The notes below the pieces were generated by a model. That model saw only the letters and a list, made by a program, of their open reading frames with translations. It had not been told where the DNA came from and ran no database searches. A stretch of 64,000 nucleotides of DNA from contig NZ_CP037968.1 in the NCBI RefSeq assembly GCF_019633745.1, positions 310,001 to 374,000 of the forward strand, read 5' to 3'. Numbering within the stretch: position 1 is the first letter of the stretch; every line of letters begins with the position of its first letter. The translations under genes were made by a program, and so were the position numbers. Below are positions 1-64,000 of this stretch, one piece after another. The DNA comes from Methanofollis formosanus. Its GTDB lineage: Archaea; Halobacteriota; Methanomicrobia; Methanomicrobiales; Methanofollaceae.

Positions 1-912
1 TCGAAGGCCCCGATGCCGGTGACCGACTGGAGAAAGACCGGGATGATGAAGAGGAAGCCGGCGAGCACCGCGGTCTGGAGACTGCCGACGATGTTGCCGA
101 CGAGAAACATCCGGTCGAAGAAGAGATCGATCTCGACGAGCGGTGTGCGCCCGGTCCGCTTCAGCCGCCGTTCCCACCAGAAGAAGATCGCCAGCAGGAG
201 GAGGCCGCCCCCGATGAAGATGGGGATGACCCGCCACACCCCCAGGTTTTTGAGCTGGAGGATCCCGATGACGATGAGGAAGAGCCCGGCGGAGGAGAGA
301 AAAGTCCCGACAAAGTCGAGGTTCCTGAATCGCTCGGTCGGCTTCGAGCCCGAGAGGAGGACCGAGGCGAGGAGGATGACGACAACGACCAGGAGTTCGA
401 GCCTGAAGGCCCAGCGCCAGGAATAGAAGGAGGTGAGGTACCCCCCGATGATCGGGCCGAAGGCCGCCCCGGCCGCGGCGACCCCGCCCCAGACCCCGAA
501 GGCGACGGCCCGGTCCCGCCCCGTATACGCGGCGGTGAGGAAGGTGGCCGTCGCCGGCATCATGAAGACCGCCCCCACCCCCTCGAAGATCGACCACCCG
601 ACGAGCAGCACCCCGAGGTTCCAGCTCATCGAGGCGACGAAGGTGCCGATGCCGTACAGCACCACCCCGAAGAGGAAGGCGCGTTTTCGCCCCATCACGT
701 CCTGCATCCTGCTCCCGAAGAGCATGAAGGAGGCCATGATCAGGGCATAGATCGCGATGACCGACTGGATCGCCGGGACCGTGGTGTCCAGTTCGACGAC
801 GAGGGCCGAGATCGAGACGTTCATGATGGTCGTGTCGATGACCATGATGAAGATGGCCAGGCAGACGACGACGAGAACGCCCCATTTCTTCAGTCCCGCC
901 GGCCCTTCCATC
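1..912 (-). CDS. MFS exporter, DHA2/EmrB type (C-terminus cut by window edge)
   Basis: The 304 visible codons start with ATG at 912 and run off the window. They give successive hydrophobic helices. The segment around residues 100-145 (GVGAVFMMPATATF, then GAAFGPIIGGYL and the charged WRWAF turn) is the antiporter motif C region of proton-driven drug exporters of the 14-helix DHA2 family. An early LDTTVPAIQ motif in the first helix is also typical of that family. It would export amphipathic compounds across the cytoplasmic membrane; the substrate cannot be read from sequence. It lies downstream of the DUF6325-like gene and the sulfatase on the same strand with a short gap, so co-transcription is possible. 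Confidence 0.85.
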
Positions 913-944
913 TCTCCCCCCCCGGCCCTTACCGTGCGGCCCCC

Positions 945-1499
945 TCACCGTGCGGCGAGCGGGACCTTCATCTTCTTCTCTTCTTCCTCGGCCGCCTCCA
1001 CCGCCTCGGCGAGTTCGGCGCCGACGCTTATCAGGACTTCGGGCGTCAGCATCCCCTGCGTGAGGACCACACCGCCCGCCGACTTGATCGCGTCCCGCAG
1101 CTCGAGCGCCCATCTATGCTCGACGAGCATGATCGCCGCGGCGGAGTTCGACGGGATCGAGAGACTGATGTCCTCAAGGTCGTCCTCGGTGAGCCCGAGG
1201 TCGCGCTCTGAGACGGCCATCGCGCCGGCCTCCGCGCCGGCCCGCGCCCCTTCCCGGCCGGCGGCGCCGTACCCGATGAGCCCGCCGATGACGGCGCCGA
1301 AGCGTGCCGCCTCCTCGTCGGTGAGGTCAGTCGCCTCAAAGGAGGAGATATTCCCGTCCTCGTCCTTCCAGACAAACTGGAGATCGATGAGCCTGAGCAA
1401 CCCCTCCTCTCGCACTTTTCTCAACTGTTCCAGGATCTCTCCGTGAAAGTCGGGGTCCTTGAACCCGATCACGAAGAGCTGTACCGGTCCGAATGCCAT
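945..1499 (-). CDS. DUF1269/DUF6325-like protein
   Basis: This 184-residue protein begins MAFGPVQLFVIGF, a start seen in the DUF1269/DUF6325 family. That family has an N-terminal alpha/beta part and a central Gly/Ala-rich segment (AVIGGLIGYGAAGREGARAG), often linked to membrane association. The C-terminus is Glu-rich. I chose the ATG at 1499 because a G-run precedes it at useful spacing; an upstream in-frame ATG at 1541 would overlap the sulfatase stop. Function unknown. It sits between sulfatase and MFS genes on the same strand. Confidence 0.7.
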   Translation of the reverse strand: MAFGPVQLFVIGFKDPDFHGEILEQLRKVREEGLLRLIDLQFVWKDEDGNISSFEATDLTDEEAARFGAVIGGLIGYGAAGREGARAGAEAGAMAVSERDLGLTEDDLEDISLSIPSNSAAAIMLVEHRWALELRDAIKSAGGVVLTQGMLTPEVLISVGAELAEAVEAAEEEEKKMKVPLAAR

Positions 1500-1533
1500 C
1501 GTTTCATTCCCCCCATATAAGACTCCGAGCCGT

Positions 1534-3885
1534 TTACTCACGGCTCATCATCGCCTCACCTTCGGTCTCCAGGTGGACATAGGGCTCCCCGCTCACGTCC
1601 ACCAGCACTTTCTTCAGCGTCCCGGTGAACTGCCAGGGGCGCTCGCCCGGATAGTCCGCGGTCACCGGACTTCCCCGCTGGAGCCCGACACTGATCCCGC
1701 CGCCGCTGAGCGAGAATTTTCCGGGCTGGGTCTTGATTTCCCCTTCGCCCACCATCCTGTCGTCGATGTACAGCGCAAGTCGGCCGTGGGCCGTCCCCTT
1801 CGGCTCTTCGCCGGTTTTGGTGAAGACGGCCGAGAGGATGCCCGCTCCCTCCGGCACCTCAACGAAACTGCTGACCTGCTGCACGGTGCTGCCCGCAAAA
1901 TTGTAGACATAATGGAGATGGTTGTCCTTGATATAGAGGGCATGCCCGCCGAAGGTGTCGCCCTGGGCGAAGAGCACGCCCTCGGCGCCGCCGTCCGGGA
2001 TCTCCACATCGGCGGCGATGGCGTACGACTGGTTGCGGATATTCACCCCCACCGCCTGGGGCACCGGGTTTGTCCCCGGATAGTAGGCGAAGAGGTTTCG
2101 CCGCGGCGCCGGTTGTGGTCTGGGCGAGGTGAGCACCTCGATCGCCGGCCGGTCGTCGAGCGGAAGCCCGCCATACCGCCCGGCCTCATGGAACCAGAGG
2201 GCCTTGAGGTGTTCGAGCATCTCAGGGTATTTTTCCGCGAGATTTCGCACCTCCGAACGGTCGATATCGGTATGGTAGAGTTCCCAGGTGTCCTCCATGA
2301 ACCGGCCCCAGCCCGAGAGCGTCGGGTGGGTGGTGACCGCCTTCCAGCCCCGGTGCCAGATCCCCCGGCTCCCGAGCATCGTGTAATACTGGGTCTCTTT
2401 GCGGCTCTCAACACCCGGTGCGTCGAAGGAGTAGCGCATGCTCACCCCTTCGAGCGGCCACTGGGTGACGCCCTTCACGGCCTCCGGCATCTTGAGCCCG
2501 ATGCATTCCAGGATGGTCGGGGCAACGTCGACGGCATGGTGGTACTGGTGCCTCACCTCGCCCCTTGCCCGCAACCCCTTCGGCCAGTGCATGATGAGGG
2601 GGTCGGCGATTCCGCCGGCATAACAGTAGCGTTTCCACATCTTGAAGGGCGTGTTGAAGGCCATCGCCCAGCCGTTGCAGTAGTGGTTGTAGGTCTCCGG
2701 GCCGCCGAGGAGGTCGAGCATCGTGAGGTTCTCTTCCAGGCTCTCCGGGATCCCGTTGAAGAACTTGTTCTCGTTGACCGAACCGTATGGGCCGCCCTCG
2801 GCACTGGCCCCGTTGTCAGAGACCAGGACGATGAGCGTGTTCTCCAGTTCCCCGGCCTCCTCCAGGTATGAGATGATCCTGCCGATCTGGTGGTCGGTGT
2901 GGCTGAGGAACCCGGCATAGACCTCGGCCATCCTTGAGAAGAGTCGCTTTTCCTCGTCTGCGAGCGAGTCCCAGGGGAGAGTGTGGTCGGTCTCGGGGAA
3001 GGGTTTTCCGTCAGGCCCTTCTCTGCTCTCGGGCGTGCCGATCGGGTTGATGGGCGGGAGTTCGGTCTCAGGCGGGACGATCCCCATCTCCTTCTGGCGC
3101 GCCAGCACCTCCTCCCGGTAGTGCTCGTAGCCCTCGTCGAACTTCCCGGCGTACCGCTCGATCCAGTCCTTCGGGACATGGTGCGGGGCATGGGTGGCGC
3201 CGGGAGCGTAGTACATGAAGAAGGGCTTGTGCGGATCGATCTGCCTGAGATCGCGGAGGTACGTGATCGCTTCGTCGGTGAGATCTTCGGTGAGGTGATA
3301 CCCCTCCGCAGGCGTCGCGGGTTGGTCGACCGATTGGTTGTCCGAGACGAGAGACGGGAAATACTGGTTCGTCTCGCCGCCCAGGAAACCGTAATACCGC
3401 TCGAACCCCCGGCCGACCGGCCAGTTGCGCCGCGTCGAGGCGAGGTGCATCTCCTCCTCGGGACAGAGATGCCACTTGCCGAGCATACAGGTGCCGTACC
3501 CCGCCTCGACGAGCACCTCGGCAAGGGTGGCGCACTCGAAGGGGATGTGTCCGTTCGAGTTCGGAAATCCGGTGGTCCCCTCGGCGATGCAGGCCATGCC
3601 GGCGGTGGTGTGGTTGCGGCCGGTGAGCAGGCAGGCGCGGGTCGGCGAGCAGAGGGCGGTGGTGTGCCACTGGGTGTACAGAAGTCCGTCTCCGGCGAGG
3701 CGGTCGATGTTCGGCGTCTCGATCAGGCCGCCGTAACAGGAAAACGCTGAGAACCCGACGTCGTCGAGGACGATCATCAGGACGTTCGGTGCATCCTTCG
3801 GCGCTGTGGGGGCTTCGTAGGGGGTCCAGTCAGGGACCGAGTCCCTGATGTCCAGGTTGATCACTCCTTTGAACGGTTCAGGCAT
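1534..3885 (-). CDS. Arylsulfatase (type I, Cys-type sulfatase)
   Basis: The 783-residue enzyme has the complete alkaline-phosphatase-superfamily sulfatase layout. The metal ligands Asp41-Asp42 lie in VLMIVLDDVGFS. The sulfatase signature C-S-P-T-R begins at Cys79, the residue that must be converted to formylglycine. A second metal site lies in LIVLVSDNGAS. The C-terminal ~150 residues form a beta-rich domain as in AtsA-type enzymes. No signal peptide is visible, so it probably acts in the cytoplasm on sulfate esters. A maturase (FGE or anaerobic radical-SAM type) is needed and none lies in this window. Such genes are uncommon in methanogens, so acquisition by transfer is plausible (inference). 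Confidence 0.9.
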   Translation of the reverse strand: MPEPFKGVINLDIRDSVPDWTPYEAPTAPKDAPNVLMIVLDDVGFSAFSCYGGLIETPNIDRLAGDGLLYTQWHTTALCSPTRACLLTGRNHTTAGMACIAEGTTGFPNSNGHIPFECATLAEVLVEAGYGTCMLGKWHLCPEEEMHLASTRRNWPVGRGFERYYGFLGGETNQYFPSLVSDNQSVDQPATPAEGYHLTEDLTDEAITYLRDLRQIDPHKPFFMYYAPGATHAPHHVPKDWIERYAGKFDEGYEHYREEVLARQKEMGIVPPETELPPINPIGTPESREGPDGKPFPETDHTLPWDSLADEEKRLFSRMAEVYAGFLSHTDHQIGRIISYLEEAGELENTLIVLVSDNGASAEGGPYGSVNENKFFNGIPESLEENLTMLDLLGGPETYNHYCNGWAMAFNTPFKMWKRYCYAGGIADPLIMHWPKGLRARGEVRHQYHHAVDVAPTILECIGLKMPEAVKGVTQWPLEGVSMRYSFDAPGVESRKETQYYTMLGSRGIWHRGWKAVTTHPTLSGWGRFMEDTWELYHTDIDRSEVRNLAEKYPEMLEHLKALWFHEAGRYGGLPLDDRPAIEVLTSPRPQPAPRRNLFAYYPGTNPVPQAVGVNIRNQSYAIAADVEIPDGGAEGVLFAQGDTFGGHALYIKDNHLHYVYNFAGSTVQQVSSFVEVPEGAGILSAVFTKTGEEPKGTAHGRLALYIDDRMVGEGEIKTQPGKFSLSGGGISVGLQRGSPVTADYPGERPWQFTGTLKKVLVDVSGEPYVHLETEGEAMMSRE

Positions 3886-3935
3886 GGTCTCTCCTCCGCG
3901 ATCGCCTCTGCCATGCGGTCATCTCATATATCTTT

Positions 3936-4472
3936 TCACCTCGCCCTGATCCCGGCCGCGATCGCCACGATCCCGCCGACGACGGCGAAGGCCCCGAAGA
4001 CGAACGGGAGCGTCACGGCGCCGATGAGCGGGTTGAAGATGAGAATGATCCCGAAGATCAGGCTCAGAAGACCGAGGACCCCGGTCCCAACGCCCCCGCC
4101 CCGCATGGCCCAGGCGAGTCTGGTGATCCCGTACACGATCCCCCAGATCCCGAGCACGATGATCAGAAAGGCCAGGAGCACGAACGGGGCATAGATGGGA
4201 TAGAGCAGGATCACGATCCCGGCGAGGATCCCGAGTACCCCCGAGAGGATGTTCCATCCCCTGTTCTCACGGTTCGATACCGCGCCGATGAGCGCCAGGA
4301 CTCCTCCGAAGAGCCACAAGATCCCGAGGAACTGGACAATCACGACCATCGTGACGCCCGGACTGGTCAGGAGGAGTATCCCGATGACAAGGGCCGCGAT
4401 CCCCTCGAGCACCACGGCCCACCACGGCAGTTCAAAGCCCTCGTATCCTGGAGGACCACCGGTTTCTTCCAT
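3936..4472 (-). CDS. HdeD/DUF308 family membrane protein
   Basis: This 178-residue protein consists of about six closely spaced hydrophobic helices with short Gly-rich turns (ITSPGVTMVVIVQFLGILWL-like pattern). Paired helices repeat internally as in HdeD/DUF308 proteins, which are linked to acid or general stress in bacteria. It ends just upstream of the sulfatase start on the same strand. Role in archaea unknown. Confidence 0.8.
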   Translation of the reverse strand: MEETGGPPGYEGFELPWWAVVLEGIAALVIGILLLTSPGVTMVVIVQFLGILWLFGGVLALIGAVSNRENRGWNILSGVLGILAGIVILLYPIYAPFVLLAFLIIVLGIWGIVYGITRLAWAMRGGGVGTGVLGLLSLIFGIILIFNPLIGAVTLPFVFGAFAVVGGIVAIAAGIRAR

Positions 4473-4602
4473 TTTTTCCCTCCGACGTCCTGTTTCCAGA
4501 CGAACGGTGTGTCGAGCGCTGAAAGACGGTGTGCCGGTCGGGTCTGGTGATGGACGGCCTCACTGGGTCATGCCCGTGAATAAATCTTTCCGCCCTTCGG
4601 CT

Positions 4603-5136
4603 TCAGAAGACGATACTGACGAGCCCGAGAGAAGTGACGAGTACGGCAAGGGAAGCGAGGATCCATCCGATGAGGATGAAGAGCACCGAATATCTCCGGT
4701 CCCACCCGAAGATCCAGGCGATGACCGGGCAGGCGTACAGCCCCAGGCCCGGGAGCCAGGAGATGAAGATGAGCGAGTAGGCGCCGTATTTGTCCAGGAT
4801 CGTGATCTTCTTCGCCTTCTCGCCGATCCCCTCGATCCACCGGTTGACCCGTTCGGACTGTTCGGAGAAGGTGTCGCAGATCTGGAAGATCGCAAGCACC
4901 ATCCCGAGGGCGAAGGAGGTCATGACCAGGAGGATGAGGGCCGGGGGAAGGCCGAGCGAGACCCCGACGGCGGCCGCGGCCGCCTGGAAAATCAGACTCG
5001 AGGTGACCAGGGCGAGCAGCGGAGCACCCTGGAGACCCAGCGCCAGGTCGAGGAGAATCGGGACGCCAAGAGAGAAGACGAGGACATAGGAGAGCGCTCT
5101 CGAGACCTGGACCAGCAGCCTGATGAGACGGTGCAT
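4603..5136 (-). CDS. Small multi-drug export family membrane protein (COG2426)
   Basis: The 177-residue protein has four to five membrane helices, with a charged central loop (EQSERVNRWIEGIGEKAKK) followed by the conserved LDKYGAYSLIFISWLPGLG segment characteristic of COG2426 proteins. The family name comes from weak evidence; transport has not been established for archaeal members. The gene is monocistronic, with about 130 bp to the next gene on the same strand. Confidence 0.75.
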   Translation of the reverse strand: MHRLIRLLVQVSRALSYVLVFSLGVPILLDLALGLQGAPLLALVTSSLIFQAAAAAVGVSLGLPPALILLVMTSFALGMVLAIFQICDTFSEQSERVNRWIEGIGEKAKKITILDKYGAYSLIFISWLPGLGLYACPVIAWIFGWDRRYSVLFILIGWILASLAVLVTSLGLVSIVF

Positions 5137-5309
5137 CGGACTCGCCGGTTCATGGGAAGTCCCGATGATATAAAAGGATTGGGTGGCGCCGGACGAGACC
5201 GTCCTGATCGATCGTTCTTCCTGGATTTTCGTCGCCCATCATTCTACCGCACGAAGAGGGCGACGGGGATGACAACCTACGCTTCATGATCTCTTTTCCG
5301 CTTTCCATT

Positions 5310-5512
5310 CCCCATCGCAGACCCTTCACCGCCGTCTCGCGCCGGGGGGCGTTGCCCCCCGGAACCCCCCACACGAAGATAGGGGCGGGGGCGGCGATGG
5401 AGTGAGGTCTCCACGGGTTCTCCAGTCGTGAAAAAAAGAGAGCAAGCGAAGAGAAATTTTCATCCAGTATGCTTGAACCCCAGGTTCATGCCCGATTCTA
5501 TAAAGCCTCCTT
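5310..5512. repeat. Composite GC-palindrome intergenic element
   Basis: This gap contains one copy of the repeat family found throughout the window. Its core is a hairpin (GCCGGGGGG, loop, CCCCCCGG at 5341-5362) followed by ACGAAGATAGG. A second block runs toward 5512 and contains TCTCCAGTCGTGAAAAAAAG, ATGCTTGAACC and TTCTATAAAGCC. The same blocks recur near 10.0, 12.6, 26.4 and 58.4 kb, in either orientation. No reading frame is conserved between copies, so it is non-coding. Confidence 0.7.
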
Positions 5513-6544
5513 TCAGTCCTTCCTGAAATGCACGTCCATCTGCGGGAACGGGATCTCGATCCCCTCTTCCCTGAACCGCTCGTCGATCCTGGTGTTGATG
5601 AAGTCCTGCACCTCCCAGCTCATGTTGAAGGCCTTCGCCCAGACGATCAGCACGAAGTTCAGACTTGAATCGGCGAACTCCAGGAAGTAGACGCTCGGTG
5701 GGGGGTACCTGAGCACCGCCGCCGACCTATCCACGGCCTCGTCGGCGATCTCGAGGAGGATCGCCTTGACCCGCTTGACGTCGGTGCCGTACGCCACCGA
5801 GACCGGGATCTTGATCTTGAGCCGCGTCTCAGGGAGGGCGTAGTTGGTGATGACCGAGTTTGCAACCATGGAGTTGGGGATGGTGACGAGTTGATAGTCC
5901 AGGGTCTGGATGCGGGTGCTGCGCGGCCCGATGCTGACCACATCGCCGAGATATCCGTCGATCTTGATCCGGTCCCGCACCTGGAAAGGCTTGTCCATCA
6001 CGATGAGCGCACCGCCGAAGAAGTTGGAGAGGATGTCCTGCGCCGCGAGGGCGACGGCGACACCGGCGATCCCGGCGCCCGCGAGGAGCGGCGTGATATC
6101 GATCTCCAGGGTGCTGAGGATGAGAAGAAAGGCGATGAACCAGATGACGTACTTCACCACGACCTCGAGCACCTCGATGATCCGGTCGTCGATCTCGCTC
6201 TCGGTCCGCGCCGACATCCACCTGCCATAGAGATGGATGAAGTTGTACGAGAAACTCGAGGCCACCCAGGCACCGATGACGATATAGAAGGCGTTGAGGT
6301 ACCTCGAGTCCAGGATATAGGCGTACTGTGCCGGGATGAGATCCGAGAAGAGGACCGAGAAGTAGATGCTGACGACAAGCACGGTGATGACCAGGGGTTT
6401 ACCCATCGCCGCGACCAGGATGTCGTCGATCTTCGATTCCGTCCGCTCGGCACGCTTCAGCAGCAGGTGATAGGTCCAGTAAAGGATTACCGATCCAATC
6501 AGCCCGGTAAAGAGGAGAAGAATGGCGTACAGGGCGTTTCCCAT
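5513..6544 (-). CDS. MscS-type mechanosensitive ion channel
   Basis: The 343-residue protein has about four or five N-terminal helices. The pore helix and beta domain of the MscS family follow: GAGIAGVAVALAAQDILSN, then FGGALIVMDKPFQVRD and GPRSTRIQTLD. The Gly/Ala-packed TM3 and the RSTRI(Q/R)T motif are diagnostic. It should release solutes during hypo-osmotic shock. It is transcribed divergently from hypD, with 45 bp between the two starts. Confidence 0.93.
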   Translation of the reverse strand: MGNALYAILLLFTGLIGSVILYWTYHLLLKRAERTESKIDDILVAAMGKPLVITVLVVSIYFSVLFSDLIPAQYAYILDSRYLNAFYIVIGAWVASSFSYNFIHLYGRWMSARTESEIDDRIIEVLEVVVKYVIWFIAFLLILSTLEIDITPLLAGAGIAGVAVALAAQDILSNFFGGALIVMDKPFQVRDRIKIDGYLGDVVSIGPRSTRIQTLDYQLVTIPNSMVANSVITNYALPETRLKIKIPVSVAYGTDVKRVKAILLEIADEAVDRSAAVLRYPPPSVYFLEFADSSLNFVLIVWAKAFNMSWEVQDFINTRIDERFREEGIEIPFPQMDVHFRKD

Positions 6545-6589
6545 AGGTACACTTATGCTCTGGAAGGCATATTAAACTATGAGGATTCC

Positions 6590-7621
6590 ATGGCAACAGG
6601 AGACGAACTGAAGGCCGCGCTCCATGACCTGGTGGACCGCGACTACACTTTCATGCATATCTGCGGCACGCACGAGGCGGCCATTGCACGGACCGGACTG
6701 CGCAGCGTCCTCCCCGAGGGATTGAAGATTGTGATGGGGCCCGGTTGCCCGGTCTGCATCACCCCGCAGGGCGAGATCGACGCCGCCCTCGAGTTTGTGG
6801 AAAAAGGGTGCATCGTCGCCACCTACGGTGACCTTCTCCGAGTGCCGGGCACGAAAGGCTCTCTTGAGTCGTGCGGCGGAGACGTGCGCGTGGTGCAGGG
6901 CATCCACAAGGCCGTGGAGATCGCGGAGAAGAACCCCGACAAAGAGGTCGTCTTCATCTCGGTCGGGTTCGAGACGACGGCGCCGACGGTCGCGGCGACG
7001 ATCCTCGCCCGCCCTCCGGCGAACTTCTCTATTCTCTCCTGTCACCGCCTCGTCCCGCCGGCGATGCAGTGGCTGCTCGAACAGGGCGAGGCCTCCCTGG
7101 ACGGGTTCATGCTCCCTGGTCACGTCTGTGTGGTCACCGGCTACGAGGAATACGAACACTTCCCGGTCCCCCAGGTCGTCGCCGGGTTCGAGGCCGAAGA
7201 TATCCTGCTCGGTCTCCTGATGCTGGTGAAGCAGGTGAAGGAAGGGCGCCACGAGGTCGAGAACGCCTACCCGCGCGCGGTCGACCGCGAGGGGAACAGA
7301 AAGGCGATGGACCTGATGTACGAGGTCTTCGAACCGGTCGACGTGGAATGGCGCGGCTTCCCGGTGATCCCGAAGTCAGGGCTGAAACTCAAGCCCGGGT
7401 TCAGGCAGTACGACGCGCAGGAAAAGTTCGGGATCGAGATCAAACACGTGGAAAAACACTCGGGGTGCATCTGCGACCGGGTGCTGCGCGGCGTGGCCCA
7501 ACCCACCGACTGCAAACTCTTCGGGAAGGTCTGCACGCCACGGACGCCGGTCGGCCCGTGCATGGTCAGTCACGAGGGCGCCTGCAAGATCTGGAACCTC
7601 TATCATGTCCGCCACCTCTGA
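6590..7621 (+). CDS. hypD: Hydrogenase maturation protein HypD
   Basis: The 343-residue product matches the usual HypD length. It carries the invariant elements: CGTHE near residue 24, GPGCPVC, FETTAP, and the C-terminal cluster CSGCICDRV-like (here HSGCICDRVLRG), then CKLFGKVCTP and GPCMVSHEGAC, whose cysteines bind the 4Fe-4S cluster. HypD works with HypC to assemble the Fe(CN)2CO unit of [NiFe] hydrogenases, which methanogens need for F420- and membrane-coupled hydrogen uptake. The start at 6590 follows GAGGATTCC. The longer upstream reading frame is a shadow of the mscS gene. Confidence 0.96.
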   Translation: MATGDELKAALHDLVDRDYTFMHICGTHEAAIARTGLRSVLPEGLKIVMGPGCPVCITPQGEIDAALEFVEKGCIVATYGDLLRVPGTKGSLESCGGDVRVVQGIHKAVEIAEKNPDKEVVFISVGFETTAPTVAATILARPPANFSILSCHRLVPPAMQWLLEQGEASLDGFMLPGHVCVVTGYEEYEHFPVPQVVAGFEAEDILLGLLMLVKQVKEGRHEVENAYPRAVDREGNRKAMDLMYEVFEPVDVEWRGFPVIPKSGLKLKPGFRQYDAQEKFGIEIKHVEKHSGCICDRVLRGVAQPTDCKLFGKVCTPRTPVGPCMVSHEGACKIWNLYHVRHL

Positions 7622-7633
7622 GTGGCCCACTAC

Positions 7634-7641
7634 TTTTTATA
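7634..7641 (+). promoter_or_regulatory. TATA box (box A) of the tRNA-Arg gene
   Basis: TTTTTATA lies about 27-34 bp before the first base of the tRNA, the standard spacing for archaeal TBP binding and start at the mature 5' end region. Confidence 0.7.
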
Positions 7642-7667
7642 TTCGGCGAGACAACTAGTATAAGCAG

Positions 7668-7739
7668 GCCCCGGTAGGGTAGTGGATATCCTGAGAGCCT
7701 CCGGAGCTTTCGACCTGGGTTCGAATCCCAGCCGGGGCG
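7668..7739 (+). tRNA. tRNA-Arg (anticodon CCG)
   Basis: A 72-nt cloverleaf can be folded by eye. The acceptor stem is GCCCCGG with CCGGGGC. The D arm contains AGTGGATA. The anticodon stem is AGAGC/GCTTT around the loop CTCCGGA, with anticodon CCG at 7701-7703. The T arm is CTGGG-TTCGAAT-CCCAG and the discriminator is G at 7739. CCA is not encoded. A short T-run (GTTTTTGATCTCTT) follows and may end transcription. Confidence 0.95.
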
Positions 7740-8001
7740 TCTGTGTTTTTGATCTCTTCTCCAGAACATCGAGGTTATTTCTCGTTCTTTCGATCTCTGA
7801 TACCCGTGCAAAGGGCCTATGCATCCGCAGAATTGAGCTGACTTTCTCGAATCCGGGAATATTCAGAGCCCCTCAGATCACTTCAATTAAGTATCAGAAA
7901 CCCGCACTGTTAAGCTGATGCGTCCGCACTCGCCCCGCAGTCGTGTCGATCCTCTCTAAAAGGAGGCGGAGACAGAGCATTCATAATCGAGGAACAGTTC
8001 A

Positions 8002-9690
8002 ATGAAACTGCGCACCCATGTCGCACTCGTGATCGTCCTGATCACGCTCTCCCTGATCAGCGGCATCGTCCTGGCCTCACACTATCTGCTGCTCGAAGAT
8101 CTGGACGATGTCGAGAAGGCCGCAGTCGAGAGAGCCTGCGACCTGCTTGAGAGTCATATCGACAGCGAGGTGCAGAATCTCGGTCTCCTTGCGGGCGACT
8201 ACGCGACGTGGGACGAGACCTATACCCATCTGGGTTATGCCGAAACCTCCGATTTTGAATATCATTTTCTCAATGAGACTTTTATCGAATCACAGATCGA
8301 TTGGCTCCTTATTTTTGACAGAAATGAGATGCTGATAGTCCATCTCTCCTTCGGGGAGGTGAACGAGACGCCTGACCGCCAGATCCTCCTCTCCGAAACC
8401 AGGCGTCTGAACCTGACGGCGGTCGACGAGAGCACCGAAGGGATCGTCGTCCTCCCGCAGGGCCCCTCGATCGTCGCCGCCGCACCGGTGCTCAGGGGTT
8501 CGGGTGCGGGCCCTCAGGTCGGAACACTGGTCATGGGGCGGCAACTCGACAGGGAGATGGTGCAGCAGATCTCGGACGCCGCCATGATGCCGATCTCTCT
8601 CGTCAGCCCGGGCGAGCGGACCACATTCAGTGTCGCTCATCCCGGTTCACGGGTTACCAACAGGACCGAGATCGGGATATCGGCCGACCGCAAGAATATA
8701 TCGGGCGTCATCACCGTGCCGGGCCTCAGGGGATCCCCTGACTTCATCGTGATGATCGATCTCCCGCGGGACCTCTATTTCGGAGGGCTGGATGCCATCT
8801 ACACCTTTGTCCTCTTGATCATCTTCATCTCCTCGATCGGCGGGATCCTCATCATCCTGATCCTCGACCGCTCGCTCATCTCCCATTTCAGGAGGATGTC
8901 CGCTGTCGTTGAGGCGGTGCGGGCGGACCGGGACTATTCACGTCGCCTTCCGGTGGGAAAGGTGAAGGAGATGAACCTTCTTGCCTCCTCGGTCAACGAA
9001 CTCTTTGCAGATCTGGAGAACCATCTTGCCGAGCGCGAGAACTACGAGCAGACGATCCGGCAGTCCGAGGAGCGGTACCACACTCTCTTCGAGTCGGCGA
9101 AGGACGCCATCTGCATAATCGACAGGGAGCGGATCATCGACTGCAACTCCATGACCGCAGAGATGCTCGGGCGCAGGAAGGGGAGTATGATCCAGACCTC
9201 GCCGCTTGCCTACGGACCTGATCAGCAGCCAGACGGGAGGCGATCAAAAGAGGTTCTGGACGCGTACATCGCCCGGGCCTATAATGGGGAGTCCCCATGC
9301 TTTGAGTGGCAGTACCTCACCATAGACGGCGTCCCTCTCGATGTCGAGGTAACGCTGAGTCGCTTCGACCTGACGTCCGGATCGTACCTCCTTGCGATCA
9401 ACAGGGACATCTCCGAGCGCAAGCAACTCGAACAGTTGAAGTCAGAGGCATTTGCCAGGATCGAAGAGAATCTCGAGCAGTTCGCCGTCCTCAACGATGA
9501 GATCAGGAATCCTCTCCAGGTCATCCAGGCTCTCACCGAACTGAACGGCGGCGATGATGCCGAGGCGGTCCTCAGACAGGTCAGGGCGATCAACGAGATC
9601 GTCGACGAACTGGACCGCGGCTATATCGAGTCCGACAAGGTGCGGGAGTTCCTCAGAAAACACTATCAGATCGGAGAAAATGAGGAGTGA
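8002..9690 (+). CDS. CHASE4-HAMP-PAS membrane sensor with degenerate His-kinase dimerisation helix
   Basis: The 562-residue protein has an N-terminal signal-anchor helix (residues ~8-28) and an extracytoplasmic CHASE4 domain with the hallmark GDYATWDETY near residue 65. A second helix lies near residues 270-295, followed by HAMP and a PAS domain from about residue 355. The C-terminal ~90 residues look like a HisKA helix pair, but the H-box reads LNDEIRNPLQVI. Asp stands where the phosphorylated His is expected, and there is no HATPase domain. It therefore cannot autophosphorylate in the classical way. A paralogue lies 1.1 kb downstream. Ligand and partner unknown. Confidence 0.85.
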   Translation: MKLRTHVALVIVLITLSLISGIVLASHYLLLEDLDDVEKAAVERACDLLESHIDSEVQNLGLLAGDYATWDETYTHLGYAETSDFEYHFLNETFIESQIDWLLIFDRNEMLIVHLSFGEVNETPDRQILLSETRRLNLTAVDESTEGIVVLPQGPSIVAAAPVLRGSGAGPQVGTLVMGRQLDREMVQQISDAAMMPISLVSPGERTTFSVAHPGSRVTNRTEIGISADRKNISGVITVPGLRGSPDFIVMIDLPRDLYFGGLDAIYTFVLLIIFISSIGGILIILILDRSLISHFRRMSAVVEAVRADRDYSRRLPVGKVKEMNLLASSVNELFADLENHLAERENYEQTIRQSEERYHTLFESAKDAICIIDRERIIDCNSMTAEMLGRRKGSMIQTSPLAYGPDQQPDGRRSKEVLDAYIARAYNGESPCFEWQYLTIDGVPLDVEVTLSRFDLTSGSYLLAINRDISERKQLEQLKSEAFARIEENLEQFAVLNDEIRNPLQVIQALTELNGGDDAEAVLRQVRAINEIVDELDRGYIESDKVREFLRKHYQIGENEE

Positions 9691-10814
9691 GGGTTCTGGG
9701 GTTCTGTAGAATCGGGCATGACCCTGGGGCCCAAGCATACGGGATGAAAATGATCGTGGTTTTCCAGGGTGTTTGGATCCGTGTTCCTTCTTCAGAGCAG
9801 GACACCAGATGGGACCGTCACTTCATTGCCGCCCCCGCCCTATCTTCTCGCGAAATACCGGAAAAGATTCTGCGATTGAAGGGCGGCCGATCATTCTGAG
9901 GGAGATTCTGTACTTCGTATATCAGTTGTGAGGGATTCCGGTGAGAAGAAATCCCCATGCAGACCTCTCGGGTTCATCGCTAGGATCATATTCATGGTAA
10001 TTCTGCATGAGGCGAGAGAACGCTTCAAGCATACGCGATGAAAATTTCTCGTCGCTTGATCGCTCTTATTCAAGACTGAAGAACCGATGGGGATTGTGTT
10101 CCATCGCCGCCCCCTGGCTATCTTGTCGTGGGGTTTTTCCCCCGTGCGAGATTGTGGGAAAGATTTGACAATTTGGGGCGGCCGATCCATCAGAAGAATT
10201 TTCTATCCTCTTCGTATCGGCTTCAAAGGGATATGGCGAGTTCAAACGCTCAGGCAAACCTGAAGAGAGGATCTTCTGAATCATTTTCATAGAGCATATC
10301 CCAAAAGTATCTGGACTGATCAGGCGTGCCACCCACCGAGAGAAGAAAGCATGTTTCCTTGCTTTCTCCCGCCGGGGGGGACCCCCCGGACCCCCCCGAA
10401 GAAGATAGGAGTGGGGCGGCAGCACGCTCTTGAACGAAACCGTACTTCTGAAACGTCTTCTCGTCACATAGCAAGGCCGAAGAGTTTTGGGATGATCTCC
10501 TGGTAAACCCTCAATTTTTTGGATCGAGTATGATTCAATCGCCTTCACCCATCTTCTAGCCGGGGGCTCTGCCCCTGGACCCCCTGGAAGAACGAGCATC
10601 CTGAAAATCCGAGAAGATCTATAAGTTATCCTCTGAAGGGACATCAAATACCAACAAATATGATATAAATTCTATTAAATCACCAGAAAAAATATGCGGA
10701 TTCTTAAAATAGTATAACCTCCGATTAAGACGTATTGGGGGCAGGCGGCACTGCTGACAGCGATCCCCTCTGAAAACCGGCCTGTCAGCATCGGTGCGCC
10801 GCATCAGAGATATC
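9691..10814. repeat. Repeat-filled intergenic region
   Basis: No gene is visible. Two partial copies of the composite element are present: TCTGTAGAATCGGGCATGA plus AAGCATACGGGATGAAAATG at ~9702-9755, and AAGCATACGCGATGAAAATT plus CTCGTCGCTTGATCGCTCTT at ~10025-10080. GC hairpins lie at ~10370-10410 and ~10559-10590. The last ~200 bp before the next gene are AT-richer and probably hold its promoter. Confidence 0.6.
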
Positions 10815-12527
10815 ATGAAGATCCTGACATTCATTGTCCTTGTCACCATCTGTACGGCACTTGCCCTGGTCACCGGTATCTTCGGAGCCACCCACCTTCT
10901 CCTCGACGAGAACCTTGAGACCTCCGAGACGTCAGCGATGGTCGAGGACTGCACCCTTGTGAAGCACGGGCTCAAAGCCCTGCAGGACGACCTTGCACTC
11001 CTCTGTCAGGACTACGCTACCTGGGACGATACCTATGCCTTTGTACAGAGTCAGGAAAAGTCCTATCTCACCTCGAATATGGTCCCCGAGACCTTCAGCT
11101 CATCGCGCCTCGATACGATCCTGATCTTTGACGCCGAAGGCACCCTCATCTATGGGGCCGGATACAACCGTTCAAACGAGAGCATTGTCCGGCCGGCCCC
11201 CGCCCTCCTCACGCACCTGCGTGCGAACAACCTTGCCACAGCACACGGTTCTTCCAGAGAGGTCGCTTCCGGGTTGGTCCTCCTCCCCCAGGGACCGATG
11301 ATGTTCTCGGCCGCACCCGTTCTCAGGAGTTCAGGGGACGGTCCGGCAAAGGGGATGCTCGTATTCGGACGGTTTTTCACCGAGGACGAGATCGCCAGGA
11401 TCCGGGAGGTCACCGGCCTGCCGGTCGTATTCTTCCCGCCCGACGATCCTGCTGCATTCGCCGGCATTGCTGAACCCCAACTCCCCGACCAGGAGAACAC
11501 CCCGGCGGTCATCCGATCGGCCGACCGATCGACGATCACGGGGATGACGCTCTTCACCGACATCGCCGGTAGACCGGCACTCTTCGCACGGATCGACGTC
11601 CCAAGAGACCTGTACGCCAGCCATCTTGCTGTCGTCTCCTCCCTCATCGGTGTCATCATCGCAATCAGCGCAGGATCCGGCCTTCTTCTCGTCGGCATCA
11701 TCTATTACTCCGTTATCCGCCGTTTCGAAGATATCAGCAGAACCGTTGCGGCGATCAGAGAAGACCAGGACTTCTCCCGCCGCCTTCCTCCCGGTAAGAC
11801 CAACGAGATGACCATGCTCTCAGCATCGGTCAACGACCTCCTCTCCTTCCTCGAGGAGTATACCGCTGAAAAAAACCGATACGAAGAGGAACTCAAGGAG
11901 TCCAGAGAAGAATACCGGCAGTTGTTCCACTCGGCCAACGATGCCATCTATGTCATCCACCAGAAACGGTTTTCAAGGTGCAACCAGAGGGCGCTGCAGA
12001 TGCTCGGGTGCCGGAGAGATGAGGCGATCTCTCGCTCTCCTCTCGACTTCGCTCCCGAATTTCAGCCTGACGGCAGACGGTCCGCCGAGGCGATCGAAGA
12101 GTATTATGCAATGGCATGCGCGGGGGCATCTCCCACGTTCGAGTGGCGCGACCAGAGGAGTGACGGTTCTTATGCCGATACCGAAGTCACTCTCACCAGG
12201 TTTGACCTGCAATCAGGCCCCTATCTCCTCGCCATCGCGAGGGACATCACCGAGAAGAAGCAGACCGAACATCTCAAGGCAGAGGCGTTCGCCCGGATAG
12301 AACAGAACCTCGAGCAGTTTGCCATCCTCAACGACGAGATCCGTAACCCCCTCCAGGTCATCCTGGCCGTCGCCGAAATGAATGCCTGCGATGACGCCGA
12401 GATCGTGATGCAGCAGGTCAGGTGCATCAACCGCCTCGTCGACGACCTGGACGCCGGGTACATCGAGTCAGACAAGGTGCGGGAGTTTCTCAGGAAACAT
12501 TACGAAATCGGGGAGAAAGAGGACTAA
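10815..12527 (+). CDS. CHASE4-HAMP-PAS membrane sensor, paralogue of the 8.0-kb gene
   Basis: The 570-residue protein has the same architecture as its upstream neighbour: signal-anchor helix, CHASE4 (DYATWDDTYAFV), second membrane helix, HAMP, PAS, and a C-terminal HisKA-like helix pair with LNDEIRNPLQVI. The tail VREFLRKHYEIGEKED is also shared. The phosphoacceptor His is again missing and no ATPase domain follows. Sequence is closest in the HAMP-PAS and C-terminal parts and most different in the sensory domain, so the pair probably senses different signals and feeds a common partner (inference). I chose ATG 10815 by analogy with the paralogue; a GTG at 10794 is in frame. Confidence 0.83.
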   Translation: MKILTFIVLVTICTALALVTGIFGATHLLLDENLETSETSAMVEDCTLVKHGLKALQDDLALLCQDYATWDDTYAFVQSQEKSYLTSNMVPETFSSSRLDTILIFDAEGTLIYGAGYNRSNESIVRPAPALLTHLRANNLATAHGSSREVASGLVLLPQGPMMFSAAPVLRSSGDGPAKGMLVFGRFFTEDEIARIREVTGLPVVFFPPDDPAAFAGIAEPQLPDQENTPAVIRSADRSTITGMTLFTDIAGRPALFARIDVPRDLYASHLAVVSSLIGVIIAISAGSGLLLVGIIYYSVIRRFEDISRTVAAIREDQDFSRRLPPGKTNEMTMLSASVNDLLSFLEEYTAEKNRYEEELKESREEYRQLFHSANDAIYVIHQKRFSRCNQRALQMLGCRRDEAISRSPLDFAPEFQPDGRRSAEAIEEYYAMACAGASPTFEWRDQRSDGSYADTEVTLTRFDLQSGPYLLAIARDITEKKQTEHLKAEAFARIEQNLEQFAILNDEIRNPLQVILAVAEMNACDDAEIVMQQVRCINRLVDDLDAGYIESDKVREFLRKHYEIGEKED

Positions 12528-14013
12528 CTGAGAGGATGAAGGAGGAAAATCCTGGCTCTGTAGAATTGGACATGAACCCGCGGCTCAAGCATACGGAATG
12601 AAAATCTCTCGTCGCTTGATCGCTCTTTTCAAGACCGGAAAATTGGTGGAGACCTCAATCCATCGCCGCCCTTCGGCTATCTTCTCGCGAGACGGCAGGA
12701 ACGATCGTGCGATGAGGGCGGCACGCCTGATCATCGCGCCTTCCCGCACCCTCGCGGCGGGGGCGCTGCCCCCGGACTCCCGGGATGACGATAGGGCTTG
12801 TGAAGGCTGAGCGCCTGATCGTTCTGAGGGTGGTTTTGTTCTCCGTATATCGGGTATGAAGGAAATTGGTGTCTTCGAATTCTCATCCATAACTCCAGAA
12901 TTGACGTCTGGATCATTTTCATGGTAAATCATCTTGCTGGTTCTCTTCGCCGGGGGGCTGGCCGCCCCCCGAACCCCCCGCGCGAAGATAGGCGTAGGAC
13001 AGCAATTCCCTCTTCATGGTCATTGATGGCACCTTCCCGGCCCAATCTTCGTCCCGGGGATCCGGGGGCAGAGCCCCTGGCGTGAGCATGGGGGAAGGCG
13101 GTTGAATCTACTCAAACGAAGAAAAGGTGAGGATTTACCATGAAAATGATCCTGATGATTATCTCTCCGTGTTTGCATGAGAGTTTGAACTCGCCATATC
13201 CCGTTGAAGCCAATACGCAGAGGATAGAAAAATTCTTCTGATGGATCGGCCGCCCCCAATCGTCGAGATTTCCCTGCCATCTTGCGCCGGGGGGAAACCC
13301 CCCGGACCCCCACGACGAAGATAGCCGAGGGGCGGCATGATGCTCGACTTCGATTCACTCCTCGAACGCAAGGATGAGGATCAAGAATCGATCCAGTTCT
13401 GGTATGATATTTTCATCACGTATGCTTGAGGCGTGCTTTCCCCTCATGAGCAATTCTACAAGGCCAAAATCTTCTCTTGTTTTCCTGGAGTACCATGAAC
13501 GCGAAAACTCCAACCACTGGTTGGAGAAATCAGCGGGATCCACACGCTCATCATCATATTGTGTTGCAAGACGATACCCTGTCCTCAGACCTATCTTCTG
13601 TGGGGGAGGGAACGATTCCCCCTCTTTGCCTTCCCGGTCCCATCCTCATCCCGGCATCGGGGGCAGCGCCCCCAGCACCGATGTTTGGAAAGGCGTGATG
13701 ATCCGATGTGCCGCCCTTCTTGCAGGATCTTCACCGTCGTCTCACGCCGGGAGTTGCACCCCCGGACCTCCCACAACGAAGATAGCAGAGGGGCGGCGAT
13801 GAAGCGGCATGCTTTCGCTTCATGAACAATTCCACAGAGCCCTGGTATCAGGTGTAAGCCGGGAACGGTTTCCAAAAAAACTCGCACCAATGGTGCGAGA
13901 AATCGGTTGGAGTCAGCAGGAACACTGAACCGTTATCGACACGCCCACCTTGCGCCGGGCGGTTGCGAACCCGGCCAAAAACTCTCGGGAAGAGAACGCG
14001 GGAGAAAAAATAT
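12528..14013. repeat. 1.5-kb repeat-filled intergenic region
   Basis: No credible gene. A near-complete composite element copy spans ~12550-12810: GGCTCTGTAGAATTGGACAT, AAGCATACGGAATGAAAATC, a CGTCGCTTGATCGCTCTT block, then the hairpin GCGGGGGCGCTGCCCCCGG with GATGACGATAGGG. More hairpins lie at ~12949-12993, ~13046-13080 (inverted), ~13285-13325, ~13637-13677 and ~13742-13790. The open frames here are GC-biased artefacts whose translations do not agree between copies. Confidence 0.65.
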
Positions 14014-15630
14014 TCAGAGCCCCCGCAGCATATTCCCAAACTGCGGGAGGAAATCTTTCTTGCGCGACATCACGTTTTCCAGCCGGAGGGGCTGGCCGGT
14101 CATTCCCAGTTTTGCCAGGGTTACCTCGTCGGCGGCGACGAAGAGGTCGCTGGCGTTCTCGAAGACGTTGGTGAAGAGGGCGACGAAGATGTCGGCCCCG
14201 GCCTCGGCCCGCAGCCCCTCGAGGACGCCCCTGATCTCGTCGGCCCTTTCGGTGCTGTATTCAAAGGAGGGGACGATCACCTGGGCGATGACTACCGTGC
14301 GGTCGAAGAGGTTGTAGTGCTTGGTGTCCCTGAGGAGGAGGTCGTGGAGCGGGACGTCCCTGATTTCGATCCCCTGCTGGACCATCTCGGTCCCGTACTC
14401 CTCGGGGTCGACGCCGGCAATCCCGGCAAGATAGTCGACGGCCTTCCGGTCCTCGGGCGTCGTCGTGGACATCCGCAGCACCAGGGTGTCGGAGAGGATG
14501 CCGGAGAGGAGGAGGCCGGCCATCCGTGAGTCGGGCTCGACTCCCGCCTCGATGAACTTGCGGGTGACGATCGTCGAGGTCGAACCCACGGGTTCGTTGA
14601 GGAACCGGATCGGCTTGAGGGTCGTGAACGCCCCGATGCGGTGGTGATCGATGATCTCGAGGACGTCAGCCTTCTCGATCCCGTCGACCGCCTGCGAATA
14701 TTCGTTGTGGTCGACCAGGATCACCGGTTTGTTGATCTCGTCGACGAAGGTGTTGCGCGAGATCATCCCGAGGAGACGGTCGTCGGCCCCGACCACGCAG
14801 GCCGTCCGGTACTTGGAGTTGGAGACGATGCCTTTGACGTACTCGAGGGGGTCGGCCATCCCCACCCTGGGCATATCGGTGGCCATCACCATGCTCGCCG
14901 GGAGGGAGAGGTTGATCATCTTCCCGACGCCGAAGGCGTCGAGAGCGGTCGAGAGCACGGCGATGTTGCCGGCCTGGGCGGCATGGATGACGCGGTCGCC
15001 GACCGGCGAGGCGTCGGCGATGATGAGGGCGGCGATCCCGGCCGAGATGAGAGCGAGTTGCGCCGGCTCGTTGTCGCCGACGATGGCGACGTCCCGTGCG
15101 CCCAGTCTGGAGAGCGAGACATGAAGAGCGTCAATGGCGATGTAGACCTTCCCCTCCAGGAGGTCTGGGCCGGGGACGACGATCTCGGCGCTGAGGATCT
15201 TTGCGAGGGTCTCGAGTTTGATGGGCGTGATGGAGAGCTGTTCGATCCTGGTCCTGGTCACATAGGCGCGGGCGAGGCCGTGTTCACTGACCAGACCGAG
15301 GAGACGGTCGTCGTCGTCGACGATCGGCATGTTCCGCACGCCCTGTTCGTCCATTTTCGCGACGACCTCGATGGTCGGGACGTCGGCGCGGGCGCTGATC
15401 GGGTAGGTGTACGGGAGGTCGGAGACGTTCGGCTCGACGCTCTCGATAAAATACGGCTCTTCTGCGCCGAAGTGGTCGAGCACGAACCTGGTCTCAGGGT
15501 TGACGCCGCCGCATCGGGCCGCGACATATTTTCCGGGTTCGCTCTGGTTGAGGAGTTCGGCATAGCCGATGGCGCTGCATATGCTGTCGGTATCAGGGTG
15601 CTTGTGCCCGATCACATAGACTTTGTTCAT
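14014..15630 (-). CDS. ppaC: Manganese-dependent inorganic pyrophosphatase with CBS-DRTGG insert (family II)
   Basis: The enzyme hydrolyses PPi to phosphate. It shows the DHH phosphoesterase signature VIGHKHPDTDS at the N-terminus, DHNEY and DHHRIG in the middle, and the DHHA2 C-terminal domain. Between the N-terminal motif and the DHH motif lie two CBS repeats (first at ~residues 70-125, second at ~250-300) and a DRTGG-like region, which in this family bind adenine nucleotides and control activity. Length (538 residues) fits regulated CBS-PPases. I prefer ATG 15630 to 15636 because GAGGGA is then 8 nt upstream. Confidence 0.92.
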   Translation of the reverse strand: MNKVYVIGHKHPDTDSICSAIGYAELLNQSEPGKYVAARCGGVNPETRFVLDHFGAEEPYFIESVEPNVSDLPYTYPISARADVPTIEVVAKMDEQGVRNMPIVDDDDRLLGLVSEHGLARAYVTRTRIEQLSITPIKLETLAKILSAEIVVPGPDLLEGKVYIAIDALHVSLSRLGARDVAIVGDNEPAQLALISAGIAALIIADASPVGDRVIHAAQAGNIAVLSTALDAFGVGKMINLSLPASMVMATDMPRVGMADPLEYVKGIVSNSKYRTACVVGADDRLLGMISRNTFVDEINKPVILVDHNEYSQAVDGIEKADVLEIIDHHRIGAFTTLKPIRFLNEPVGSTSTIVTRKFIEAGVEPDSRMAGLLLSGILSDTLVLRMSTTTPEDRKAVDYLAGIAGVDPEEYGTEMVQQGIEIRDVPLHDLLLRDTKHYNLFDRTVVIAQVIVPSFEYSTERADEIRGVLEGLRAEAGADIFVALFTNVFENASDLFVAADEVTLAKLGMTGQPLRLENVMSRKKDFLPQFGNMLRGL

Positions 15631-15752
15631 CTGCATCTTCCCTCGGGATGGTTGGCCTCATAATCTTGCCGCTTCGCGCTCATATCACCTTCCCCCTCGT
15701 TGGCGGGTGGCAGGAGGGAGCAGGTGAGATCCCTTCAGGTGGGGCGGCAAGA

Positions 15753-15879
15753 AACCATCTCCTTTTCATCACCTCAACCCCCTCGGTGAACTGAATCCGT
15801 CGCCTTCCCTCATGCTCACACCCGGGGGCGGCCGACCCCCTCGGCGAAGAGAACCATCAAGATCATTTCTACAAAGCCG
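15753..15879. repeat. Left direct repeat flanking the VapBC-like pair
   Basis: About 127 bp, AACCATCTCCTTTTCATCAC to TTCTACAAAGCCG, is repeated at 16658-16785 in the same orientation with only scattered differences and short indels. It includes a GC-rich palindrome (CCCGGGGGCGGCCGACCCCC). The remaining bases from 15631 to 15956 hold no gene; GAAGATATTAAG at ~15911 may be the TATA element of the antitoxin gene. Confidence 0.8.
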
Positions 15880-15956
15880 TAGATTGAGTGTCTCTGGGAT
15901 CTGCGTTCAATGGAAGATATTAAGATCTGGTTCCTCCTCTGATTCACCATAGGGAT

Positions 15957-16217
15957 ATGATAATCAGCATGGAAGAACTATTGCCCTATAATGAGGAGGA
16001 ACCGGGCATGCGGGTGCAGTATATCTATGATGCAGAGGGACGAAGGACTGGAGTGATTGTACCTATTGATCTCTGGTACTCACTGGGTATTGAAAAATCT
16101 GTAGAAAAAGAGTGCGGGATCAGGGAACCCGAAAAATATCGAGGAATATATCGATCCCTCAAGGTCGATCTGAAAGATGAACTTCGAAAGATGCGGGATG
16201 AATGGGACCGACTATGA
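15957..16217 (+). CDS. Probable antitoxin of a VapBC pair
   Basis: This acidic protein has 86 residues from ATG 15957; an in-frame ATG at 15969 or 16008 is also possible. It has a short beta-rich start (MRVQYIYDAEGRRTGVIVPI) as in Phd/AbrB-like antitoxins, then a charged helical tail (KDELRKMRDEWDRL) that would wrap the toxin. Its stop overlaps the toxin start in ATGA, the usual antitoxin-first arrangement. I do not recognise the exact antitoxin family; the assignment rests mainly on the neighbouring PIN protein. Confidence 0.7.
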   Translation: MIISMEELLPYNEEEPGMRVQYIYDAEGRRTGVIVPIDLWYSLGIEKSVEKECGIREPEKYRGIYRSLKVDLKDELRKMRDEWDRL

Positions 16218-16606
16218 GACGTTTCCTCCTCGATACCAATATTCTCATCTATTATCTTGCAGATGCCATACCATCTGAGAGCCTGGATGAGGTTGACGAT
16301 ATGTTGACCTCCTCGTTTCGCATCTCGATCATCACAAAGATCGAGTTTCTTGGATGGAAAAAGCACACCCCGACAGGCTACGATATGGCTGAAGATTTCA
16401 TCCGATCTGCAGAGGTATACCCTTTGACAGAAAGAATTGCGGACACTTCTATCCATTTGCGCCGAACATATGGGATGAGACTTGCTGATGCCGTTATTGC
16501 GGCCACTGCAGTGGTTCACGACTGTGCACTTGTCACCCGGAACGAGGATGACTTTTCCAGGATATGTACACTTGAGATAGTGAATCCGTTCAACAAAGAA
16601 GAATGA
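16214..16606 (+). CDS. vapC: VapC-type PIN-domain toxin (ribonuclease)
   Basis: The 130-residue PIN protein starts at the ATGA overlap (MRRFLLDTNILIYYLAD). Acidic active-site residues are all present: Asp in LLDTNI, Glu in TKIEFLG, Asp in GMRLADAVIAATA and Asp in LVTRNEDDF. VapC toxins cut tRNA or rRNA when released from the antitoxin. The gene pair stands alone between two ~127-bp direct repeats. Confidence 0.88.
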   Translation: MRRFLLDTNILIYYLADAIPSESLDEVDDMLTSSFRISIITKIEFLGWKKHTPTGYDMAEDFIRSAEVYPLTERIADTSIHLRRTYGMRLADAVIAATAVVHDCALVTRNEDDFSRICTLEIVNPFNKEE

Positions 16607-16657
16607 CCTGAGGCCGGGGTGAAAATGTATAAATCAGTGGAATATCGGCTCTGTAGA

Positions 16658-16785
16658 GACCATCTTCTTTTCATCACCTCAACCCCCTCGGTGAACTGAA
16701 TTCATCGCCTTCTCTCATGCTCACGTTCGGGGGGCGGCCGGCCCCCCCGTCGACGAGAACCATCAAGATAATTTCTACAAAGCCG
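16658..16785. repeat. Right direct repeat flanking the VapBC-like pair
   Basis: Second copy of the 15753-15879 repeat, same orientation. It ends in AATTTCTACAAAGCCG. The two repeats enclose 778 bp containing only the toxin-antitoxin pair, so recombination between them could delete the module. Confidence 0.8.
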
Positions 16786-16880
16786 AGTTTTTTATCAACA
16801 GATCCGGGTGTCCTCCTCTGCCCTGGACATGAGGGTTCACCTCCGCATAGAATCGAATACAATAGGCAATGGATGCGATC

Positions 16881-17261
16881 TCAGTGGATAGATGTCCGGA
16901 TGTAGAAATATTGCCCCTCATATTCGACATAAATGGGCTTATTGGCTGTATGATTGTAGCCGTACTCCCGACCAAACTCTTCAAGCGCTGGAGATGATTT
17001 GAGTTCTGGTGCCGGTACACTATCATCATTTTCTTTGAATGCTTTCCCGAGTGACGGCCACTTCTCAAAATCTTCTTCAGTGAGGTGGACGACGATGCCG
17101 TCCTCTGTCTCGCTCTCATTTACCGGGAATACCCTGAGAGTGGGAGGATCAGTACTCTCCCGGTACAGTCCGTATCCTGCATATGCCACGAAGAGGATAA
17201 AGGCGATGCAGAAGATGAGAAACACTCTCCTTACATTTCGGTCTCGTTTTTCGTTGGTCAT
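16881..17261 (-). CDS. Single-span membrane protein, copy 1 of a three-member family
   Basis: 126 residues starting MTNEKRDRNVRRVFLIF, one membrane helix (residues ~12-31), then an extracytoplasmic part with the conserved NESETEDGI-VHLTEEDFEKWPSLGKA block and a C-terminal YVEYEGQYFYIRT. GGGAGGCATCC precedes the ATG. Related copies lie at 17392-17775 and 23169-23549; even the upstream leader is nearly identical to copy 2. Unknown family; the helix-plus-short-ectodomain layout suggests surface exposure. Confidence 0.8.
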   Translation of the reverse strand: MTNEKRDRNVRRVFLIFCIAFILFVAYAGYGLYRESTDPPTLRVFPVNESETEDGIVVHLTEEDFEKWPSLGKAFKENDDSVPAPELKSSPALEEFGREYGYNHTANKPIYVEYEGQYFYIRTSIH

Positions 17262-17391
17262 GGATGCCTCCCGGATTTCCGGGTCTTTTTTTTATCATTG
17301 TGAATTTTACCCCATCATCTGCATCTATCTTCGGAGGGGAGTGGGCACTAGAGAACTTTGGGATGACCTCTATGATCAACAAGGTACAGCA

Positions 17392-17775
17392 TCACTGGTA
17401 AATTGTCCTGATATAGAAGTATTCTCCCTCATATTCAACATAAATTGGTTTTTCAGCAGTTTCGTTGTAAATGTACTCCTGATAAAATTCTCGGTGTGCG
17501 GAACGGTTTTCATACAGATCCAATGCAGTGACACTGTGATCTTTTTCCCTGATCGCTTTCCCGAGGGATGGCCACTTTTCGAAGTCCTCTTCGGTGAGGT
17601 GGGCGATGATACCATCTGCTGTTTCGCTCTCATTTATGGGATATAACGTGAGAAACAGAGGGTTCGTACTCTCCCAGTACAACCCGTATCCTGCATATGC
17701 CACGAAGAGGATAAAGGCGATGCAGAAGATGAGAAACACTCTTCTTACATTTCGGTCTCGTTTTTCGTTGGTCAT
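17392..17775 (-). CDS. Single-span membrane protein, copy 2 of the family
   Basis: 127 residues from the ATG at 17775, chosen because the first ~20 residues and the preceding GGGAGGCATCC match copy 1; a longer frame to 17814 exists. N-terminus and membrane helix are almost identical to copy 1 while the ectodomain has diverged (for example NPLFLTLYPINESETADGI and HREFYQEYIYNETAEKPIYV). Tandem duplication with copy 1 is the simplest explanation. Confidence 0.8.
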   Translation of the reverse strand: MTNEKRDRNVRRVFLIFCIAFILFVAYAGYGLYWESTNPLFLTLYPINESETADGIIAHLTEEDFEKWPSLGKAIREKDHSVTALDLYENRSAHREFYQEYIYNETAEKPIYVEYEGEYFYIRTIYQ

Positions 17776-17863
17776 GGATGCCTCCCGGATTTCCGGGTCT
17801 TTTTTCATTAGCAATCAGCAGACATGAGGTTCTATCCTCAAAAAATGAAAAGATGGGTAATGT

Positions 17864-18187
17864 CTATGTGACATACTGGGACACATTCAATTTTGCTTTC
17901 CTGATGGCACGGGCGTTGTCGTGGGTGGCGTCACCCTGGTAATCATCTGACGAAAATGCAGGTGAACTCTGGTGTTCAAAGAAATAACTCCACATCACGG
18001 TATGCATCAGGTCGGCCGTCCAGTATGAATAGGCCTGGTTATAACCTCCCGTGTTCTCGTGGTGCGCATCAAAAATATGCCCGATTTCATGAATCGAGAC
18101 ACATCTTCGTGCGTGAGCAGTGGCCCAATAACCAACAGCACCATAGCCTTCGGGCGATACGTTGGGGCCGGGAAGCACGCTGGTCAC
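17864..18187 (-). pseudogene. Truncated zinc metallopeptidase-like protein
   Basis: The 107-residue frame contains a full zincin signature, HEIGHIFDAHH, with a third ligand at the expected distance (HExxHxxxxxH), and later SSDDYQGDATHDNARAIRKAK. Such a domain normally follows a longer signal-bearing N-terminal part. Here only GTG at 18187 is available, and the upstream frame is closed by TGA about 40 bp earlier. The N-terminal coding sequence VPPGPGNVTSVLPGPNVSPEGY is shared with a second remnant at ~24.75 kb. I read it as the C-terminal half of a decayed secreted protease gene. Confidence 0.55.
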
Positions 18188-18335
18188 GTTCCCCGGCCCC
18201 GGCGGGACACTCGTTCAGGTGTCCACGGCCCGAAATATGTTCCGGGATATATATATGGGCTCTGTGCGGATCCTCTAATTGTCAGGGAAATAAAAACCTC
18301 TATTCTGCCAGATCATACCTGCATGATCTCGCTTT
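18141..18335. repeat. ~195-bp duplication, copy A
   Basis: From CACCATAGCCTTCGGGCG to CTGCATGATCTCGCTTT this region matches 24726-24921 at a high level, including AGGGAAATAAAAACCTCTAT. It covers the N-terminal coding part of the zincin remnant and what looks like its promoter side on the minus strand (TTTTTATTT). The rest of 18336-18616 has no gene, only a GC hairpin of the composite family at ~18453-18495 (GCCGGGGGCG ... GATGACGATAGGG). Confidence 0.75.
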
Positions 18336-18616
18336 GAGGTGGCCCCCCAGCGCGAGATGGCGATGAAGATTTTGTGGGGAGGGCAGCATGTCTGATCCCT
18401 CCATCTTCTCGCTCAAACACTTCTGAACTCGTGCCTCCCCCTACGCTCTCGCCGGGGGCGAATGCCGCCCGGACCCCCGGGATGACGATAGGGCTGGGGA
18501 GGCATAATCTACGAACATAGAGAGGGAGCTGCCGTCCTCCCCTCCTATCATTTAGACAGGGGGCGGGGGACGACCAATCCCCGATGAATACTCCAGAAAA
18601 AAAATTGAAAGAGATA

Positions 18617-19189
18617 TTATTTCTTCAGGGCACGCCCGGCCGAGAAGGCCTTTGCGATCTCGGGGCCGACGCCGTGGTACGTGCGGCACGCCGAGTCGTA
18701 GAGGAAGGGCATGACCTTCTCCATCGCGGGGTTGCCGTCCTCACCAAGGACCGACTCGTCCACCCTGACGTCGACGATCTCGCCGACGAACTGGGTGTGG
18801 ACGCCGATCTCGACCGTCTGGGTGAGCCGGCACTCCAGGACGACCGGGAACTCCTCGATGTAGGGGGCGTCCACCTGCGTCGCCTTCGCGGCGGTCAGGC
18901 CCGCGGCGGCGATCTTGTCGGTGTTTTTGCCTGACTCGATCCCGAAGTAGTCGGCCTCCGCCACATACTTTGCGGAGGGGATGCAGATGGTGAAGGCCTG
19001 CTTTGCCGTCAGGTTCTCGTAGGTCTTCCTCGACTTCTGCACCGATACCGCGACCGACGGCGGGTTCGAAGAGCAGATCCCGCCCCACGCCGCGTTCATG
19101 GCGTTGGGGGTGCCCTCGGTGTCGTACGTGCAGACGATCAGCACCGGATGCGGATACAGAAGGGTCTTTGCACCGATTGATCTCTTCAT
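18617..19189 (-). CDS. Flavoredoxin / flavin reductase-like FMN-binding protein
   Basis: The 190-residue protein follows the archaeal flavoredoxin pattern: KTLLYPHPVLIVCTYD at the start, NAMNAAWGGICSSNPPSVAVSV (FMN phosphate-binding turn), KAFTICIPS-like (QAFTICIPSAKYV) and a final YHGVG. It binds FMN non-covalently and probably passes electrons or reduces flavin in the cytoplasm. It is the last gene of a minus-strand run after the M42 peptidase, separated by 69 bp. Confidence 0.88.
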   Translation of the reverse strand: MKRSIGAKTLLYPHPVLIVCTYDTEGTPNAMNAAWGGICSSNPPSVAVSVQKSRKTYENLTAKQAFTICIPSAKYVAEADYFGIESGKNTDKIAAAGLTAAKATQVDAPYIEEFPVVLECRLTQTVEIGVHTQFVGEIVDVRVDESVLGEDGNPAMEKVMPFLYDSACRTYHGVGPEIAKAFSAGRALKK

Positions 19190-19258
19190 GCCTCTCTACT
19201 GGACGGCGGAGGGTAAGGTTGTTGCGCCGGCGAGGGAAGGACAGAGATAAAAAAAGAT

Positions 19259-20305
19259 TCAGAAGTCCGGTTCGGACTTCAGCGCCTCGACAAGGAGGGC
19301 AATGCCGTTCTCGATATCGGCGAGGTCGAGCACCTCGACCGGCGAGTGGATGTACCTTGTCGGGATGCTCAGCGTCGTCGACGGGATGCCGCCCCGCTCC
19401 AGGTGGATGGAAGTGGCGTCGGTGGTCCCGCCCTTCCCGACCTCGAGCTGGAACGGCACCTCCTTCGCCTCGGCCGCCTGCCGCAGCCATGCGACGACCT
19501 TGCGGTTCGCGATGAGCCCGCGGCCGTTGCTGTCGACGATGGTGATCACCGGACCGGCTCCCATCTCCAGGGAAGCGTCCTTCTTTTCAATGCCAGGGTG
19601 GTCGCCCGGGATCGTGGTGTCGGTGGCGATGGCGCAGTTGGGATTGAGGTTGTAGGCGACGGTCTTTGCCCCCTTCAGCCCGACCTCCTCCTGCACGGTG
19701 AAGACGCCGTAGATGGTGTGCGGCGACTCGACCGTCTTGAGCGTCTCGATGAGCATCGCACACCCGGCACGGTTGTCGAAGGCCTTCCCGGTCACCCGCT
19801 TGTTTGCGAGGGCGCAAAACTCCCGGTCGATGCTGACCGGCGTGCCGACCTCGATCCCGAGGGCTGCGGCCTCTTCAGCAGACTTTGCACCGACGTCGAT
19901 GAACATATCGTCCACCTTCGGCGGACGCTTGCGGTCCTCCTCTTTCATCACATGGGGCGGCTTACCGCCGACCACGCCGTAGACCGGGCCCTTCGTCCCG
20001 TGGAGCACGACCCGCTGGGCGTACAGCGTGGGGTCGTACCAGCCGCCGATGGTGACGAACCTGACAAAGCCCTTCTCATCGACGTATTTGACCATCAGCC
20101 CGATCTCGTCCATGTGCGCCGCAAGCATGATCGAGAAATCGTCGCCCTTCTTGACGGCGATGAGGTTGCCCATTGGGTCTTCCCTGACCTCGTCGACGAA
20201 GGGTGCGACCTCGGCCCTGATGACCGCGGCGACGCTTCCCTCGTTCCCGGAGATCCCGTGGGCATCGGAGAGTTTTTTCAAGATTTCCTGTACCATATCA
20301 TTCAC
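19259..20305 (-). CDS. M42 family metal-dependent aminopeptidase
   Basis: 348 residues with the M42 two-metal site: AAHMDEIG (His64, Asp66), the bridging Asp in GKAFDNRAG, the Glu pair in TVQEEVG, Asp in AIATDTT and His in RYIHSPVE. These form the large tetrahedral complexes (TET) that trim peptides from the proteasome in archaea. Length is normal. It starts 18 bp after the aminotransferase stop, so an operon with it is likely. Confidence 0.93.
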   Translation of the reverse strand: MNDMVQEILKKLSDAHGISGNEGSVAAVIRAEVAPFVDEVREDPMGNLIAVKKGDDFSIMLAAHMDEIGLMVKYVDEKGFVRFVTIGGWYDPTLYAQRVVLHGTKGPVYGVVGGKPPHVMKEEDRKRPPKVDDMFIDVGAKSAEEAAALGIEVGTPVSIDREFCALANKRVTGKAFDNRAGCAMLIETLKTVESPHTIYGVFTVQEEVGLKGAKTVAYNLNPNCAIATDTTIPGDHPGIEKKDASLEMGAGPVITIVDSNGRGLIANRKVVAWLRQAAEAKEVPFQLEVGKGGTTDATSIHLERGGIPSTTLSIPTRYIHSPVEVLDLADIENGIALLVEALKSEPDF

Positions 20306-20322
20306 CTTTCTCTTCTGAGACC

Positions 20323-21435
20323 TTAACCTTCAAGGACCGCCTCGGCGATCCTGGCCAGCGCCCGCCGCAGGTCGTCCTGCGACGCCGCATAACTGATCCT
20401 GGCGTAATCGGGCGCGCAGGTGCCGAAGGCCGAACCGGGTACGATGATCACGCCTTTCTCGACGATCCTCGCAAAGAGGTCGCGGCCCATCGGGACAAAC
20501 GCATAGAACGCACCCTCGGGCGTCGGGAACTTCAGCCCCATATCGGCGAGCCCGGAACAGAGGAGGTCGCGGCGTGCCCGATACTCCTCGCGCATCGCCG
20601 CCACCGGCGCCTGATCCCCGGTGAGCGCCGCAAGTGCCGCAGACTGCGAGATGGACGTGGCACACGCCTGGCAGTACTGGTGGACCTTGATGCACTCCTC
20701 CACCACCGCATCGGGTGCGGCCATATAACCAAGCCGCCAGCCGGTCATCGAGTAGGTCTTCGAGGTGGCGTTGAGGGTCACGACGTCCTCGCCGAACCGC
20801 GCCGCACTCACATGCGGTTTGCCGTAGGTGAAGTGCTCGTAGACCTCGTCAGAGACGACGGTGACGCCCTTATCCTCGGCATACTCGACGAGGGCCTTCA
20901 CCGACTCCTCGCTCTCGACCATCCCGGTCGGGTTCGCAGGCGTGTTCAGGACAAGCAGACGGGCACCGTCCATCCGCTCCTTCGCCGCCTCCACGTCAAG
21001 GTGGAGAGAGGCGTCGAGGCTGAGCCCCTCGGCCCGGCCGCCGGCAAGCGTGGCAAGCGCCGCGTACGAGACAAAACCCGGGTCCGCGATGAGCACCCGG
21101 TCGCCCCTCTCCACCAGGGCCTGCATCATGATATGCAGGGCCTCGCTCGCCCCGGCCGTGACGATCACCTGCTCAGGCGAGTACGAGAGATCGTTCTCGC
21201 GCCTGAACTTCTCGCAGACCGCCTCGCGCAGCTCCGGGATGCCGGAGTTCATTGTGTACCCCGTCATCCCGCGGTCGATCGCCTCCTTCGCCGCCTCACG
21301 CACATGCACCGGCGTCGGGAAATCGGGCTGGCCGAGGCCGAGGTTGATCGCGTCCTCGCCCGCCCCTTCGAACATCTTTCTGATCCCTGAGATCTCGATC
21401 CCGCGGACCCGCTCTGCAAACCTGTCTCCAGCCAT
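20323..21435 (-). CDS. PLP-dependent class I aminotransferase
   Basis: 370 residues of fold type I. NLGLGQPDFPTP lies at the N-terminus, VTAGASEAL binds the cofactor phosphate, NTPANPTG follows, and the PLP lysine sits in TSKTYSMTGWRLGY. It resembles archaeal aspartate/aromatic aminotransferases; the exact amino donor cannot be read. ATG 21435 is preferred over 21465 because the latter lies inside the upstream hxlB gene and GAGTGA precedes 21435. It is almost contiguous with hxlB. Confidence 0.92.
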   Translation of the reverse strand: MAGDRFAERVRGIEISGIRKMFEGAGEDAINLGLGQPDFPTPVHVREAAKEAIDRGMTGYTMNSGIPELREAVCEKFRRENDLSYSPEQVIVTAGASEALHIMMQALVERGDRVLIADPGFVSYAALATLAGGRAEGLSLDASLHLDVEAAKERMDGARLLVLNTPANPTGMVESEESVKALVEYAEDKGVTVVSDEVYEHFTYGKPHVSAARFGEDVVTLNATSKTYSMTGWRLGYMAAPDAVVEECIKVHQYCQACATSISQSAALAALTGDQAPVAAMREEYRARRDLLCSGLADMGLKFPTPEGAFYAFVPMGRDLFARIVEKGVIIVPGSAFGTCAPDYARISYAASQDDLRRALARIAEAVLEG

Positions 21436-21440
21436 ATCGG

Positions 21441-22040
21441 TCACTCGATATTGGCGTGCCTGCACTTGAGGTCTTCGACATTGGTCTCGGTGATCTCCAT
21501 CAGCCGCGAGACGATCGCGTCGGTGAAGACCATCGAGGTCGTCTCAAAGATCGTGCCGAGCGGAGCGAACGATTTGTGCTGGCCCATCATCTGCCTGATC
21601 TCGAACTCGGCCGACTCGTCCTTCACCTCGTCGCGGTGACTCTCGATCTCGACGATGCAGTCGGCGATCTTTCCGATCCGGGAGTCCGGGTTGGAGGTGA
21701 TAAGGCAGACGCGGCCACCGATCCCCTTCGCCGTCTCGGCGAGTTCGGCGACGGTCTTGGTCCTGCCAGAGCCCGAGAAGACCACCAGCACGTCGCCCTC
21801 GCCCATGGCCGGGGTGACGGTCTCGCCGACGACGTACGAATGGAGCCCGAGATGCATCAGCCGCATGGCAAAGGCCTTTGCCACCAGTCCGGAGCGCCCG
21901 GCGCCGATGACATAGATCCTCTTGGCGCAGAGGAGTTCCTGGAGGAAGGACTCGACCTCGGCGTCTGCGATCGTATCGGCGATTGAAGCAATCTTCGAGG
22001 CCATCAGCCGCATCATATCCTGAACTACGTGTTTCTCCAT
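21441..22040 (-). CDS. hxlB: 6-phospho-3-hexuloisomerase
   Basis: The 199-residue SIS-domain protein has IGAGRSGLVAKAFAMRLMHLG and VFSGSGRTKTV, both typical of PHI. It interconverts 3-hexulose-6-phosphate and fructose-6-phosphate. In archaea without an oxidative pentose pathway this supplies ribulose-5-phosphate when paired with Hps; no hps gene is visible next to it here. It heads a minus-strand run with the aminotransferase, M42 peptidase and flavoredoxin. Confidence 0.92.
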   Translation of the reverse strand: MEKHVVQDMMRLMASKIASIADTIADAEVESFLQELLCAKRIYVIGAGRSGLVAKAFAMRLMHLGLHSYVVGETVTPAMGEGDVLVVFSGSGRTKTVAELAETAKGIGGRVCLITSNPDSRIGKIADCIVEIESHRDEVKDESAEFEIRQMMGQHKSFAPLGTIFETTSMVFTDAIVSRLMEITETNVEDLKCRHANIE

Positions 22041-22130
22041 GATCCCACATGAAAGGTGGTCGTGCTTCCTACATTAGAATATCGTGGCAGGCACGGCCGG
22101 ATAGGAAACGTCATCACACCTGAAGACGAC

Positions 22131-22937
22131 ATGTATCCGGGCAAAGAGATGAAGCGGATAGAGCCTTATTTTTCATGTGACGGGGCGACGCTCCTGCACG
22201 GCGATGCGGTCGAGTGCATGGCGTCCATACCCGACGGCTCGGTCGACCTCGTCTTTGCCGATCCCCCGTATAATCTTTCCAACGGCGGCTTCACCTGCCA
22301 GGGCGGGAAGCGGGCGCCGGTCGACAAGGGTGCATGGGACCAGAGTGCAGGGATCGAGGAAGACTTTGCATTTCATCGCCGCTGGATCGAGGCCTGCGGC
22401 AGGGTGCTCAGGGACGGGGGGACGATCTGGATCAGTGGGACATATCACTCCATCTATGCCTGCGGCTTCGCCCTTCAACTCCTGGGTTTCCAGATCCTCA
22501 ACGATATCTGCTGGTACAAACCCAACGCTCCGCCCAACCTCAGCACTCGCTACTTCACCGCCAGCCACGAGACCCTGATCTGGGCGAAGAAGGGGGAGGA
22601 ACGGCACACCTTCAACTACGACGAGATGAAGAACGGCGAGTGGGAGTACGACGTCATCAAGAGGCCGGGAAAACAGATGCGGTCGGTCTGGTCGGTCCCG
22701 GCCCCCAAGCCTTCGGAGAAGAGGGAGGGGAAGCACCCGACCCAGAAGCCGCTCGCCCTCCTGGAGCGGGTGGTGCTCGCAAGTTCTGAGGAGGGCGACC
22801 TGGTCCTCGATCCCTTTGCCGGGAGTTCGACGACCGGGCTTGCGGCCGTGATGCATGGCCGGCGTTTCCTGGGGATCGAGCGGGAAAAGGAGTACCTCGA
22901 TCTCTCGGTCCGGCGGTTTCGGGCGTTGATGGACTGA
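22131..22937 (+). CDS. Adenine-specific DNA methyltransferase (beta class), orphan
   Basis: The order of motifs is catalytic FADPPYNLS near residue 45 first and AdoMet-binding DPFAGSSTTG near the C-terminus, i.e. the beta (N6-adenine or N4-cytosine) class. The stretch after the catalytic motif (GGKRAPVDKGAWD) resembles the second methylase of DpnII-type systems, so GATC-like specificity is possible but not proven. No restriction endonuclease is adjacent. Start uncertain: GTG 22056, ATG 22131 and ATG 22149 are in frame; I chose 22131 because TTAGAATAT at ~22074 can serve as TATA box. Confidence 0.9.
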   Translation: MYPGKEMKRIEPYFSCDGATLLHGDAVECMASIPDGSVDLVFADPPYNLSNGGFTCQGGKRAPVDKGAWDQSAGIEEDFAFHRRWIEACGRVLRDGGTIWISGTYHSIYACGFALQLLGFQILNDICWYKPNAPPNLSTRYFTASHETLIWAKKGEERHTFNYDEMKNGEWEYDVIKRPGKQMRSVWSVPAPKPSEKREGKHPTQKPLALLERVVLASSEEGDLVLDPFAGSSTTGLAAVMHGRRFLGIEREKEYLDLSVRRFRALMD

Positions 22938-23168
22938 GAGCACTGTTGCATGGGCCTCGACGCGTGTTTCTGTTGAGGCGGCCGAGGATGGAAATGCTCG
23001 CGATGGTGTGGTGGGAGCATGAATCAACTGCCCTATCATATCCTCGCGCCTGGGACAGAATCCCCGGACCCCTGATCGTGATGAAGGTGGGAAGGCAGGA
23101 GAGTCCCATTTTCGACCCCGGCATCACCACTAGGTTGAACTGAAAACTAAAAGACAGCAGATGTAATT

Positions 23169-23549
23169 TTATCGAATTGATATCCTGATTCTGAAATATT
23201 TCCCCTCATATTCGACGTAAATCGGCCTGTCAACGGTATCGTTGTGCATATACTCATCACCGAACTCACTACGCCTTGAGGAGTTTGTCAGTTCCGGTGC
23301 AGACGGACTCCTGTCTTCCTTGATCGCTTTCTCAAGAGACGGCCACCTCTCAAAGTCTTCCTCAGTGAGGTGGACGATGACGCCGTCCTCTGTCTCGCTC
23401 TCATTCACAGGGAAGAGATGGATAGAATAAGGAGGATCGGTACTTTCCCGGTACAGCCCGTATCCTGCGTAGGCCACGAAGAGGAGAAAGGCGATGCCGA
23501 TGATGAGCAGCCCTCTTCTGACATTTCGATCTCTTTTTTCGTTGGTCAT
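23169..23549 (-). CDS. Single-span membrane protein, copy 3 of the family
   Basis: 126 residues (MTNEKRDRNVRRGLLII...). It has the same layout as the copies at 16.9 and 17.4 kb: one helix, then NESETEDGVIVHLTEEDFERWPSLEKAI-type ectodomain and YVEYEGKYFRIRI. CCGGAGAAAACC precedes the ATG. The copy is 6 kb from the other two and lies beside the second copy of the ~195-bp duplication, so a larger block seems to have duplicated and then decayed. Confidence 0.8.
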   Translation of the reverse strand: MTNEKRDRNVRRGLLIIGIAFLLFVAYAGYGLYRESTDPPYSIHLFPVNESETEDGVIVHLTEEDFERWPSLEKAIKEDRSPSAPELTNSSRRSEFGDEYMHNDTVDRPIYVEYEGKYFRIRISIR

Positions 23550-23566
23550 GGTTTTCTCCGGAAAAT

Positions 23567-23835
23567 TTACCTGAGGTCTATTCTCAGGAAGCGCACGTAG
23601 GCAAATCCGAGGAAGAGCGCGACGATATTCTTCCAGAGGCGGCTGGAGATCTCATCATAGTTCGGCGTCTCGTCGCCGAAATGTGACCTGGGCCCTCCGG
23701 GGCGCCATGCATGTTCAGATATATCAGAGGCTGGGTGATGGCTCGCGACGCCACCATCTCCGGGGCTGAAGACCTACAGGAAGAGAAGGACCAATACCGC
23801 AAGGAAGATCAGAATCGTTCCGAACGTTTTGGTTC
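23567..23835 (-). pseudogene. Remnant of a small membrane protein with an internal TAG
   Basis: One minus-strand frame reads a hydrophobic segment (FGTILIFLAVLVLLFL), a TAG at 23774-23776, then a coding-like tail (ETPNYDEISSRLWKNIVAL ... VRFLRIDLR) ending at TAA 23567. A TGA precedes the hydrophobic part and no start codon lies between, so the gene appears broken at both points. Family not recognised. Confidence 0.35.
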
Positions 23836-23883
23836 ATTGGATCATATTATTTTGAGATCTCTCACTCCTCTCCGCTTTTTCCC

Positions 23884-24468
23884 TCATCCTGCCTTCGACT
23901 TCGGCGTCACCTTAGCATAGACCCTGACGAGATCGTCGTACCGGTCGTACCCGACGTACACCTTCTCTCCTTTCTCTTCCTCACATTCCCAGAAGTACGG
24001 CCCGATCGGTTCGTCGCAGAACATACTCACCACGCGGGCCGTCCAATTCCCTTCCGTATACCCCGCGTCGCCGAGCGCTCGCGTCGCCTTTGCGAAGGGA
24101 AGGCGCGTCTGTGAGGCGGCAGGATCGGAGTGGCCAGATCTCCATTGCTGGAAGTGCGGTGTGCTGTTCTCGGCGACTGAGATCTCCGCGACGGCGACGA
24201 CTTCGCCCTCTTGAGAGAAGGGGATGAGGTAGAAGTCACGGATGGTATGGTCCAGCGACGTCACCATGACCGCGTCGCCAGCGACGGCACCGGTGAGGTT
24301 TGGCGCGGCATGCCGCTCTGCCTCGGCGACAAATGCCGGGATATCTTGAGTAGGTAAGGTTTCAGGTGAAACCTGCGGACCTCCCCGGCCTGGAAAGAGG
24401 AGAAGTGCTGCAAGCAGAATCCCGATTATTACAACCAGAACGACTCCTGCAATGACACTTTTTTTCAT
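23884..24468 (-). CDS. Secreted or membrane-anchored protein, unknown function
   Basis: 194 residues with an N-terminal anchor (KKSVIAGVVLVVIIGILLAALLLF). The ectodomain contains two cysteines (SMFCDEP, YFWECEEEK) that may form a disulfide, and ends VYVGYDRYDDLVRVYAKV. GGAGAGAAAC precedes the ATG. No known domain recognised. The ending resembles the PepSY-like ending of the neighbouring remnant at 24.5 kb, so the two may be distant relatives (weak inference). Confidence 0.7.
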   Translation of the reverse strand: MKKSVIAGVVLVVIIGILLAALLLFPGRGGPQVSPETLPTQDIPAFVAEAERHAAPNLTGAVAGDAVMVTSLDHTIRDFYLIPFSQEGEVVAVAEISVAENSTPHFQQWRSGHSDPAASQTRLPFAKATRALGDAGYTEGNWTARVVSMFCDEPIGPYFWECEEEKGEKVYVGYDRYDDLVRVYAKVTPKSKAG

Positions 24469-24514
24469 TGTTTCTCTCCATAAATCACATACTATTCAGA
24501 AAAATGGGATAAAT

Positions 24515-24795
24515 CATCCCATCTTCTTTTTCTCTGTCAACTCATCATAGACAGTGATCTCTCCAGTCCATCGATCAAACCAGACATGCTTGATTTCACC
24601 ATCTGTTGTCCCACACTGCCACATAGGACACTCTCATGACATTGTCTGGAGGCATGACTTCCAGACGAGAATAGCGCTCCCGTCGCTTTCATGGCCTCGA
24701 CTTTCTAGTGCCTTTATGATCTCATCATAGCCTTCGGGCGGTACGTTGGGGTCGGGAAGTACACTGGTCACGTTCTCCGGCCCCGGCGGGACGCT
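24515..24795 (-). pseudogene. Frameshifted remnant of a secreted protein, related N-terminus to the 18-kb zincin remnant
   Basis: Minus-strand translation gives VPPGPENVTSVLPDPNVPPE, then GYDEIIKALESRGHESDGSA and a stop (TGA) at ~24635. After a frame change the coding signal resumes (MWQCGTTDGEIKHVWFDRW, TGEITVYDELTEKKKMG) to a stop at ~24515. The tail looks like a PepSY-type strand pair. The first part matches the duplicated segment at 18.15 kb, after which the two genes are unrelated. The rest of 24470-25108 shows no gene. Confidence 0.5.
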
Positions 24796-24921
24796 CGTTC
24801 AGGGGTCCATGACCTGAAATATATCTAGAGTTGTATATGTGGTTTCTGTGTGGGGCCTCTAATTGTCAGGGAAATAAAAACCTCTATTCTGCCAGATCAT
24901 ACCTGCATGATCTCGCTTTCG
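24726..24921. repeat. ~195-bp duplication, copy B
   Basis: Matches 18141-18335 from CATAGCCTTCGGGCGG through CTGCATGATCTCGCTTT. Both copies include the in-frame TGA that closes the upstream part of the frame, so the defect predates the duplication or the true start lies after it. Confidence 0.75.
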
Positions 24922-25108
24922 GTCCGGGTTGAGTCGTTCCACTCAAATGGGAATCAATGAGGGGCGGCGCATGTGTCCAGGGTAATGAGAGGCACAGGTA
25001 TCGAATATTCCTCTCCTGGATTCTGGAAAAATCGTTTACGCTCTATTGAGGGGGGCCCGGTCCATCACCATTGACGATCTTCGACGCCCCCCCAGGTTGA
25101 GATCAAGA

Positions 25109-25612
25109 CTACAAAAACCTCTCAAACCTTTCCTTCTTCGCCCGGCAGATCGGGCAGATCTCCGGCGGCTCATCACGTGCACAGAGATACCCGCAGACCC
25201 GGCAACGGTGGACCGGGTACGGGAGCGATCCCGAGAGCGGGGCCGGCCGTTTTGCGGTGCTCTTCGTGGGGCCGCCGGGCGGACGGCGTTCAGGCACCCG
25301 GCAGATCTTTTGTTCGCCGGCGACGACCTTCCCTGTGACATAGAGGGTGCAGTAGCAGGCGCCGTACTCGGCGAGGTCGGGATCGCGGTAGTCGCACGGG
25401 CAGACGATGTCGGCGTCGGCCTCCTTCTCTCCCAGACTGAGGCGGCACGGGCACGAGGGGTATCCATACCGCCGTTCGTTGGCCAGAAGACCCCTGACCA
25501 GTTCTTTCACAAACTCGGTGTCAGGGTTGAGATGGTAGCCCCCGGCCTCGGCCTCGCGGTCCAGGCGGCGGTACGTCTCCTCGACCTCCTCGTCGGTGAC
25601 TCTGTCGGTCAC
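25109..25612 (-). CDS. Ferredoxin:thioredoxin reductase catalytic domain fused to a rubredoxin-like domain
   Basis: 167 residues. The first ~105 carry the FTR beta-subunit cysteine set: [11 protein letters not shown], then [20 protein letters not shown], which holds a 4Fe-4S cluster next to the redox disulfide. After a Pro-rich linker (residues ~108-128) the C-terminus has [23 protein letters not shown], a rubredoxin/rubrerythrin-type Fe(Cys)4 knuckle pair. It likely takes one-electron input and reduces a disulfide partner. It starts at a GTGA overlap with the glutaredoxin-like gene, strongly suggesting they work together. Confidence 0.88.
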
Positions 25613-25887
25613 ACCAGCGCCTCCCTGATCTCGTCCTCCTGGTAGCCCACGATCGCCTTCCCGTTGATCACGAGGGTGGGAAACGATCCCATCGGGTTGT
25701 AGCGGTGGACAATCTCGGTGTAGACTTTTTCCATCTCGTCCTTCGGGAGTTGGTCGACGAAGAGGTAGTCATACTCCACGCCGAGAGAGTTGAGGAGATC
25801 TTTGGTCTTCGCACACCAGCCGCAGGTGCTCAGGGCATAGAGCATGATCCGCCCTTTCTTCTTGCCGTCGACATGTATCGGGTCCAT
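25609..25887 (-). CDS. Glutaredoxin-like protein (CGWC)
   Basis: 92 residues from ATG 25887, with a thioredoxin fold. [17 protein letters not shown] carries the active-site CxxC; cis-Pro lies in [11 protein letters not shown]; the end is [12 protein letters not shown]. The longer frame to 26004 overlaps the divergent DUF1622 gene and has no family support. The 4-bp overlap with the FTR-rubredoxin gene points to a two-protein thiol-reducing chain. Confidence 0.88.
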
Positions 25888-25984
25888 AGGATATGCGTGA
25901 GTTGCCGCCCCTCCCCATAAGCGTTGTGTTCCGGATCGGACCGGGCGGAAGGTTGATGTCCGACGGCGTCCCCCATCTCCGTCG

Positions 25985-26317
25985 ATGAGTCTTGAGTTCC
26001 TCATCGAGGTCTATCGCCTCGCCGCGGAGAGCCTCAGCTTTGTGGGAGCGATCGTGATCATCTACGGCGGGATCAGGGCGGCGGTGAGGACGTTCCAGAA
26101 GGAGGTGCTCAGAAAACCGTTCAAATACCACGACATCAGGCTGGGGTTCACCGCCAAGATCGTCTTCGGCCTCGACTTTCTCATCGCCTCAGACATCCTC
26201 CTCACCCTCATCGCCCCGACCCAGGAAGAACTGCTCATCCTCGGGGCGACGGTCATCATCAGGACGATCCTTGGATATTTTCTCACAAAAGAGGCACAGG
26301 AATTTGTCTTCGATTGA
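25985..26317 (+). CDS. DUF1622 family membrane protein
   Basis: 110 residues with three hydrophobic helices and the DUF1622 pattern: FVGAIVIIYGGIRAAVR early, LGFTAKIVFGLDFLIASDIL, and a final RTILGYFLTKEAQEF. Function unknown. Transcribed divergently from the glutaredoxin gene, whose start is ~97 bp away. Confidence 0.85.
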   Translation: MSLEFLIEVYRLAAESLSFVGAIVIIYGGIRAAVRTFQKEVLRKPFKYHDIRLGFTAKIVFGLDFLIASDILLTLIAPTQEELLILGATVIIRTILGYFLTKEAQEFVFD

Positions 26318-26324
26318 TCGGTTT

Positions 26325-26610
26325 TGGAGAGTCTGGCATGGGTCGAGAGTGCGTCTCGGGCATACCGGATGAAAATTTCTCGTCGCTTGATCGCTCTTTT
26401 TCAAGACAGAAGAACTGGTGGAGACCTCGTTTCATCGCCGCCCCCACCTATCGTCGCCGTGGGTGGTCCGGGGGTCTCCCCCGGCGCGAGATTCCAGAAA
26501 AGATTTTACGATGAGGGCGGCACGCCTGATCATCACGCCTTCCTCCATCTTCTCGCCGGGGGCGCTGCCCCCGGAACCCCCGGATTGCGATAGGGCCGGG
26601 AAGGCACTAT
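26325..26610. repeat. Composite GC-palindrome intergenic element
   Basis: A long copy of the family: GCATACCGGATGAAAATTTC, CTCGTCGCTTGATCGCTCTT, GGTGGAGACCTCGTTTCAT, an inverted hairpin (GTCCGGGGGTCTCCCCCGG), GATGAGGGCGGCACGCCTGA, then GCCGGGGGCGCTGCCCCCGG and GCGATAGGGCCGGGAAGGC. The remainder to 26682 shows no gene. Confidence 0.75.
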
Positions 26611-26682
26611 TGATCGTGAAGAGGATGTTGCCGTCCTCCCCTTTCCGGAAAGCGCCATTAAGAGAGATTTGTATTCGACGGA

Positions 26683-27366
26683 TCAGATTCCCAGGGCCGG
26701 GATGAGGTCCCTGATCTCCTCGAGCACAAAGTCGGGCCTGCAGATGGGTTCCGGGCCTTCGCTGTGGTCGCCGTACAGCGCATAGGCCGCCTGCATCCCG
26801 AGGGCCCTGGCGGGTGCGACCTCGCGGCGGATGCTGTCGCCGACGACCATCGTCGTGGCCGGGGCGGCCGAGAGGGCGTTGAGGGCGCACCTGAACTGGG
26901 CGGGGTCGGGTTTTTTTCGGCCGGTGAGGTCAGGGGTGACGATATATGAGAAATAGTCCCTGAGCCCGGTCTGTTCCAGTCGCGTCACCGCCTGGAAGGA
27001 GTAGGCGTCGGTGACGACGGCCATGGTGATCCCGGCACCGGCGATGGCCGCCAGGGTCTCTTCCACACCGTCGAAGAGCCTGATGGAGGTGAGTTTTGTC
27101 CGCTCATAGACCCAGCACGAGCGGCCGTAGGCCCCTCTTCCGGCCCCCAGCCCGGCGAGATAGTCCCTGATATTTTGCAGGTCCTCGTATCCGACGCCGG
27201 GCCGCCTGAAGTGCTGGTAGAGTTCTTCGGCGTCGCCGGCCCCGAGGTCCTCGATGACCGCCCGACACGCCTCTCTCTTCGCACCGACGAAGTCCCAGAG
27301 GGTGTTGTCCATGTCGAAGAGCACGTGCCTTATCGTCTGATCCCCAGGGCCGAAAGTTTCCTGCAT
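26683..27366 (-). CDS. HAD-superfamily hydrolase (phosphoglycolate phosphatase-like)
   Basis: 227 residues from ATG 27366 (a GTG at 27387 or 27324 is also possible). HAD motif I is HVLFDMDNTLWDF with the nucleophile Asp; motif II is AVVTDAYS; the Lys motif is in DLTGRKKPDPAQF; motif IV is VVGDSIRREV. A helical cap follows motif I. It hydrolyses a small phosphoester. Its start overlaps the end of the PIN-nuclease gene, so it is the third gene of the CARF-like/PIN/HAD run; whether it acts on a nucleotide product is an open question. Confidence 0.85.
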   Translation of the reverse strand: MQETFGPGDQTIRHVLFDMDNTLWDFVGAKREACRAVIEDLGAGDAEELYQHFRRPGVGYEDLQNIRDYLAGLGAGRGAYGRSCWVYERTKLTSIRLFDGVEETLAAIAGAGITMAVVTDAYSFQAVTRLEQTGLRDYFSYIVTPDLTGRKKPDPAQFRCALNALSAAPATTMVVGDSIRREVAPARALGMQAAYALYGDHSEGPEPICRPDFVLEEIRDLIPALGI

Positions 27367-28340
27367 AGCTCGATGTCCCTCTCGCACTCGGTATGGCGGT
27401 CATCGCCGATGAAGGTTAGCCTGAAGGCATCGGGGTCGTCGCCTTTCCCCCCGAACTCGCCGAAGAGCACGGCCGATTCGATGGTGACGACCCCGAAGGA
27501 GAGGGCGAGGTGGGCGACGAGTTTGAAGAAGGTCTCGGGCGAGGCGTGATGGGGTTTGGGGTGGTAGGGGGCCCTGAAGAGAAAATATTCCACCCCCTCG
27601 GCGTCGCAGAGGTCGGCCATCGCCCCGTCCGCAGTGAGGAGGACCGGCAGGCCGAACCGCTTCTCCTCGAACCGGCGGAGTGCCTCGACGATCATCTGGT
27701 CGTTCTCGCGGGTGGCGTGCACCGCCTTCTCCCCCTCGTCGACGAGGATCGCCCGGTCGCGAAGAGCCTTGTACTCGGGCATCGCGAGGTACGCCGCCTT
27801 TCTCGACTTTTTTTTCCGCCGGTTCTCGAACTCGGCGATGTACCAACTCGCCTCGGGCGCACTCTCCCGCAGTTCGGCGATGAAGCGGGCCGAGTATTTG
27901 TGGTTGAGCACGTACTCGATCTCCTGGCGCACGATTCCGGTGAGGATCACCTCGTCGGGACGGAGGGCGCGGCTGGTGGTGAAGAAGCGGTGGTACATGA
28001 GGTTGGTGTCGAGCCCGAAGGAGATCTCCTTCTTCAGCCCTCGGTAGATCTTCGCCTTCTCCCTGAACTCCTCCATGTTCGCATAGGTGGTGACCCCGCT
28101 GGCAAGGAGACACTCCTCAAAGTCAGAGAAGAAGGGCATCTCCATCGCGTGCTCGCCGAACCTGAGCGAGGCGGCATAGAACTCGTCGGGGTTGGAGAGG
28201 ATGGAGATCCGGTAGCCGGTGCCCTCAGGCCGCGCCTCGAGAAGGCGGATCCCGTAGATGGGATATGAGATGGTGACCTCGCCGCCGAAATAATTGACAA
28301 GGGCCGGGATCTCCTGGCCTCGGATCAGCATCTCGCTCAT
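27330..28340 (-). CDS. PIN-domain protein, probable ribonuclease, paired with a CARF-like gene
   Basis: 336 residues. The N-terminal ~100 form an uncharacterised domain (FGGEVTISYPIYGIRLLEA...). From residue ~105 a PIN fold follows with a full acidic set: Asp111 in FGLDTNLMYHRF, Glu140 in GIVRQEIEYVL, Asp214 in TRENDQMIVEAL and Asp238 in LLTADGAMADL. A basic segment (ENRRKKKSRKAA, ~residues 172-183) could bind nucleic acid. Longer than toxin-type PIN proteins. It overlaps the CARF-like gene by ATGA and abuts the HAD gene. I infer a nuclease controlled by its upstream partner; this is not demonstrated by sequence alone. Confidence 0.75.
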   Translation of the reverse strand: MSEMLIRGQEIPALVNYFGGEVTISYPIYGIRLLEARPEGTGYRISILSNPDEFYAASLRFGEHAMEMPFFSDFEECLLASGVTTYANMEEFREKAKIYRGLKKEISFGLDTNLMYHRFFTTSRALRPDEVILTGIVRQEIEYVLNHKYSARFIAELRESAPEASWYIAEFENRRKKKSRKAAYLAMPEYKALRDRAILVDEGEKAVHATRENDQMIVEALRRFEEKRFGLPVLLTADGAMADLCDAEGVEYFLFRAPYHPKPHHASPETFFKLVAHLALSFGVVTIESAVLFGEFGGKGDDPDAFRLTFIGDDRHTECERDIELCRKLSALGIRR

Positions 28341-28828
28341 CCCGGCCCCCCCTCCTCGATGAGATCTCTGAGCGGCTGGATGTGGAGAGGGATGAGCAGG
28401 TACGGCCTGGCCGGGGGGTCGGGTATGGGGAGGCCGAGATAATAGATGTGGTCGACCCGCAGATCGGCGGCGGCGAGGTCCAGGCAGACCGAGACGATCG
28501 CCGCCTTCCGTCCGGGGGTGATGTCGAGGGCGGTCTCGAACCCTCTGGCGGCAAAGGCGCGGACCAGCCCGAGCACCCGCTCCCCGGCGGCGGCATAGTC
28601 ACCCTCTGCCACCCTGACGACCGAAATTCTGGGGGAAAAAGCGTAACGTTCAGAGATCAGCCTGATCCCCTCCAGCACCGTGCCGAGGGCGCTCTCCTCC
28701 CAGGCGACGAGATGCACCTCTGCCGGGCGGTAGCCGCGCTCGCGCAGCACCGCATGGTAGGTGTTGAGGAGCGCCCAGCCCGATCGCCCGGCAAGGGTGA
28801 TGTAGGCCTGTGCCCGCACCTGAGACAT
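28337..28828 (-). CDS. CARF-like Rossmann-fold protein, candidate cyclic-oligonucleotide sensor
   Basis: 163 residues from ATG 28828 (GGGGG just upstream). Strand-helix alternation fits a Rossmann fold. AYITLAGRSGWALLNTYHAVL forms the first turn, VHLVAWEESALGTVL follows, and the key segment is LDITPGRKAAIVSVCL (Asp102-Ile-Thr-Pro-Gly-Arg-Lys108). This matches the D-x-T-x-G-x-K loop of CARF domains, next IYYLGLP. No HEPN, nuclease or HTH part is attached. Stop and PIN start overlap in ATGA. The ABC ATPase gene ends 38 bp upstream, so a metabolic sensing role is the main alternative. Confidence 0.65.
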   Translation of the reverse strand: MSQVRAQAYITLAGRSGWALLNTYHAVLRERGYRPAEVHLVAWEESALGTVLEGIRLISERYAFSPRISVVRVAEGDYAAAGERVLGLVRAFAARGFETALDITPGRKAAIVSVCLDLAAADLRVDHIYYLGLPIPDPPARPYLLIPLHIQPLRDLIEEGGPG

Positions 28829-28866
28829 ACCCCCGGATGAGGTCCGGGGGCACAAAAGGTTGTCGT

Positions 28867-29622
28867 CTACGCGGCCGGGATCACGAGCGGAAACCCGCGG
28901 TGAGTCTCCACGTCGACCGGCACGCCGTAGACGGCGGCGATCACCTCGGGGGTCACGATCTCGGTCCCGCCTGCGGCATAGATCGTCCCACCCTTGAGGA
29001 AGATGAAGCGGTCCGAGTATCTCAGGGCGGTGTTGAGGTCGTGCATCGTGAGGACGGCGGCGACGTTGTGGGTGGCGACCGCCTCGCGCACGGTGTCCAT
29101 GATATCGATCTGGTTGCGCAGGTCGAGGCTGCTCGTCGGTTCGTCGAGGAGGAGCACCCGGGGTTCCTGGACCAGGGCCCGTGCAATGCTCACCTTCTGG
29201 AGTTCGCCGCCGCTCATCTCGTCGATGAACCTGAGCGCGAGGTCTTCCAGGCAGAGCCTCTTGATCGCCGCGTCCACCAGTCTGAGGTCGTGCTCGGTCA
29301 CCTTCCAGCGGATATACGGCCGCCGGCCCAGCAGGATGGCGTCGAAGGCGGTGAGCCGCCCGGTCTCGCACCGTTGGGGGACATAGCCGATCCGCTTTGC
29401 GATCTCCAGATGCTCGAGGGTGAGGACATCCTCGTCGGCGACCATCACCGACCCGGCCTTGGGACGGAGGATGGCATTCATGCACTTGAGCAGCGTCGTC
29501 TTCCCGACGCCGTTGGGCCCCATGATCGAGACGACCTGCCCGTTCTCCACCGAGAACTCGACGTCCTCGAGGACGGCCCGCGAGTTGTACTCGAACCTGA
29601 CATCAGATACTTCGATCAACAT
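28867..29622 (-). CDS. ABC transporter ATP-binding protein, iron-chelate/cobalamin type
   Basis: 251 residues. Walker A is GPNGVGKTT, Q-loop is in YVPQRCETG, signature is DEMSGGELQKV, Walker B is RVLLLDEPTSSLD and the switch His is in LTMHDLNTA. Closest to FepC/BtuD-type ATPases of type II importers. It is co-transcribed with the permease (overlap of 7 bp) and the solute-binding lipoprotein. Confidence 0.93.
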   Translation of the reverse strand: MLIEVSDVRFEYNSRAVLEDVEFSVENGQVVSIMGPNGVGKTTLLKCMNAILRPKAGSVMVADEDVLTLEHLEIAKRIGYVPQRCETGRLTAFDAILLGRRPYIRWKVTEHDLRLVDAAIKRLCLEDLALRFIDEMSGGELQKVSIARALVQEPRVLLLDEPTSSLDLRNQIDIMDTVREAVATHNVAAVLTMHDLNTALRYSDRFIFLKGGTIYAAGGTEIVTPEVIAAVYGVPVDVETHRGFPLVIPAA

Positions 29623-30743
29623 CGTGCATACCCCCGTACCAGCAGATACAGGAAGACCGGGGCGCCCATGAACGCCGTCAGGATCGCCACCGGCAGGATG
29701 TGGGGGGCGAGCATGATCCTGGCCACGGTGTCGGCGGCGAGGAGGAGGACCGCCCCGGCGACACAGGCCCCCGGGATGAGGAAGCGGTGGTCGTCGCCGA
29801 TGACCCGCCTGACCATGTGCGGGCAGACCAGGCCGACAAACCCGATCACCCCGAGGAAGGCGACGACGATCGCAACGACCATGGATGCGAGGAGCATCCC
29901 GACGAGCCTGATCCGCTCCACATTGACGCCGAGCCCCTTTGCGGTCTCGTCCCCGGCGTCGATGGCATTGTAGTTCCAGCTGTTGAGATAGAAGTACACC
30001 GCCGCGAGGGCGACCGGCACGGCGATGATGGGCAGCTCGTTCCAGCTTGCCCGGCCCAGGTCGCCGAAGGTCCAGAAGACCATCGCGGCGAGCTGGTTGT
30101 CGTCGGCAAAGTACTGCAGAAACATCGTCCCCGCAACGGCGAGAGAGCCGAGAGCGACGCCGGCGAGGACCATCACCTCGGGGGAAGTCTGCCGCATCTT
30201 CGAGATGGCCAGGATCACGATGGTGGCGAGGAGCGCGAAGACGAAGGCGGAGACGGTGGTGAGGAGGGGGTTGGAGATGTTCACCGAGGTGCCGGTGCTC
30301 TGCATCGTCCCGGCCCCGAGGATCATCACCGAGAAGGCCGCCCCGAACGCGGCGGCATGGGAGGTTCCGAGGGTATAGGGCGAGGCGAGCGGATTCCTGA
30401 GGATCGACTGCATCGCAAGGCCCGCAACCGAGAGCCCGAGCCCGGCCACGATGCCCGCGAGGGCCTGCGGCAGCCTGATGTTCCAGATGATCGAGTCCTC
30501 CATCTGGGGCACCTGGCCGGCAAAGACGTTCGGAAGCGAGAGGTTGAAAAGTCCGTTGACCCGTTCGATCAGTCCGGAGACAAGGGCGGTCGCCACCTCG
30601 GCCGGCGGGATCCAGACCGCACCCACCGAGATGGAGAGGATGAGGAGGAGAATGAGGAGGAGCACTCCTCCGAGGATGGCCGAGATCTTCCGGCCGGTGT
30701 ACTGGAGGTACTCCCGGGGTACCTCCCCGTCAGCGAGATGCAT
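29616..30743 (-). CDS. FecCD/BtuC-type ABC permease
   Basis: 375 residues with about ten membrane helices and the family motif GLAMQSILRNPLASPYTLGT, followed by GVALGSLAVAGTMFLQYF and GLVCPHMVRRVIGDDHRFLIP near the C-terminus. It forms the membrane channel for siderophore, heme or corrinoid uptake. The stop overlaps the ATPase start. Confidence 0.93.
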   Translation of the reverse strand: MHLADGEVPREYLQYTGRKISAILGGVLLLILLLILSISVGAVWIPPAEVATALVSGLIERVNGLFNLSLPNVFAGQVPQMEDSIIWNIRLPQALAGIVAGLGLSVAGLAMQSILRNPLASPYTLGTSHAAAFGAAFSVMILGAGTMQSTGTSVNISNPLLTTVSAFVFALLATIVILAISKMRQTSPEVMVLAGVALGSLAVAGTMFLQYFADDNQLAAMVFWTFGDLGRASWNELPIIAVPVALAAVYFYLNSWNYNAIDAGDETAKGLGVNVERIRLVGMLLASMVVAIVVAFLGVIGFVGLVCPHMVRRVIGDDHRFLIPGACVAGAVLLLAADTVARIMLAPHILPVAILTAFMGAPVFLYLLVRGYARC

Positions 30744-30765
30744 CCTTCACCAATCTCCTCTGTGT

Positions 30766-31923
30766 TCAGATGTCCAGTTTCGTGAACGCCATCTGCTGGA
30801 AGCCGTCGTTCATCTCACCGAAGACCGGTTTCTTCACCAGGAAGGTGTAGATCTCGTCGGCTTCGGCGGCAGGGTCGACGTCGGCGAACTGGTCGGGGTA
30901 CAGCACCTTGCCGACATAGTAGGCGTCGGCCAGGACTGAGCCGTGGTTCTGGGTGTACCAGTTGTACGGGAGGACACCGTAGACCTCGCCGTTCTTCTTT
31001 GCCGAGAGCCCGGCGTAGGAGGGGTCGTTCTTCAGTTCGCCGATGGCGTTGGAACCGTCGGTGAGCTGGAGGGTGGAGAGGTCGACGAAGATGATCTCAG
31101 GGTCCCACTCGAGGATCTTCTCCTTCGCGACCGGCGTGCCGCTCTTGAGCTGCTCGTCAGGACCCTTCGAGGTGTCGTAGGCGACGTTGACGGCGTTCAC
31201 GAAGCAGAAGGGTGCGTAGGATGTCTCGGTGGACTGCAGGCCGTGCGGACCGGCGTAGGCGATCCCGCCGACATAGGCGCGGGTCTTCTCGCTGTCAGGG
31301 ACGTCTTTGGTCCTGGTGTCCAGGTCGGCGATACGCTCGTCGAAGAAGGCGATCACCTCTTCGGCGCGGTCGTCAGTGCCGAGCACCTTCCCCATCGTCC
31401 GCAGCGACTGGTAGAAGTCGTCCCGGTGGAAACTGAGGTCGCCGTAGTTGAGGACGACGACCGGGATGCCGGTCTTCTGCTGGAGTTCTTCGGGGTCGTA
31501 GCCTGAGGTGCTGTAGGTCTTGAAGATCACGTCAGGCTGGAGGGCGAGGATCTTCTCGGGGTCGTCGTGGCCCCTGAACTCACCGATGAGGGGATAGTCC
31601 TTGAACTGGGGGTTGGCGAGGAAGTAGGGGCGGGCGTCCATCGACTGCTCGCGTTTCTCGATGTCGTCGACCCCGACGATCCGGTCCTGGGCGCCGAGGT
31701 AGGTGAGGTAGCGCAGGCTTCCGGCGCCTGAGCAGACGACATGCTCGACGGTGGTCGGGACGGTCACGGTGCGGCCCGCGCCGTCGGTGATGGTGACGGT
31801 CTCAGGGGCCGATGGGTTGTCCTGAACGGTAGCGCCGCCCTGCGTGCCGGTGCATCCTGCGATACAGAGGCATGCCAGGAGGGCTGCCGATAAACAGAGA
31901 TACAGAAGCGTACGTCTTGACAC
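30766..31923 (-). CDS. ABC transporter solute-binding lipoprotein (iron/cobalamin type)
   Basis: 385 residues with a lipoprotein signal (ALLACLCIAGCTG) and a type III periplasmic-binding fold: TVEHVVCSGAGSLRYLTYLG, DDIEKREQ, DVIFKTYSTSGYDPEEL and IIFVDLSTL. GTG at 31923 is the best start. It heads the importer operon. Palindrome-like GATATATCG just upstream could be a TATA element or metal-regulator site; this cannot be decided here. Confidence 0.9.
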   Translation of the reverse strand: MSRRTLLYLCLSAALLACLCIAGCTGTQGGATVQDNPSAPETVTITDGAGRTVTVPTTVEHVVCSGAGSLRYLTYLGAQDRIVGVDDIEKREQSMDARPYFLANPQFKDYPLIGEFRGHDDPEKILALQPDVIFKTYSTSGYDPEELQQKTGIPVVVLNYGDLSFHRDDFYQSLRTMGKVLGTDDRAEEVIAFFDERIADLDTRTKDVPDSEKTRAYVGGIAYAGPHGLQSTETSYAPFCFVNAVNVAYDTSKGPDEQLKSGTPVAKEKILEWDPEIIFVDLSTLQLTDGSNAIGELKNDPSYAGLSAKKNGEVYGVLPYNWYTQNHGSVLADAYYVGKVLYPDQFADVDPAAEADEIYTFLVKKPVFGEMNDGFQQMAFTKLDI

Positions 31924-32605
31924 AATACATCAACTCGATACGATATATCTCTGAAGGTGCGCTATTAAATCTTATCGTTGTTAATTTTGGTATGAAAAAT
32001 ATGGTTTTGAAATATGATCTTTTAGAATAATTCTTCATGAAGGGATTGAATGTCTGAAGAATCACTCCAAAAATGTATTTTTATGAGCAATGCTCCAGGG
32101 TGGCATACGTGGGCGTTCTCATCCGGGTAGTTATTCTGCCGAGAATTTATGCGTGAACATGAACTTCCTGTATTTTCTTTTGTTTTCGCAGAGGGTTCTT
32201 CGAAGAATCCCAAATGAGAGGGAATGTGGTTATCCATGTTCCTCCTGAAGTTTGAGGTGCGAGGAGTTACTGTGAAAATGATCCCGAAGATCGACTCTGT
32301 AGTGGTGAATGAAGATTTGACCACACTAATCCCCCGCATGGACTTGATAAGTAGAGGACAGAAACACTTTCAGAACGATCAACCCTCTTCCCCGACCACT
32401 GCACTATCGGACCCTTCACAATAATAGTGCGCATGTACCAGCAGGATCGCGAAAAATTGGTAGTGCCCCAGAATAGAACTGAAAATCTATTTCTAAAAAT
32501 CTGACCAAATTCCGTCGAACAGTGACCTGTATTCATAACAGAAACTCGCGCAGAGAGAGTTTTTTTGTTATCAGTTATTGCCGGGGGCACTACCGAAAAA
32601 TTGTA
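31924..32605. other. Intergenic region without a recognisable gene
   Basis: The first ~70 bp hold the importer promoter. Further right, GTGAAAATGATCCCGAAGAT and CGACTCTGTAG (~32272-32302) are a decayed piece of the composite repeat also seen at 58.3 kb. No frame here has coding character. Confidence 0.5.
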
Positions 32606-33529
32606 TTATTCGCCATCTTTCTTCCGACGGATCCCCCACAGAAGAAGAAGAGACCCTAGAGCTGATCCGAGAGAAAAGCCCGGGAGTTTCTCCGAAGAGA
32701 CAGGTACTTCTCCGGCATCAACCTTAATCGATGTAAAGACAGGGCCTTCCATATACGAGATGAACCACACCACTCTCTCGTCCTTCAACCGGAGGTGGAT
32801 GTCGATATGTTCAGCGGTAGGAGAGACCTGCTGCCTTGCACGTGCCAGAGCTTCGGTTTTATTCACCTCCAAATCAGTCTCGTCAAGGACTGTCACCCCC
32901 GTGATGGACGTGCCCTCGACGGTGGCGATCAGTTGCCTGAAGGTCCTGTTCTCGGCGACGAGGTAGACCTGTACGCTTGTTTCATTTACTCTGTACTCGC
33001 TCCAGCGCTCTGGTCTATACTCCTTGACGAACGCTTTTATCGCAGGGTTATCCCGTGCCTCCGGGTACATGACATAGAAACCTGCAAGAGGGTCGGGCAC
33101 TTCTACAGGGAGTTCTTCGTCAAGATCGATGAGACGCACCCATACGATACTATCATTGTCTTCCCTTTCGTTCACGTTCCTGTTCAGATATACCAACTTC
33201 TGGGTACATGCCGGACCGGGGATAAGATAGACGTACCGGCAGGTTGTGTTATAGTGCTTCTCGTACCAACTGGAGAGACCACAGGTGTGTATATATTCCA
33301 TGATCTCGGCATTGCTCTCCACATTCGGGTGACGACCTCGAAGACTTTCCCAGGGATTCATACCGGGAGGGATGGGAGTCGTCTGGGTGGGAGTGACATG
33401 ATGTGTCCCGTTCACCGAGATACTTTCGTCGGGGTTGAATGATGCAGCGCCCTTTTCTTCGGCTGCGACTGGTACAATGCATGCGCCTGTCACTAACATC
33501 AGCAATATTATAACATTAGCATTTTTCAT
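32606..33529 (-). CDS. Secreted cell-surface protein with PGF-CTERM-like sorting tail
   Basis: 307 residues from ATG 33529 (GGGGGT 8 nt upstream). Signal peptide MKNANVIILLMLVTGACIVP is cleaved near VAAEEK. The ectodomain is rich in N-glycosylation sequons and has a duplicated-strand region (VYLVAENRTFRQLIATVEGT). The C-terminus LPGFSLGSALGSLLLLWGIR followed by RKK is a PGF tripeptide, hydrophobic helix and basic end, the pattern cut by archaeosortase A before lipid attachment. TTTTTAAAA upstream is the likely TATA box. No enzymatic domain seen. Confidence 0.8.
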   Translation of the reverse strand: MKNANVIILLMLVTGACIVPVAAEEKGAASFNPDESISVNGTHHVTPTQTTPIPPGMNPWESLRGRHPNVESNAEIMEYIHTCGLSSWYEKHYNTTCRYVYLIPGPACTQKLVYLNRNVNEREDNDSIVWVRLIDLDEELPVEVPDPLAGFYVMYPEARDNPAIKAFVKEYRPERWSEYRVNETSVQVYLVAENRTFRQLIATVEGTSITGVTVLDETDLEVNKTEALARARQQVSPTAEHIDIHLRLKDERVVWFISYMEGPVFTSIKVDAGEVPVSSEKLPGFSLGSALGSLLLLWGIRRKKDGE

Positions 33530-33571
33530 AGGTAATACCCCCTTTATTGACATGCATATGAAAAAATAGTT

Positions 33572-34879
33572 TTAAAAATTATCTATGGGTATTACTTCAA
33601 AATCATTCCAAAAATGCAATAATTGATCATTGATGAATGGATCATCGGAGCCGGTGTAACGGTTATCATCAGCGTGGATCATATTGCTCAGAGTAATATT
33701 AGAATATCCACTCTCAGTATATACCTCTGGATTGTCAAATACGTTCCATGTAGGATCTGCGTGAATCCAATCTCCACCATCCCAGATCACTGCCAACCCA
33801 TGAGCAGTGGGTACGCCAGTACTATTGATCATGCCCATATAATACTGCCGTGTTGGAATCCCAAGACCCCGTGTAAATGAATTAAATAAAGTCGCGTATT
33901 CATCACAGACTCCACAATACTGATGATCCTTGATCCATATGTCAGATGCGGTATAATGACCTTCAGGATAGCCTAACGTATAATTCATTGCACCATAAAC
34001 ATATGGTATGATCTGACTCGCTGTATCATAAGGTGTGGTTGTATCATCTCCAGCAGTTGCAGCTTCAATTATTTGTCCATAAGATTCGCCTGACAAAGCT
34101 CCATCAGGGATGTGGTAAAGACCGCTTGCTTCAAGGTTGGTGCCTCCATCAGGATCAGGATAATGATCTACGTTATTGCTGTACGTTTCGATTCCATCGA
34201 ATGGCATTGACCAATAGTCAGTCCGTGCATCATTTGGATCCACTCGAACCTCTAAAGCAATAGGTTTTCTTCCAACAGAATTGGCTGTAGGCACTTTAAA
34301 TGCCACCAATACAGTTTCGTTAGCGGAGGGTGGAATATTGCTAAAAGTATTATAATATCCGATTCTATCCTCTGTAGAAATTACAATGACTTTGCCACTG
34401 GCAGGTGCCGAACCAGAATTATGAATGGTGATCAGGTTTCTGACTATGGAATCTTGAACCCAATACCACGATATTTGAGCATTTACGAACCGAACATCCG
34501 CTGTTGATTTTAGTTCATTTTCTACATTTTGATCTCTTTGTGTCCTCATCACTGAATAACTTCCATCTGAATTGAATATTACTTCTTCAGAAGAAACTTT
34601 AGCATCCGTGGGCATGTCTGACGTATTGATAAAAATGACGTTAGGATTCAATTTTTTCTGTGTTTCTTTCGATGGTTCTGTCACCTCAAAAGGAGGATCA
34701 TACCTGCTATACTCAGACAGATCTTGTGGACCTACCCAGTTTGGGCTACCATTTATACATCCTGGAATTTCGAACGTGTTGAGTGATGCAACATCCTTTT
34801 CTTCAGCCATAACAGGCACAATGAATGCACCTGTCAGCAGCAGCAGTGTGAGTATTCTCACAGCATTCTTACTTTTCAT
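33572..34879 (-). CDS. Secreted transglutaminase-like (papain-fold) protein
   Basis: 435 residues from ATG 34879 (AGGAGG 10 nt upstream; a TTG at 34885 is in frame). Signal peptide LLLLTGAFIVPVMA. The middle carries beta-sandwich sequence. The C-terminal third has the transglutaminase core: Cys in HQYCGVCDEYATLFNSF, His in TAHGLAVIWDGG and Asp in WIHADPTWNVF, i.e. a complete Cys-His-Asp triad. Likely an extracellular protease or crosslinker. Its signal region is similar to that of the next gene, which lies 43 bp downstream. Confidence 0.85.
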   Translation of the reverse strand: MKSKNAVRILTLLLLTGAFIVPVMAEEKDVASLNTFEIPGCINGSPNWVGPQDLSEYSRYDPPFEVTEPSKETQKKLNPNVIFINTSDMPTDAKVSSEEVIFNSDGSYSVMRTQRDQNVENELKSTADVRFVNAQISWYWVQDSIVRNLITIHNSGSAPASGKVIVISTEDRIGYYNTFSNIPPSANETVLVAFKVPTANSVGRKPIALEVRVDPNDARTDYWSMPFDGIETYSNNVDHYPDPDGGTNLEASGLYHIPDGALSGESYGQIIEAATAGDDTTTPYDTASQIIPYVYGAMNYTLGYPEGHYTASDIWIKDHQYCGVCDEYATLFNSFTRGLGIPTRQYYMGMINSTGVPTAHGLAVIWDGGDWIHADPTWNVFDNPEVYTESGYSNITLSNMIHADDNRYTGSDDPFINDQLLHFWNDFEVIPIDNF

Positions 34880-34975
34880 GGTCAATATGCCTCCTAAATT
34901 GTTAAAATCTGGAAGTGAAACAGGCTTAGTACATAATAATGAAGAAAGCCTTTAGATTACTTCCAGACCAGTGCA

Positions 34976-34994
34976 GGACACCATAGTGGTGTCC
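34976..34994. promoter_or_regulatory. Candidate operator palindrome upstream of the transglutaminase-like gene
   Basis: GGACACCA-TAG-TGGTGTCC, perfect 8-bp arms, followed by ACAT. A matching design (same arm and spacer length, same GTCCACAT end) occurs at 37230-37248. It lies ~97 bp before the start codon. The adjoining stretch TTTAAACGATTT...CTAATCATC is also shared between the two sites. Confidence 0.6.
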
Positions 34995-35062
34995 ACATTT
35001 GGTGATCTTTTTGATATTCTTTAAACGATTTCTGTGATGATCAACTAATCATCTGGACATTG

Positions 35063-35594
35063 TTGAAGTTCCAAGAATGAGAAAAACCGACAATTCACAT
35101 GGAACTTATTTAAAAACACAGAACTCAGGAATTATCTCTTAGATATCAGCCGCGCTCTCCAAGAATATATACTGGCAATAAGATCCTATTCATCCCCCTC
35201 TATGGGTAGAGGAATGTAAAGAAATCTAATTGGGGGGCATTCCAAAATCCCCTCCCCTAGAAGCAGTTGCTACACTCAAGGGGAGATAGCCTTAGAATAG
35301 GTTATCACTCCATAAAGAGGATACATCGATCCAAAGAATTTTATTTCATAATAACATTTAGCGATCCAGCGCTAAGAGCGGAGTGTGGATCGCTGTTTAT
35401 CTTCATTATGGGGAATCTAAGGCTCATCCAGTGGGAGAAATGTGTTCTGAATTCCTGAATAATAGTGCTTGGATACATGGGGAAGGTTATATTTTTAATT
35501 CTTTTGTTATTAAATCGTGACATATATTTCAGAAAATGGATGATATATAATGAAAGATTTTTATGTCTAAATAACACGTTTGAAGAACCCCTAC
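35063..35594. other. AT-rich intergenic region, no gene seen
   Basis: Short open frames on either strand lack ribosome sites and known similarity. A near-palindrome GCGATCCAGCGCTAAGAGCG lies at ~35362 and GATCGCTGTTTATC after it. Possibly the scar of a mobile element, but no transposase sequence is readable. Confidence 0.4.
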
Positions 35595-36653
35595 TTATGT
35601 TACATTCAATTCCACCCGAATACTTGGTTGTGCCCAAGCCCATTGTTCTGGATTTGCCTTTAAATCATATGGTTGATTTAATCTGTGATTTGGTGCAGGG
35701 ATCCATATAACCATCAATTGGTGTACTCCTTTATCAGTTGGAACAACAGTACTCCCCGGGAATGAAAGTTTCTCTCCGGCATTAAGTCTGCCAAAAACAA
35801 CATCTTGAGACGATTTTGTATTAATTGGTACCTGAATATAATCCATAAGTGTAATCAGCCCAAAAGTCACTGGATAGTCATCATCAGCTGCAACATTTAT
35901 CCAGTAGTGTAATGTCTCACCAGATGTCACATTGGATGAGGTCCATGCTATAGCTGAACAGGGTTCTTTTGTTATCATCACACCATCGTTTACTGGGTAC
36001 TGAGAATTACACTGACGGCAGTGAAGAGAGCTGAAGTTTGTATATGAAATTGGTGGCATATTCTGATCATCAACAAATACGTTCAACCTGACACTTCCAA
36101 GATTAACTAAATCAGTTGATAATCTGAATGATTGATCAAGCGATATCTCATAGGGTTTCAGGATAAGAAATATCTCAAATTCATGAGTTCCTTTTTCTGT
36201 TGGACCGAGATCAAAATGATAAAATCTCTCTTCAAATGGTTCAAGATGGGCCATGTGCAATGTCTGGGGATTATTTTCATTAAATGAAAACGGAACCTGC
36301 TTGTAATCCATTAAACAGAAAACAAGATAATCATTGCCATTATGCATGTTATTGGCAATACAGAAATAGCCCTCAAAATTTTCACTTTCATTCAAATATA
36401 TTTCTTTTTGGAGAAAGTATTTTGGATCATAGGTGGGAGCAGTATACAATCCAATGCAAAAATTTTCCTCTCCACTCTCAGAGTTACATAAAGTGGTGTT
36501 TTCTGACTTTTTAGATAAATCAAAACTTTCAGTCCATGTAACTCCCTCCTCGGCACTCAGCACTAAAATACCGATCGCAAAGGAGAAAACAGAAAATATT
36601 ATCAAAATGCTCAAAAAGATAATTGTTCTGTCGTGCATTTTTGGATCAATCAT
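35595..36653 (-). CDS. Membrane-anchored surface protein with two repeated beta domains
   Basis: 352 residues with an N-terminal anchor (IIFLSILIIFSVFSFAIGIL). Two copies of a ~130-residue domain follow. Matching landmarks are CLMDYKQVPFSFNEN / TLMDYIQVPINTKS, PTEKGTHEFEIF / PTDKGVHQLMVIW and SLDQSFRLSTD / RLNQPYDLKAN. Each looks like an immunoglobulin-type sandwich. A CRQC pair sits between them. No catalytic signature. Codon use and AT content are unlike the flanking housekeeping genes. Confidence 0.75.
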   Translation of the reverse strand: MIDPKMHDRTIIFLSILIIFSVFSFAIGILVLSAEEGVTWTESFDLSKKSENTTLCNSESGEENFCIGLYTAPTYDPKYFLQKEIYLNESENFEGYFCIANNMHNGNDYLVFCLMDYKQVPFSFNENNPQTLHMAHLEPFEERFYHFDLGPTEKGTHEFEIFLILKPYEISLDQSFRLSTDLVNLGSVRLNVFVDDQNMPPISYTNFSSLHCRQCNSQYPVNDGVMITKEPCSAIAWTSSNVTSGETLHYWINVAADDDYPVTFGLITLMDYIQVPINTKSSQDVVFGRLNAGEKLSFPGSTVVPTDKGVHQLMVIWIPAPNHRLNQPYDLKANPEQWAWAQPSIRVELNVT

Positions 36654-36682
36654 ACTGTCCTCTTAAAAAAAGAAATTGGTTT

Positions 36683-37150
36683 TTAGACACTCAATGTATC
36701 ATCAGTCACTGGATACCGATATTGGTTGTACTGTGGAGCCTCAAAAACATGATGCGTTTCCGCCGTCCATGTCCCGCTTGTTGATTCACTTCCCGAGTTA
36801 TAATTCAACTCTGCTGTTGCAGAATTCTCATTGATCAAATTTCTCTCAAATTTCACTATACTTCCATGTAATACTTTTGCACGAACACCGATCTTCCCGA
36901 TTGGGAAATCATCTCCAGATTCAGTTCTTGAAGTTGAGAAATGACGACAGGATACTTTGTTCGAAGAGTCTTTTGACAGAATCGTATTCGCTTTCCATGA
37001 AATAGGTGTTTTTGGCATCATTTGATTTTGGTCGTCAGAGATTACCACATATGTAGTTACTGGCTGAGCACTCGCGGGTACAATGGTTACACAAACCAGT
37101 AGTAACCCAAAGAGTGCAACACTTAGTCCAATTTTTTTCAATCTTTCCAT
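36683..37150 (-). CDS. Small secreted protein, unknown function
   Basis: 155 residues from ATG 37150 (GGTGG upstream). Signal peptide (LSVALFGLLLVCVTIVPASA), then a beta-rich domain containing VSCRHFSTSRTESGDDFPIG and an aromatic end (EAPQYNQYRYPVTDD). Same strand as the previous gene with a 29-bp gap, so they may form an operon. A palindrome and AGATAGTACTATCT lie upstream. Confidence 0.7.
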   Translation of the reverse strand: MERLKKIGLSVALFGLLLVCVTIVPASAQPVTTYVVISDDQNQMMPKTPISWKANTILSKDSSNKVSCRHFSTSRTESGDDFPIGKIGVRAKVLHGSIVKFERNLINENSATAELNYNSGSESTSGTWTAETHHVFEAPQYNQYRYPVTDDTLSV

Positions 37151-37199
37151 TTTTACCACCATCTTGGACAGTGTATGGATTGGGAGTTTAGAGACTGAG

Positions 37200-37248
37200 A
37201 GATAGTACTATCTACTACCAATCCTTTTGGGGCGCTATTCTAGCGTCC
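37200..37248. promoter_or_regulatory. Candidate operator palindromes upstream of the small secreted protein
   Basis: GGGCGCTA-TTC-TAGCGTCC (37230-37248, one mismatch) followed by ACAT mirrors the site at 34976. A second perfect 14-bp palindrome, AGATAGTACTATCT, sits at 37200-37213. Both lie 50-98 bp before the ATG at 37150. The rest of 37249-37564 has no gene. Confidence 0.6.
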
Positions 37249-37564
37249 ACATTCTCCCGTTCCTTTAGTTTATTAAATCATTTGTGTGTCGTTCATCTAA
37301 TCATCAAAGACAATTAAAAATATTCACGTTCTGTAAAATCAGACTATATTATAGGCATGCCTTAGGCATACTGGATAGTGTAACAAATCTTCTGTAAAAA
37401 TTGATCTGGCCCTGTCTCCAACCTAAATTTGCAGAAAGGAATAACAGGGTCATGGATCCCTTAGCGTTCATCGAAAATTATCTTCCGATAATGAGAGTGG
37501 TATGAACGAACTGATGTGCGGCAGGCGCACCGAAATAGGTACAAGTCTCGCTCTCTAAAAACCC

Positions 37565-38495
37565 GGTATGGAGATTTCGAGAAACCTCAGTTTCGTGAAT
37601 TTCCCTTCGAAACCCAGGTATTTGGACGTTATTCCTAGGTTGAGAAAGTTCTTGTGAATGCGATCTCTGAATCTCATCTTCAGGGTGTTTAAACTCGCCG
37701 GATCCAGGAAATCGTTGCTCATCTGGGGATCGATCAACTCTCTCCTTCTTCGGTTTCTCGGATGGCACACGACCTCGACGAACAGGTCCATGCATTTCTC
37801 TTGTGACCAATTGAAGAGGAGATTCCCTATCTCTTTGTCAATACCTCCTATTTCAAAATCCGAGATGGACCACGGCCATTAACAAAGCTCTTCTGGTGAT
37901 CGCCGGCGTGCGGGCGGATGGTTGCGGGGAGATCCTGGGAGCCAGAATCACAGACTGTGAGAATGAAGAGTTCTGGTTCGGTCTGTTCGAGGAACTCAAA
38001 GAACGAGGATTAACTGGAGTCACACTGATCGTCTCAGATGGTCATGCAAGGATCCAGAGGGCAGCAGAAACTGCTTTCCTCGGTGCATCATGGCAGATGT
38101 GTTCAGTCCACTGTACGGGCGCGTTTTTGAGGAATATTCCAAGGAAACGCCAGAAAGAAGCTGCTGAGAGTTTGAAGGAGACATAGGGGAATGAAGAAAG
38201 ACTTCAGGGATTTGGAGATGGCCTGAACGATCGATAATATCGGACTAAAGCGAATAACATCAAGAGATTCCTCCCAGGACTCATGAGTTACACGGCATTC
38301 CCGAAAGAACACGCAAAACGGATTCGAACAACGAACATGATGGAAAGAATTAACAAGGAACTGAAACGGAGAACCAAGGTCGGAGGAGCATTTTTCAATG
38401 AAGAGTCGCTCCTCAGACTGGCAGGATCCATCTTGATGGGCATCAATGAGGAGTGGGTGACTGGTAGAAGGTATTTGACGATGGAGAAGGAATGA
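37565..38495 (+). pseudogene. IS256-family transposase remnant
   Basis: Plus-strand pieces in changing frames line up with IS256 transposases: FPFETQVFGRYSRLRKFL, then NAISESHLQGV, TRRIQEIVAHLGIDQLSPSS, VSRMAHDLDEQVHAF, IPYLFVNTSYFKIRDG, VIAGVRADGCGEILGARI, TLIVSDGHARIQRAAETAF (catalytic Asp region), and the C-terminal AKRIRTTNMMERINKELKRR. At least three in-frame stops and two frameshifts make it inactive. Terminal repeats are not recognisable. It lies inside the AT-rich island. Confidence 0.8.
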
Positions 38496-38523
38496 TCAAA
38501 CAAGGAGACAGGGCTCAGACAAA

Positions 38524-39225
38524 TTAAAGAAGATATGAAACACTAGCCTCTGTATCTGTGTGTTTGGTTATATCCTTGAGAATATTTCCATAGTCTGTTT
38601 TGATTCTATACCTTACTGTTTGTCCTTCTCGATAAGATTTGACAATTCCCACATTAATGAGTTGTTTCATCTGCCAGAAAACTGAGGGAGTGGAAAGACC
38701 TAAGAACCCACTTATCTCACATTGGGATGGTTTATACTCCTCTAATAACAATAAAAGGATTTTTCGCGTGGTATCTTCCTGGAGGTAAAGTCGCAGATTC
38801 CACTCTCTCGATTTGAATTTATTGCTATTTTTGAAATATCTAGATTTTTTTCCCTTTTTGATCACAAAGATCATACCTATTTTTGTGAGATAGTTCAGGT
38901 GATAACTGGCTGTCCCTCTATTAATGCCCGTGTGCTGGATCAGGGCTTTGAAGTGAACACCTGGATTCTGATTAATGGCTTCATATAATCTTTTTCTGGA
39001 ATCATTGTTTAATACATTTTTCCGGGAAATTTGCCGGAAATTGAGAAAAACCATATGGTTGAATAGAAAATGAAGTCCAGCAGGAAAAAAAACACAGTCC
39101 TTTGGCATATATCTTAAAAATATAATCCTGCACATCTGCATGTCTGCAACAGATTTAATGAGAATTAAGTACCCAATGGTGATCAGTACAACAAAAATCC
39201 TTATTTTTCTTCTATCAGATACCAT
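38524..39225 (-). CDS. Membrane-associated tandem winged-helix transcription regulator
   Basis: 233 residues. N-terminal hydrophobic segments (IFVVLITIGYLILIKSV and a second near residue 45) precede two winged-helix domains. The first has NPGVHFKALIQHTGINRGTA and SYHLNYLTKIGMI; the second has YKPSQCEISGFLGLSTPSVF and WQMKQLINVGIV with a GQTVRYRI wing. This layout is common in Methanomicrobiales and is thought to link a membrane signal to DNA binding. A palindrome lies ~35 bp upstream of its start. It could control the neighbouring surface-protein genes (inference). Confidence 0.82.
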   Translation of the reverse strand: MVSDRRKIRIFVVLITIGYLILIKSVADMQMCRIIFLRYMPKDCVFFPAGLHFLFNHMVFLNFRQISRKNVLNNDSRKRLYEAINQNPGVHFKALIQHTGINRGTASYHLNYLTKIGMIFVIKKGKKSRYFKNSNKFKSREWNLRLYLQEDTTRKILLLLLEEYKPSQCEISGFLGLSTPSVFWQMKQLINVGIVKSYREGQTVRYRIKTDYGNILKDITKHTDTEASVSYLL

Positions 39226-39257
39226 TTTATCTCATCCATTTTCTTCCTGCTAAGCGG

Positions 39258-39276
39258 AGGATAGCAATGGCTATCC
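39258..39276. promoter_or_regulatory. Candidate operator palindrome upstream of the winged-helix gene
   Basis: GGATAGC-AATG-GCTATCC, 7-bp perfect arms, ~35 bp before the start at 39225. Resembles the sites at 34976 and 37230 in size but not in arm sequence, so common recognition is uncertain. 39277-39428 holds no gene. Confidence 0.45.
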
Positions 39277-39428
39277 TTGACAATAACCAACAGAACCAAG
39301 CTTTTAGGCAGCAGAGGAACCTGGCCTCATGTGCAAATTGATATGTCTAACCGCTTTGGGACAACCATTTTGGCATCCACGACCAATGATATATTTTAAA
39401 ATACATATAACTGTTGTGAGCTATTACT

Positions 39429-39557
39429 ATGCGTATTAAGGGACAATTAGGCGATCATTCCACAAAATTTAAGGGAAAAGATCCCGACCCTGAGTATGCC
39501 AATGCTCCACAGACGCATTGCCACGACAGTCCGTGCGCTTCCTGTGATCGCCTATGA
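39429..39557 (+). CDS. Small cysteine-rich protein, 42 residues
   Basis: Begins MRIKGQLGDHSTKFKGKDPD and ends with the Cys/His cluster THCHDSPCASCDRL, which could bind one metal ion. ATATTTTAAAATACATAT lies about 20-40 bp upstream and is a good archaeal TATA region; no strong ribosome site, so a leaderless or short-leader mRNA is likely. No known family recognised. Confidence 0.45.
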   Translation: MRIKGQLGDHSTKFKGKDPDPEYANAPQTHCHDSPCASCDRL

Positions 39558-39821
39558 TGTAACACTGTGGGTCACCAACCGCCTACATGAAGGTTGGCCC
39601 TTATCTTTGGATTTGCCTCGACATTGACCTTCATATGGGGCCCCACAGCACCGGGATCATCTTCCGAAGTTGGAATATCTGAACTGCCTCTTGACGGCAT
39701 ATTCATTGAGGACGAAAATCATCAGAACAGATCGGTTCTTCACGGTTGCAACTTCGTTTTTCTGAAATCTCTGATGTGGATAGGAATTGGATGGGGATCG
39801 ATCTGAGAGATACGATCGGTC

Positions 39822-40046
39822 TTATCCGTCTCTCTGAAGAAAATCGGAAACAGGGGAGAAGGCTTTCTCTCTTCCATCAAGAGGTGGGAAGGCGAGGGCG
39901 AACGTGAAGAAGTTGGTGCCGTCGTTGACTCTGTCGTTTTGCGTGCCGGATCCGGGGTAGTGCCCCCGCAGTTTATACTCCAGGATAAGAGTTTCAATAG
40001 AGCCAAACTGTGGTGTATTTTCAAAGAAATGTCTGAGACAAATGTT
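39822..40046 (-). pseudogene. C-terminal remnant of a protein gene
   Basis: A 74-codon minus-strand frame after a TGA at 40047 has strong coding character: TPQFGSIETLILEYKLRGHY, PGSGTQNDRVNDGTNFFTFA, LAFPPLDGREKAFSPV. It ends at TAA 39822. There is no start codon at a sensible place, so this is most likely the surviving end of a gene. The flanks 39558-39821 and 40047-40132 show nothing else. Confidence 0.4.
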
Positions 40047-40132
40047 TCATCGACATTTCTAAACGGCCAGGTTAGAGGATTTGATCTCGGGGCCAAAAAT
40101 AGAAGAGAAAAATTCTCAGCAGGTCTCAGGTC

Positions 40133-40495
40133 TCAGATCTCCTCGATGGAGACGATATGGACCGGGGTGCCCCACTGCTGGATGGTCATCGTGTCTTCTG
40201 CCGGTTCAACCGTGAAGCGCACTTTCAATCCGTCCTTCTCAAATGTCCTGTCGAGATCAAGGGGAAGGTAACGTGCGCCGTCGGCGGCGACGATCCCGTA
40301 AAACCCGCCTTCGAGGTCGATGTAGGTCACGGTGCCGGTGCCGGTGATCCCGGCCGCCGGTGTCTCGTTCGGAGTTTCGTTCACTGTCTCGTTCGGTTTT
40401 TCGCCGCCGTCGGTGCCGGTGCACCCTGTAATGAGCATTGCGCCGCAGAGGAGTGCGACGAGTGCCAGGACGGCTGGCCATGATCTGCCATGCAT
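40133..40495 (-). CDS. Small secreted lipoprotein
   Basis: 120 residues from ATG 40495. Signal peptide with lipobox LITGCTG, then a Thr/Asn/Glu-rich linker (KPNETVNETPNETPAAG), then a compact beta domain (GTGTVTYIDLEGGFYGIVA ... LDLDRTFEKDGLKVRFTVEP) resembling small OB-like lipoproteins. Function unknown. The gene stands alone. Confidence 0.75.
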   Translation of the reverse strand: MHGRSWPAVLALVALLCGAMLITGCTGTDGGEKPNETVNETPNETPAAGITGTGTVTYIDLEGGFYGIVAADGARYLPLDLDRTFEKDGLKVRFTVEPAEDTMTIQQWGTPVHIVSIEEI

Positions 40496-40872
40496 TGTTT
40501 CCACCACCCTGAGGTTGGCCTGAGAGGATATAGTGCTTTTTTTAACCGCGAATTTTTTCGCAGTCAGAAACCTATCTTTGTCGCTTCAAATTTTTTTCTA
40601 GAATTTATTGAATCAAAAAATCCAAATTGATGACCTGTCAGTTATCCGAGTAGAGAGCGATGAAGAAGTATTTACTGATTTTTGGTTTATCTTCACCAGA
40701 TTCTATCGATCCGCCGCCAGCACACAATATACTACATATTAAATATAATGGAATTTATCTCTGTCTGGGTGCGTTAATCCGCCCAATTTAAAATGTGTCC
40801 TTCGAAAGCGGCATAAAAGTCGTAATACCGGAGGAGAAAGAACGTATCGAGAGGCTTCATGAGGTGAAAAAA
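40496..40872. other. AT-rich intergenic region with a promoter
   Basis: No gene. ATACTACATATTAAATATAA at ~40729-40749 is a probable TATA region for the gene at 40873; the implied leader is ~100 nt. A T-rich stretch near 40548-40600 may end transcription of the lipoprotein's opposite neighbour. Confidence 0.45.
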
Positions 40873-41352
40873 ATGGAGAAAAAAATTGGTTCTCACAGCA
40901 AGTGGATGGTCCTGCTTCTGATAATTGCAGTTGCAGTAACGATACAGCCCGTAAGTGCAACGACGCATGTCGTTGAACTGGGGCAGGCATGGATCTGGGA
41001 CAGACCCAGCGTCACCAGCGGACTCGTCAATCTCTGCCAGCAAGACCCTTACACCATCCAGATCAATGCCGGCGACTTTGTTGAACTTCAGATGGAATAT
41101 GCATTTACCGACGAGCGGACGCAGAGTGGAGACAACTGGGTGACATTTTTTATGCGCAATCTGGGAACTGATTTAGCCCGGGACGAGATCTGTGACTGGG
41201 GCAGTACGGATGATGGGGAACACAGATACCTCTCATGGAGTAATCGGTATTATTCAGATGCTACACTCTATATCAGCCTGTATGCAGGATATAGCGGCGA
41301 CCGCAACTGGCAGGAATATGAGCAGATTCAGGTGAATATCGACGTGGTATAG
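40873..41352 (+). CDS. Small secreted protein, unknown function
   Basis: 159 residues from ATG 40873; GAGGTGAAAAAA precedes it and the signal peptide then starts properly (KWMVLLLIIAVAVTIQPVSA). The mature part is beta-rich with conserved-looking acidic and aromatic patches (GDFVELQMEYAFTDERTQSG, DEICDWGSTDDGEHRYLSWS) and two cysteines. No domain recognised. Confidence 0.72.
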   Translation: MEKKIGSHSKWMVLLLIIAVAVTIQPVSATTHVVELGQAWIWDRPSVTSGLVNLCQQDPYTIQINAGDFVELQMEYAFTDERTQSGDNWVTFFMRNLGTDLARDEICDWGSTDDGEHRYLSWSNRYYSDATLYISLYAGYSGDRNWQEYEQIQVNIDVV

Positions 41353-41584
41353 ACCCCATCGATAATTTTCATTCTTTTTTACGACATCGGTTTTCCAGTC
41401 CTCATTTTCTGCAGGAGATCGATGAGATTGTATGGGTGGCGAACGATCTCGGAATGGGGATCTCATACGCATGAAGAAATGGGTCGCTCCTTTCATCTCA
41501 GGCCCATATAAGGAGAGTGGATCATCCGGTAAGGTGATATGTCTGCTTCGAAAAAAGATATGCTCAGAGATCTGGTGAACATCG

Positions 41585-41896
41585 ATGATCATCACAACCA
41601 CCGACACCATCCCCGGCCACGACTTCGAGGCGCTCGGCCTCGTCGTGGGCAACACGGTACAGGCAAAGAACATCGGACGCGACATCCTGAGCGGACTCAA
41701 AGGCGTGGTCGGCGGGGAGATCACCGCCTACACCGAGATGCTCTCCGAGGCACGGGAGATCGCACTCGACCGGATGGAGAAAGAGGCCGAGAAACTCGGT
41801 GCCGACGCCGTCATCGCTCTCAGGTTCTCAACCGCGGAGGCGATGCCCGGCGCCGCCGAACTGATGGCCTACGGAACGGCGGTCAGGCTGAAGTGA
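41585..41896 (+). CDS. YbjQ/UPF0145 family protein
   Basis: 103 residues matching the YbjQ family: TTDTIPGHDFEALGLVVGNT at the start, GGEITAYTEMLSEARE in the middle and LGADAVIALRF near the end. The family forms pentamers and is sometimes called heavy-metal-binding, without firm proof. Complete and of normal length. Confidence 0.9.
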   Translation: MIITTTDTIPGHDFEALGLVVGNTVQAKNIGRDILSGLKGVVGGEITAYTEMLSEAREIALDRMEKEAEKLGADAVIALRFSTAEAMPGAAELMAYGTAVRLK

Positions 41897-42288
41897 GCAC
41901 CCGAGGGGGCCTCTGTGCCCTCAAAATCGCGCCGATTTCCTACGATCTCTCCGGGTCCAGGATGGCCCGTATGGGTTGGAGAGAGGGATTGTATCTCTCG
42001 TGCTCTTTCGGCCTGGAAAAAGGGCTTGAACGGCCATGATTCCGCTCTTTTTTTCGTGAACAGGTTTTGGTCTGGCGAGATCGTGAGAGAAGCCCGATAT
42101 GGAGCCGGATCTGAGGGTTCGATCCCGAAACCGGGTTTGATCCGCCGAGATCCTGGTCGGGAAGGCACCATCAAGACCATGGAGAGGGTCGTGCCGTCCG
42201 CCGGTTCGCACGGGGGGTGGCGAGTCCCCCCAGGGAGACCTATCTGGAGCAATTCCATAAAGCCAACAGATTCTATGAATGCTCTCTC
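41897..42288. repeat. Intergenic region with decayed composite repeat
   Basis: No gene. CACGGGGGGTGGCGAGTCCCCCC at ~42210-42232 is a hairpin-like remnant of the GC-palindrome family, followed by AATTCCATAAAGCC, which resembles its outer border. Confidence 0.45.
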
Positions 42289-43029
42289 TCAGAGCAATGA
42301 GTCCAGGAGATCATCCTCAATATCTGAAAATTTGTTCTTCATGATGGTCCGGATTCTTTCGACGTACACCCTCTCGATATCATCTGCCGAGTGAATGAAA
42401 TCATTCATGACCTGCGGCCGGTCCACCAGAGAACCTGAATAATCTTTATCGGCATAATGGAAGACCCTGTCCTCGCCGAGAGGGAAGACAAATCTCCGGA
42501 TTGCAATCTTAGGGAGTCCGAACGAGGAGTGACCCGCGATATAATCGACCATCTCATGGATGGTCGCGGGGCTGTGCTCCTGCAAATAGGCGTAGAGGAT
42601 CTCAGACAACTTTTTTCTGACTGCAGGATCGTTCTGATAACGCAAATTCTTTGTTAAAAATCCACAGATCTCACTTCTCTCGTCGCACGCAGACTGATGG
42701 ATCTCATCGAGATCAGAGAAGATCACGCGATGATGACCGGTCCTGGGATCAGGTTCGATCGATTTCACGACGTCTCCCTTCATGGAGGTGATAAAATCTT
42801 TGAACGACCTGAACCCGAGTTGTTTCTCAGAAAAAGACGGTTGCAACCTGACGAGGAGAGGCTTCAACTGTGCCAGCAATATTGGTTCGTCGGAGGGACG
42901 GTTTTTCAGATATCGGATCAGCAGGTCCCTGCCCATCTTTCTGTTCATGTCCATGGCCAGGAACGAGGCCTTTTCGGCCTCACCGTCATCGGCCGGTTCA
43001 TCCTCAAACCCGATCAGCTCTTCAACCAT
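42289..43029 (-). pseudogene. C-terminal part of a LOTUS/OST-HTH protein split by a TnpB element
   Basis: Apparent 246-residue frame. It contains an OST-HTH/LOTUS-like domain: DLLIRYLKNRPSDEPILLAQ, LKPLLVRLQPSFSEKQLGFR, SFKDFIT, followed by a beta hairpin (TGHHRVIF), and a further helical region (residues ~115-246). Such domains bind RNA and usually follow a NYN nuclease domain. The frame continues upstream directly into the left end of the TnpB element, and a gene start reading MPVNRLDEKNVAIYLD lies just past the other end (44369 downward). The ATG at 43029 is thus probably accidental and the original gene is disrupted. Confidence 0.7.
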
Positions 43030-44325
43030 CTCCGCAAGGAGTCCCCGGTCTTCAGGCCGGGGAGGAATTGCGTTTCACACACATATCACTAAATAATATT
43101 GGTTGAAATATATATCTGTGCTCACCACAAAGACGATCATCCTCAAGATGGCCTGTCCTGATACCGATCTCCTTGACCGGACGGTACAGACCTACACTAA
43201 TGGGATGAACTACGTCTCTGCGGTCGTGTACAAACTCGGGAAACCCAGGGGTTCCGCCGCCCTCCAAAAGATCGTCTATCCTACTCTCCGGGAACATCTT
43301 GGTCTCAAGTCCCAGATGTCCTGCAACGTCGTCCGACAGGTCACGGGAACCTACCGGACACTCCAGGCGCAGGTCAAGACGAAAAAGACCGAATGGCAGC
43401 AGATCACGTACGCTCCCACCACAATGACCTTCTCCTTCGGACGGGACTTCTCTCTCGACAGAGACGAGATCGGGCTTACGACCCTCGAAGGCCGAAGAAA
43501 GTATCATTTCCTCCGGTACCCTTACATGGAGCAATATCTCGACGGATCGTGGAAGTTTGGAGCGTCAAAGTTGGTGAAACACCAGGACGGGACGTATTAC
43601 TTCCACCTCTGTTGCGAGAGGGAGTCCAGGACCCGCGAGGTCACGGAGTCTTCGACTTTCATGGGGTTGATGTGGGCCAGAACTTCCTTGCGGTTGCCTC
43701 GACGACCGACAAGAAATGTCGGTTCTTCTGTGGCGGGAAAGCCAAGGATCTCCGAAATATCTATTCTACCATGCGGAAACGGTTGCAGTCGAAGGGCACC
43801 CGGTCGGCAAAGAGGATGCTCAAGCACCTCTCCGGCCGGGAGAGACGGCTTATGACTGATATGAACCACCGTGTCTCGAAGGAGATTGTTGAGTTTGCCG
43901 TTCAGAACAATGTCGATGTGATTGGACTGGAGGATCTTTCCGGGATCAGGGACCGGACAGAAACCTCGAAGAAGCAGAGGTACACTCATCATTCCTGGGC
44001 GTTCTTTGAACTTCAGTCCTTTATCGAGTACAAAGCGGGGGAAAAAGGCATATCGACGGTCTATGTCGATCCGGCCTATACTTCTCAGACCTGTCCTCAA
44101 TGCAACCATATCAGCAAGAACAACAGGCACAGGAAGTCGTTTGTCTGCGAATGTTGCGGACACTCGCTTCATGCCGACCTGATCGGTGCTCGGAACATCG
44201 AGTCCAGAGCACGCACCTACAGGTATACCCTGGAGGTGCAGGGGTGCAGTCAACCACCCAAACGAGAACTATCGACAGGATAGAGTCTCAAGCTCCGTCC
44301 TTCAGGGCGGGGTAGTTGACAGTCC
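43027..44325 (+). mobile_element. IS1341-type (IS200/IS605 family) tnpB-only element
   Basis: Left end: hairpin CCCCGG-TCTTCAGG-CCGGGG at 43043-43062. Right end: CCGTCCTTCAGGGCGGGGTA at ~44295-44314, the signature of the 3' end of TnpB guide (omega/reRNA) scaffolds, then GTTGAC. TTCAAC at 43021-43026 may be the target-adjacent motif. No tnpA is present and no target duplication is expected for this family. Exact ends are uncertain by several bases. Confidence 0.75.
43118..44283 (+). pseudogene. tnpB: TnpB RNA-guided nuclease gene with one frameshift
   Basis: Two plus-strand frames together make a full TnpB of ~388 residues. Catalytic RuvC residues are intact: Asp in GVDVGQNFLAV, Glu in VIGLEDLSGI, Asp in HSLHADLIGARNI. 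The zinc ribbon CPQCNH...CECCGH is intact too. The frame changes at the G-run 43663-43666: four Gs are present, and a fifth would restore ATG-GGG-GTT-GAT. It is inactive as it stands unless the ribosome slips or the assembly missed a base. Confidence 0.85.
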
Positions 44326-44330
44326 AGGTA

Positions 44331-44369
44331 GATTGCAACATTCTTCTCATCCAATCGGTTCACCGGCAT
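44331..44369 (-). pseudogene. N-terminal stub of the split NYN-LOTUS-type gene
   Basis: ATG at 44369 reads MPVNRLDEKNVAIYLD and then runs into the right end of the TnpB element. NVAIYLD looks like the first strand of a NYN/PIN-like nuclease domain with its metal-binding Asp. TTTTTATTATC at ~44384-44394 is a suitable TATA box. Together with the LOTUS part at 42289-43029 it marks one interrupted gene. Confidence 0.55.
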
Positions 44370-44796
44370 TACCCGAAGATGATAATAAAAATGGGACGAT
44401 GAATATTTCGATCTCTCTCCCCGAGCATATCCCAAAACTCTCCAGCCCTCCTCCTCACCGATGAGAGCGATGGATGATCATGATTCACTGCACACCCATG
44501 CATTCGTCGCCTTCCTCCACGCCCGCGCTCGGGGGCTCGCTCCGCCCCCAGACCCCTCGGGATGGCGATAGGGGCGGGAAGACAGCAAGAAGCCATGAAG
44601 AGGGGCTACGATCCTCCGCCAATCTTCATCGGCGGGGGTATCTGGGGCGGGAAGGCACCCGGCGGAGGAGAGCGTTGAGCATTTCAGGAAGGAAGCGCTT
44701 CGGTCAGAGGAGATGGTCAAGCCTCAGAGAGTTCTGGGATATACTCCCGGTATGTCTGAGGCGTGCTCTCGCCTCATGCCCAATTCTACAGAGCTG
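44370..44796. repeat. Composite repeat region left of the fossil CRISPR end
   Basis: No gene. Contains the hairpin core CTCGGGGGCTCGCTCCGCCC with GGGATGGCGATAGGGGCGGG (~44526-44580) and the outer blocks AGTTCTGGGATATACTCC, TGTCTGAGGCGTGCTCTCGC and CAATTCTACAGAGC (~44730-44795). Confidence 0.6.
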
Positions 44797-44973
44797 GGAT
44801 CTGCTTTTTGTGTGGAGCATATCTGCACCAGGGAGATAGGAATCATGCGAGCAGACCATTTCAAAGGCATTAATCCTTTTTTTCGTGGAACCAGCATGCA
44901 ATGAGGTGCTGAGAGGTGAAGACAAAAGTAATACGAGGTGATGCGATCCTTTTTGTGTGGAACCCCCTGCGGC
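44797..44973. CRISPR. Fossil CRISPR repeats (three degenerate units)
   Basis: Three stretches resemble the active repeat: ATCTGCTTTTTGTGTGGAGC at 44799, TTAATCCTTTTTTTCGTGGA at 44871 and GCGATCCTTTTTGTGTGGAA at 44943. Starts are ~71-72 bp apart, exactly one repeat-spacer period. Each keeps the T-run, the GTGGAA/GTGGAG block and a CTGCA-like end. They would be the oldest end of the locus. Confidence 0.6.
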
Positions 44974-45092
44974 TCATCCCCACGGTGAGGGCGAGAGCAA
45001 GCCAGAACTCGCCCCCTGTGGGGAAATCTTACCCGAAGGGCAAGGAGATAGATTGCATATCCATCTCTGTTAGCAGACCAGATATAATTTTT

Positions 45093-45340
45093 GGGCTCTG
45101 TAGAGTCAGGCATGGACCTGAGGCTCAAGCACATGGGATGAAAATTGTTCAGAGAATCCCTATCAATCGCGACAGCGCACCAGGAGAACATTGCTCAAGT
45201 GCCGCCTCCGATCCTCACCGTGGGGGTGCGGGGGGCGGCGAGCCCGCCGGTGGAGGAGTGCGTTGAGCATTTCTGGAAGGAAGCACGTCGGTCCGAGGGG
45301 ATGTTCGCCCCAGGAGAGTTCTGGGATATGCTCATGGAAT
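45093..45340. repeat. Composite element copy inside the CRISPR region
   Basis: Begins GGCTCTGTAGAGTCAGGCAT, continues AAGCACATGGGATGAAAATT, then a GC-rich inverted core (CACCGTGGGGGTGCGGGGGG ~45217) and ends AGTTCTGGGATATGCTCATG. The end is fused directly to a half CRISPR repeat (CATGGAATAATTCTGCAAT, to ~45351). 44974-45092 has no gene. Confidence 0.6.
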
Positions 45341-45389
45341 AATTCTGCAATATTTACCGCTTCGCAAATACCCGAAGTCGATCATGAGA

Positions 45390-45648
45390 GTAACAATCCT
45401 TTTTTTCATGGAATAATTCTGCAACACATGGCAAACCGTAAAGAAATATATCCGCATCCTTGTGTAGCAATCCTTTTTTTCATGGAACAAGTCTGCAACT
45501 ATCATGCAAAGGAGCGTGATACACTAAGCATAGGCAAAGTAGCAATCCTTTTTTTCATGGAACTATTCTGCAGCATCAAGCAGAATAAATTATTGAAGGC
45601 TGGAGAATGGATGTAGCAATCCTTTTTTTCATGGAACAAGTCTGCAAC
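45390..45648 (-). CRISPR. CRISPR array 1 (4 repeats, 3 spacers)
   Basis: 36-nt repeats at 45390-45425, 45464-45499, 45539-45574 and 45613-45648; spacers of 38, 39 and 38 nt. On the minus strand the repeat starts GTTGCAGA and ends GGATTGCTAC. The repeats differ from each other (AATAATTC, AACAAGTC, AACTATTC variants), a sign of age. It shares the repeat of the larger array, so the same Cas6 should process both. A half repeat lies further left at ~45333-45351. Confidence 0.93.
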
Positions 45649-45695
45649 CATATCCAAATGCTCCGAATAAAAATTGGATGTGTTCTGGGGGCCGT

Positions 45696-45929
45696 TCAAT
45701 CGATGACCGTGGGTTGATCTCTCCGCCGGCTGAGCCGATCTTCGTCGATTTCAAGAATACGATCTATCTTCGCCAGGTTCACGAGGAAATGGTGTCCGTC
45801 GGGGAGTTCTAACTCCACAAACCCAAAACATCTCACCACGGTGCCACGGAGAACCCTAATCTCTCCATCGTCAGAATACGTCACCTTAACAGGCTTACCA
45901 ACCTGGTTTTCCAGCAAATCTGTTGCCAT
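45696..45929 (-). CDS. Small Sm-like protein between the CRISPR arrays
   Basis: 77 residues from ATG 45929 with a strong ribosome site (GGAGGT, 7 nt). After a short helix (MATDLLENQ) come five predicted strands, VGKPVKVTYSDDGEIRVLRG, TVVRCFGFVELELPDG and HHFLVNLAKIDRILEID, which is the strand pattern of an Sm/LSm barrel. I cannot confirm Sm motifs by alignment, so the family is an inference. It is transcribed toward array 1, on the cas strand, and lies between two arrays with the same repeat. An RNA-binding role would fit that place. Confidence 0.65.
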   Translation of the reverse strand: MATDLLENQVGKPVKVTYSDDGEIRVLRGTVVRCFGFVELELPDGHHFLVNLAKIDRILEIDEDRLSRRRDQPTVID

Positions 45930-46140
45930 AATCTTTACCTCCAAATCTTATCTGACATCTCTGTCCTGAGAGTGAGAGTCAGGGTATTAAGCCTGTTTAA
46001 CTCACTCTATACTGCCTCGTAGAGGCAGTGAAAGGATATTCTTGCGTGCCGCCAGGATTGATTCTCTCAGTTCTGTGTCCTGAACCCCGTGCCAAAGGAC
46101 AGGACAACCCGGCACCTTTTCGACCAGCCCCCTTTGAGAA
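45930..46140. other. Promoter region of the Sm-like gene and distal end of array 2
   Basis: Contains inverted repeats (CTGCCTCGTAGAGGCAG at 46013-46029; TGTCCT...AGGACA at ~46078-46102). These may be the terminator of the array-2 transcript or part of the Sm-like gene promoter. No other gene is seen. Confidence 0.45.
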
Positions 46141-47076
46141 GTAGCAATCCTTTTTTCATGGAACAAGTCTGCAACTCTGTCGAGAAGACGCTGAAATCTC
46201 GAACTACTACATACCGTAGCAATCCTTTTTTTTCATGGAACAAGTCTGCAACTTTTTTCGGACTTTAGGACGTGAATACAATGGCTAGTAGCAATCCTTT
46301 TTTTCGTGGAACAAGTCTGCAACACGGTACCGGAATCGCACAACGAATTTGCCGCGTCCCTCATTGGATATGGTAGCAATCCTTTTTTTCGTGGAACAAG
46401 TCTGCAACTCGCACGACTCCGGAAACTCTTAGAGAAGACTGAAGCGGAGTAGCAATCCTTTTTTTCGTGGAACAAGTCTGCAACAAATCTTGATGCATTA
46501 TGACGCAAGAGAACCTTTTTGAAGTAGCAATCCTTTTTTTCGTGGAACAAGTCTGCAAATATCTATCTCTCTGAAAAAAGTGATATCATGTCGCAGTAGC
46601 AATCCTTTTTTTCGTGGAACAAGTCTGCAACCCCGTCTTGAAGGTGAATCGCTCGCAGAACTTAGGAAACTGTAGCAATCCTTTTTTTCATGGAACAATT
46701 CTGCAACAAGTATTATGAACTCGCTTTCGATGTGGGCGCAGGGTAGCAATCCTTTTTTTCATGGAACAATTCTGCAACCACTCATAGCACCAGACCAACT
46801 CGGCATCTTCCGGGAACGTAGCAATCCTTTTTTTCATGGAACAATTCTGCAACTATGTCAGCAGAGGCATGAGAACAGCACTCTTTCAGAGTAGCAATCC
46901 TTTTTTTCATGGAACAATTCTGCAACGTATCTCGTTGACATCTATGAACAGTTAGATGAACAGTAGCAATCCTTTTTTTCATGGAACAATTCTGCAACAG
47001 TGCGGATGGAGGAAAGGACGAAAGGTCGCCGACCACCTCGGTAGCAATCCTTTTTTTCATGGAACAATTCTGCAAC
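46141..47076 (-). CRISPR. CRISPR array 2 (13 repeats, 12 spacers)
   Basis: Repeats start at 46141, 46216, 46288, 46373, 46449, 46524, 46596, 46672, 46743, 46818, 46891, 46963 and 47041; spacers are 35-49 nt. Repeat variants form three blocks. The two leftmost have CATGGAACAAGTC and irregular T-runs (35 and 37 nt). The next five have CGTGGAACAAGTC. The six at the right have CATGGAACAATTC and are identical. Homogeneous repeats at the right end put the leader there, with transcription on the minus strand. Open frames here (recurring LFHEKKDCY) are artefacts of the repeat. Confidence 0.97.
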
Positions 47077-47204
47077 AGTATCATATTCTCTCTGAATCCC
47101 CAAATACCTTTCGAAACCCCTCCTTCTCCCCCGCGTATATAAAGCGGGTGAGGATATTGCGGCCCTCGCCTTTCTATACTCACCCGCACCGAGATCAGAG
47201 ACTA
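47077..47204 (-). promoter_or_regulatory. CRISPR leader with TATA box
   Basis: The 128 bp between array 2 and cas2 carry no gene. CTTTATATACG (47134-47144, minus strand) is a good TATA box and would start the pre-crRNA near 47110, about 35 nt before the first repeat. A purine-rich stretch (GGGGGAGAAGGAGGGG) follows the box. Confidence 0.7.
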
Positions 47205-47516
47205 TCATCCTATGATCCTGTAACGTCTCTTCCTGAACCTCTCCTCATCAAAGGGTTTCCCGATCACCACTTTGCGCGAGAGACAACGCTCGCAGAGGGG
47301 GAGGACAAGGACACTATCGGTATCAGTACGTACTTCCCCCTCACGCGGTCTGGTGACCTCGTTCATCGCCTCTGCAATCTGATCAAACCCCGACGAGGAC
47401 ACCTCCCCGAAGAAGACACTCCTCTGGAACCTGACAAGCCCGAAATCCTTGCAAGTCTCGACGACCCTCCTCCTGATACGGGCGTCGGTGAGGTCGTAGA
47501 TCACCCACGCAAACAT
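47205..47516 (-). CDS. cas2: CRISPR-associated protein Cas2
   Basis: 103 residues from ATG 47516, which overlaps the cas1 stop in TGATG; an in-frame GTG lies at 47525. MFAWVIYDLTDARIRRRVVE has the ferredoxin-fold first strand with the conserved Asp of Cas2, then CKDFGLVRFQRSVFFGE. With Cas1 it forms the spacer-integration complex. It is adjacent to the leader, where integration takes place. Confidence 0.93.
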   Translation of the reverse strand: MFAWVIYDLTDARIRRRVVETCKDFGLVRFQRSVFFGEVSSSGFDQIAEAMNEVTRPREGEVRTDTDSVLVLPLCERCLSRKVVIGKPFDEERFRKRRYRIIG

Positions 47517-48514
47517 CAACGCCACCGGTAACGGAAGGGGTGGTAGGGGCGCCCTTCATTCAGGTACCTCACCACATCCCGCATATTCTCAGTGATCGCA
47601 CGGGAGAAGGAAGAAACCCTCCCGCCAAGATCCCGGTCGGCAGTCAGACGGTCAATGACCGTCGCCGCCACCCTGCGGCGAGCATCAGGTGTCAGGTACC
47701 CACGCCCATCAAGATCCGCCGCCCTGATCCGTCTCCTGACCGCCAGCGTGATCACCGCCTGATCGACGACCGGTTGTCTGAACTGCTCGATCACATCGTA
47801 CACAAACGACCGGCGCCCCGCACGATCAGCGTGAAGATACCCAAGAAAAGGATCAAGCCCTGCGATCAGACACGCCCGCTCCACCTCATTGTACAGGATC
47901 CCGTAGCCATAGTTGAGAGAGGCATTGAAGACATCACCGGCAGGCCGGTGCCGGCGGATGCCATGGTAGACCTCTGGACCGATCACCAGACGGAGCGCCG
48001 CGAAGTACCGCCGGGACGCCTCCGCCTCGACCACCCGCATCACCTGTGCCGATTGAGGCAACGACCCCTGACCTGGCATCTTCTCCGCGACTCTCTCGAT
48101 CTTCTTCCCCTCTTCCTTCAACCCCTGATCATTCCGGTTCCTCCCAAGAACCCTGACCAACCCTCCCATATGAGCGATCTTTGCCCTGAGGATCCCCGCG
48201 CAGAACACATACCCCTCGCACCCCATCGACCCAAGGACCTGATTTTTTCTGGTGAGACCTGTCCCGCAAGGCGTGCACGAGACAAACCTGCCCACCGGCA
48301 TCCCGTCCTGCCCAAGCACTGTAATATCGATCCCATGCTCCGCCGCAAGAGCAGCGACCCCCGAGGTAACCGTCGCCGCCCCGGCTATCAGAACCTGCTC
48401 GACCTCGTCAACCGCAAACTCTTCTGTCTCGCCGTCACACTCCACCACGATCCGGTTTGAACACCTCCGCACCACCGTCCCATACCCATTGAGGACAAGA
48501 TGCATCTTTTTCAT
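47516..48514 (-). CDS. cas1: CRISPR-associated integrase Cas1
   Basis: 332 residues from ATG 48514 (an ATG at 48505 with AGGAGG better spaced is also possible). N-terminal beta domain (HLVLNGYGTVVRRCSNRIVV). Catalytic residues are visible in the helical domain: Glu in VVEAEASRRYFAAL, His in FLGYLHADRAGRRSFVYDVI and Asp in the following EQFRQPVVDQAV segment. Complete and probably active. Confidence 0.95.
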   Translation of the reverse strand: MKKMHLVLNGYGTVVRRCSNRIVVECDGETEEFAVDEVEQVLIAGAATVTSGVAALAAEHGIDITVLGQDGMPVGRFVSCTPCGTGLTRKNQVLGSMGCEGYVFCAGILRAKIAHMGGLVRVLGRNRNDQGLKEEGKKIERVAEKMPGQGSLPQSAQVMRVVEAEASRRYFAALRLVIGPEVYHGIRRHRPAGDVFNASLNYGYGILYNEVERACLIAGLDPFLGYLHADRAGRRSFVYDVIEQFRQPVVDQAVITLAVRRRIRAADLDGRGYLTPDARRRVAATVIDRLTADRDLGGRVSSFSRAITENMRDVVRYLNEGRPYHPFRYRWR

Positions 48515-48593
48515 CCCCTCCTCTCCCCCAGGAGACCGCCATAGAACCATCCGTGCACTTTATCCATCCATCTCACCAGAATAATCACCATCA

Positions 48594-49337
48594 ATGAAAA
48601 CCGCAGTCATCGCACCGGTCGGCATGAGCCCTCCGGCAATCAGCACACTCATCGACGGAATAGGAGTCCCAGTCACCGACTGCATCCTCCTCGCCACCAA
48701 AAACCCTGCAGTCCAGGCCTCAGTCGGCCTCCTCACCACCGGCCTGCACCGCCGCTTCCCCTGGATGAGGATCCACCACGAAGTCCTCCCCTTCGAGGAC
48801 ATCGGAACAGAAGAGGAGACCTTCGCCTTCATCACGCAAGCCGCTCGCATCATCAGACAGGAGCAGGAGACCTTCGGATGCGACCACGTCTACCTCTCGA
48901 TCTCAGGCGGACGCAAGAACATGTGCGTCTCCCTCTCCCTCCTCGCCCCCCTTCTCCAGACCGACGGCGTCTTCCATGTCATCAACACCGAGATCAACGT
49001 GGTCAACACCCGCCTCGAACACCTCCGTAAGGATATCGAAGCGTTCGCCACCGCTGACGACGACGAGCGTAACCGCCTCTACGAGGAAAAATCCACCGAA
49101 TACGACCACCTCCTCTTCCCGCCGCGTGACACCTATGAGGTGATCAGGATCCCGACCCTCCCCTACCCCCCCGACCACCTCCACCACCTTATTCTCGGCC
49201 TCACCACCGGTGAAGCACTCACCTCAGACGAACGCGACCTCCTCGCCAGACACGGCATCCTTGAACCAGGCCGCTCGTCAACGGTCCTCACTCCATATGG
49301 GGAACGGTTCCTTGCCGCCTTCCTTGGGCGCCCCTGA
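48594..49337 (+). CDS. NE0113-like CARF protein with C-terminal winged helix
   Basis: 247 residues. The N-terminus (AVIAPVGMSPPAISTLIDG) and the ligand loop YLSISGGRKNMCVSLSLL (Ser104-Gly-Gly-Arg-Lys108) fit CARF proteins of the NE0113 type. The last ~50 residues (LTSDERDLLARHGILEPGRS, STVLTPYGERFL) look like a winged helix. No HEPN or PD-(D/E)XK part is seen. It may be a cOA-responsive regulator or a ring nuclease. It is the only plus-strand gene in the locus, divergent from cas1 (80 bp), and its 3' end overlaps cas6 tail to tail by 60 bp. Confidence 0.8.
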   Translation: MKTAVIAPVGMSPPAISTLIDGIGVPVTDCILLATKNPAVQASVGLLTTGLHRRFPWMRIHHEVLPFEDIGTEEETFAFITQAARIIRQEQETFGCDHVYLSISGGRKNMCVSLSLLAPLLQTDGVFHVINTEINVVNTRLEHLRKDIEAFATADDDERNRLYEEKSTEYDHLLFPPRDTYEVIRIPTLPYPPDHLHHLILGLTTGEALTSDERDLLARHGILEPGRSSTVLTPYGERFLAAFLGRP

Positions 49338-50003
49338 CCCTTTTTTCAGTGGCGGGATCGGCTTCACCGCTCCAAACCCCCGAGAGACCCCCTTCCCCAG
49401 ACCGAAATATTCCGGAATGGCAAAATTTACCCTGAACTCCCCGACAAACCCAGTCATCCCGATCCCCTTGTAGGTGACCGGCACCTGCTCCAGGTGCGTG
49501 GCCGCTCTCAACCTCTGGTCGACGACACACCCAAGGCCCTTTGCCATCGAGAGCACATTGCCGACAAGGATACGGTTGATCAGGTCCTTCTTCTCAGGCC
49601 AGGTCTCCGCCTTCTGGTACCGCTCATAGTTTTTCTCATTCAGCGCCAACCATGGCGTCACAAACCGGTAATGCCACATCCCACGAGTGGGATGGAGGCC
49701 GACCTCCTGCTCATAGGCCACCCGCCTCGTCACCTGATAGGTCTCGTTGCCAAGACTGAGTTCGGCGATCGACCCCCCGATCTCGCGCAACGTCTCCGCC
49801 CCCTCCTCGATCCCGAGGACCGCCGGCGTCCCCTCGACCACCCGATACTGCACGCGAGGATACGTATACAACAGAGCCGGGGCATGATGATGGAGGATCG
49901 GGCGGTCAGGATACATCCCCGCCACATACCCTCTCAGGTGAGTGGCATCTTTTGTCACCGGCCGATCAGTCTCCAGGACCAGATAACAGGTCTTCAGTTT
50001 CAT
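49278..50003 (-). CDS. cas6: CRISPR RNA endonuclease Cas6
   Basis: 241 residues of the RAMP superfamily. The C-terminal Gly-rich loop IPEYFGLGKGVSRGFGAVKP is diagnostic, and GMTGFVGEFRVNF is the strand before it. His residues near the N-terminal half (ILHHHAPALLY, GMWHYRF) are candidates for catalysis. It cuts pre-crRNA in the repeats of both arrays. The stop lies inside the CARF-winged-helix gene of the opposite strand. Confidence 0.9.
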   Translation of the reverse strand: MKLKTCYLVLETDRPVTKDATHLRGYVAGMYPDRPILHHHAPALLYTYPRVQYRVVEGTPAVLGIEEGAETLREIGGSIAELSLGNETYQVTRRVAYEQEVGLHPTRGMWHYRFVTPWLALNEKNYERYQKAETWPEKKDLINRILVGNVLSMAKGLGCVVDQRLRAATHLEQVPVTYKGIGMTGFVGEFRVNFAIPEYFGLGKGVSRGFGAVKPIPPLKKGSGAPKEGGKEPFPIWSEDR

Positions 50004-50005
50004 AG

Positions 50006-50515
50006 TTACTCCAGTGCATCTGCTCCCACCTGCTCGCGAAGGACACGCGTATATGCCGGCGAGAGCCTCTGCTCACGCAGATGTTCAGTCCCCGAGATCC
50101 CGATCCCGTCCACGCCCCGCCTGGCCTCGACAAGAGAGAGAGGGACCTGGTGGAGAGCGGCAACGATCACCGCCGCCGCGGTCATCGACTTGGTCCCTGA
50201 GGTATAATCGATCGCCTTTCTCCCGGCAACCCCCTTCACCGCTGCGTCCATCACCTCGATACAGGCGGCGAGATCGTCGACATCGGGCAGGACCACAGAG
50301 TTGAAAGGAGGGAGCACCTCACCGGTCATCTCCTGATACTCCTCCGCAATCCCCCTCACCGTCGCCGCGCTCTGATCAGACCCAAAGAAGACCACCTCCC
50401 CTGGTCGGTGACAAGCGACGGAATATGCCAGGCCATGAGCAATGGAAGCCCTCCCGGTTCTGGGGTCAGGCCTGCCAGTCCCGACCGTCATGAAGAGCGT
50501 CACCACCGCACCCAC
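50006..50515 (-). CDS. Standalone CARF-domain protein of the type III-A operon
   Basis: 169 residues with GTG start (50515), overlapping csm5; ATG 50491 is an alternative. FMTVGTGRPDPRTGRASIAH binds the first loop, VVFFGSDQSAATVRGI the second, and AIDYTSGTKSMTAAAVIVAA carries the ligand signature Asp-Tyr-Thr-Ser-Gly-Thr-Lys. It resembles the N-terminal sensory half of Csm6/TIGR02710 proteins without the nuclease half. Options are a ring nuclease that destroys cOA, or a sensor subunit acting on another protein. Confidence 0.82.
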   Translation of the reverse strand: MGAVVTLFMTVGTGRPDPRTGRASIAHGLAYSVACHRPGEVVFFGSDQSAATVRGIAEEYQEMTGEVLPPFNSVVLPDVDDLAACIEVMDAAVKGVAGRKAIDYTSGTKSMTAAAVIVAALHQVPLSLVEARRGVDGIGISGTEHLREQRLSPAYTRVLREQVGADALE

Positions 50516-51681
50516 CCCATCGGAGAATGATTGAGGGTAAACTCAAGGGTCTTTGGATATGGCAACTCAAGCCTCCCCCCAGAAAGAGCACGCCTGTACT
50601 TCCCGAGACGCTGCTCCGTGACAATCTCCAGAGCAAGGTCGGGATCCCTCTCCTCAACGAGGTTGAAGAGCGTCTGATAGATCGTGCCGACGCCAAACCC
50701 GATCCTGAACATGTCAGTCTTCTGGTGCTCAGCCTCGATCATCTCAAGCCCCTTCCTGCAATCTGGATCATTCCCGCGTTCTACGAGGGCCCGCTCCTTC
50801 GTGAGCGCGGCATCCACAAACCGCCGCATCGCCTTCTTGATATGAGCAACGACCTTCTCCTCTGCCGCCGCCAGGTCGTCAAGGTCATGGGCCGTGATCC
50901 CGAGCACCCCGAGCCGGTCTGAAAGCCGGTCGAGATCCCGACGACGCAACGCCCCCTGGATCGCCGGCGAAAGCGTAATCTCACACTCATACTCCCCGAT
51001 CACCGTTTCAGCATGAGTGAGAAACGGCTTTCTGGTAAAACCCCTGGTGCCAAGAGACATCGTCTCGATGCCGTCCAGCCGCAGGATCTGTTTGAGCCCC
51101 TTAGAGGCCTGGACTGCATGGGCGTCAGAGACCTGGAGAAACTTGAGAAGATCGTATTTGGGGTCTCGATCAGGTCTCCCATTCCTCCCGCACTTCGTCG
51201 AGAAGATCTGGTTCTCATACCCCTTCCCGATCCGCTCTTTCATCCTCCTGTCGCCAGTGGAGAGATCACGCCTGATGGCCTCGATGAATTCCGGGTCGTT
51301 CCGTGCCACATCCCAGAGCAGAGCCGTCCTGATCGCACCCTTGATACTCGAACCAGGGAGATAGGGTTCGTCAAAACCGGTCTTAATACACTCCCTGACC
51401 TCGCGGATCCCATGGACCGCCACCCCATACCGGTTCCTGAGCCCATACCGAGCGATCCCCTCACGTTCTCCAGGAAGGAGAAAACGGTCGAGATTGAACC
51501 GCTCGCCGTTCAACTCGATCTCCATGAAAAATGCATCTTTCCGCGCCTCAGGGAGGGCCCGGTACATCTGCTCAGACGAGACCCGGTTCACCGTGCCGCC
51601 CACAGCAAAGAACTCGCTGGGGCCGTATCTCTGGCCGGTCCCGATGTGGACCGGCGTCTTCGTCTTCAGTATGAGTTTCAC
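50500..51681 (-). CDS. csm5: Type III-A RAMP protein Csm5
   Basis: 393 residues. MKLILKTKTPVHIGTGQRYG is the classical RAMP start and EPYLPGSSIKGAIRTALLWD the Gly-rich loop with the Csm5/Cmr6-type helix. Csm5 caps the 3' side of the crRNA in the Csm complex. The start overlaps the csm4 stop (ATGA) and the end overlaps the CARF gene. Confidence 0.93.
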   Translation of the reverse strand: MKLILKTKTPVHIGTGQRYGPSEFFAVGGTVNRVSSEQMYRALPEARKDAFFMEIELNGERFNLDRFLLPGEREGIARYGLRNRYGVAVHGIREVRECIKTGFDEPYLPGSSIKGAIRTALLWDVARNDPEFIEAIRRDLSTGDRRMKERIGKGYENQIFSTKCGRNGRPDRDPKYDLLKFLQVSDAHAVQASKGLKQILRLDGIETMSLGTRGFTRKPFLTHAETVIGEYECEITLSPAIQGALRRRDLDRLSDRLGVLGITAHDLDDLAAAEEKVVAHIKKAMRRFVDAALTKERALVERGNDPDCRKGLEMIEAEHQKTDMFRIGFGVGTIYQTLFNLVEERDPDLALEIVTEQRLGKYRRALSGGRLELPYPKTLEFTLNHSPMGWVRW

Positions 51682-52601
51682 TCAGACCACCTGAACGGCA
51701 CCGGGAACGCCATCCCATATTCGACCACCGGTACGTCGTCGCGCACCGCCTCGATAGATCCGTAGAACTCGTCACCGAGATCCTTGAAGACAGACCCCTC
51801 CTTCAGAGTGAGCACCGACTTCTTCACCTTCCCGTCTCCTGACCGTCCCCTCACCGGCACGATCTCATAATACACCTCACCGCCAAACGCGCTGATGTCG
51901 CCGGGAATAAACCTGGAGAGCGTCAGGAGATGGTCCTCCCTCCCGGCAGGCAGGAAGTCCACCTCACCGAAAGAGAGATCAAACGCCCCCATCCCCGCCG
52001 AAATTCTGCCGCCGATCCCTCGGTCGGCAAGGAACCTGAGTGCTGCACCCACCTCTGACTCAAATGCCCTCTTCTTGATGTCAAGAAGGAAATAGATCCC
52101 GGCATTCTCGAAATATCCCCCCTCAGAAGAGAAGAACGCCTCCGAAGAGGAACCCATCCGGTTTATCCGGTTATGAGGACGCTGATACTCATGGATCATG
52201 AAATCCTCATCATCTCCCTCCCAGACCAGCCCGCACCGTTCATTCAGGGAGTCCATCCTGCCGATAACGTCGAGGGCCGAGCACCGCCCGGTTGCCCAGG
52301 CCTTGAAGAGGGATGCATCGATGTAGTGCATACGCCTATAGTCTTTGACCCTGTCCATGACCTCCTCAGGGACCAGGGGAAGAGGGAGGATCGGAGGAGG
52401 CAGGAAATGCCGCGTCCGATCGCCCCTGACATATGGGAACCCTGACGTGAGCAGGAATGGCGGTTCGGTCTCGAAAGCCTCGATCATCTCCCCCACCGGC
52501 CCGCCCAGTTCTGCCATCGCCGAGCAGATCGCACCAAAGATGGTATGCGATGGGATTTCAGCCGGGAAGCCAGACCGTGGCGTCAGATACACCGCACGCA
52601 T
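51678..52601 (-). CDS. csm4: Type III-A RAMP protein Csm4
   Basis: 307 residues from ATG 52601; the longer frame to 52721 lies inside csm3. Begins MRAVYLTPRSGFPAEIPSHT-IFGAICSAM, a Csm4 start. The C-terminal half has GIGGRISAGMGAFDLSFGEV, a RAMP Gly-rich loop. Csm4 binds the 5' handle of crRNA and anchors Cas10. Confidence 0.92.
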   Translation of the reverse strand: MRAVYLTPRSGFPAEIPSHTIFGAICSAMAELGGPVGEMIEAFETEPPFLLTSGFPYVRGDRTRHFLPPPILPLPLVPEEVMDRVKDYRRMHYIDASLFKAWATGRCSALDVIGRMDSLNERCGLVWEGDDEDFMIHEYQRPHNRINRMGSSSEAFFSSEGGYFENAGIYFLLDIKKRAFESEVGAALRFLADRGIGGRISAGMGAFDLSFGEVDFLPAGREDHLLTLSRFIPGDISAFGGEVYYEIVPVRGRSGDGKVKKSVLTLKEGSVFKDLGDEFYGSIEAVRDDVPVVEYGMAFPVPFRWSE

Positions 52602-52614
52602 ATCGCCCGCTCCC

Positions 52615-53370
52615 TCATGTCCTCTTCTCTCTGAGAGCCCTGAGGATGGCGCGAGGAGTCGTCGCCTCAACAAACCGGTCGTCGGGCGTCCAGTCGTCCC
52701 CTGACCGATAGGACCCGGCATTCTTCCATCCTACAGAGATCTTCTCGAACGCCACCTTCCCATATCCACGCGACCCCGCCTTGCCAAGATAGGTGTCCTC
52801 GACGAGGGAGAGCGCCTCAAAAAGATATGCAAGCCGTGCCTCGTCCTCCTCGCTATAGACCGAGAAGACCATCTCAAAATCAAAGGCCGACCCGGCAGGA
52901 ACCCGCTCGATGAACCTGGGTTTTGCCACCGAGTTGATCCGGTTCAGATAATTTTCACCCTTGATCTCAGTCCCATGAACGATCCCCTCTCTCTCTTCCC
53001 ACTGTGTCTGAGTCTCTCTGTCTGGGAAGGCGTCCCTGATGATCAGCCTCGTCGGCCCGGACTCTCTGCCGTCTCGCGGATTGTCCTTTGCCCCCCGGCC
53101 AAAGACGATACAGAGGTCGCAGTCGTCTTCATCACAGGTATGTGGGCTCCCGTCTCTCGTGAGCCACTGGTCGCTGTACTTCAACTCAAGGGAGGACCGC
53201 ATCTTCCCCTTCAGTGAGGACCCAGGGACAATCGGGACATTCCTGATCCGGTCGAGGATCACCGGCTGATCAGCCCCGCCGATCCCGAGGCTGTCACTAC
53301 TCCCTCCGATGTGCAGGCCGGTCAGACACGAAATTTTTCCAGAGATCTGATAATTTTTCAGGAACTGCAT
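52615..53370 (-). CDS. csm3: Type III-A backbone RAMP nuclease Csm3
   Basis: 251 residues. GLHIGGSSDSLGIGGADQPV places Asp34 at the target-RNA cleavage position. VPIVPGSSLKGKMRSSLE is the conserved loop. A CDEDDCDLC cluster (residues ~79-87) fits the zinc site of Csm3. Expected to cut target RNA at 6-nt intervals. It starts one base after the csm2 frame ends. Confidence 0.95.
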   Translation of the reverse strand: MQFLKNYQISGKISCLTGLHIGGSSDSLGIGGADQPVILDRIRNVPIVPGSSLKGKMRSSLELKYSDQWLTRDGSPHTCDEDDCDLCIVFGRGAKDNPRDGRESGPTRLIIRDAFPDRETQTQWEEREGIVHGTEIKGENYLNRINSVAKPRFIERVPAGSAFDFEMVFSVYSEEDEARLAYLFEALSLVEDTYLGKAGSRGYGKVAFEKISVGWKNAGSYRSGDDWTPDDRFVEATTPRAILRALREKRT

Positions 53371-53880
53371 TCACGCTCTCTCCTTGTGGTAGTATTTATG
53401 ATAGGCAACAATCGATTCAAGCAGGTAGACAAAGGTCTTGTAGTTGGCTTTTTTCTGTACGTCATCCCCGACCGGCACCTTCTGCATCGCAACAGTGACC
53501 AGGGTATAGAAGTCCTGGGGGATCAGATCGCGGCCCTTTGCATAGGCAAGCAACGGCCTGATCATGTAAAATTCGGCCTCAACGTCTGGCCACGCCCTGT
53601 CGGTAAGAGTATTCTCGATCTTTTTGACGACGCCAAATAACCGCCTGAGCTGACTTGGTTTGAGTGAGCCGAAGTCCTTTGCGGCTCTCTCAGCAATACC
53701 GTCCTCTCTGGCGATCTCGTCGACGGTGATCTCGTTCAGGGAGGTGACCCCCTGAATTTTTTTGATATATTCTTTCTCTCCTCGTGGGGCGTCTCTTCTC
53801 CCAGGACCTCCATAGGAAGAGCGGCCGCCTGTACGTTCTGTCGAATTATTCCTTCCCTGATTGTTGTTGTAATATCCCAT
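53371..53880 (-). CDS. csm2: Type III-A small subunit Csm2
   Basis: 169 residues from ATG 53880. A disordered Asn/Gly/Arg-rich head (YYNNNQGRNNSTERTGGRSS) precedes the helical Csm2 core (SLKPSQLRRLFGVVKKIENT ... FYMIRPLLAYAKGRDL ... FVYLLESIVAYHKYYHKE). The arginine-rich head is longer than usual and could bind RNA. The gene fits tightly between cas10 and csm3. Confidence 0.9.
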   Translation of the reverse strand: MGYYNNNQGRNNSTERTGGRSSYGGPGRRDAPRGEKEYIKKIQGVTSLNEITVDEIAREDGIAERAAKDFGSLKPSQLRRLFGVVKKIENTLTDRAWPDVEAEFYMIRPLLAYAKGRDLIPQDFYTLVTVAMQKVPVGDDVQKKANYKTFVYLLESIVAYHKYYHKERA

Positions 53881-53882
53881 CT

Positions 53883-56312
53883 TTACACACCCCTTGTCCG
53901 CAGAATTGTCCAGAGGAGAGGGAGCCGTGCCCATCCGAAGATCGGGACGATCGCTCTCTCCACCTCATCTCGCGTACGTGGTTTTCCATTTGTTCTGACG
54001 TTTCCCGCCACCTGATACTTCAGGTACGGCAGGTATCGCTTCCGGCGTATCCGTTCAAGACACTGTTTGTCCAGGGGCCTCTCACCAAGATCTGCAAAGG
54101 TGTCCTCCCAGAGGTCGTTGAGGGTATGGACAAATGATCGTGAGACGATCTGCTCATCCACATAGGTCTCAAGTGCCAGTCCAGAGTCCATCAACGTCGA
54201 GAACCCTTTCTCATAGCCGTTGTCCTCCCACCTGAGCGATTCCCCAAAGATTACGACCCGGTTCCGTCCGTCTTTCTTTGCCCGCTGCAGAGATCTCTCT
54301 GCCTCTTCGACTGCGATCGACACCGGCAACTGCGGCGGGACGACAGCGATCCCGGCTGAGAGGGTGATCGCCGGGTTGGCACAGACATAACAGGTAAATT
54401 CGTCATGAAAACGCTGCGCAAACCTGAGGATATGGTCCCATGGGCCAAGAACAAGCAGGTCGTCGCCGCCCGAGTAGATCACGTAGAGACTCGGGACAAA
54501 GTGTTTCTTGCATTCAGGGCAGGGTTCGGCCTCAGAGTCGATCCAGGTATAGAAGACCGCAGGATCTCCTGGACGATCGCTGTCCGGTACTTCGATCTTC
54601 TGCGCGTGCTCCCTGCATTCCGGGCAGAGTCTCCGGTATACCCCGAACTCCTGGCAGAGCGTGGTGAGATATCCGGCAAAGAAGTACTGGAACCGGGTGC
54701 TGAGGGTGTAGATCCGTGAGATGCTCCGGTCATCTTTGGGAAGGCCAGCCGCCATGATCCGACCAAGCCTGTCCACATCGGCCTTGAACACCCCGATCTT
54801 TCTGTCGCCGGTGGCAAGATAGGCAAGGTCACTGAGAGTCAGGATCCGGGTGCCGCTGAGGGGGACGGTGTTGCCAAGGTACATAAATCCTGTCTCTTCC
54901 ACCCCGTCGATCAGGAACTCTGTGGAGTTGATCGTGATCACCGCCTCGCCAGGGCTGCAGTCCGGCCCCTCGGTGAGGTCGTAGGTGGTGGAGAGGCCGA
55001 ATTCATCGAATGCAAACCTGAGCCCTGTCCCTCTGAGAAGATATCGAGCCCTTGCGATGGCTGCTCCAAGAGCTTCGTGCGTCCTGCACTCGGCACAGGT
55101 GCCGTTAGGTGTCAAGGGCAGACCGCAGACCGGACAGAGGTCTGCGATCTCGTACACTCTGCCATGTGCCCTGAAGAGAGGATCACAGTCGATGAACTTC
55201 TGGAACTTCTTTCTGCCGACAATGGCGTTGAGATGATCGAGAAGTGACGGAAAATCTTTCATCTCCTCGCGCGAGCAGGGCAGAGATCCCACCACAAGCG
55301 AGAGGCTTCCCCCATTCTTCTGCAGGAGCGTCGTATTGATCTTCCTGGTGATCTGGCCGACTGCGTCATGCACTCTGCTGGTGTTTGGGAGGAGGAGCAG
55401 GAAGTTCCCGCCGGTGTTCCAGAGGATGTTGGCCTCGGTGGCATCAGCGGCCTCCACCATCTCCCTGGCCGTAGCGTCTGCAAGGAGGTTGAGCCAGAAT
55501 GACCGACCTCTGAGGCGTTTTGCCATCCCTTTCCGTGCGTCCTGAGGAGTGGCCACGCCAAAGATGAACGACTGGATCCCTGAGAGTCGACCCTGTACAA
55601 GGAGAAATGGAGAGGCCTTCTCCCTGAAATGGAGGCAGACTGCCAGGGCGGCGGTCGTCTTTGCATGGTCGTAAAGCGAAATGTCAGGGACGTTTACATA
55701 GGTCGCTGAAGGGATGAGGCTGGTGTACTTCCTGAGGAGGGCAAGGGCCGTCCCAAAGGTCGGCGGGTGACCTGCGGTCTCAAACTCTCTGACAAAGTGA
55801 TCCCAGAGATTTCTGTAGGGATTCCCCTCCTTGTATGATGTGGCATGGCTCTCTCTCGTCGGGAATGTGTCTTCCCGTTCAAGGGTGAGAGGTCTCAGGA
55901 GATGGTTCCACTGATACAGACTCTCCGAATGGTCGTGCATCCCGCTGAGTTGGACAGAGGGGAATACACTGATGAGAGGGTCATGTCTCGGGTCTCCTTT
56001 CCCTTCGCGGGGTTTGCGGTCCACTGCCGACGAGAGGTGATCTGCGTCCCGGATGATACGGGAGGAGGCGTGATACCGGGCCCTCTCCGGGAGATGGTGG
56101 TGAAGGACGAGATCTTCCACGACCGGGTCGTTCACATACGCTCTGACAAAGTCTGCACTCCATTTTGCATGGGCACCGTTTCTGCCAAAGTCCTCCTTTG
56201 AAAGCACGTTATATTGGCTGTCAGGCCGCACCCCGGCACGGTAGGAAAATTTCCCGATGTCGTGCAGGAGAGCTGCAAGAGCGATTTGGTCAACGTTGCA
56301 CTCTGTATTCAT
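53883..56312 (-). CDS. cas10: Cas10/Csm1, cyclic-oligoadenylate synthase and HD nuclease
   Basis: 809 residues. HD motif ALLHDIGKF (His17-Asp18) with a later NGAHAKWSADF helix forms the ssDNA nuclease. A zinc ribbon CPVCGLPLTPNGTCAEC lies near residue 390. The palm 2 active site YSGGDDLLVL has Gly615-Gly-Asp-Asp618, intact, so ATP should be turned into cyclic oligoadenylates when target RNA is bound. C-terminal helical D4 domain. It is the first gene of the minus-strand csm operon. Confidence 0.96.
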   Translation of the reverse strand: MNTECNVDQIALAALLHDIGKFSYRAGVRPDSQYNVLSKEDFGRNGAHAKWSADFVRAYVNDPVVEDLVLHHHLPERARYHASSRIIRDADHLSSAVDRKPREGKGDPRHDPLISVFPSVQLSGMHDHSESLYQWNHLLRPLTLEREDTFPTRESHATSYKEGNPYRNLWDHFVREFETAGHPPTFGTALALLRKYTSLIPSATYVNVPDISLYDHAKTTAALAVCLHFREKASPFLLVQGRLSGIQSFIFGVATPQDARKGMAKRLRGRSFWLNLLADATAREMVEAADATEANILWNTGGNFLLLLPNTSRVHDAVGQITRKINTTLLQKNGGSLSLVVGSLPCSREEMKDFPSLLDHLNAIVGRKKFQKFIDCDPLFRAHGRVYEIADLCPVCGLPLTPNGTCAECRTHEALGAAIARARYLLRGTGLRFAFDEFGLSTTYDLTEGPDCSPGEAVITINSTEFLIDGVEETGFMYLGNTVPLSGTRILTLSDLAYLATGDRKIGVFKADVDRLGRIMAAGLPKDDRSISRIYTLSTRFQYFFAGYLTTLCQEFGVYRRLCPECREHAQKIEVPDSDRPGDPAVFYTWIDSEAEPCPECKKHFVPSLYVIYSGGDDLLVLGPWDHILRFAQRFHDEFTCYVCANPAITLSAGIAVVPPQLPVSIAVEEAERSLQRAKKDGRNRVVIFGESLRWEDNGYEKGFSTLMDSGLALETYVDEQIVSRSFVHTLNDLWEDTFADLGERPLDKQCLERIRRKRYLPYLKYQVAGNVRTNGKPRTRDEVERAIVPIFGWARLPLLWTILRTRGV

Positions 56313-56829
56313 GTCGGTCTCGTTCTTTCATGGTCGTATCACAATCCTGGCAAAATATGTACGGGCTACAGCGAGGCACGCAAGCCACAATCGTGTGCCT
56401 TAGGAAATAGCAGTGGCTGCTTCTGATGTAGTGTGAAAATAAGATGCACGGAGGTCATGGGGTCATGAGGATCAACCGTATCTGGAGTGTTCTATGAAAC
56501 TCCTAACATTTTTCAGGCCAAACGGACCCCTCACTCTAGCCTTTTAGAAGTTGTTCCGATTGTATTGACATACAATCTGGACAATACTACATATATGTCA
56601 ATTTAATTAAATTTTTCGCCTTTTTTGGGGCACCAAATAAAAAATAGACATATTTGAGACTATATTTCTGCATATGGCGCATGGGTGGTGAACAAAAAAC
56701 AAATTCATTGCAGTGGGATGGAAAACAGAGACCTGGAAGGCTTTTGATCGTCCGTGGATCTCTGTACTCCGGGGAGATCCCGGTCGGAGACGTACCCTTC
56801 CCCTGCGGCACCCGCCTCCCCAGACACCC
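56313..56829. other. Intergenic region upstream of the csm operon
   Basis: No gene. The csm promoter must lie in the first ~100 bp. An AT-rich stretch at 56540-56665 (TTGTATTGACATACAAT at 56558-56574 is a 17-bp inverted repeat) separates it from the next gene. Confidence 0.45.
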
Positions 56830-56836
56830 TTATATA
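56830..56836 (+). promoter_or_regulatory. TATA box of the MBL-rhodanese gene
   Basis: TTATATA lies 33 bp before the ATG at 56869, with GGGGAGGGAC as ribosome site; the mRNA leader would be only a few bases to ~10 nt. Confidence 0.6.
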
Positions 56837-56868
56837 CCGCAACCCCCACCTCCCACCCGGGGAGGGAC

Positions 56869-58257
56869 ATGATCTTCGAGCAGATCGAATCTGAGGGACT
56901 GGCCCACTACTCGTACTTCATCGGGGCAGGGGGGGCCGCATTTGTCGTCGATCCGCGGCGGGACGTGGACGTCTATCTCGCTCTCGCCGCGGAGCACGGC
57001 GTCGGGATCACTCACATCTTCGAGACCCACCGCAACGAGGACTACTGCACCGGTGCGCTCGAACTCGCCGGAAAGACCGGTGCGGAGATCCTTCACGGGT
57101 CGGCCCTCGACTTCGCCTTCGGCCGCCCGGTGAAGGAGGGGGACGTCGTCGGCGTCGGACCGCTGGAGGTGCGGGTGATCGAGACGCCCGGCCACACCGA
57201 CGAGAGCATCTCCCTCGCGCTCGCCGAGGCCGGGCATGACGGGACGCCCTTCATGGTCTTCACCGGCGACGCCCTCTTTGCCGGTGACGTGGGGAGGACC
57301 GACTTCTTCAAAGACCGCCTGGAGGAGATGGCCGGCAAACTCTACGACTCGCTCCACACCAAAATACTCACCCTCGACGACGGCGTCATCGTCTGCCCGG
57401 CCCATGGCGCCGGGTCGGTCTGCGGCGGTGCGATCAGTGCCCGCCCGCTCACCACCGTCGGCCACGAGAAGAGGACGAACCCGCTCCTTCAACGCAGCAG
57501 GACCGATTTCATCGCCGCCAAGATCGCCGAGCACCACCCCATCCCTCCGTACTTCGCCACCATGGAGCGCTACAACCTCACCGGCCCGCCGCCCCTCGGA
57601 GAGGCCCCACCGATGCGGCCGATGACCGCCGACGCCCTTGAGAAAGCGGCCGGGCGGGGTGCCACCCTCGTCGACCTCAGAGGGCCTTCCGCCTTTGCCG
57701 GGGGCCACGTTCCCGGGAGCCTGAACATCTGGCAGACCGGAATTTCGGCATATCTCGGATATTATGCCGGATACGACCGGCCCATCATCCTCATCGACGA
57801 CGCAGCACCGGCCCCGCGCAACGCCGAGACGCAGGCCCGTCGCCTCGGGTTCGACACCATCGACGGCTACCTGGGCGGCGGGATGAGAGCATGGTACCGC
57901 AGTGGCCGCCCCATCGGCAGGTGCGGGACCTGTTCGGTCCACGAGGTCGACCTTGCGGCGGAAGGACAGTTCGTCCTCGACGTCAGGGAGACCGCCACCC
58001 GCCTGGCGGTCGGGGCGATTCCCGGATCTCATTCCATCCCGGTCGAGGAGATCGCGGGGAGGATCAGGGAGGTGCCGAGGTTCAAAAAGATCCTGGTCTA
58101 CTGCAACACCGGGTACAAAGGAAGCCTTGCAGCCTCGGTCCTTCTCAGGAACGGTTACCAGGACGTCACCAACATCCTGGGCGGGATGAGCGCCTGGATC
58201 GAGGCCGGGCGCGAGATCCGGAAAGAGACCGGAAAAGAGGCACTGCCGGCTGTGTAG
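56869..58257 (+). CDS. Metallo-beta-lactamase-fold protein with two rhodanese domains
   Basis: 462 residues. The N-terminal ~250 are an ETHE1-like MBL domain: ETHRNEDYCTGAL replaces the usual HxHxDH with a variant (His-Arg-Asn-Glu-Asp), then ETPGHTDESIS, FTGDALFAGDVGRTD and CPAHGAGS. Two rhodanese domains follow; the first (LVDLRGPSAFAGGHVPGS) lacks a clear active-site Cys, while the second has VYCNTGYKGSLAA with Cys in place. It likely handles persulfides or other sulfane sulfur. The MBL variant may reduce iron binding. Confidence 0.88.
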   Translation: MIFEQIESEGLAHYSYFIGAGGAAFVVDPRRDVDVYLALAAEHGVGITHIFETHRNEDYCTGALELAGKTGAEILHGSALDFAFGRPVKEGDVVGVGPLEVRVIETPGHTDESISLALAEAGHDGTPFMVFTGDALFAGDVGRTDFFKDRLEEMAGKLYDSLHTKILTLDDGVIVCPAHGAGSVCGGAISARPLTTVGHEKRTNPLLQRSRTDFIAAKIAEHHPIPPYFATMERYNLTGPPPLGEAPPMRPMTADALEKAAGRGATLVDLRGPSAFAGGHVPGSLNIWQTGISAYLGYYAGYDRPIILIDDAAPAPRNAETQARRLGFDTIDGYLGGGMRAWYRSGRPIGRCGTCSVHEVDLAAEGQFVLDVRETATRLAVGAIPGSHSIPVEEIAGRIREVPRFKKILVYCNTGYKGSLAASVLLRNGYQDVTNILGGMSAWIEAGREIRKETGKEALPAV

Positions 58258-58691
58258 GGTCAGGCACGAACGCCGGGTTCATCCCTGATTCCCATGAAAA
58301 TGATCCCGAAGATTGGGCTTTGTAGAAATCATCTTGACGGTTCTCTTCGCCGGGGGTAAGACCCGCCGGAGTCCCTATGACGAAGATAGCCGAGGGACGG
58401 CGATGGAGCGAGATCCCCACCGACTCTTCAGTCTTGAAAAGAGAGAGCAAGCAACGAGAAATATTCAGCCGGTATGCTTGAGGCGTGTTCTCGGCTCATG
58501 AATAATTTTACAGAGCCCGGGAATAGAATCAGCGAACGTTTCTGGCATCCGAGGATGTACCCCGCGCACTCCAGAAAAGGCGCGGGCTGGGAGTGGCGGC
58601 CACTCCCGGCATGACACGCCCGACAACGGTGCCGAAGGCACCGTTCCGATGAGGCGACACGCCGCGCCGTCAATCATCCGACCTGACCCAT
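58258..58691. repeat. Composite GC-palindrome intergenic element (inverted blocks)
   Basis: No gene. ATGAAAATGATCCCGAAGAT and TTTGTAGAAATCATCTTGAC lead to the hairpin GCCGGGGGTAAGACCCGCCGG with GACGAAGATAGCC. The block ACTCTTCAGTCTTGAAAAGA, GCAACGAGAAATATTCAGCC, GTATGCTTGAGGCGTG then follows to ATTTTACAGAGCCCGG (~58516), the reverse complement of the 12.6- and 26.4-kb copies. Confidence 0.7.
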
Positions 58692-59435
58692 TCAGGTCTC
58701 GGTCGTCTCGTTCTCTGTTGTCTCGTTCTCGGTCGTTTCGTTCTCGGAAGCCTCCTCGACGACCGCAACCGACGACGGGAGCATCACGGCATCGATCTCA
58801 TGGATGACGCCATTGCTCGCCTCGATGTCGGCCGTGATCACGGTGGCACCGTCCACCGTCACGACACCGTCGGTGATCGAGACATTCAGCATCTCGCCCT
58901 CGAGGGTCTCGAGCGTCTCGAGACCTTCGAGAGACGCTGCATCGTACTCGCCGGGCACCACATGATACTGCAGCACGCTGGTGAGTTCGGTGGTGTTGGC
59001 CAGGAGATCATCGAGGGTGCCGGCAGGCAACGCCTCGAAGGCCGCGTCGTTCGGTGCGAAGACGGTGTACGGCCCCTCCTCCTGGAGTGCGGTCGTCAGG
59101 TCGGCCGTATCGAGCGCCGTCAGCAAGGTGGTGAAGGTTCCGGCATCGGTGGCGACCCCGATGATATCAGCGGTTGTCGCGGTCTCGTTGTCAGCTTCGG
59201 TCCCGGTCTCATTGACGGCCTCAGTCTCGTTCTCTGCCATGGTCTCTGTTTCAGCCACCGTCTCAGTCATGGTCTCTGTTTCGGTCACTGTCTCAGTCTC
59301 TTCTCCGACGGGCACAGTCGTCGTAACCTCGGTCGGCGACGGCGTCTGGCCCTCCGGCGAGGTGCTCGTACACCCGCAGACCATCAGTGCGGCTACGAGT
59401 GCTGCAAGCACCAGGAGTGTCCATTTCCCACTCAT
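58692..59435 (-). CDS. Fasciclin (FAS1) domain lipoprotein
   Basis: 247 residues. Lipobox in LMVCGCTST; then a long low-complexity stalk of Thr/Glu/Val (TETMTETVAETETMAENETE). One FAS1 domain (GTFTTLLTALDTADLTTALQ, YTVFAPNDAAFEALPAG, YHVVPGEYDA, NGVIHEIDAVMLP) follows, and a short NETTENETTE tail. Anchored on the outer face of the membrane and probably adhesive. Confidence 0.9.
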   Translation of the reverse strand: MSGKWTLLVLAALVAALMVCGCTSTSPEGQTPSPTEVTTTVPVGEETETVTETETMTETVAETETMAENETEAVNETGTEADNETATTADIIGVATDAGTFTTLLTALDTADLTTALQEEGPYTVFAPNDAAFEALPAGTLDDLLANTTELTSVLQYHVVPGEYDAASLEGLETLETLEGEMLNVSITDGVVTVDGATVITADIEASNGVIHEIDAVMLPSSVAVVEEASENETTENETTENETTET

Positions 59436-59456
59436 GGATGTGTCCCCCCCACAGGG

Positions 59457-61598
59457 TTATCCTCTCTTCATAATTTGCTCCATATAGTCTTTCCCCCATG
59501 GGACCCGCTCGCCTGCGATGACCTCCCTGAGCGTCGAGGTGTCGGTCACCGGTTGTTCGCATGCCGGCCCCCTGCAGAGATAGGTCACCGGCTTCCCTCT
59601 GTCGAGATCCATCTCACGGGTGTGGGGGGCGACCTCGTTGAGCACCGTCTCGTTCTGGCGGTCTCGCAGGACGACCGAGGTGTACGGGAGATAATAACCT
59701 TTCAGGACGTCGAGGAACTGCGTCGTCCTTTTGTCGTCTCTCTCTCCGGCGACCACCACCTCATAGGAATGAGAGAGAGCCGAGAGCAGGGCGTCCATGT
59801 ACCCGGCATAGGACGACGGCCGCTCGGAGGCCATCGTCGAGAAGGCCCCGAGGCCCGAGGAGGCGATCTGTGCGTACCGGGTGCTGCCGGTCAGGCGGTA
59901 CAGGGTGAGCAGCGCGGTGAGGGCAAGGGAGTTTCCTGACGGCACCGCCCCATCGTATGCCTCTTTTCTCCTGAGGATCAACGCTTCGCCGCCTCTTGGC
60001 GAGGTGAAGAACCCGCCCTCGGCTTCGTCCCAGAAGAGGTCGATCATGCGGTCGGCAAGAAGGCGGGCCTCCCGCAGGTACGTCCCGTCGAAGGTGGCCG
60101 GATAGAGCTCGGTGAGTGCCCAGACCAGCGCGGCATAGTCGTTGAGCATGCCGGGGACCGCCGTCTCGCCGTCCCGGTACCGGTGGAAGAGTTTTCCGTC
60201 TTCATCCCGCATCCGGCCGATCAGAAACCCGGTTGCGGTCTCGGCCGCCTCGATGTAACGCTCCTCATCAAAGACCGCCCCGGCCCTGGCCAGCGCTGCG
60301 ATCATAAAGGCGTTCCAGTCGAGGAGCACCTTGTCGTCGACTGAGGGCCGCGGTCTGTGGGAGCGTGCCGAGAGGAGGATCTTCCTGGCGTCCTCGAGTT
60401 TGGTCCGCACCTCCTCCTCCCGCATCGCAAACTCCTCCGCAAGGTCGGCCACCGGCACCCGCTGGTGCAGGATGTTCACCCCCGGCACCGGTCCCTCGCT
60501 CTTGAGGCTATGGCCGATGCCGTATGCCCTGACAAAGAGGTCGGTGTCGGCGGGGCCGAGGAGCGCCTCCACGTCCTCGGCGGTCCAGAGATAGAACTTC
60601 CCCTCGACGCCCTCGCTGTCTGCGTCTTCGGCCGTATAAAACGCTCCGTCCGGCGACTGCAGGTCCCTGAGCACGTACTCGAAGACCTCGTCGGCGACCT
60701 CCCGGTAGAACGGTTCCCTGGTCGCCTCATATGCCTCGGTGCAGGCAAGGGCGAGGAAGGCCTGGTCGTAGAGCATCTTCTCGAAATGAGGCACCACCCA
60801 TTCGGCGTCGGTGGTGTAGCGGTGGATCCCGTAGCCGATCTGGTCGAAGATCCCGCCCCTCCGGATCGCTCGCAGCGTCTCTTCGGCCATATCGAGCGCT
60901 TTTTCCTCTCCGGTCTCGCTCCAGTAGCGTATGAGAAACTGGAGCGTGTGCGGTGCCGGGAACTTCGGGGCGTTGTCGAAGCCTGCGTTGTTCTGGTCGT
61001 ATCGCCGGATCAACTCCCGGTAGGTCCGGTGGATAAGGTCGATCCCGGGTTCGGTACCGGTCTTCCTGCCCGTCTGCGCACGGATCAGCCGTTCCCTGAT
61101 CTCATCGGCCGAGGCGACGACGTCTTTGCGCTGATCGGCCCAGAGTTTCTGGATCCGCGGGACCAATTCGAAGAGCCCGGTCATCCCGAACCGCGACTCC
61201 TTCGGGATATAGGTGGCCGCATAGAACGGAAGTCTCTCAGGCGTCAGGATGACGTTCAGGGGCCACCCCCCCGTCCCGGTGAGCGAGAGACATGCCTCCA
61301 TATAGACGGCGTCGATGTCGGGCCGCTCCTCCCGGTCGACCTTGATCGGGACAAAGGTCTCGTTGAGCAACGCTGCCACCTCGGGATCTTCGAACGACTC
61401 CTCTGCCATCACATGGCACCAGTGACAGGTCGAGTACCCGATCGAGAGAAAGATCGGTTTGTTTTCACGCCGTGCGAGTTCGAACGCCTCTTCGCCCCAC
61501 GGATGCCAGTCCACCGGGTTATAGGCGTGCTGCAACAGGTACGGACTCTTCTCTCCGATAAGATGGTTCGGCTTGGGCCGGTTCTTCTCCCCTTCCAT
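59457..61598 (-). CDS. DUF255 thioredoxin-fold / six-hairpin glycosidase-like protein (YyaL/SPATA20 family)
   Basis: 713 residues from ATG 61598 (GAGGGGGGC 7 nt upstream). The N-terminal thioredoxin domain has [13 protein letters not shown] and [16 protein letters not shown], the family signature CHWC. The rest is an (alpha/alpha)6-barrel as in N-acylglucosamine 2-epimerases ([42 protein letters not shown]). Widely conserved with no confirmed reaction. Confidence 0.92.
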
Positions 61599-61727
61599 GT
61601 CTGCCCCCCTCACCTACCTCCTGCCACACTCTCTATATCAGTCTTTCCCGTCGGCCCCGACACCCTTAATCACCATCTCGTTGAAATGGTATGAAAAACA
61701 CTGAAAACCAGTATGGTGGTTTCAAGT

Positions 61728-63041
61728 ATGGGCAAAAACTTCATAGAACGTCATTTCAGACTGAGCGAACAGGGCACGTCGGTCAAAAAAGAGTTTGTCG
61801 GCGGCCTTGTCACATTCATGACGATGGCTTACATCATCGTCGTCAACCCGGCGATCCTTGAGGCGGCGGGTATGCCCTTCGGACCGGCGATGGTTGCGAC
61901 GATCCTCTCGGCCATCTTCGGGACAGTGATCATGGGAATCTACGCCAACCGGCCGTTTGCGATCGCTCCTTATATGGGAGAGAACGCCTTCGTCGCCTAC
62001 ACGGTCTGCGGCGTCCTCGGCTATTCGTGGCAGACGGCCCTTGGTGCGGTCTTCATCTCGGGCGTGCTCCTGACCATTCTCACGCTCACGAAGTCCAGGA
62101 ACATCATGGCCGCGGCCGTGCCCCACAACCTCAAGATCAGTTTTGCCGTGGGCATCGGGATGTTCATCACCTTCATTGGGCTGGTGAACTCGAAGATCGT
62201 CGTCCTCGGGGTCGAAGGGGCGCCGCTCCACATCGGGCCGGTCACCTCGCCCGAGGTGCTGATCGCCGTCGTCGGCTTCCTGGTCATGGCGGCCCTGATG
62301 ATCCGGAAAGTGAAAGGCGCGGTCCTCATCGGGATCCTCTCGGCGGCGCTGCTCGCCTTTGCCACCGGGGTCGCCAGGGCCCCTGCACAGATCGTCAGCA
62401 TGCCCCCCGACGTCTCGGCGGTCTTCCTCCAGCTCGACGTGATGGGTGCGCTCTCCTGGGGGTTCTTTGCGGTCATCCTCACGATGTTCACGATGGACTT
62501 CCTGGACACGATGGGGACGCTCATCGGGGCTTCGGCAAAGGCAGGGTTCCTGGACGAGAATGGAAACCTGCCTGAGATCGAGAAGCCCTTCCTCGCCGAC
62601 TCGCTCGCAACGGTCTTTGGCGCCGTCGCCGGGACGACGACGAGCGGCACCTTCGTCGAGTCGGCGGCCGGGATCGAGGAGGGAGGACGGACCGGGCTCT
62701 GTGCGCTGGTCGTCGCCGCCTTCTTCGCGCTCGGGCTCTTCTTCTCCCCGCTCTTTGCCGCCATTCCGGCCGCGGCCACCGGCCCGGCGCTGATCATCGT
62801 CGGGATCCTGATGATGTCGGCGGTGAAGGACCTGGACTTCGAGGACTATGCCGAGGCGATCCCGGCGTTTGCCGTCATCGTGCTGATGAGCTTCACCTAC
62901 AACATGGGTGTCGGGCTCTGCGCCGGTTTCGTCCTCTTCCCGCTCCTCAAGATCGTGCAGGGGAAGGTGCGTGACGTCAGGCCGGCGGCATGGGTGCTCT
63001 TCCTGCTCTGTCTGGCTTTCTTCATCTTCTATCCTTACTAA
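61728..63041 (+). CDS. NCS2-family purine/xanthine-uracil permease (AzgA-like)
   Basis: 437 residues from ATG 61728, preceded by GGTGGT; ATG 61713 is in frame. About 12-14 helices. FVGGLVTFMTMAYIIVVNP and IAPYMGENAFVAY are hallmarks of AzgA-type hypoxanthine/adenine permeases, as are FLDTMGTLIGASAKAG and GTTTSGTFVESAAGIEEGGR. Proton-driven uptake of a purine base is expected. It is divergent from the DUF255 gene. Confidence 0.93.
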   Translation: MGKNFIERHFRLSEQGTSVKKEFVGGLVTFMTMAYIIVVNPAILEAAGMPFGPAMVATILSAIFGTVIMGIYANRPFAIAPYMGENAFVAYTVCGVLGYSWQTALGAVFISGVLLTILTLTKSRNIMAAAVPHNLKISFAVGIGMFITFIGLVNSKIVVLGVEGAPLHIGPVTSPEVLIAVVGFLVMAALMIRKVKGAVLIGILSAALLAFATGVARAPAQIVSMPPDVSAVFLQLDVMGALSWGFFAVILTMFTMDFLDTMGTLIGASAKAGFLDENGNLPEIEKPFLADSLATVFGAVAGTTTSGTFVESAAGIEEGGRTGLCALVVAAFFALGLFFSPLFAAIPAAATGPALIIVGILMMSAVKDLDFEDYAEAIPAFAVIVLMSFTYNMGVGLCAGFVLFPLLKIVQGKVRDVRPAAWVLFLLCLAFFIFYPY

Positions 63042-63198
63042 ATCACTCTTTTTTGGACTCTGTTGAAACGGGCGTGAGCCCCGGGCTCAAGCAGACGTGA
63101 TGAACATTCTTGTGGCTCCCCGGCGCGAGATGGCGGTGAAGATTCTGCGATGAGGGCAGTACGCCCGATTATCCATCAAGAACTGATCAGGCAACCGT

Positions 63199-64000
63199 TC
63201 ATGATCGGTCCCCCCCGATCAGAGCACGTCCTTTCTCAGTGAGGCGATATTTCTGCTTACTGCTCTTAGGTTTATCCAGGATCGTCATTTCAATCAGATT
63301 ATCGTGGATTGCCGGCAGCAGATAGGTTTTCCTGAAGTGTTCATTGTCCTTCAGACCAAGAATATCCTGGAGGTTCTTCCGAGACATCTCTCCTTCAAAG
63401 GCATCAAGCATCCGTATGACTTCCGGGGTGACTTCCGGGGTGACTTCCGGGGTGACTTCCGGGGTGACTTCCGGGGCATAGAAAGTTAGAGTGACCCCGT
63501 GGTCGTCCTCCGACCACCGCGGCAGCGGTATACCGTGTTCATCACAGGCCTTCCTGATCATCACGCTCCCACGACCCATCTTCTCCATCAAGCCACGCAG
63601 ATAAAGTACATGGGCAATATCCGGGTTACGCAGCACCGAGATGTGACCGGTCGAGAGGTCATCAGGGGTTACCCCCTCAGGGAATGTACCGGAGTTCCAG
63701 ATCTCCAGGCGGTCGGGATAGATGGAAACAGCAATCCCTCCGGAAAAATCACTATAGTCCCGGTGGACAAAGGCATTCACCAACCCCTCCCTGATCGCCG
63801 CCACTGGATAGAGGGAGTCGTCCCGGCGTTCCAGATTGCCTTTCCCAAAACGCGATATTGTGGGAGTGTTTCGTTGAATAAAACGGAATACATTCTCTAA
63901 AACCGGGACCAGAGGCCCCTCAAAGGACTTCATATCTCTGTAGGTGTCGTCGGTCCTGTCTGCCGTAAAACAGGCGGCACGTACCCTGACCTGGGGGTTA
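63199..64000 (-). CDS. AlbA_2/Schlafen-type ATP-binding regulator (N-terminus beyond window)
   Basis: The frame is open to the window edge; an internal ATG at 63933 is probably not the start. The visible part has the HATPase_c_4 signature: AIREGLVNAFVHRDYS, DRLEIWNSGTFPEGVT and HISVLRNPDIAHVLYL with RGLMEKMGRGSVMIRK. A linker of repeated TPEV and a C-terminal winged helix (MSRKNLQDILGLKDNEHFRK) follow. Such COG2865 proteins are thought to be DNA-binding regulators with an ATP-dependent switch. 63042-63198 holds no gene. Confidence 0.85.
   Translation of the reverse strand, partial: NPQVRVRAACFTADRTDDTYRDMKSFEGPLVPVLENVFRFIQRNTPTISRFGKGNLERRDDSLYPVAAIREGLVNAFVHRDYSDFSGGIAVSIYPDRLEIWNSGTFPEGVTPDDLSTGHISVLRNPDIAHVLYLRGLMEKMGRGSVMIRKACDEHGIPLPRWSEDDHGVTLTFYAPEVTPEVTPEVTPEVTPEVIRMLDAFEGEMSRKNLQDILGLKDNEHFRKTYLLPAIHDNLIEMTILDKPKSSKQKYRLTEKGRALIGGDRS
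63418..63476. repeat. 12-bp tandem repeat within the COG2865-type gene
   Basis: Nearly five units of GACTTCCGGGGT in perfect tandem. In the protein they give four TPEV units after APEV. Unit length is a multiple of three, so copy-number change would alter linker length and not the frame. Confidence 0.95.

Follow-up and report, generated by a model that had tools for sequence, protein, structure and literature searches.

The action of CARF effectors is usually put down to cyclic oligoadenylate made by Cas10, and a run of three overlapping genes in the methanogen Methanofollis formosanus raises the question of how far that explanation reaches. The run lies in a 64,000-nucleotide stretch of contig NZ_CP037968.1 (the window, to which all positions refer). 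A first-pass annotation of the sequence read it as a CARF-like sensor and a PIN nuclease that together form a split effector, which could answer cyclic oligoadenylate from a Cas10 at 54-56 kb, with a HAD phosphatase possibly removing a phosphate product. Is the pair a genuine effector, does it belong to the type III CRISPR system nearby, and if not, what might it answer to?

A sensor and a nuclease in two genes

The three minus-strand genes, and the ATGA overlap between the first two, lie where the first-pass annotation had placed them (Table 1), with one amendment. As first drawn, the HAD gene spanned 26683-27387 with a GTG start at 27387; its overlap with the PIN gene stands, while the start is moved, because in 33 of 33 adjacent HAD genes at homologous loci an ATG start gives an overlap with the PIN gene of exactly 37 nt. 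The window gene is thus better drawn from the corresponding ATG. Directly ahead of the CARF start codon sits a perfect 8-bp inverted repeat (CCCCCGGA...TCCGGGGG, 28829-28850), which is not kept in the near relatives at loci L087 and L096.

Table 1. Features of the gene run and of the type III-A locus, in window coordinates
Feature	Position	Strand	Basis
CARF-domain protein, 163 aa, sensor half	28337-28828	minus	profile matches
CARF signature D102-I-T-P-G-R-K108, putative ligand loop	28505-28525	minus	kept in all branches
ATGA stop/start overlap, CARF into PIN	28337-28340	minus	
336-aa PIN nuclease protein: alpha/beta domain at the N terminus (~residues 1-105), then PIN domain	27330-28340	minus	AF2 model, Foldseek, PDLC01973 match
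PIN domain, residues 110-251, with D111, E140, D214, D238	27588-28013	minus	Pfam PIN_4 and invariant acids
37-nt overlap of the PIN gene with the HAD gene as drawn from the conserved ATG at 27366	27330-27366	minus	
HAD-family phosphatase, core gene sharing the operon (start corrected)	26683-27366	minus	Pfam Hydrolase, 4.6e-23
Cas10/Csm1 of the type III-A locus, 26 kb from the pair	53883-56312	minus	Cas10 palm2 (1.3e-31), Csm1_B, HD
CARF5-type protein, 247 aa	48594-49337	plus	
CARF-only protein, 169 aa	50006-50515	minus	aligns to CARF1-HEPN models over their CARF part; HEPN part lacking

While the upstream protein on its own matches no Pfam or NCBIfam family, members of its family do. The PADLOC profile CARF_m1 (PDLC01971) matches it at E=2.6e-40 and recovers 26 of 26 aligned homologues (best 9e-64), but this model was possibly built from close relatives, and independent profiles weigh more. 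Pfam Csa3_N matches 16 of the 26 homologues (best 6.4e-5), and other PADLOC CARF families match homologues with E down to 1e-8. Searched against the PDB, a CARF profile drawn from all branches returns 3qyf (1.4e-7), the CARF protein of entry 7z55 (6.6e-7), residues 5-134 of SiRe_0806 (9jxw; 3.9e-6) and the ring nuclease SSO2081 (~1e-5); matches to TAL effectors in the same search were discarded as repeat artefacts. The fold assignment rests on these profiles rather than on a model, because the single-sequence structure model, built without an alignment, is poor (pLDDT 59): its strands and helices alternate, and its best structural match, the CARF ring nuclease Sis0811, reaches E=0.0095 only. 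The D-x-T-x-G-x-K type loop claimed at the outset lies within LDITPGRKAAIV (residues 101-112) and is kept in every branch as D-I/V-T-x-G-R/K-K; the CRISPR-linked branch, for instance, reads DITPGRKYMSA, and haloarchaea have DVTPGRKFMSA. In an alignment of 55 rows covering all branches, T104, G106, K108, Y130 and P147 are nearly invariant. Judged by its profiles, the protein is a CARF domain, and its initial CARF-like label can be made firmer.

For the 336-residue protein, an AF2 model (38-row alignment) is confident, with pLDDT 92.6 and pTM 0.91. Its best Foldseek matches are five chains of SiRe_0806 from Sulfolobus islandicus, in apo form and with cA4 (PDB 9JXW/9JXX; E=2.3e-6 over 355 columns), followed by the PIN domains of MJ1533 and SMG6; Pfam PIN_4 also matches, at E=0.0038. 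The four acids picked out by the first-pass annotation (D111, E140, D214 and D238) show no variation among the 55 sequences, haloarchaeal and CRISPR-linked members included. Sequence and structure model together establish that this protein is a PIN nuclease. The ~105 residues ahead of the PIN domain form an alpha/beta domain, which in fused proteins seemingly sits between CARF and PIN. Across the alignments, conservation of the CARF residues and the PIN acids is far beyond chance.

The two genes behave as one unit. A CARF query finds 58 of 199 genomes sampled from the window's order, Methanomicrobiales, and a PIN query finds the identical 58. Nearly all homologous loci show a CARF/PIN overlap of 1-32 nt, and such overlapping pairs recur in Methanofollis, Methanoculleus, relatives of Methanolinea and Methanospirillum, Methanolobus and Methanosalsum (Methanosarcinaceae), many Thermococcus, one Asgard archaeon and, in more divergent form, haloarchaea. 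The distance matrices of the two proteins correlate at r=0.91 in a mirror-tree comparison, where the best of 500 permutations reaches 0.24. None of the loci examined has a fused CARF-PIN gene, each having two genes; the fused form exists elsewhere, as the PADLOC model PDLC01973 and SiRe_0806. On that model, 465 positions long, the window proteins fall in series (CARF at 2-146, PIN protein at 227-442), and those of locus L188 cover it almost fully (1-154 and 172-456). From the recurrent overlap, the mirror-tree signal and the collinearity with single-chain CARF-PIN proteins, we judge the pair to be a real split CARF/PIN effector whose halves are predicted to form a complex, and in this the initial proposal is borne out.

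The pair is also an old resident of its lineage. In the tree, a main clade of 39 rows (SH-aLRT 98) stands apart from the haloarchaeal and CRISPR-linked rows. Within the initial 120 genomes of the order sample, the two families with Methanofollis and Methanoculleus relatives contribute 37 examined genomes, each of which carries the pair (12 from the window's genus and 25 from the second family), and between close species without Cas10 both genes evolve at dN/dS of ~0.1-0.3. Searches of phages, plasmids and viral contigs were empty for the window branch, on which ground we rejected mobile-element cargo as an explanation for it. Plasmids do carry members of the haloarchaeal branch.

The proposed link to Cas10

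One reading makes the pair a dedicated type III CRISPR effector, activated here by cyclic oligoadenylate from the window's own Cas10. The setting lends itself to this: positions 44865-56312 hold a complete type III-A locus made up of a repeat array of ~17 units, cas1, cas6, csm5-csm2 and a csm1/cas10 whose GGDD motif stands within YSGGDDLLVLG. That Cas10 may be a source of cyclic oligoadenylate in this genome, and the structure closest to the PIN protein, SiRe_0806, was solved with cA4. However, the locus already has two further CARF proteins of its own, a CARF5-type and a CARF-only protein (Table 1). Just upstream of the CRISPR array lie an OST-HTH/LOTUS-domain protein (42289-43029, minus strand) and a TnpB-like reading frame (43393-44283, plus strand).

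A dedicated effector would be expected to keep company with Cas10, and the window branch does so only at background. Scored by PF22335, Cas10 occurs in 19 of the 199 genomes of the order: in 5 of 58 with the pair versus 14 of 141 without it (odds ratio 0.86, p=1.0). It is found in 3 of the 37 genomes of the two families in which the pair is universal, and in a phylum sample 11 of 45 main-clade genomes have it, as do 58 of the other 348 (p=0.21). The sister branch presents the opposite picture, being embedded in type III operons. Its CARF gene lies ~5-6 kb from Cas10 in five genomes (G338, G420, G424, G469 and G475), with the PIN partner next in line in the four that have contig sequence beyond it; six sister-branch loci in all have Cas10 ~5-6 kb away. 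The pair of G301 faces a type III operon, and the type III operon at L191 includes RAMP, Csm6 and Cas1 genes. Both branches coexist in G420 (loci L192 and L218), which has a CRISPR-embedded pair as well as a chromosomal main-clade pair.

Where pair and Cas10 do share a genome they are sometimes fairly near each other (26 kb here, ~16 kb in G029, ~38 kb in G309 and ~6 kb in Methanosalsum), a residual hint of a link for which we claim no significance. The survey of co-occurrence that the first-pass annotation had called for thus gives a divided answer, with association present in the sister branch and co-occurrence at background in the window's. Homologues of the window branch are mostly in genomes without Cas10, an outcome that the same annotation had listed as counting against its own reading. 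An answer to Cas10-made cyclic oligoadenylate is unsupported as a general role, and that the pair serves here as a dedicated type III effector is unlikely.

Companions of the pair

The third gene of the run is widespread in its own right. The HAD residues D25, D27, T126, K159 and D184, which make up the DxD, Thr/Ser, Lys and GD motifs, are invariant among 39 sequences. Of 120 genomes of the order, 114 have an orthologue, most of them lacking the pair, and where the pair is absent the gene has no fixed neighbors. On these two grounds a dedicated product phosphatase was rejected, and the proposed removal of a phosphate product is unsupported here, the occurrence of the HAD gene being independent of the pair; the protein may have a part in clearing a messenger or product. 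The strict 37-nt overlap argues for translational coupling, and we take the HAD protein to be a core phosphatase and an operon partner of the pair rather than a dedicated effector.

Other neighbors vary by lineage. ABC and FecCD genes lie near the pair in the window's genus only and not in other families, a genus-level linkage on which we rejected an importer operon; conservation with the importer genes, which the first-pass annotation had named as evidence against a CRISPR role, was therefore not what we found. A CARF-winged-helix regulator of the HFX_2341/DUF6293 type (CARF3) lies within a few kb of the pair at six loci (L066, L069, L072, L141, L215 and L218). In haloarchaea, the plasmid-borne pairs (L242-L251) recur in BREX/DISARM-type defense islands: that of Halobaculum (L242) adjoins BREX genes, that of Haloferax (L243) a BREX ATP-binding protein with csa3 upstream, and that of Haloplanus (L246) a DrmE gene. 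Further neighbors on these plasmids are AAA-VWA-HEAT operons with an ADP-ribosylglycohydrolase, UvrD/PD-(D/E)XK pairs and a Piwi protein. The haloarchaeal records label the PIN half "hypothetical protein"; for the CARF half the label is either that or "CRISPR-associated ring nuclease".

A second reading takes the pair as a Cas10-independent responder to RNA damage or stress, in which CARF would sense RNA ends or fragments and PIN would take part in RNA turnover, together with a metallo-beta-lactamase (MBL) protein and HAD in some lineages. The pair is indeed kept in Cas10-free genomes, and an RNase J-like MBL protein of 470-540 residues (Lactamase_B_2 and RMMBL) lies next to or near the CARF/PIN/HAD genes in several genera (L066, L068-L070, L073, L141, L215 and the f9 loci). 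There is also precedent in RtcR, whose CARF domain responds to damaged tRNA (PMC7790460) and binds repair enzymes (PMC9650030). Yet none of the ten Methanofollis/Methanoculleus-family genomes searched, the window's included, has the MBL gene, which was rejected as a general partner on that account. The independence of the HAD gene also tells against this reading, and relatives of the pair sit in defense islands, not in RNA-repair operons; we regard it as quite unlikely. A VapBC-like toxin-antitoxin system, in which a small antitoxin of CARF fold would restrain a PIN toxin, would fit a small upstream gene overlapping a PIN gene, but is highly improbable given that the upstream protein is a CARF with a conserved ligand loop instead of a DNA-binding antitoxin and matches no antitoxin family, that fused CARF-PIN proteins exist, and that the window branch, with its long vertical conservation and no phage or plasmid records, is unlike mobile VapBC.

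A probable messenger-gated RNase and its possible signals

The reading that we prefer, at a probability of roughly 60%, is a two-gene messenger-gated RNase module that in this lineage works partly or wholly independently of Cas10. The domains, the intact active-site and loop residues, the pairing, the coevolution, the collinearity and the retention of the pair without Cas10 are observations, from which the following scheme may be drawn. The CARF subunit would recognize an oligonucleotide-type signal, either cyclic oligoadenylate or a related RNA-derived ligand, while bound to PIN much as the two domains are in single-chain CARF-PIN proteins. Once loaded with ligand, it would switch on metal-dependent cleavage, presumably of RNA, at the four-acid PIN site, and the probable outcome would be a cell slowed during infection or RNA damage through growth arrest or RNA turnover. 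In this lineage the pair is fixed in the chromosome, with the core HAD phosphatase translated after it. Cyclic oligoadenylate may trigger the module in hosts with a type III system; most hosts would need some other signal to maintain selection.

What could supply such a signal? The minimal CRISPR polymerase mCpol gave nothing above the cut-off in 16 genomes and was rejected as the messenger source. In the same 16 genomes SMODS gave one match just above the cut-off and others below it, all in open frames of 460-616 residues and uninformative. By analogy with RtcR, RNA ends would be the main alternative class of ligand. A wider proposal, which we put forward tentatively and at somewhat under even odds, is that the pair represents an archaeal form of CARF/PIN signaling without Cas10, vertically inherited and near-universal in several methanogen families, which would use an undescribed messenger and synthase, and whose relatives would have been plugged separately into type III operons and BREX/DISARM-type islands.

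Several known systems provide points of reference for the messenger-gated module. SiRe_0806 (PDB 9JXW; 9JXX with cA4) likewise has CARF followed by PIN, but in one chain, whereas the window pair consists of two genes from a branch without a Cas10 link and has a HAD gene next to it. In PADLOC, the CARF_m1 group comprises CARF-only models (PDLC01971/01972), a form listed by itself, and the CARF_PIN model PDLC01973; the window CARF is a member by profile, and its neighbor aligns to the fused model over the PIN part. The type III ancillary effectors Csx1/Csm6 and Can/Card also have a CARF sensor driving a nuclease, though theirs is HEPN or PD-(D/E)XK, while the window's is PIN, encoded separately and usually without Cas10. 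Chp effectors (PMC12715507) link CARF and a HAD phosphatase in one membrane protein; the HAD of the window is a separate, soluble-type core gene that is also present without CARF, and Chp is a functional parallel rather than a relative shown here.

Two PIN-linked CARF families were listed in 2014 (PMC4012209), and PIN was named among effectors activated by cyclic oligoadenylate in 2025 (PMC12669027). Within the literature accessible to us, which does not extend to the 2020 classification of the CARF superfamily, the predominance of the two-gene form among archaea appears to be new, as do the fixation of the pair in Cas10-free methanogen families, the coupling to HAD and the haloarchaeal defense-island branch. 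Purifying selection on the pair in families mostly without Cas10 implies that another enzyme makes the messenger or that the CARF subunit senses something else. With two small soluble proteins, the question of what Cas10-free CARF proteins respond to becomes directly testable, and the split form allows sensor and nuclease to be purified and titrated separately.

Follow-up and report, generated by a model that had tools for sequence, protein, structure and literature searches.

An active cyclase without a recognisable effector is found in many type III loci, which may signal to hidden effectors, use the signal for regulation or have been disarmed. Described examples include 133 cyclase-positive type III loci without a known effector, which are nuclease-deficient (PMC11229360), and 31 loci that have a ring nuclease but no effector (PMC12409355). 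The CARF domain of a Csm6-type effector can itself degrade the signal: HEPN-dead TTHB144 degrades cA4 as fast as the wild type, with CARF K94 being essential (PMC6599890), and TtCsm6 is a self-limiting ring nuclease requiring K137 (PMC10897365), in which the single substitutions T59A and S60A had no significant effect. Motif I has been held to separate degrading from non-degrading CARFs in a study that gives motifs I (G-T-S) and II (G-R-K) of Crn1 (PMC10018336). Sso2081 can do without its Thr10. Some work places Csx14 in the Crn1 family (PMC12409355).

Here we analyzed a type III-A locus of Methanofollis formosanus within a window of 64,000 nucleotides (C1:310001-374000) of a 99%-complete genome of 2.97 Mb, assembled as a single contig. 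The genes are arranged in the order cas2, cas1, csx14-HTH (on the plus strand), cas6b, a small solo CARF gene, csm5, csm4, csm3, csm2 and cas10. Positions in the window are as follows.

45388-47087, strand not given: two CRISPR arrays with 4 and 13 copies of repeats from one family, lying beyond cas2
47205-47525, minus strand: cas2 (PF09827, 1.3e-16)
47516-48550, minus strand: cas1 (PF01867, 3.8e-60), divergent from csx14 with 43 bp between the starts
48594-49337, plus strand: csx14-HTH, CARF5 and Crn1-like (GMSPP, GGRKNM), with a C-terminal HTH (TIGR03642, PADLOC CARF5--CARF)
49278-50003, minus strand: cas6b (PF17262, 1.2e-41), convergent with csx14-HTH and overlapping it by 60 nt at the 3' end
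50000-50008, minus strand: the suggested deletion junction, TAA CTATGA, overlapping the cas6 start
50006-50515, minus strand: solo CARF, 169 aa, corresponding to the CARF half of a Csm6-type gene, without 6H and HEPN
50500-51681, minus strand: csm5 (TIGR01899, 4.6e-26), its 3' end overlapping the solo CARF start by 16 nt
51678-52721, minus strand: csm4 (TIGR01903, 3e-53), with homology from about 40 codons into the listed ORF
52615-53370, minus strand: csm3 (TIGR02582, 1.4e-64)
53371-53934, minus strand: csm2 (PF03750, 3.6e-21)
53883-56312, minus strand: cas10/csm1, 809 aa, with the HD motif (H17D18) and the cyclase GGDD (615-618) intact (TIGR02578, E 7e-157)

Cas10/Csm1, Csm2, Csm3, Csm4 and Csm5 all exceed their NCBIfam cut-offs, which identifies the locus as type III-A. 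An initial annotation had described a Cas10 with intact GGDD and HD motifs, and this was borne out by HD at residue 17, within LLHDIGKF, and SGGDD at residue 614; both motifs are present in nine related loci as well. It is the sole Cas10 of its kind detected genome-wide, and a genome-wide search for the repeat family of the arrays found no further copies. Profile searches also agreed with the annotation that neither CARF protein of the locus (48594-49337 and 50006-50515) has a nuclease domain.

The same annotation saw no adjacent csm6 or csx1. This holds for a complete gene, but 50006-50515 itself corresponds to a csm6 reduced to its CARF half. The solo CARF had no match in Pfam, and its best PADLOC match aligned residues 6-161 with positions 4-146 of the 388-position CARF1--CARF_HEPN model. 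The two closest relatives, G013 and G015 of the same order, have the operon order cas10-csm2-csm3-csm4-csm5-[Csm6]-cas6 with a convergent csx14, identical to that of the window, and the slot between csm5 and cas6 is filled in them by proteins of 403 aa (G013) and 401 aa (G015), compared with 169 aa in the window. The Csm6_6H and Csm6 HEPN domains were confirmed in the full-length protein of G015. The solo CARF aligns with only the CARF part of these two proteins, ends where the 6H domain starts and keeps all CARF columns that are invariant in the alignment, including FMTVGTG and IDYTSGTK. Of the parts of a Csm6/Csx1 effector, it thus has the CARF domain with conserved pocket motifs, and it lacks the HEPN RNase domain with R-x4-6-H, since the protein stops after CARF. 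When the solo CARF was used as the query against 232 genomes of the order, 15 other genomes were matched, each with a matching open frame of 415-447 aa, and the solo form, a CARF without 6H and HEPN, was carried by one genome only. The tree node uniting the solo CARF with G013 and G015 has weak support (41%), and the placement therefore leans on synteny. Taking domain boundary and operon slot together, we conclude that a Csm6-type gene has been left with only its N-terminal half, the 169-aa CARF, and that the missing effector has a history.

The way in which the gene was shortened may still be visible at its end. The 3' end in the window, TAACTATGA, resembles the end of the full-length csm6 of G015, AAACTATGA, with 8/9 bases identical. 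In G015 the csm6 end AAA CTA TGA contains the ATG of cas6, and TAA CTA TGA in the window has the same relation to cas6 in the CARF frame. This suggests an internal in-frame deletion that retained the last csm6 codons, for which 6-9 bases are modest evidence. A displaced HEPN half was found neither in the window nor in the genome, which was searched with that half of the closest relative's protein (best E 0.1).

The neighborhood of related loci shows that an effector is to be expected here. A CARF-HEPN gene lies no more than about 5 kb from the cas operon in 7/7 complete orthologous loci of relatives (G013, G015, G056, G118, G121, G154 and G208), as a Csm6 inside the operon in G013 and G015 and as a CARF2-HEPN Csx1 directly after csx14-HTH in the other five. 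The window is the sole exception among the complete orthologous loci, with no such effector nearby. It had been proposed that the effector might be encoded elsewhere, and an effector in another part of the genome could in principle act in trans on cOA, the solo CARF merely tuning it. Effector-lacking loci are commoner where a genome has several type III loci (PMC11229360), and G208 has an additional CARF1-HEPN gene on another contig. The genome of the window, however, has a single Cas10 and a single array family, and genome-wide searches found no CARF2-HEPN Csx1 (PDLC01824), no Csm6 HEPN domain (PF09670), no Card1/Can nuclease domain (PF09002) and no SAVED domain (PF18145), while TIGR02710 matched just the solo CARF and one sub-threshold fragment. 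This fragment (C1:1096027, E 0.02) has an internal stop, and tblastn with csm6 and cas queries found nothing there. From a search that covered five family profiles and the nearest relative's HEPN half, all negative, we consider an effector acting in trans to be unlikely. A CARF-like/PIN pair had been named as a candidate, and this did not hold up: the only PIN gene that turned up in the window (16202-16606) is paired with an 86-aa protein lacking a CARF match, and the pair therefore looks VapBC-type. Beyond the genome, no CARF was found in the viral contigs scanned or in phage records, and plasmid records gave one distant TIGR02710 protein. The earlier reading has to be changed in one point: the effector has not been lost without a trace, and its sensor half is the small CARF.

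A shortened gene may be either a retained protein or a remnant. If the solo CARF were a decaying, functionless remnant of Csm6, cOA signalling would simply be being lost at this locus. Its evolution did accelerate after the loss of HEPN: with the tree held fixed, the CARF branch leading to the window has 1.21 substitutions per site versus 0.44 in the sisters (ratio 2.79; bootstrap 5-95%: 1.50-5.27), compared with 0.50-1.03 for the same branch in cas10, csm3, csm4, csm5 and cas6. Tajima tests gave p 0.016-0.038 for the CARF, which are nominal values uncorrected for 16 tests, and were not significant in seven other genes including csx14. Independent decay of csm6 also exists, in G282, where the gene has an internal out-of-frame deletion and a stranded HEPN stub that still encodes RNNSILAHG; no cas10-csm4 was found in the neighborhood of csm5 in that genome. 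The window gene differs from that of G282 in having no remnant, frameshift or stop, and its changes avoid the pocket motifs: six relatives share 57 conserved columns, of which the window gene keeps 27/29 in motifs and 16/28 elsewhere (p 0.002). The frame is open, its GC3 (0.71) is the same as in the genes around it, and neutral simulations with the full excess divergence produced a stop in 96% of replicates and still in 56% at the smallest excess tested. Cas10, csm2-5, cas6 and csx14 are moreover intact and evolve normally. We therefore regard the functionless remnant as rather unlikely. The open frame, kept motifs, GC3, simulations and contrast with G282 favour a retained protein, which the solo CARF probably is, and its acceleration fits a release from coupling to HEPN.

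If the protein has been retained, its activity may be judged from its relatives. The CARF activity of TTHB144 and TtCsm6 indicates that cOA binding and slow cleavage are within reach of a natural CARF half, and by analogy the solo CARF could do the same. It retains T13 in VGTG and K109 in YTSGTK, the latter aligned, via G013, with K137 of TtCsm6. Its motif I, however, is G-T-G, with Gly where proven ring nucleases have a second hydroxyl residue (Ser/Thr), and the protein may therefore be a sponge that binds cOA without cleaving it. Structure prediction for the solo CARF from its single sequence reached a pLDDT of only 37.6, and the model was left out of the fold search.

The second CARF protein belongs to the Csx14 family, since 48594-49337 scored 102.4 bits against TIGR03642 (cut-off 90.35), with a PADLOC CARF5--CARF match of 4.5e-84. 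It has the Crn1 motifs G10-M11-S12 (I) and G106-R107-K108 (II), and nearly all 15 homologues compared share G-x-S-P and GGRK. Among solved structures, the ring nucleases Sis0455 and Sso2081 match it best in sequence and in fold, the fold matches coming from a model that is only partly confident (60). The C-terminal CARF-associated HTH (PF24744) scores below the cut-off in the window, whereas the homologues in G015 and G154 exceed it. By these motif and fold matches, the protein is a Csx14 fused to an HTH and related to the ring nuclease Crn1, with the catalytic motifs intact, and both cOA degradation and regulation are possible roles. It may be that Csx14-HTH is a cOA-responsive regulator of cas1-cas2 for which the solo CARF sets the threshold, a proposal that its HTH supports and that has a parallel in the CARF-HTH protein Csa3 of Sulfolobus, which is described as binding cOA and regulating adaptation (PMC8844856, PMC7480081). 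The gene and cas1 are divergent in the window and in G118, G115 and G121, but this arrangement is not universal, being different in G013, G015, G056, G154 and G208; the csx14-cas1 intergenic stretches compared have no shared operator or palindrome, and the Crn1-type catalytic motifs favour a ring nuclease. We therefore put forward this transcriptional output only tentatively, while noting that it is compatible with our preferred explanation.

That explanation, which we hold with moderate confidence, is a complete III-A locus whose Csm6 has lost 6H and HEPN by internal deletion, so that the cOA branch is predicted to be disarmed. At the level of sequence, the loss of 6H and HEPN, its position at the domain boundary, and the retention of the frame and pocket motifs despite faster evolution are clear. 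Cas10 would still make cOA on finding target RNA, and cOA would no longer set off collateral RNA decay. The solo CARF would serve as a ring nuclease or sponge, binding cOA and cleaving it slowly like the CARF half of a full Csm6, and Csx14-HTH would degrade cOA at its Crn1-type site, relay it as a transcriptional regulator, or both. Interference would then rest on the HD DNase of Cas10 and the cleavage of target RNA by Csm3. The earlier proposal that the CARF proteins act by regulation and by degrading cOA is in this respect the better-supported reading, given the Crn1 motifs and HTH of Csx14 and the pocket motifs of the solo CARF, with the activities themselves being predictions. It is also conceivable, if somewhat doubtful, that a suicide effector has been turned into an off-switch, in which an RNase-less Csm6 binds or cleaves cOA alongside Csx14-HTH, cOA serves only as a regulatory signal (e.g., for cas1-cas2), and interference is left to Cas10-HD and Csm3.

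Compared with known proteins, the solo CARF is closest to Csm6 of the CARF1 family (TIGR02710 or PADLOC CARF1--CARF_HEPN), represented by G013 and G015 and distantly by TtCsm6 and TTHB144. It shares with this family the operon slot, the motifs FMTVGTG, AHGL, FFGS and IDYTSGTK and 41-42% identity over the CARF, and differs in having lost 6H and HEPN and in evolving faster. Stand-alone CARF1 proteins (CARF1--CARF, PDLC01794) are already catalogued in PADLOC and also consist of a single CARF of about 168 aa. Their model, however, matches the solo CARF weakly (1e-6, residues 44-126), far below the CARF_HEPN match (3e-30), and the solo CARF therefore looks like an independent and more recent amputation. 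The locus also suggests that stand-alone ring nucleases may originate from effectors losing the nuclease half. Csx14-HTH resembles Sso2081 and Sis0455 in its G-x-S-P and GGRK-M motifs and fold matches, but has a C-terminal HTH and scores only 26 bits against the Crn1 equivalog model NF040581, far below the cut-off of 125.

The loss of an effector at a cyclase-positive locus fits the known pattern (PMC11229360, PMC12409355), and the window shares with those loci a GGDD Cas10, a ring-nuclease candidate and the lack of an effector. Its Cas10 keeps the HD motif, unlike the nuclease-deficient 133 loci of PMC11229360. What sets it apart from the loci of both reports is that one can name the effector that was lost, whose sensor half is intact. 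Both the state before the loss, in two syntenic relatives with full Csm6, and the state after it, with only the sensor under constraint, are visible, and whether such a locus signals to hidden effectors, signals for regulation or has been disarmed can thus be tested with a handful of proteins.

In one clade of III-A loci the effector has been swapped, CARF2-HEPN Csx1 versus CARF1-HEPN Csm6. When stretches L027 and L028 from related genomes were compared with L059 and L089-L092, the Csx1 was found behind csx14 in five genomes and the Csm6 between csm5 and cas6 in two; the remaining operon genes are orthologous between Csx1-bearing and Csm6-bearing loci. In the related genome G118 (L061, 9595-10224), cas6 is adjoined by a response-regulator (REC) domain protein.

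The csm6 of another such genome, G282 (L063, G282:C33, 9500-14114), carries an out-of-frame internal deletion and a stranded HEPN stub; it is the same csm6 as that of the window, decayed independently. A reverse-transcriptase gene lies upstream of csm5 in this locus, in the place expected for csm4 and cas10.

The csx14-HTH and cas1 genes are divergently transcribed in four genomes (the window, intergenic 48551-48593, and those of L090, L092, and L059) and possibly have a promoter in common. No palindrome common to the csx14-cas1 intergenic stretches was found.

Other features of the window are as follows:
44865-47087, CRISPR repeats, two sub-type forms, ATGGAACAAT and CGTGGAACAAG
within 42289-44283, minus strand, OST-HTH/LOTUS domain protein, 246 aa
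43393-44283, TnpB-like IS605 gene
15957-16606, plus strand, PIN-domain gene (PF01850) and upstream partner

The two repeat sub-types occupy separate blocks, and a single degenerate repeat lies at 44865, distant from the arrays. The TnpB-like gene immediately adjoins the LOTUS gene, whose N-terminal part may have been severed by the IS605 insertion. The PIN gene product (134 aa) and its partner (86 aa) are encoded by overlapping genes; with no sign of CARF in either, the pair is VapBC-like.
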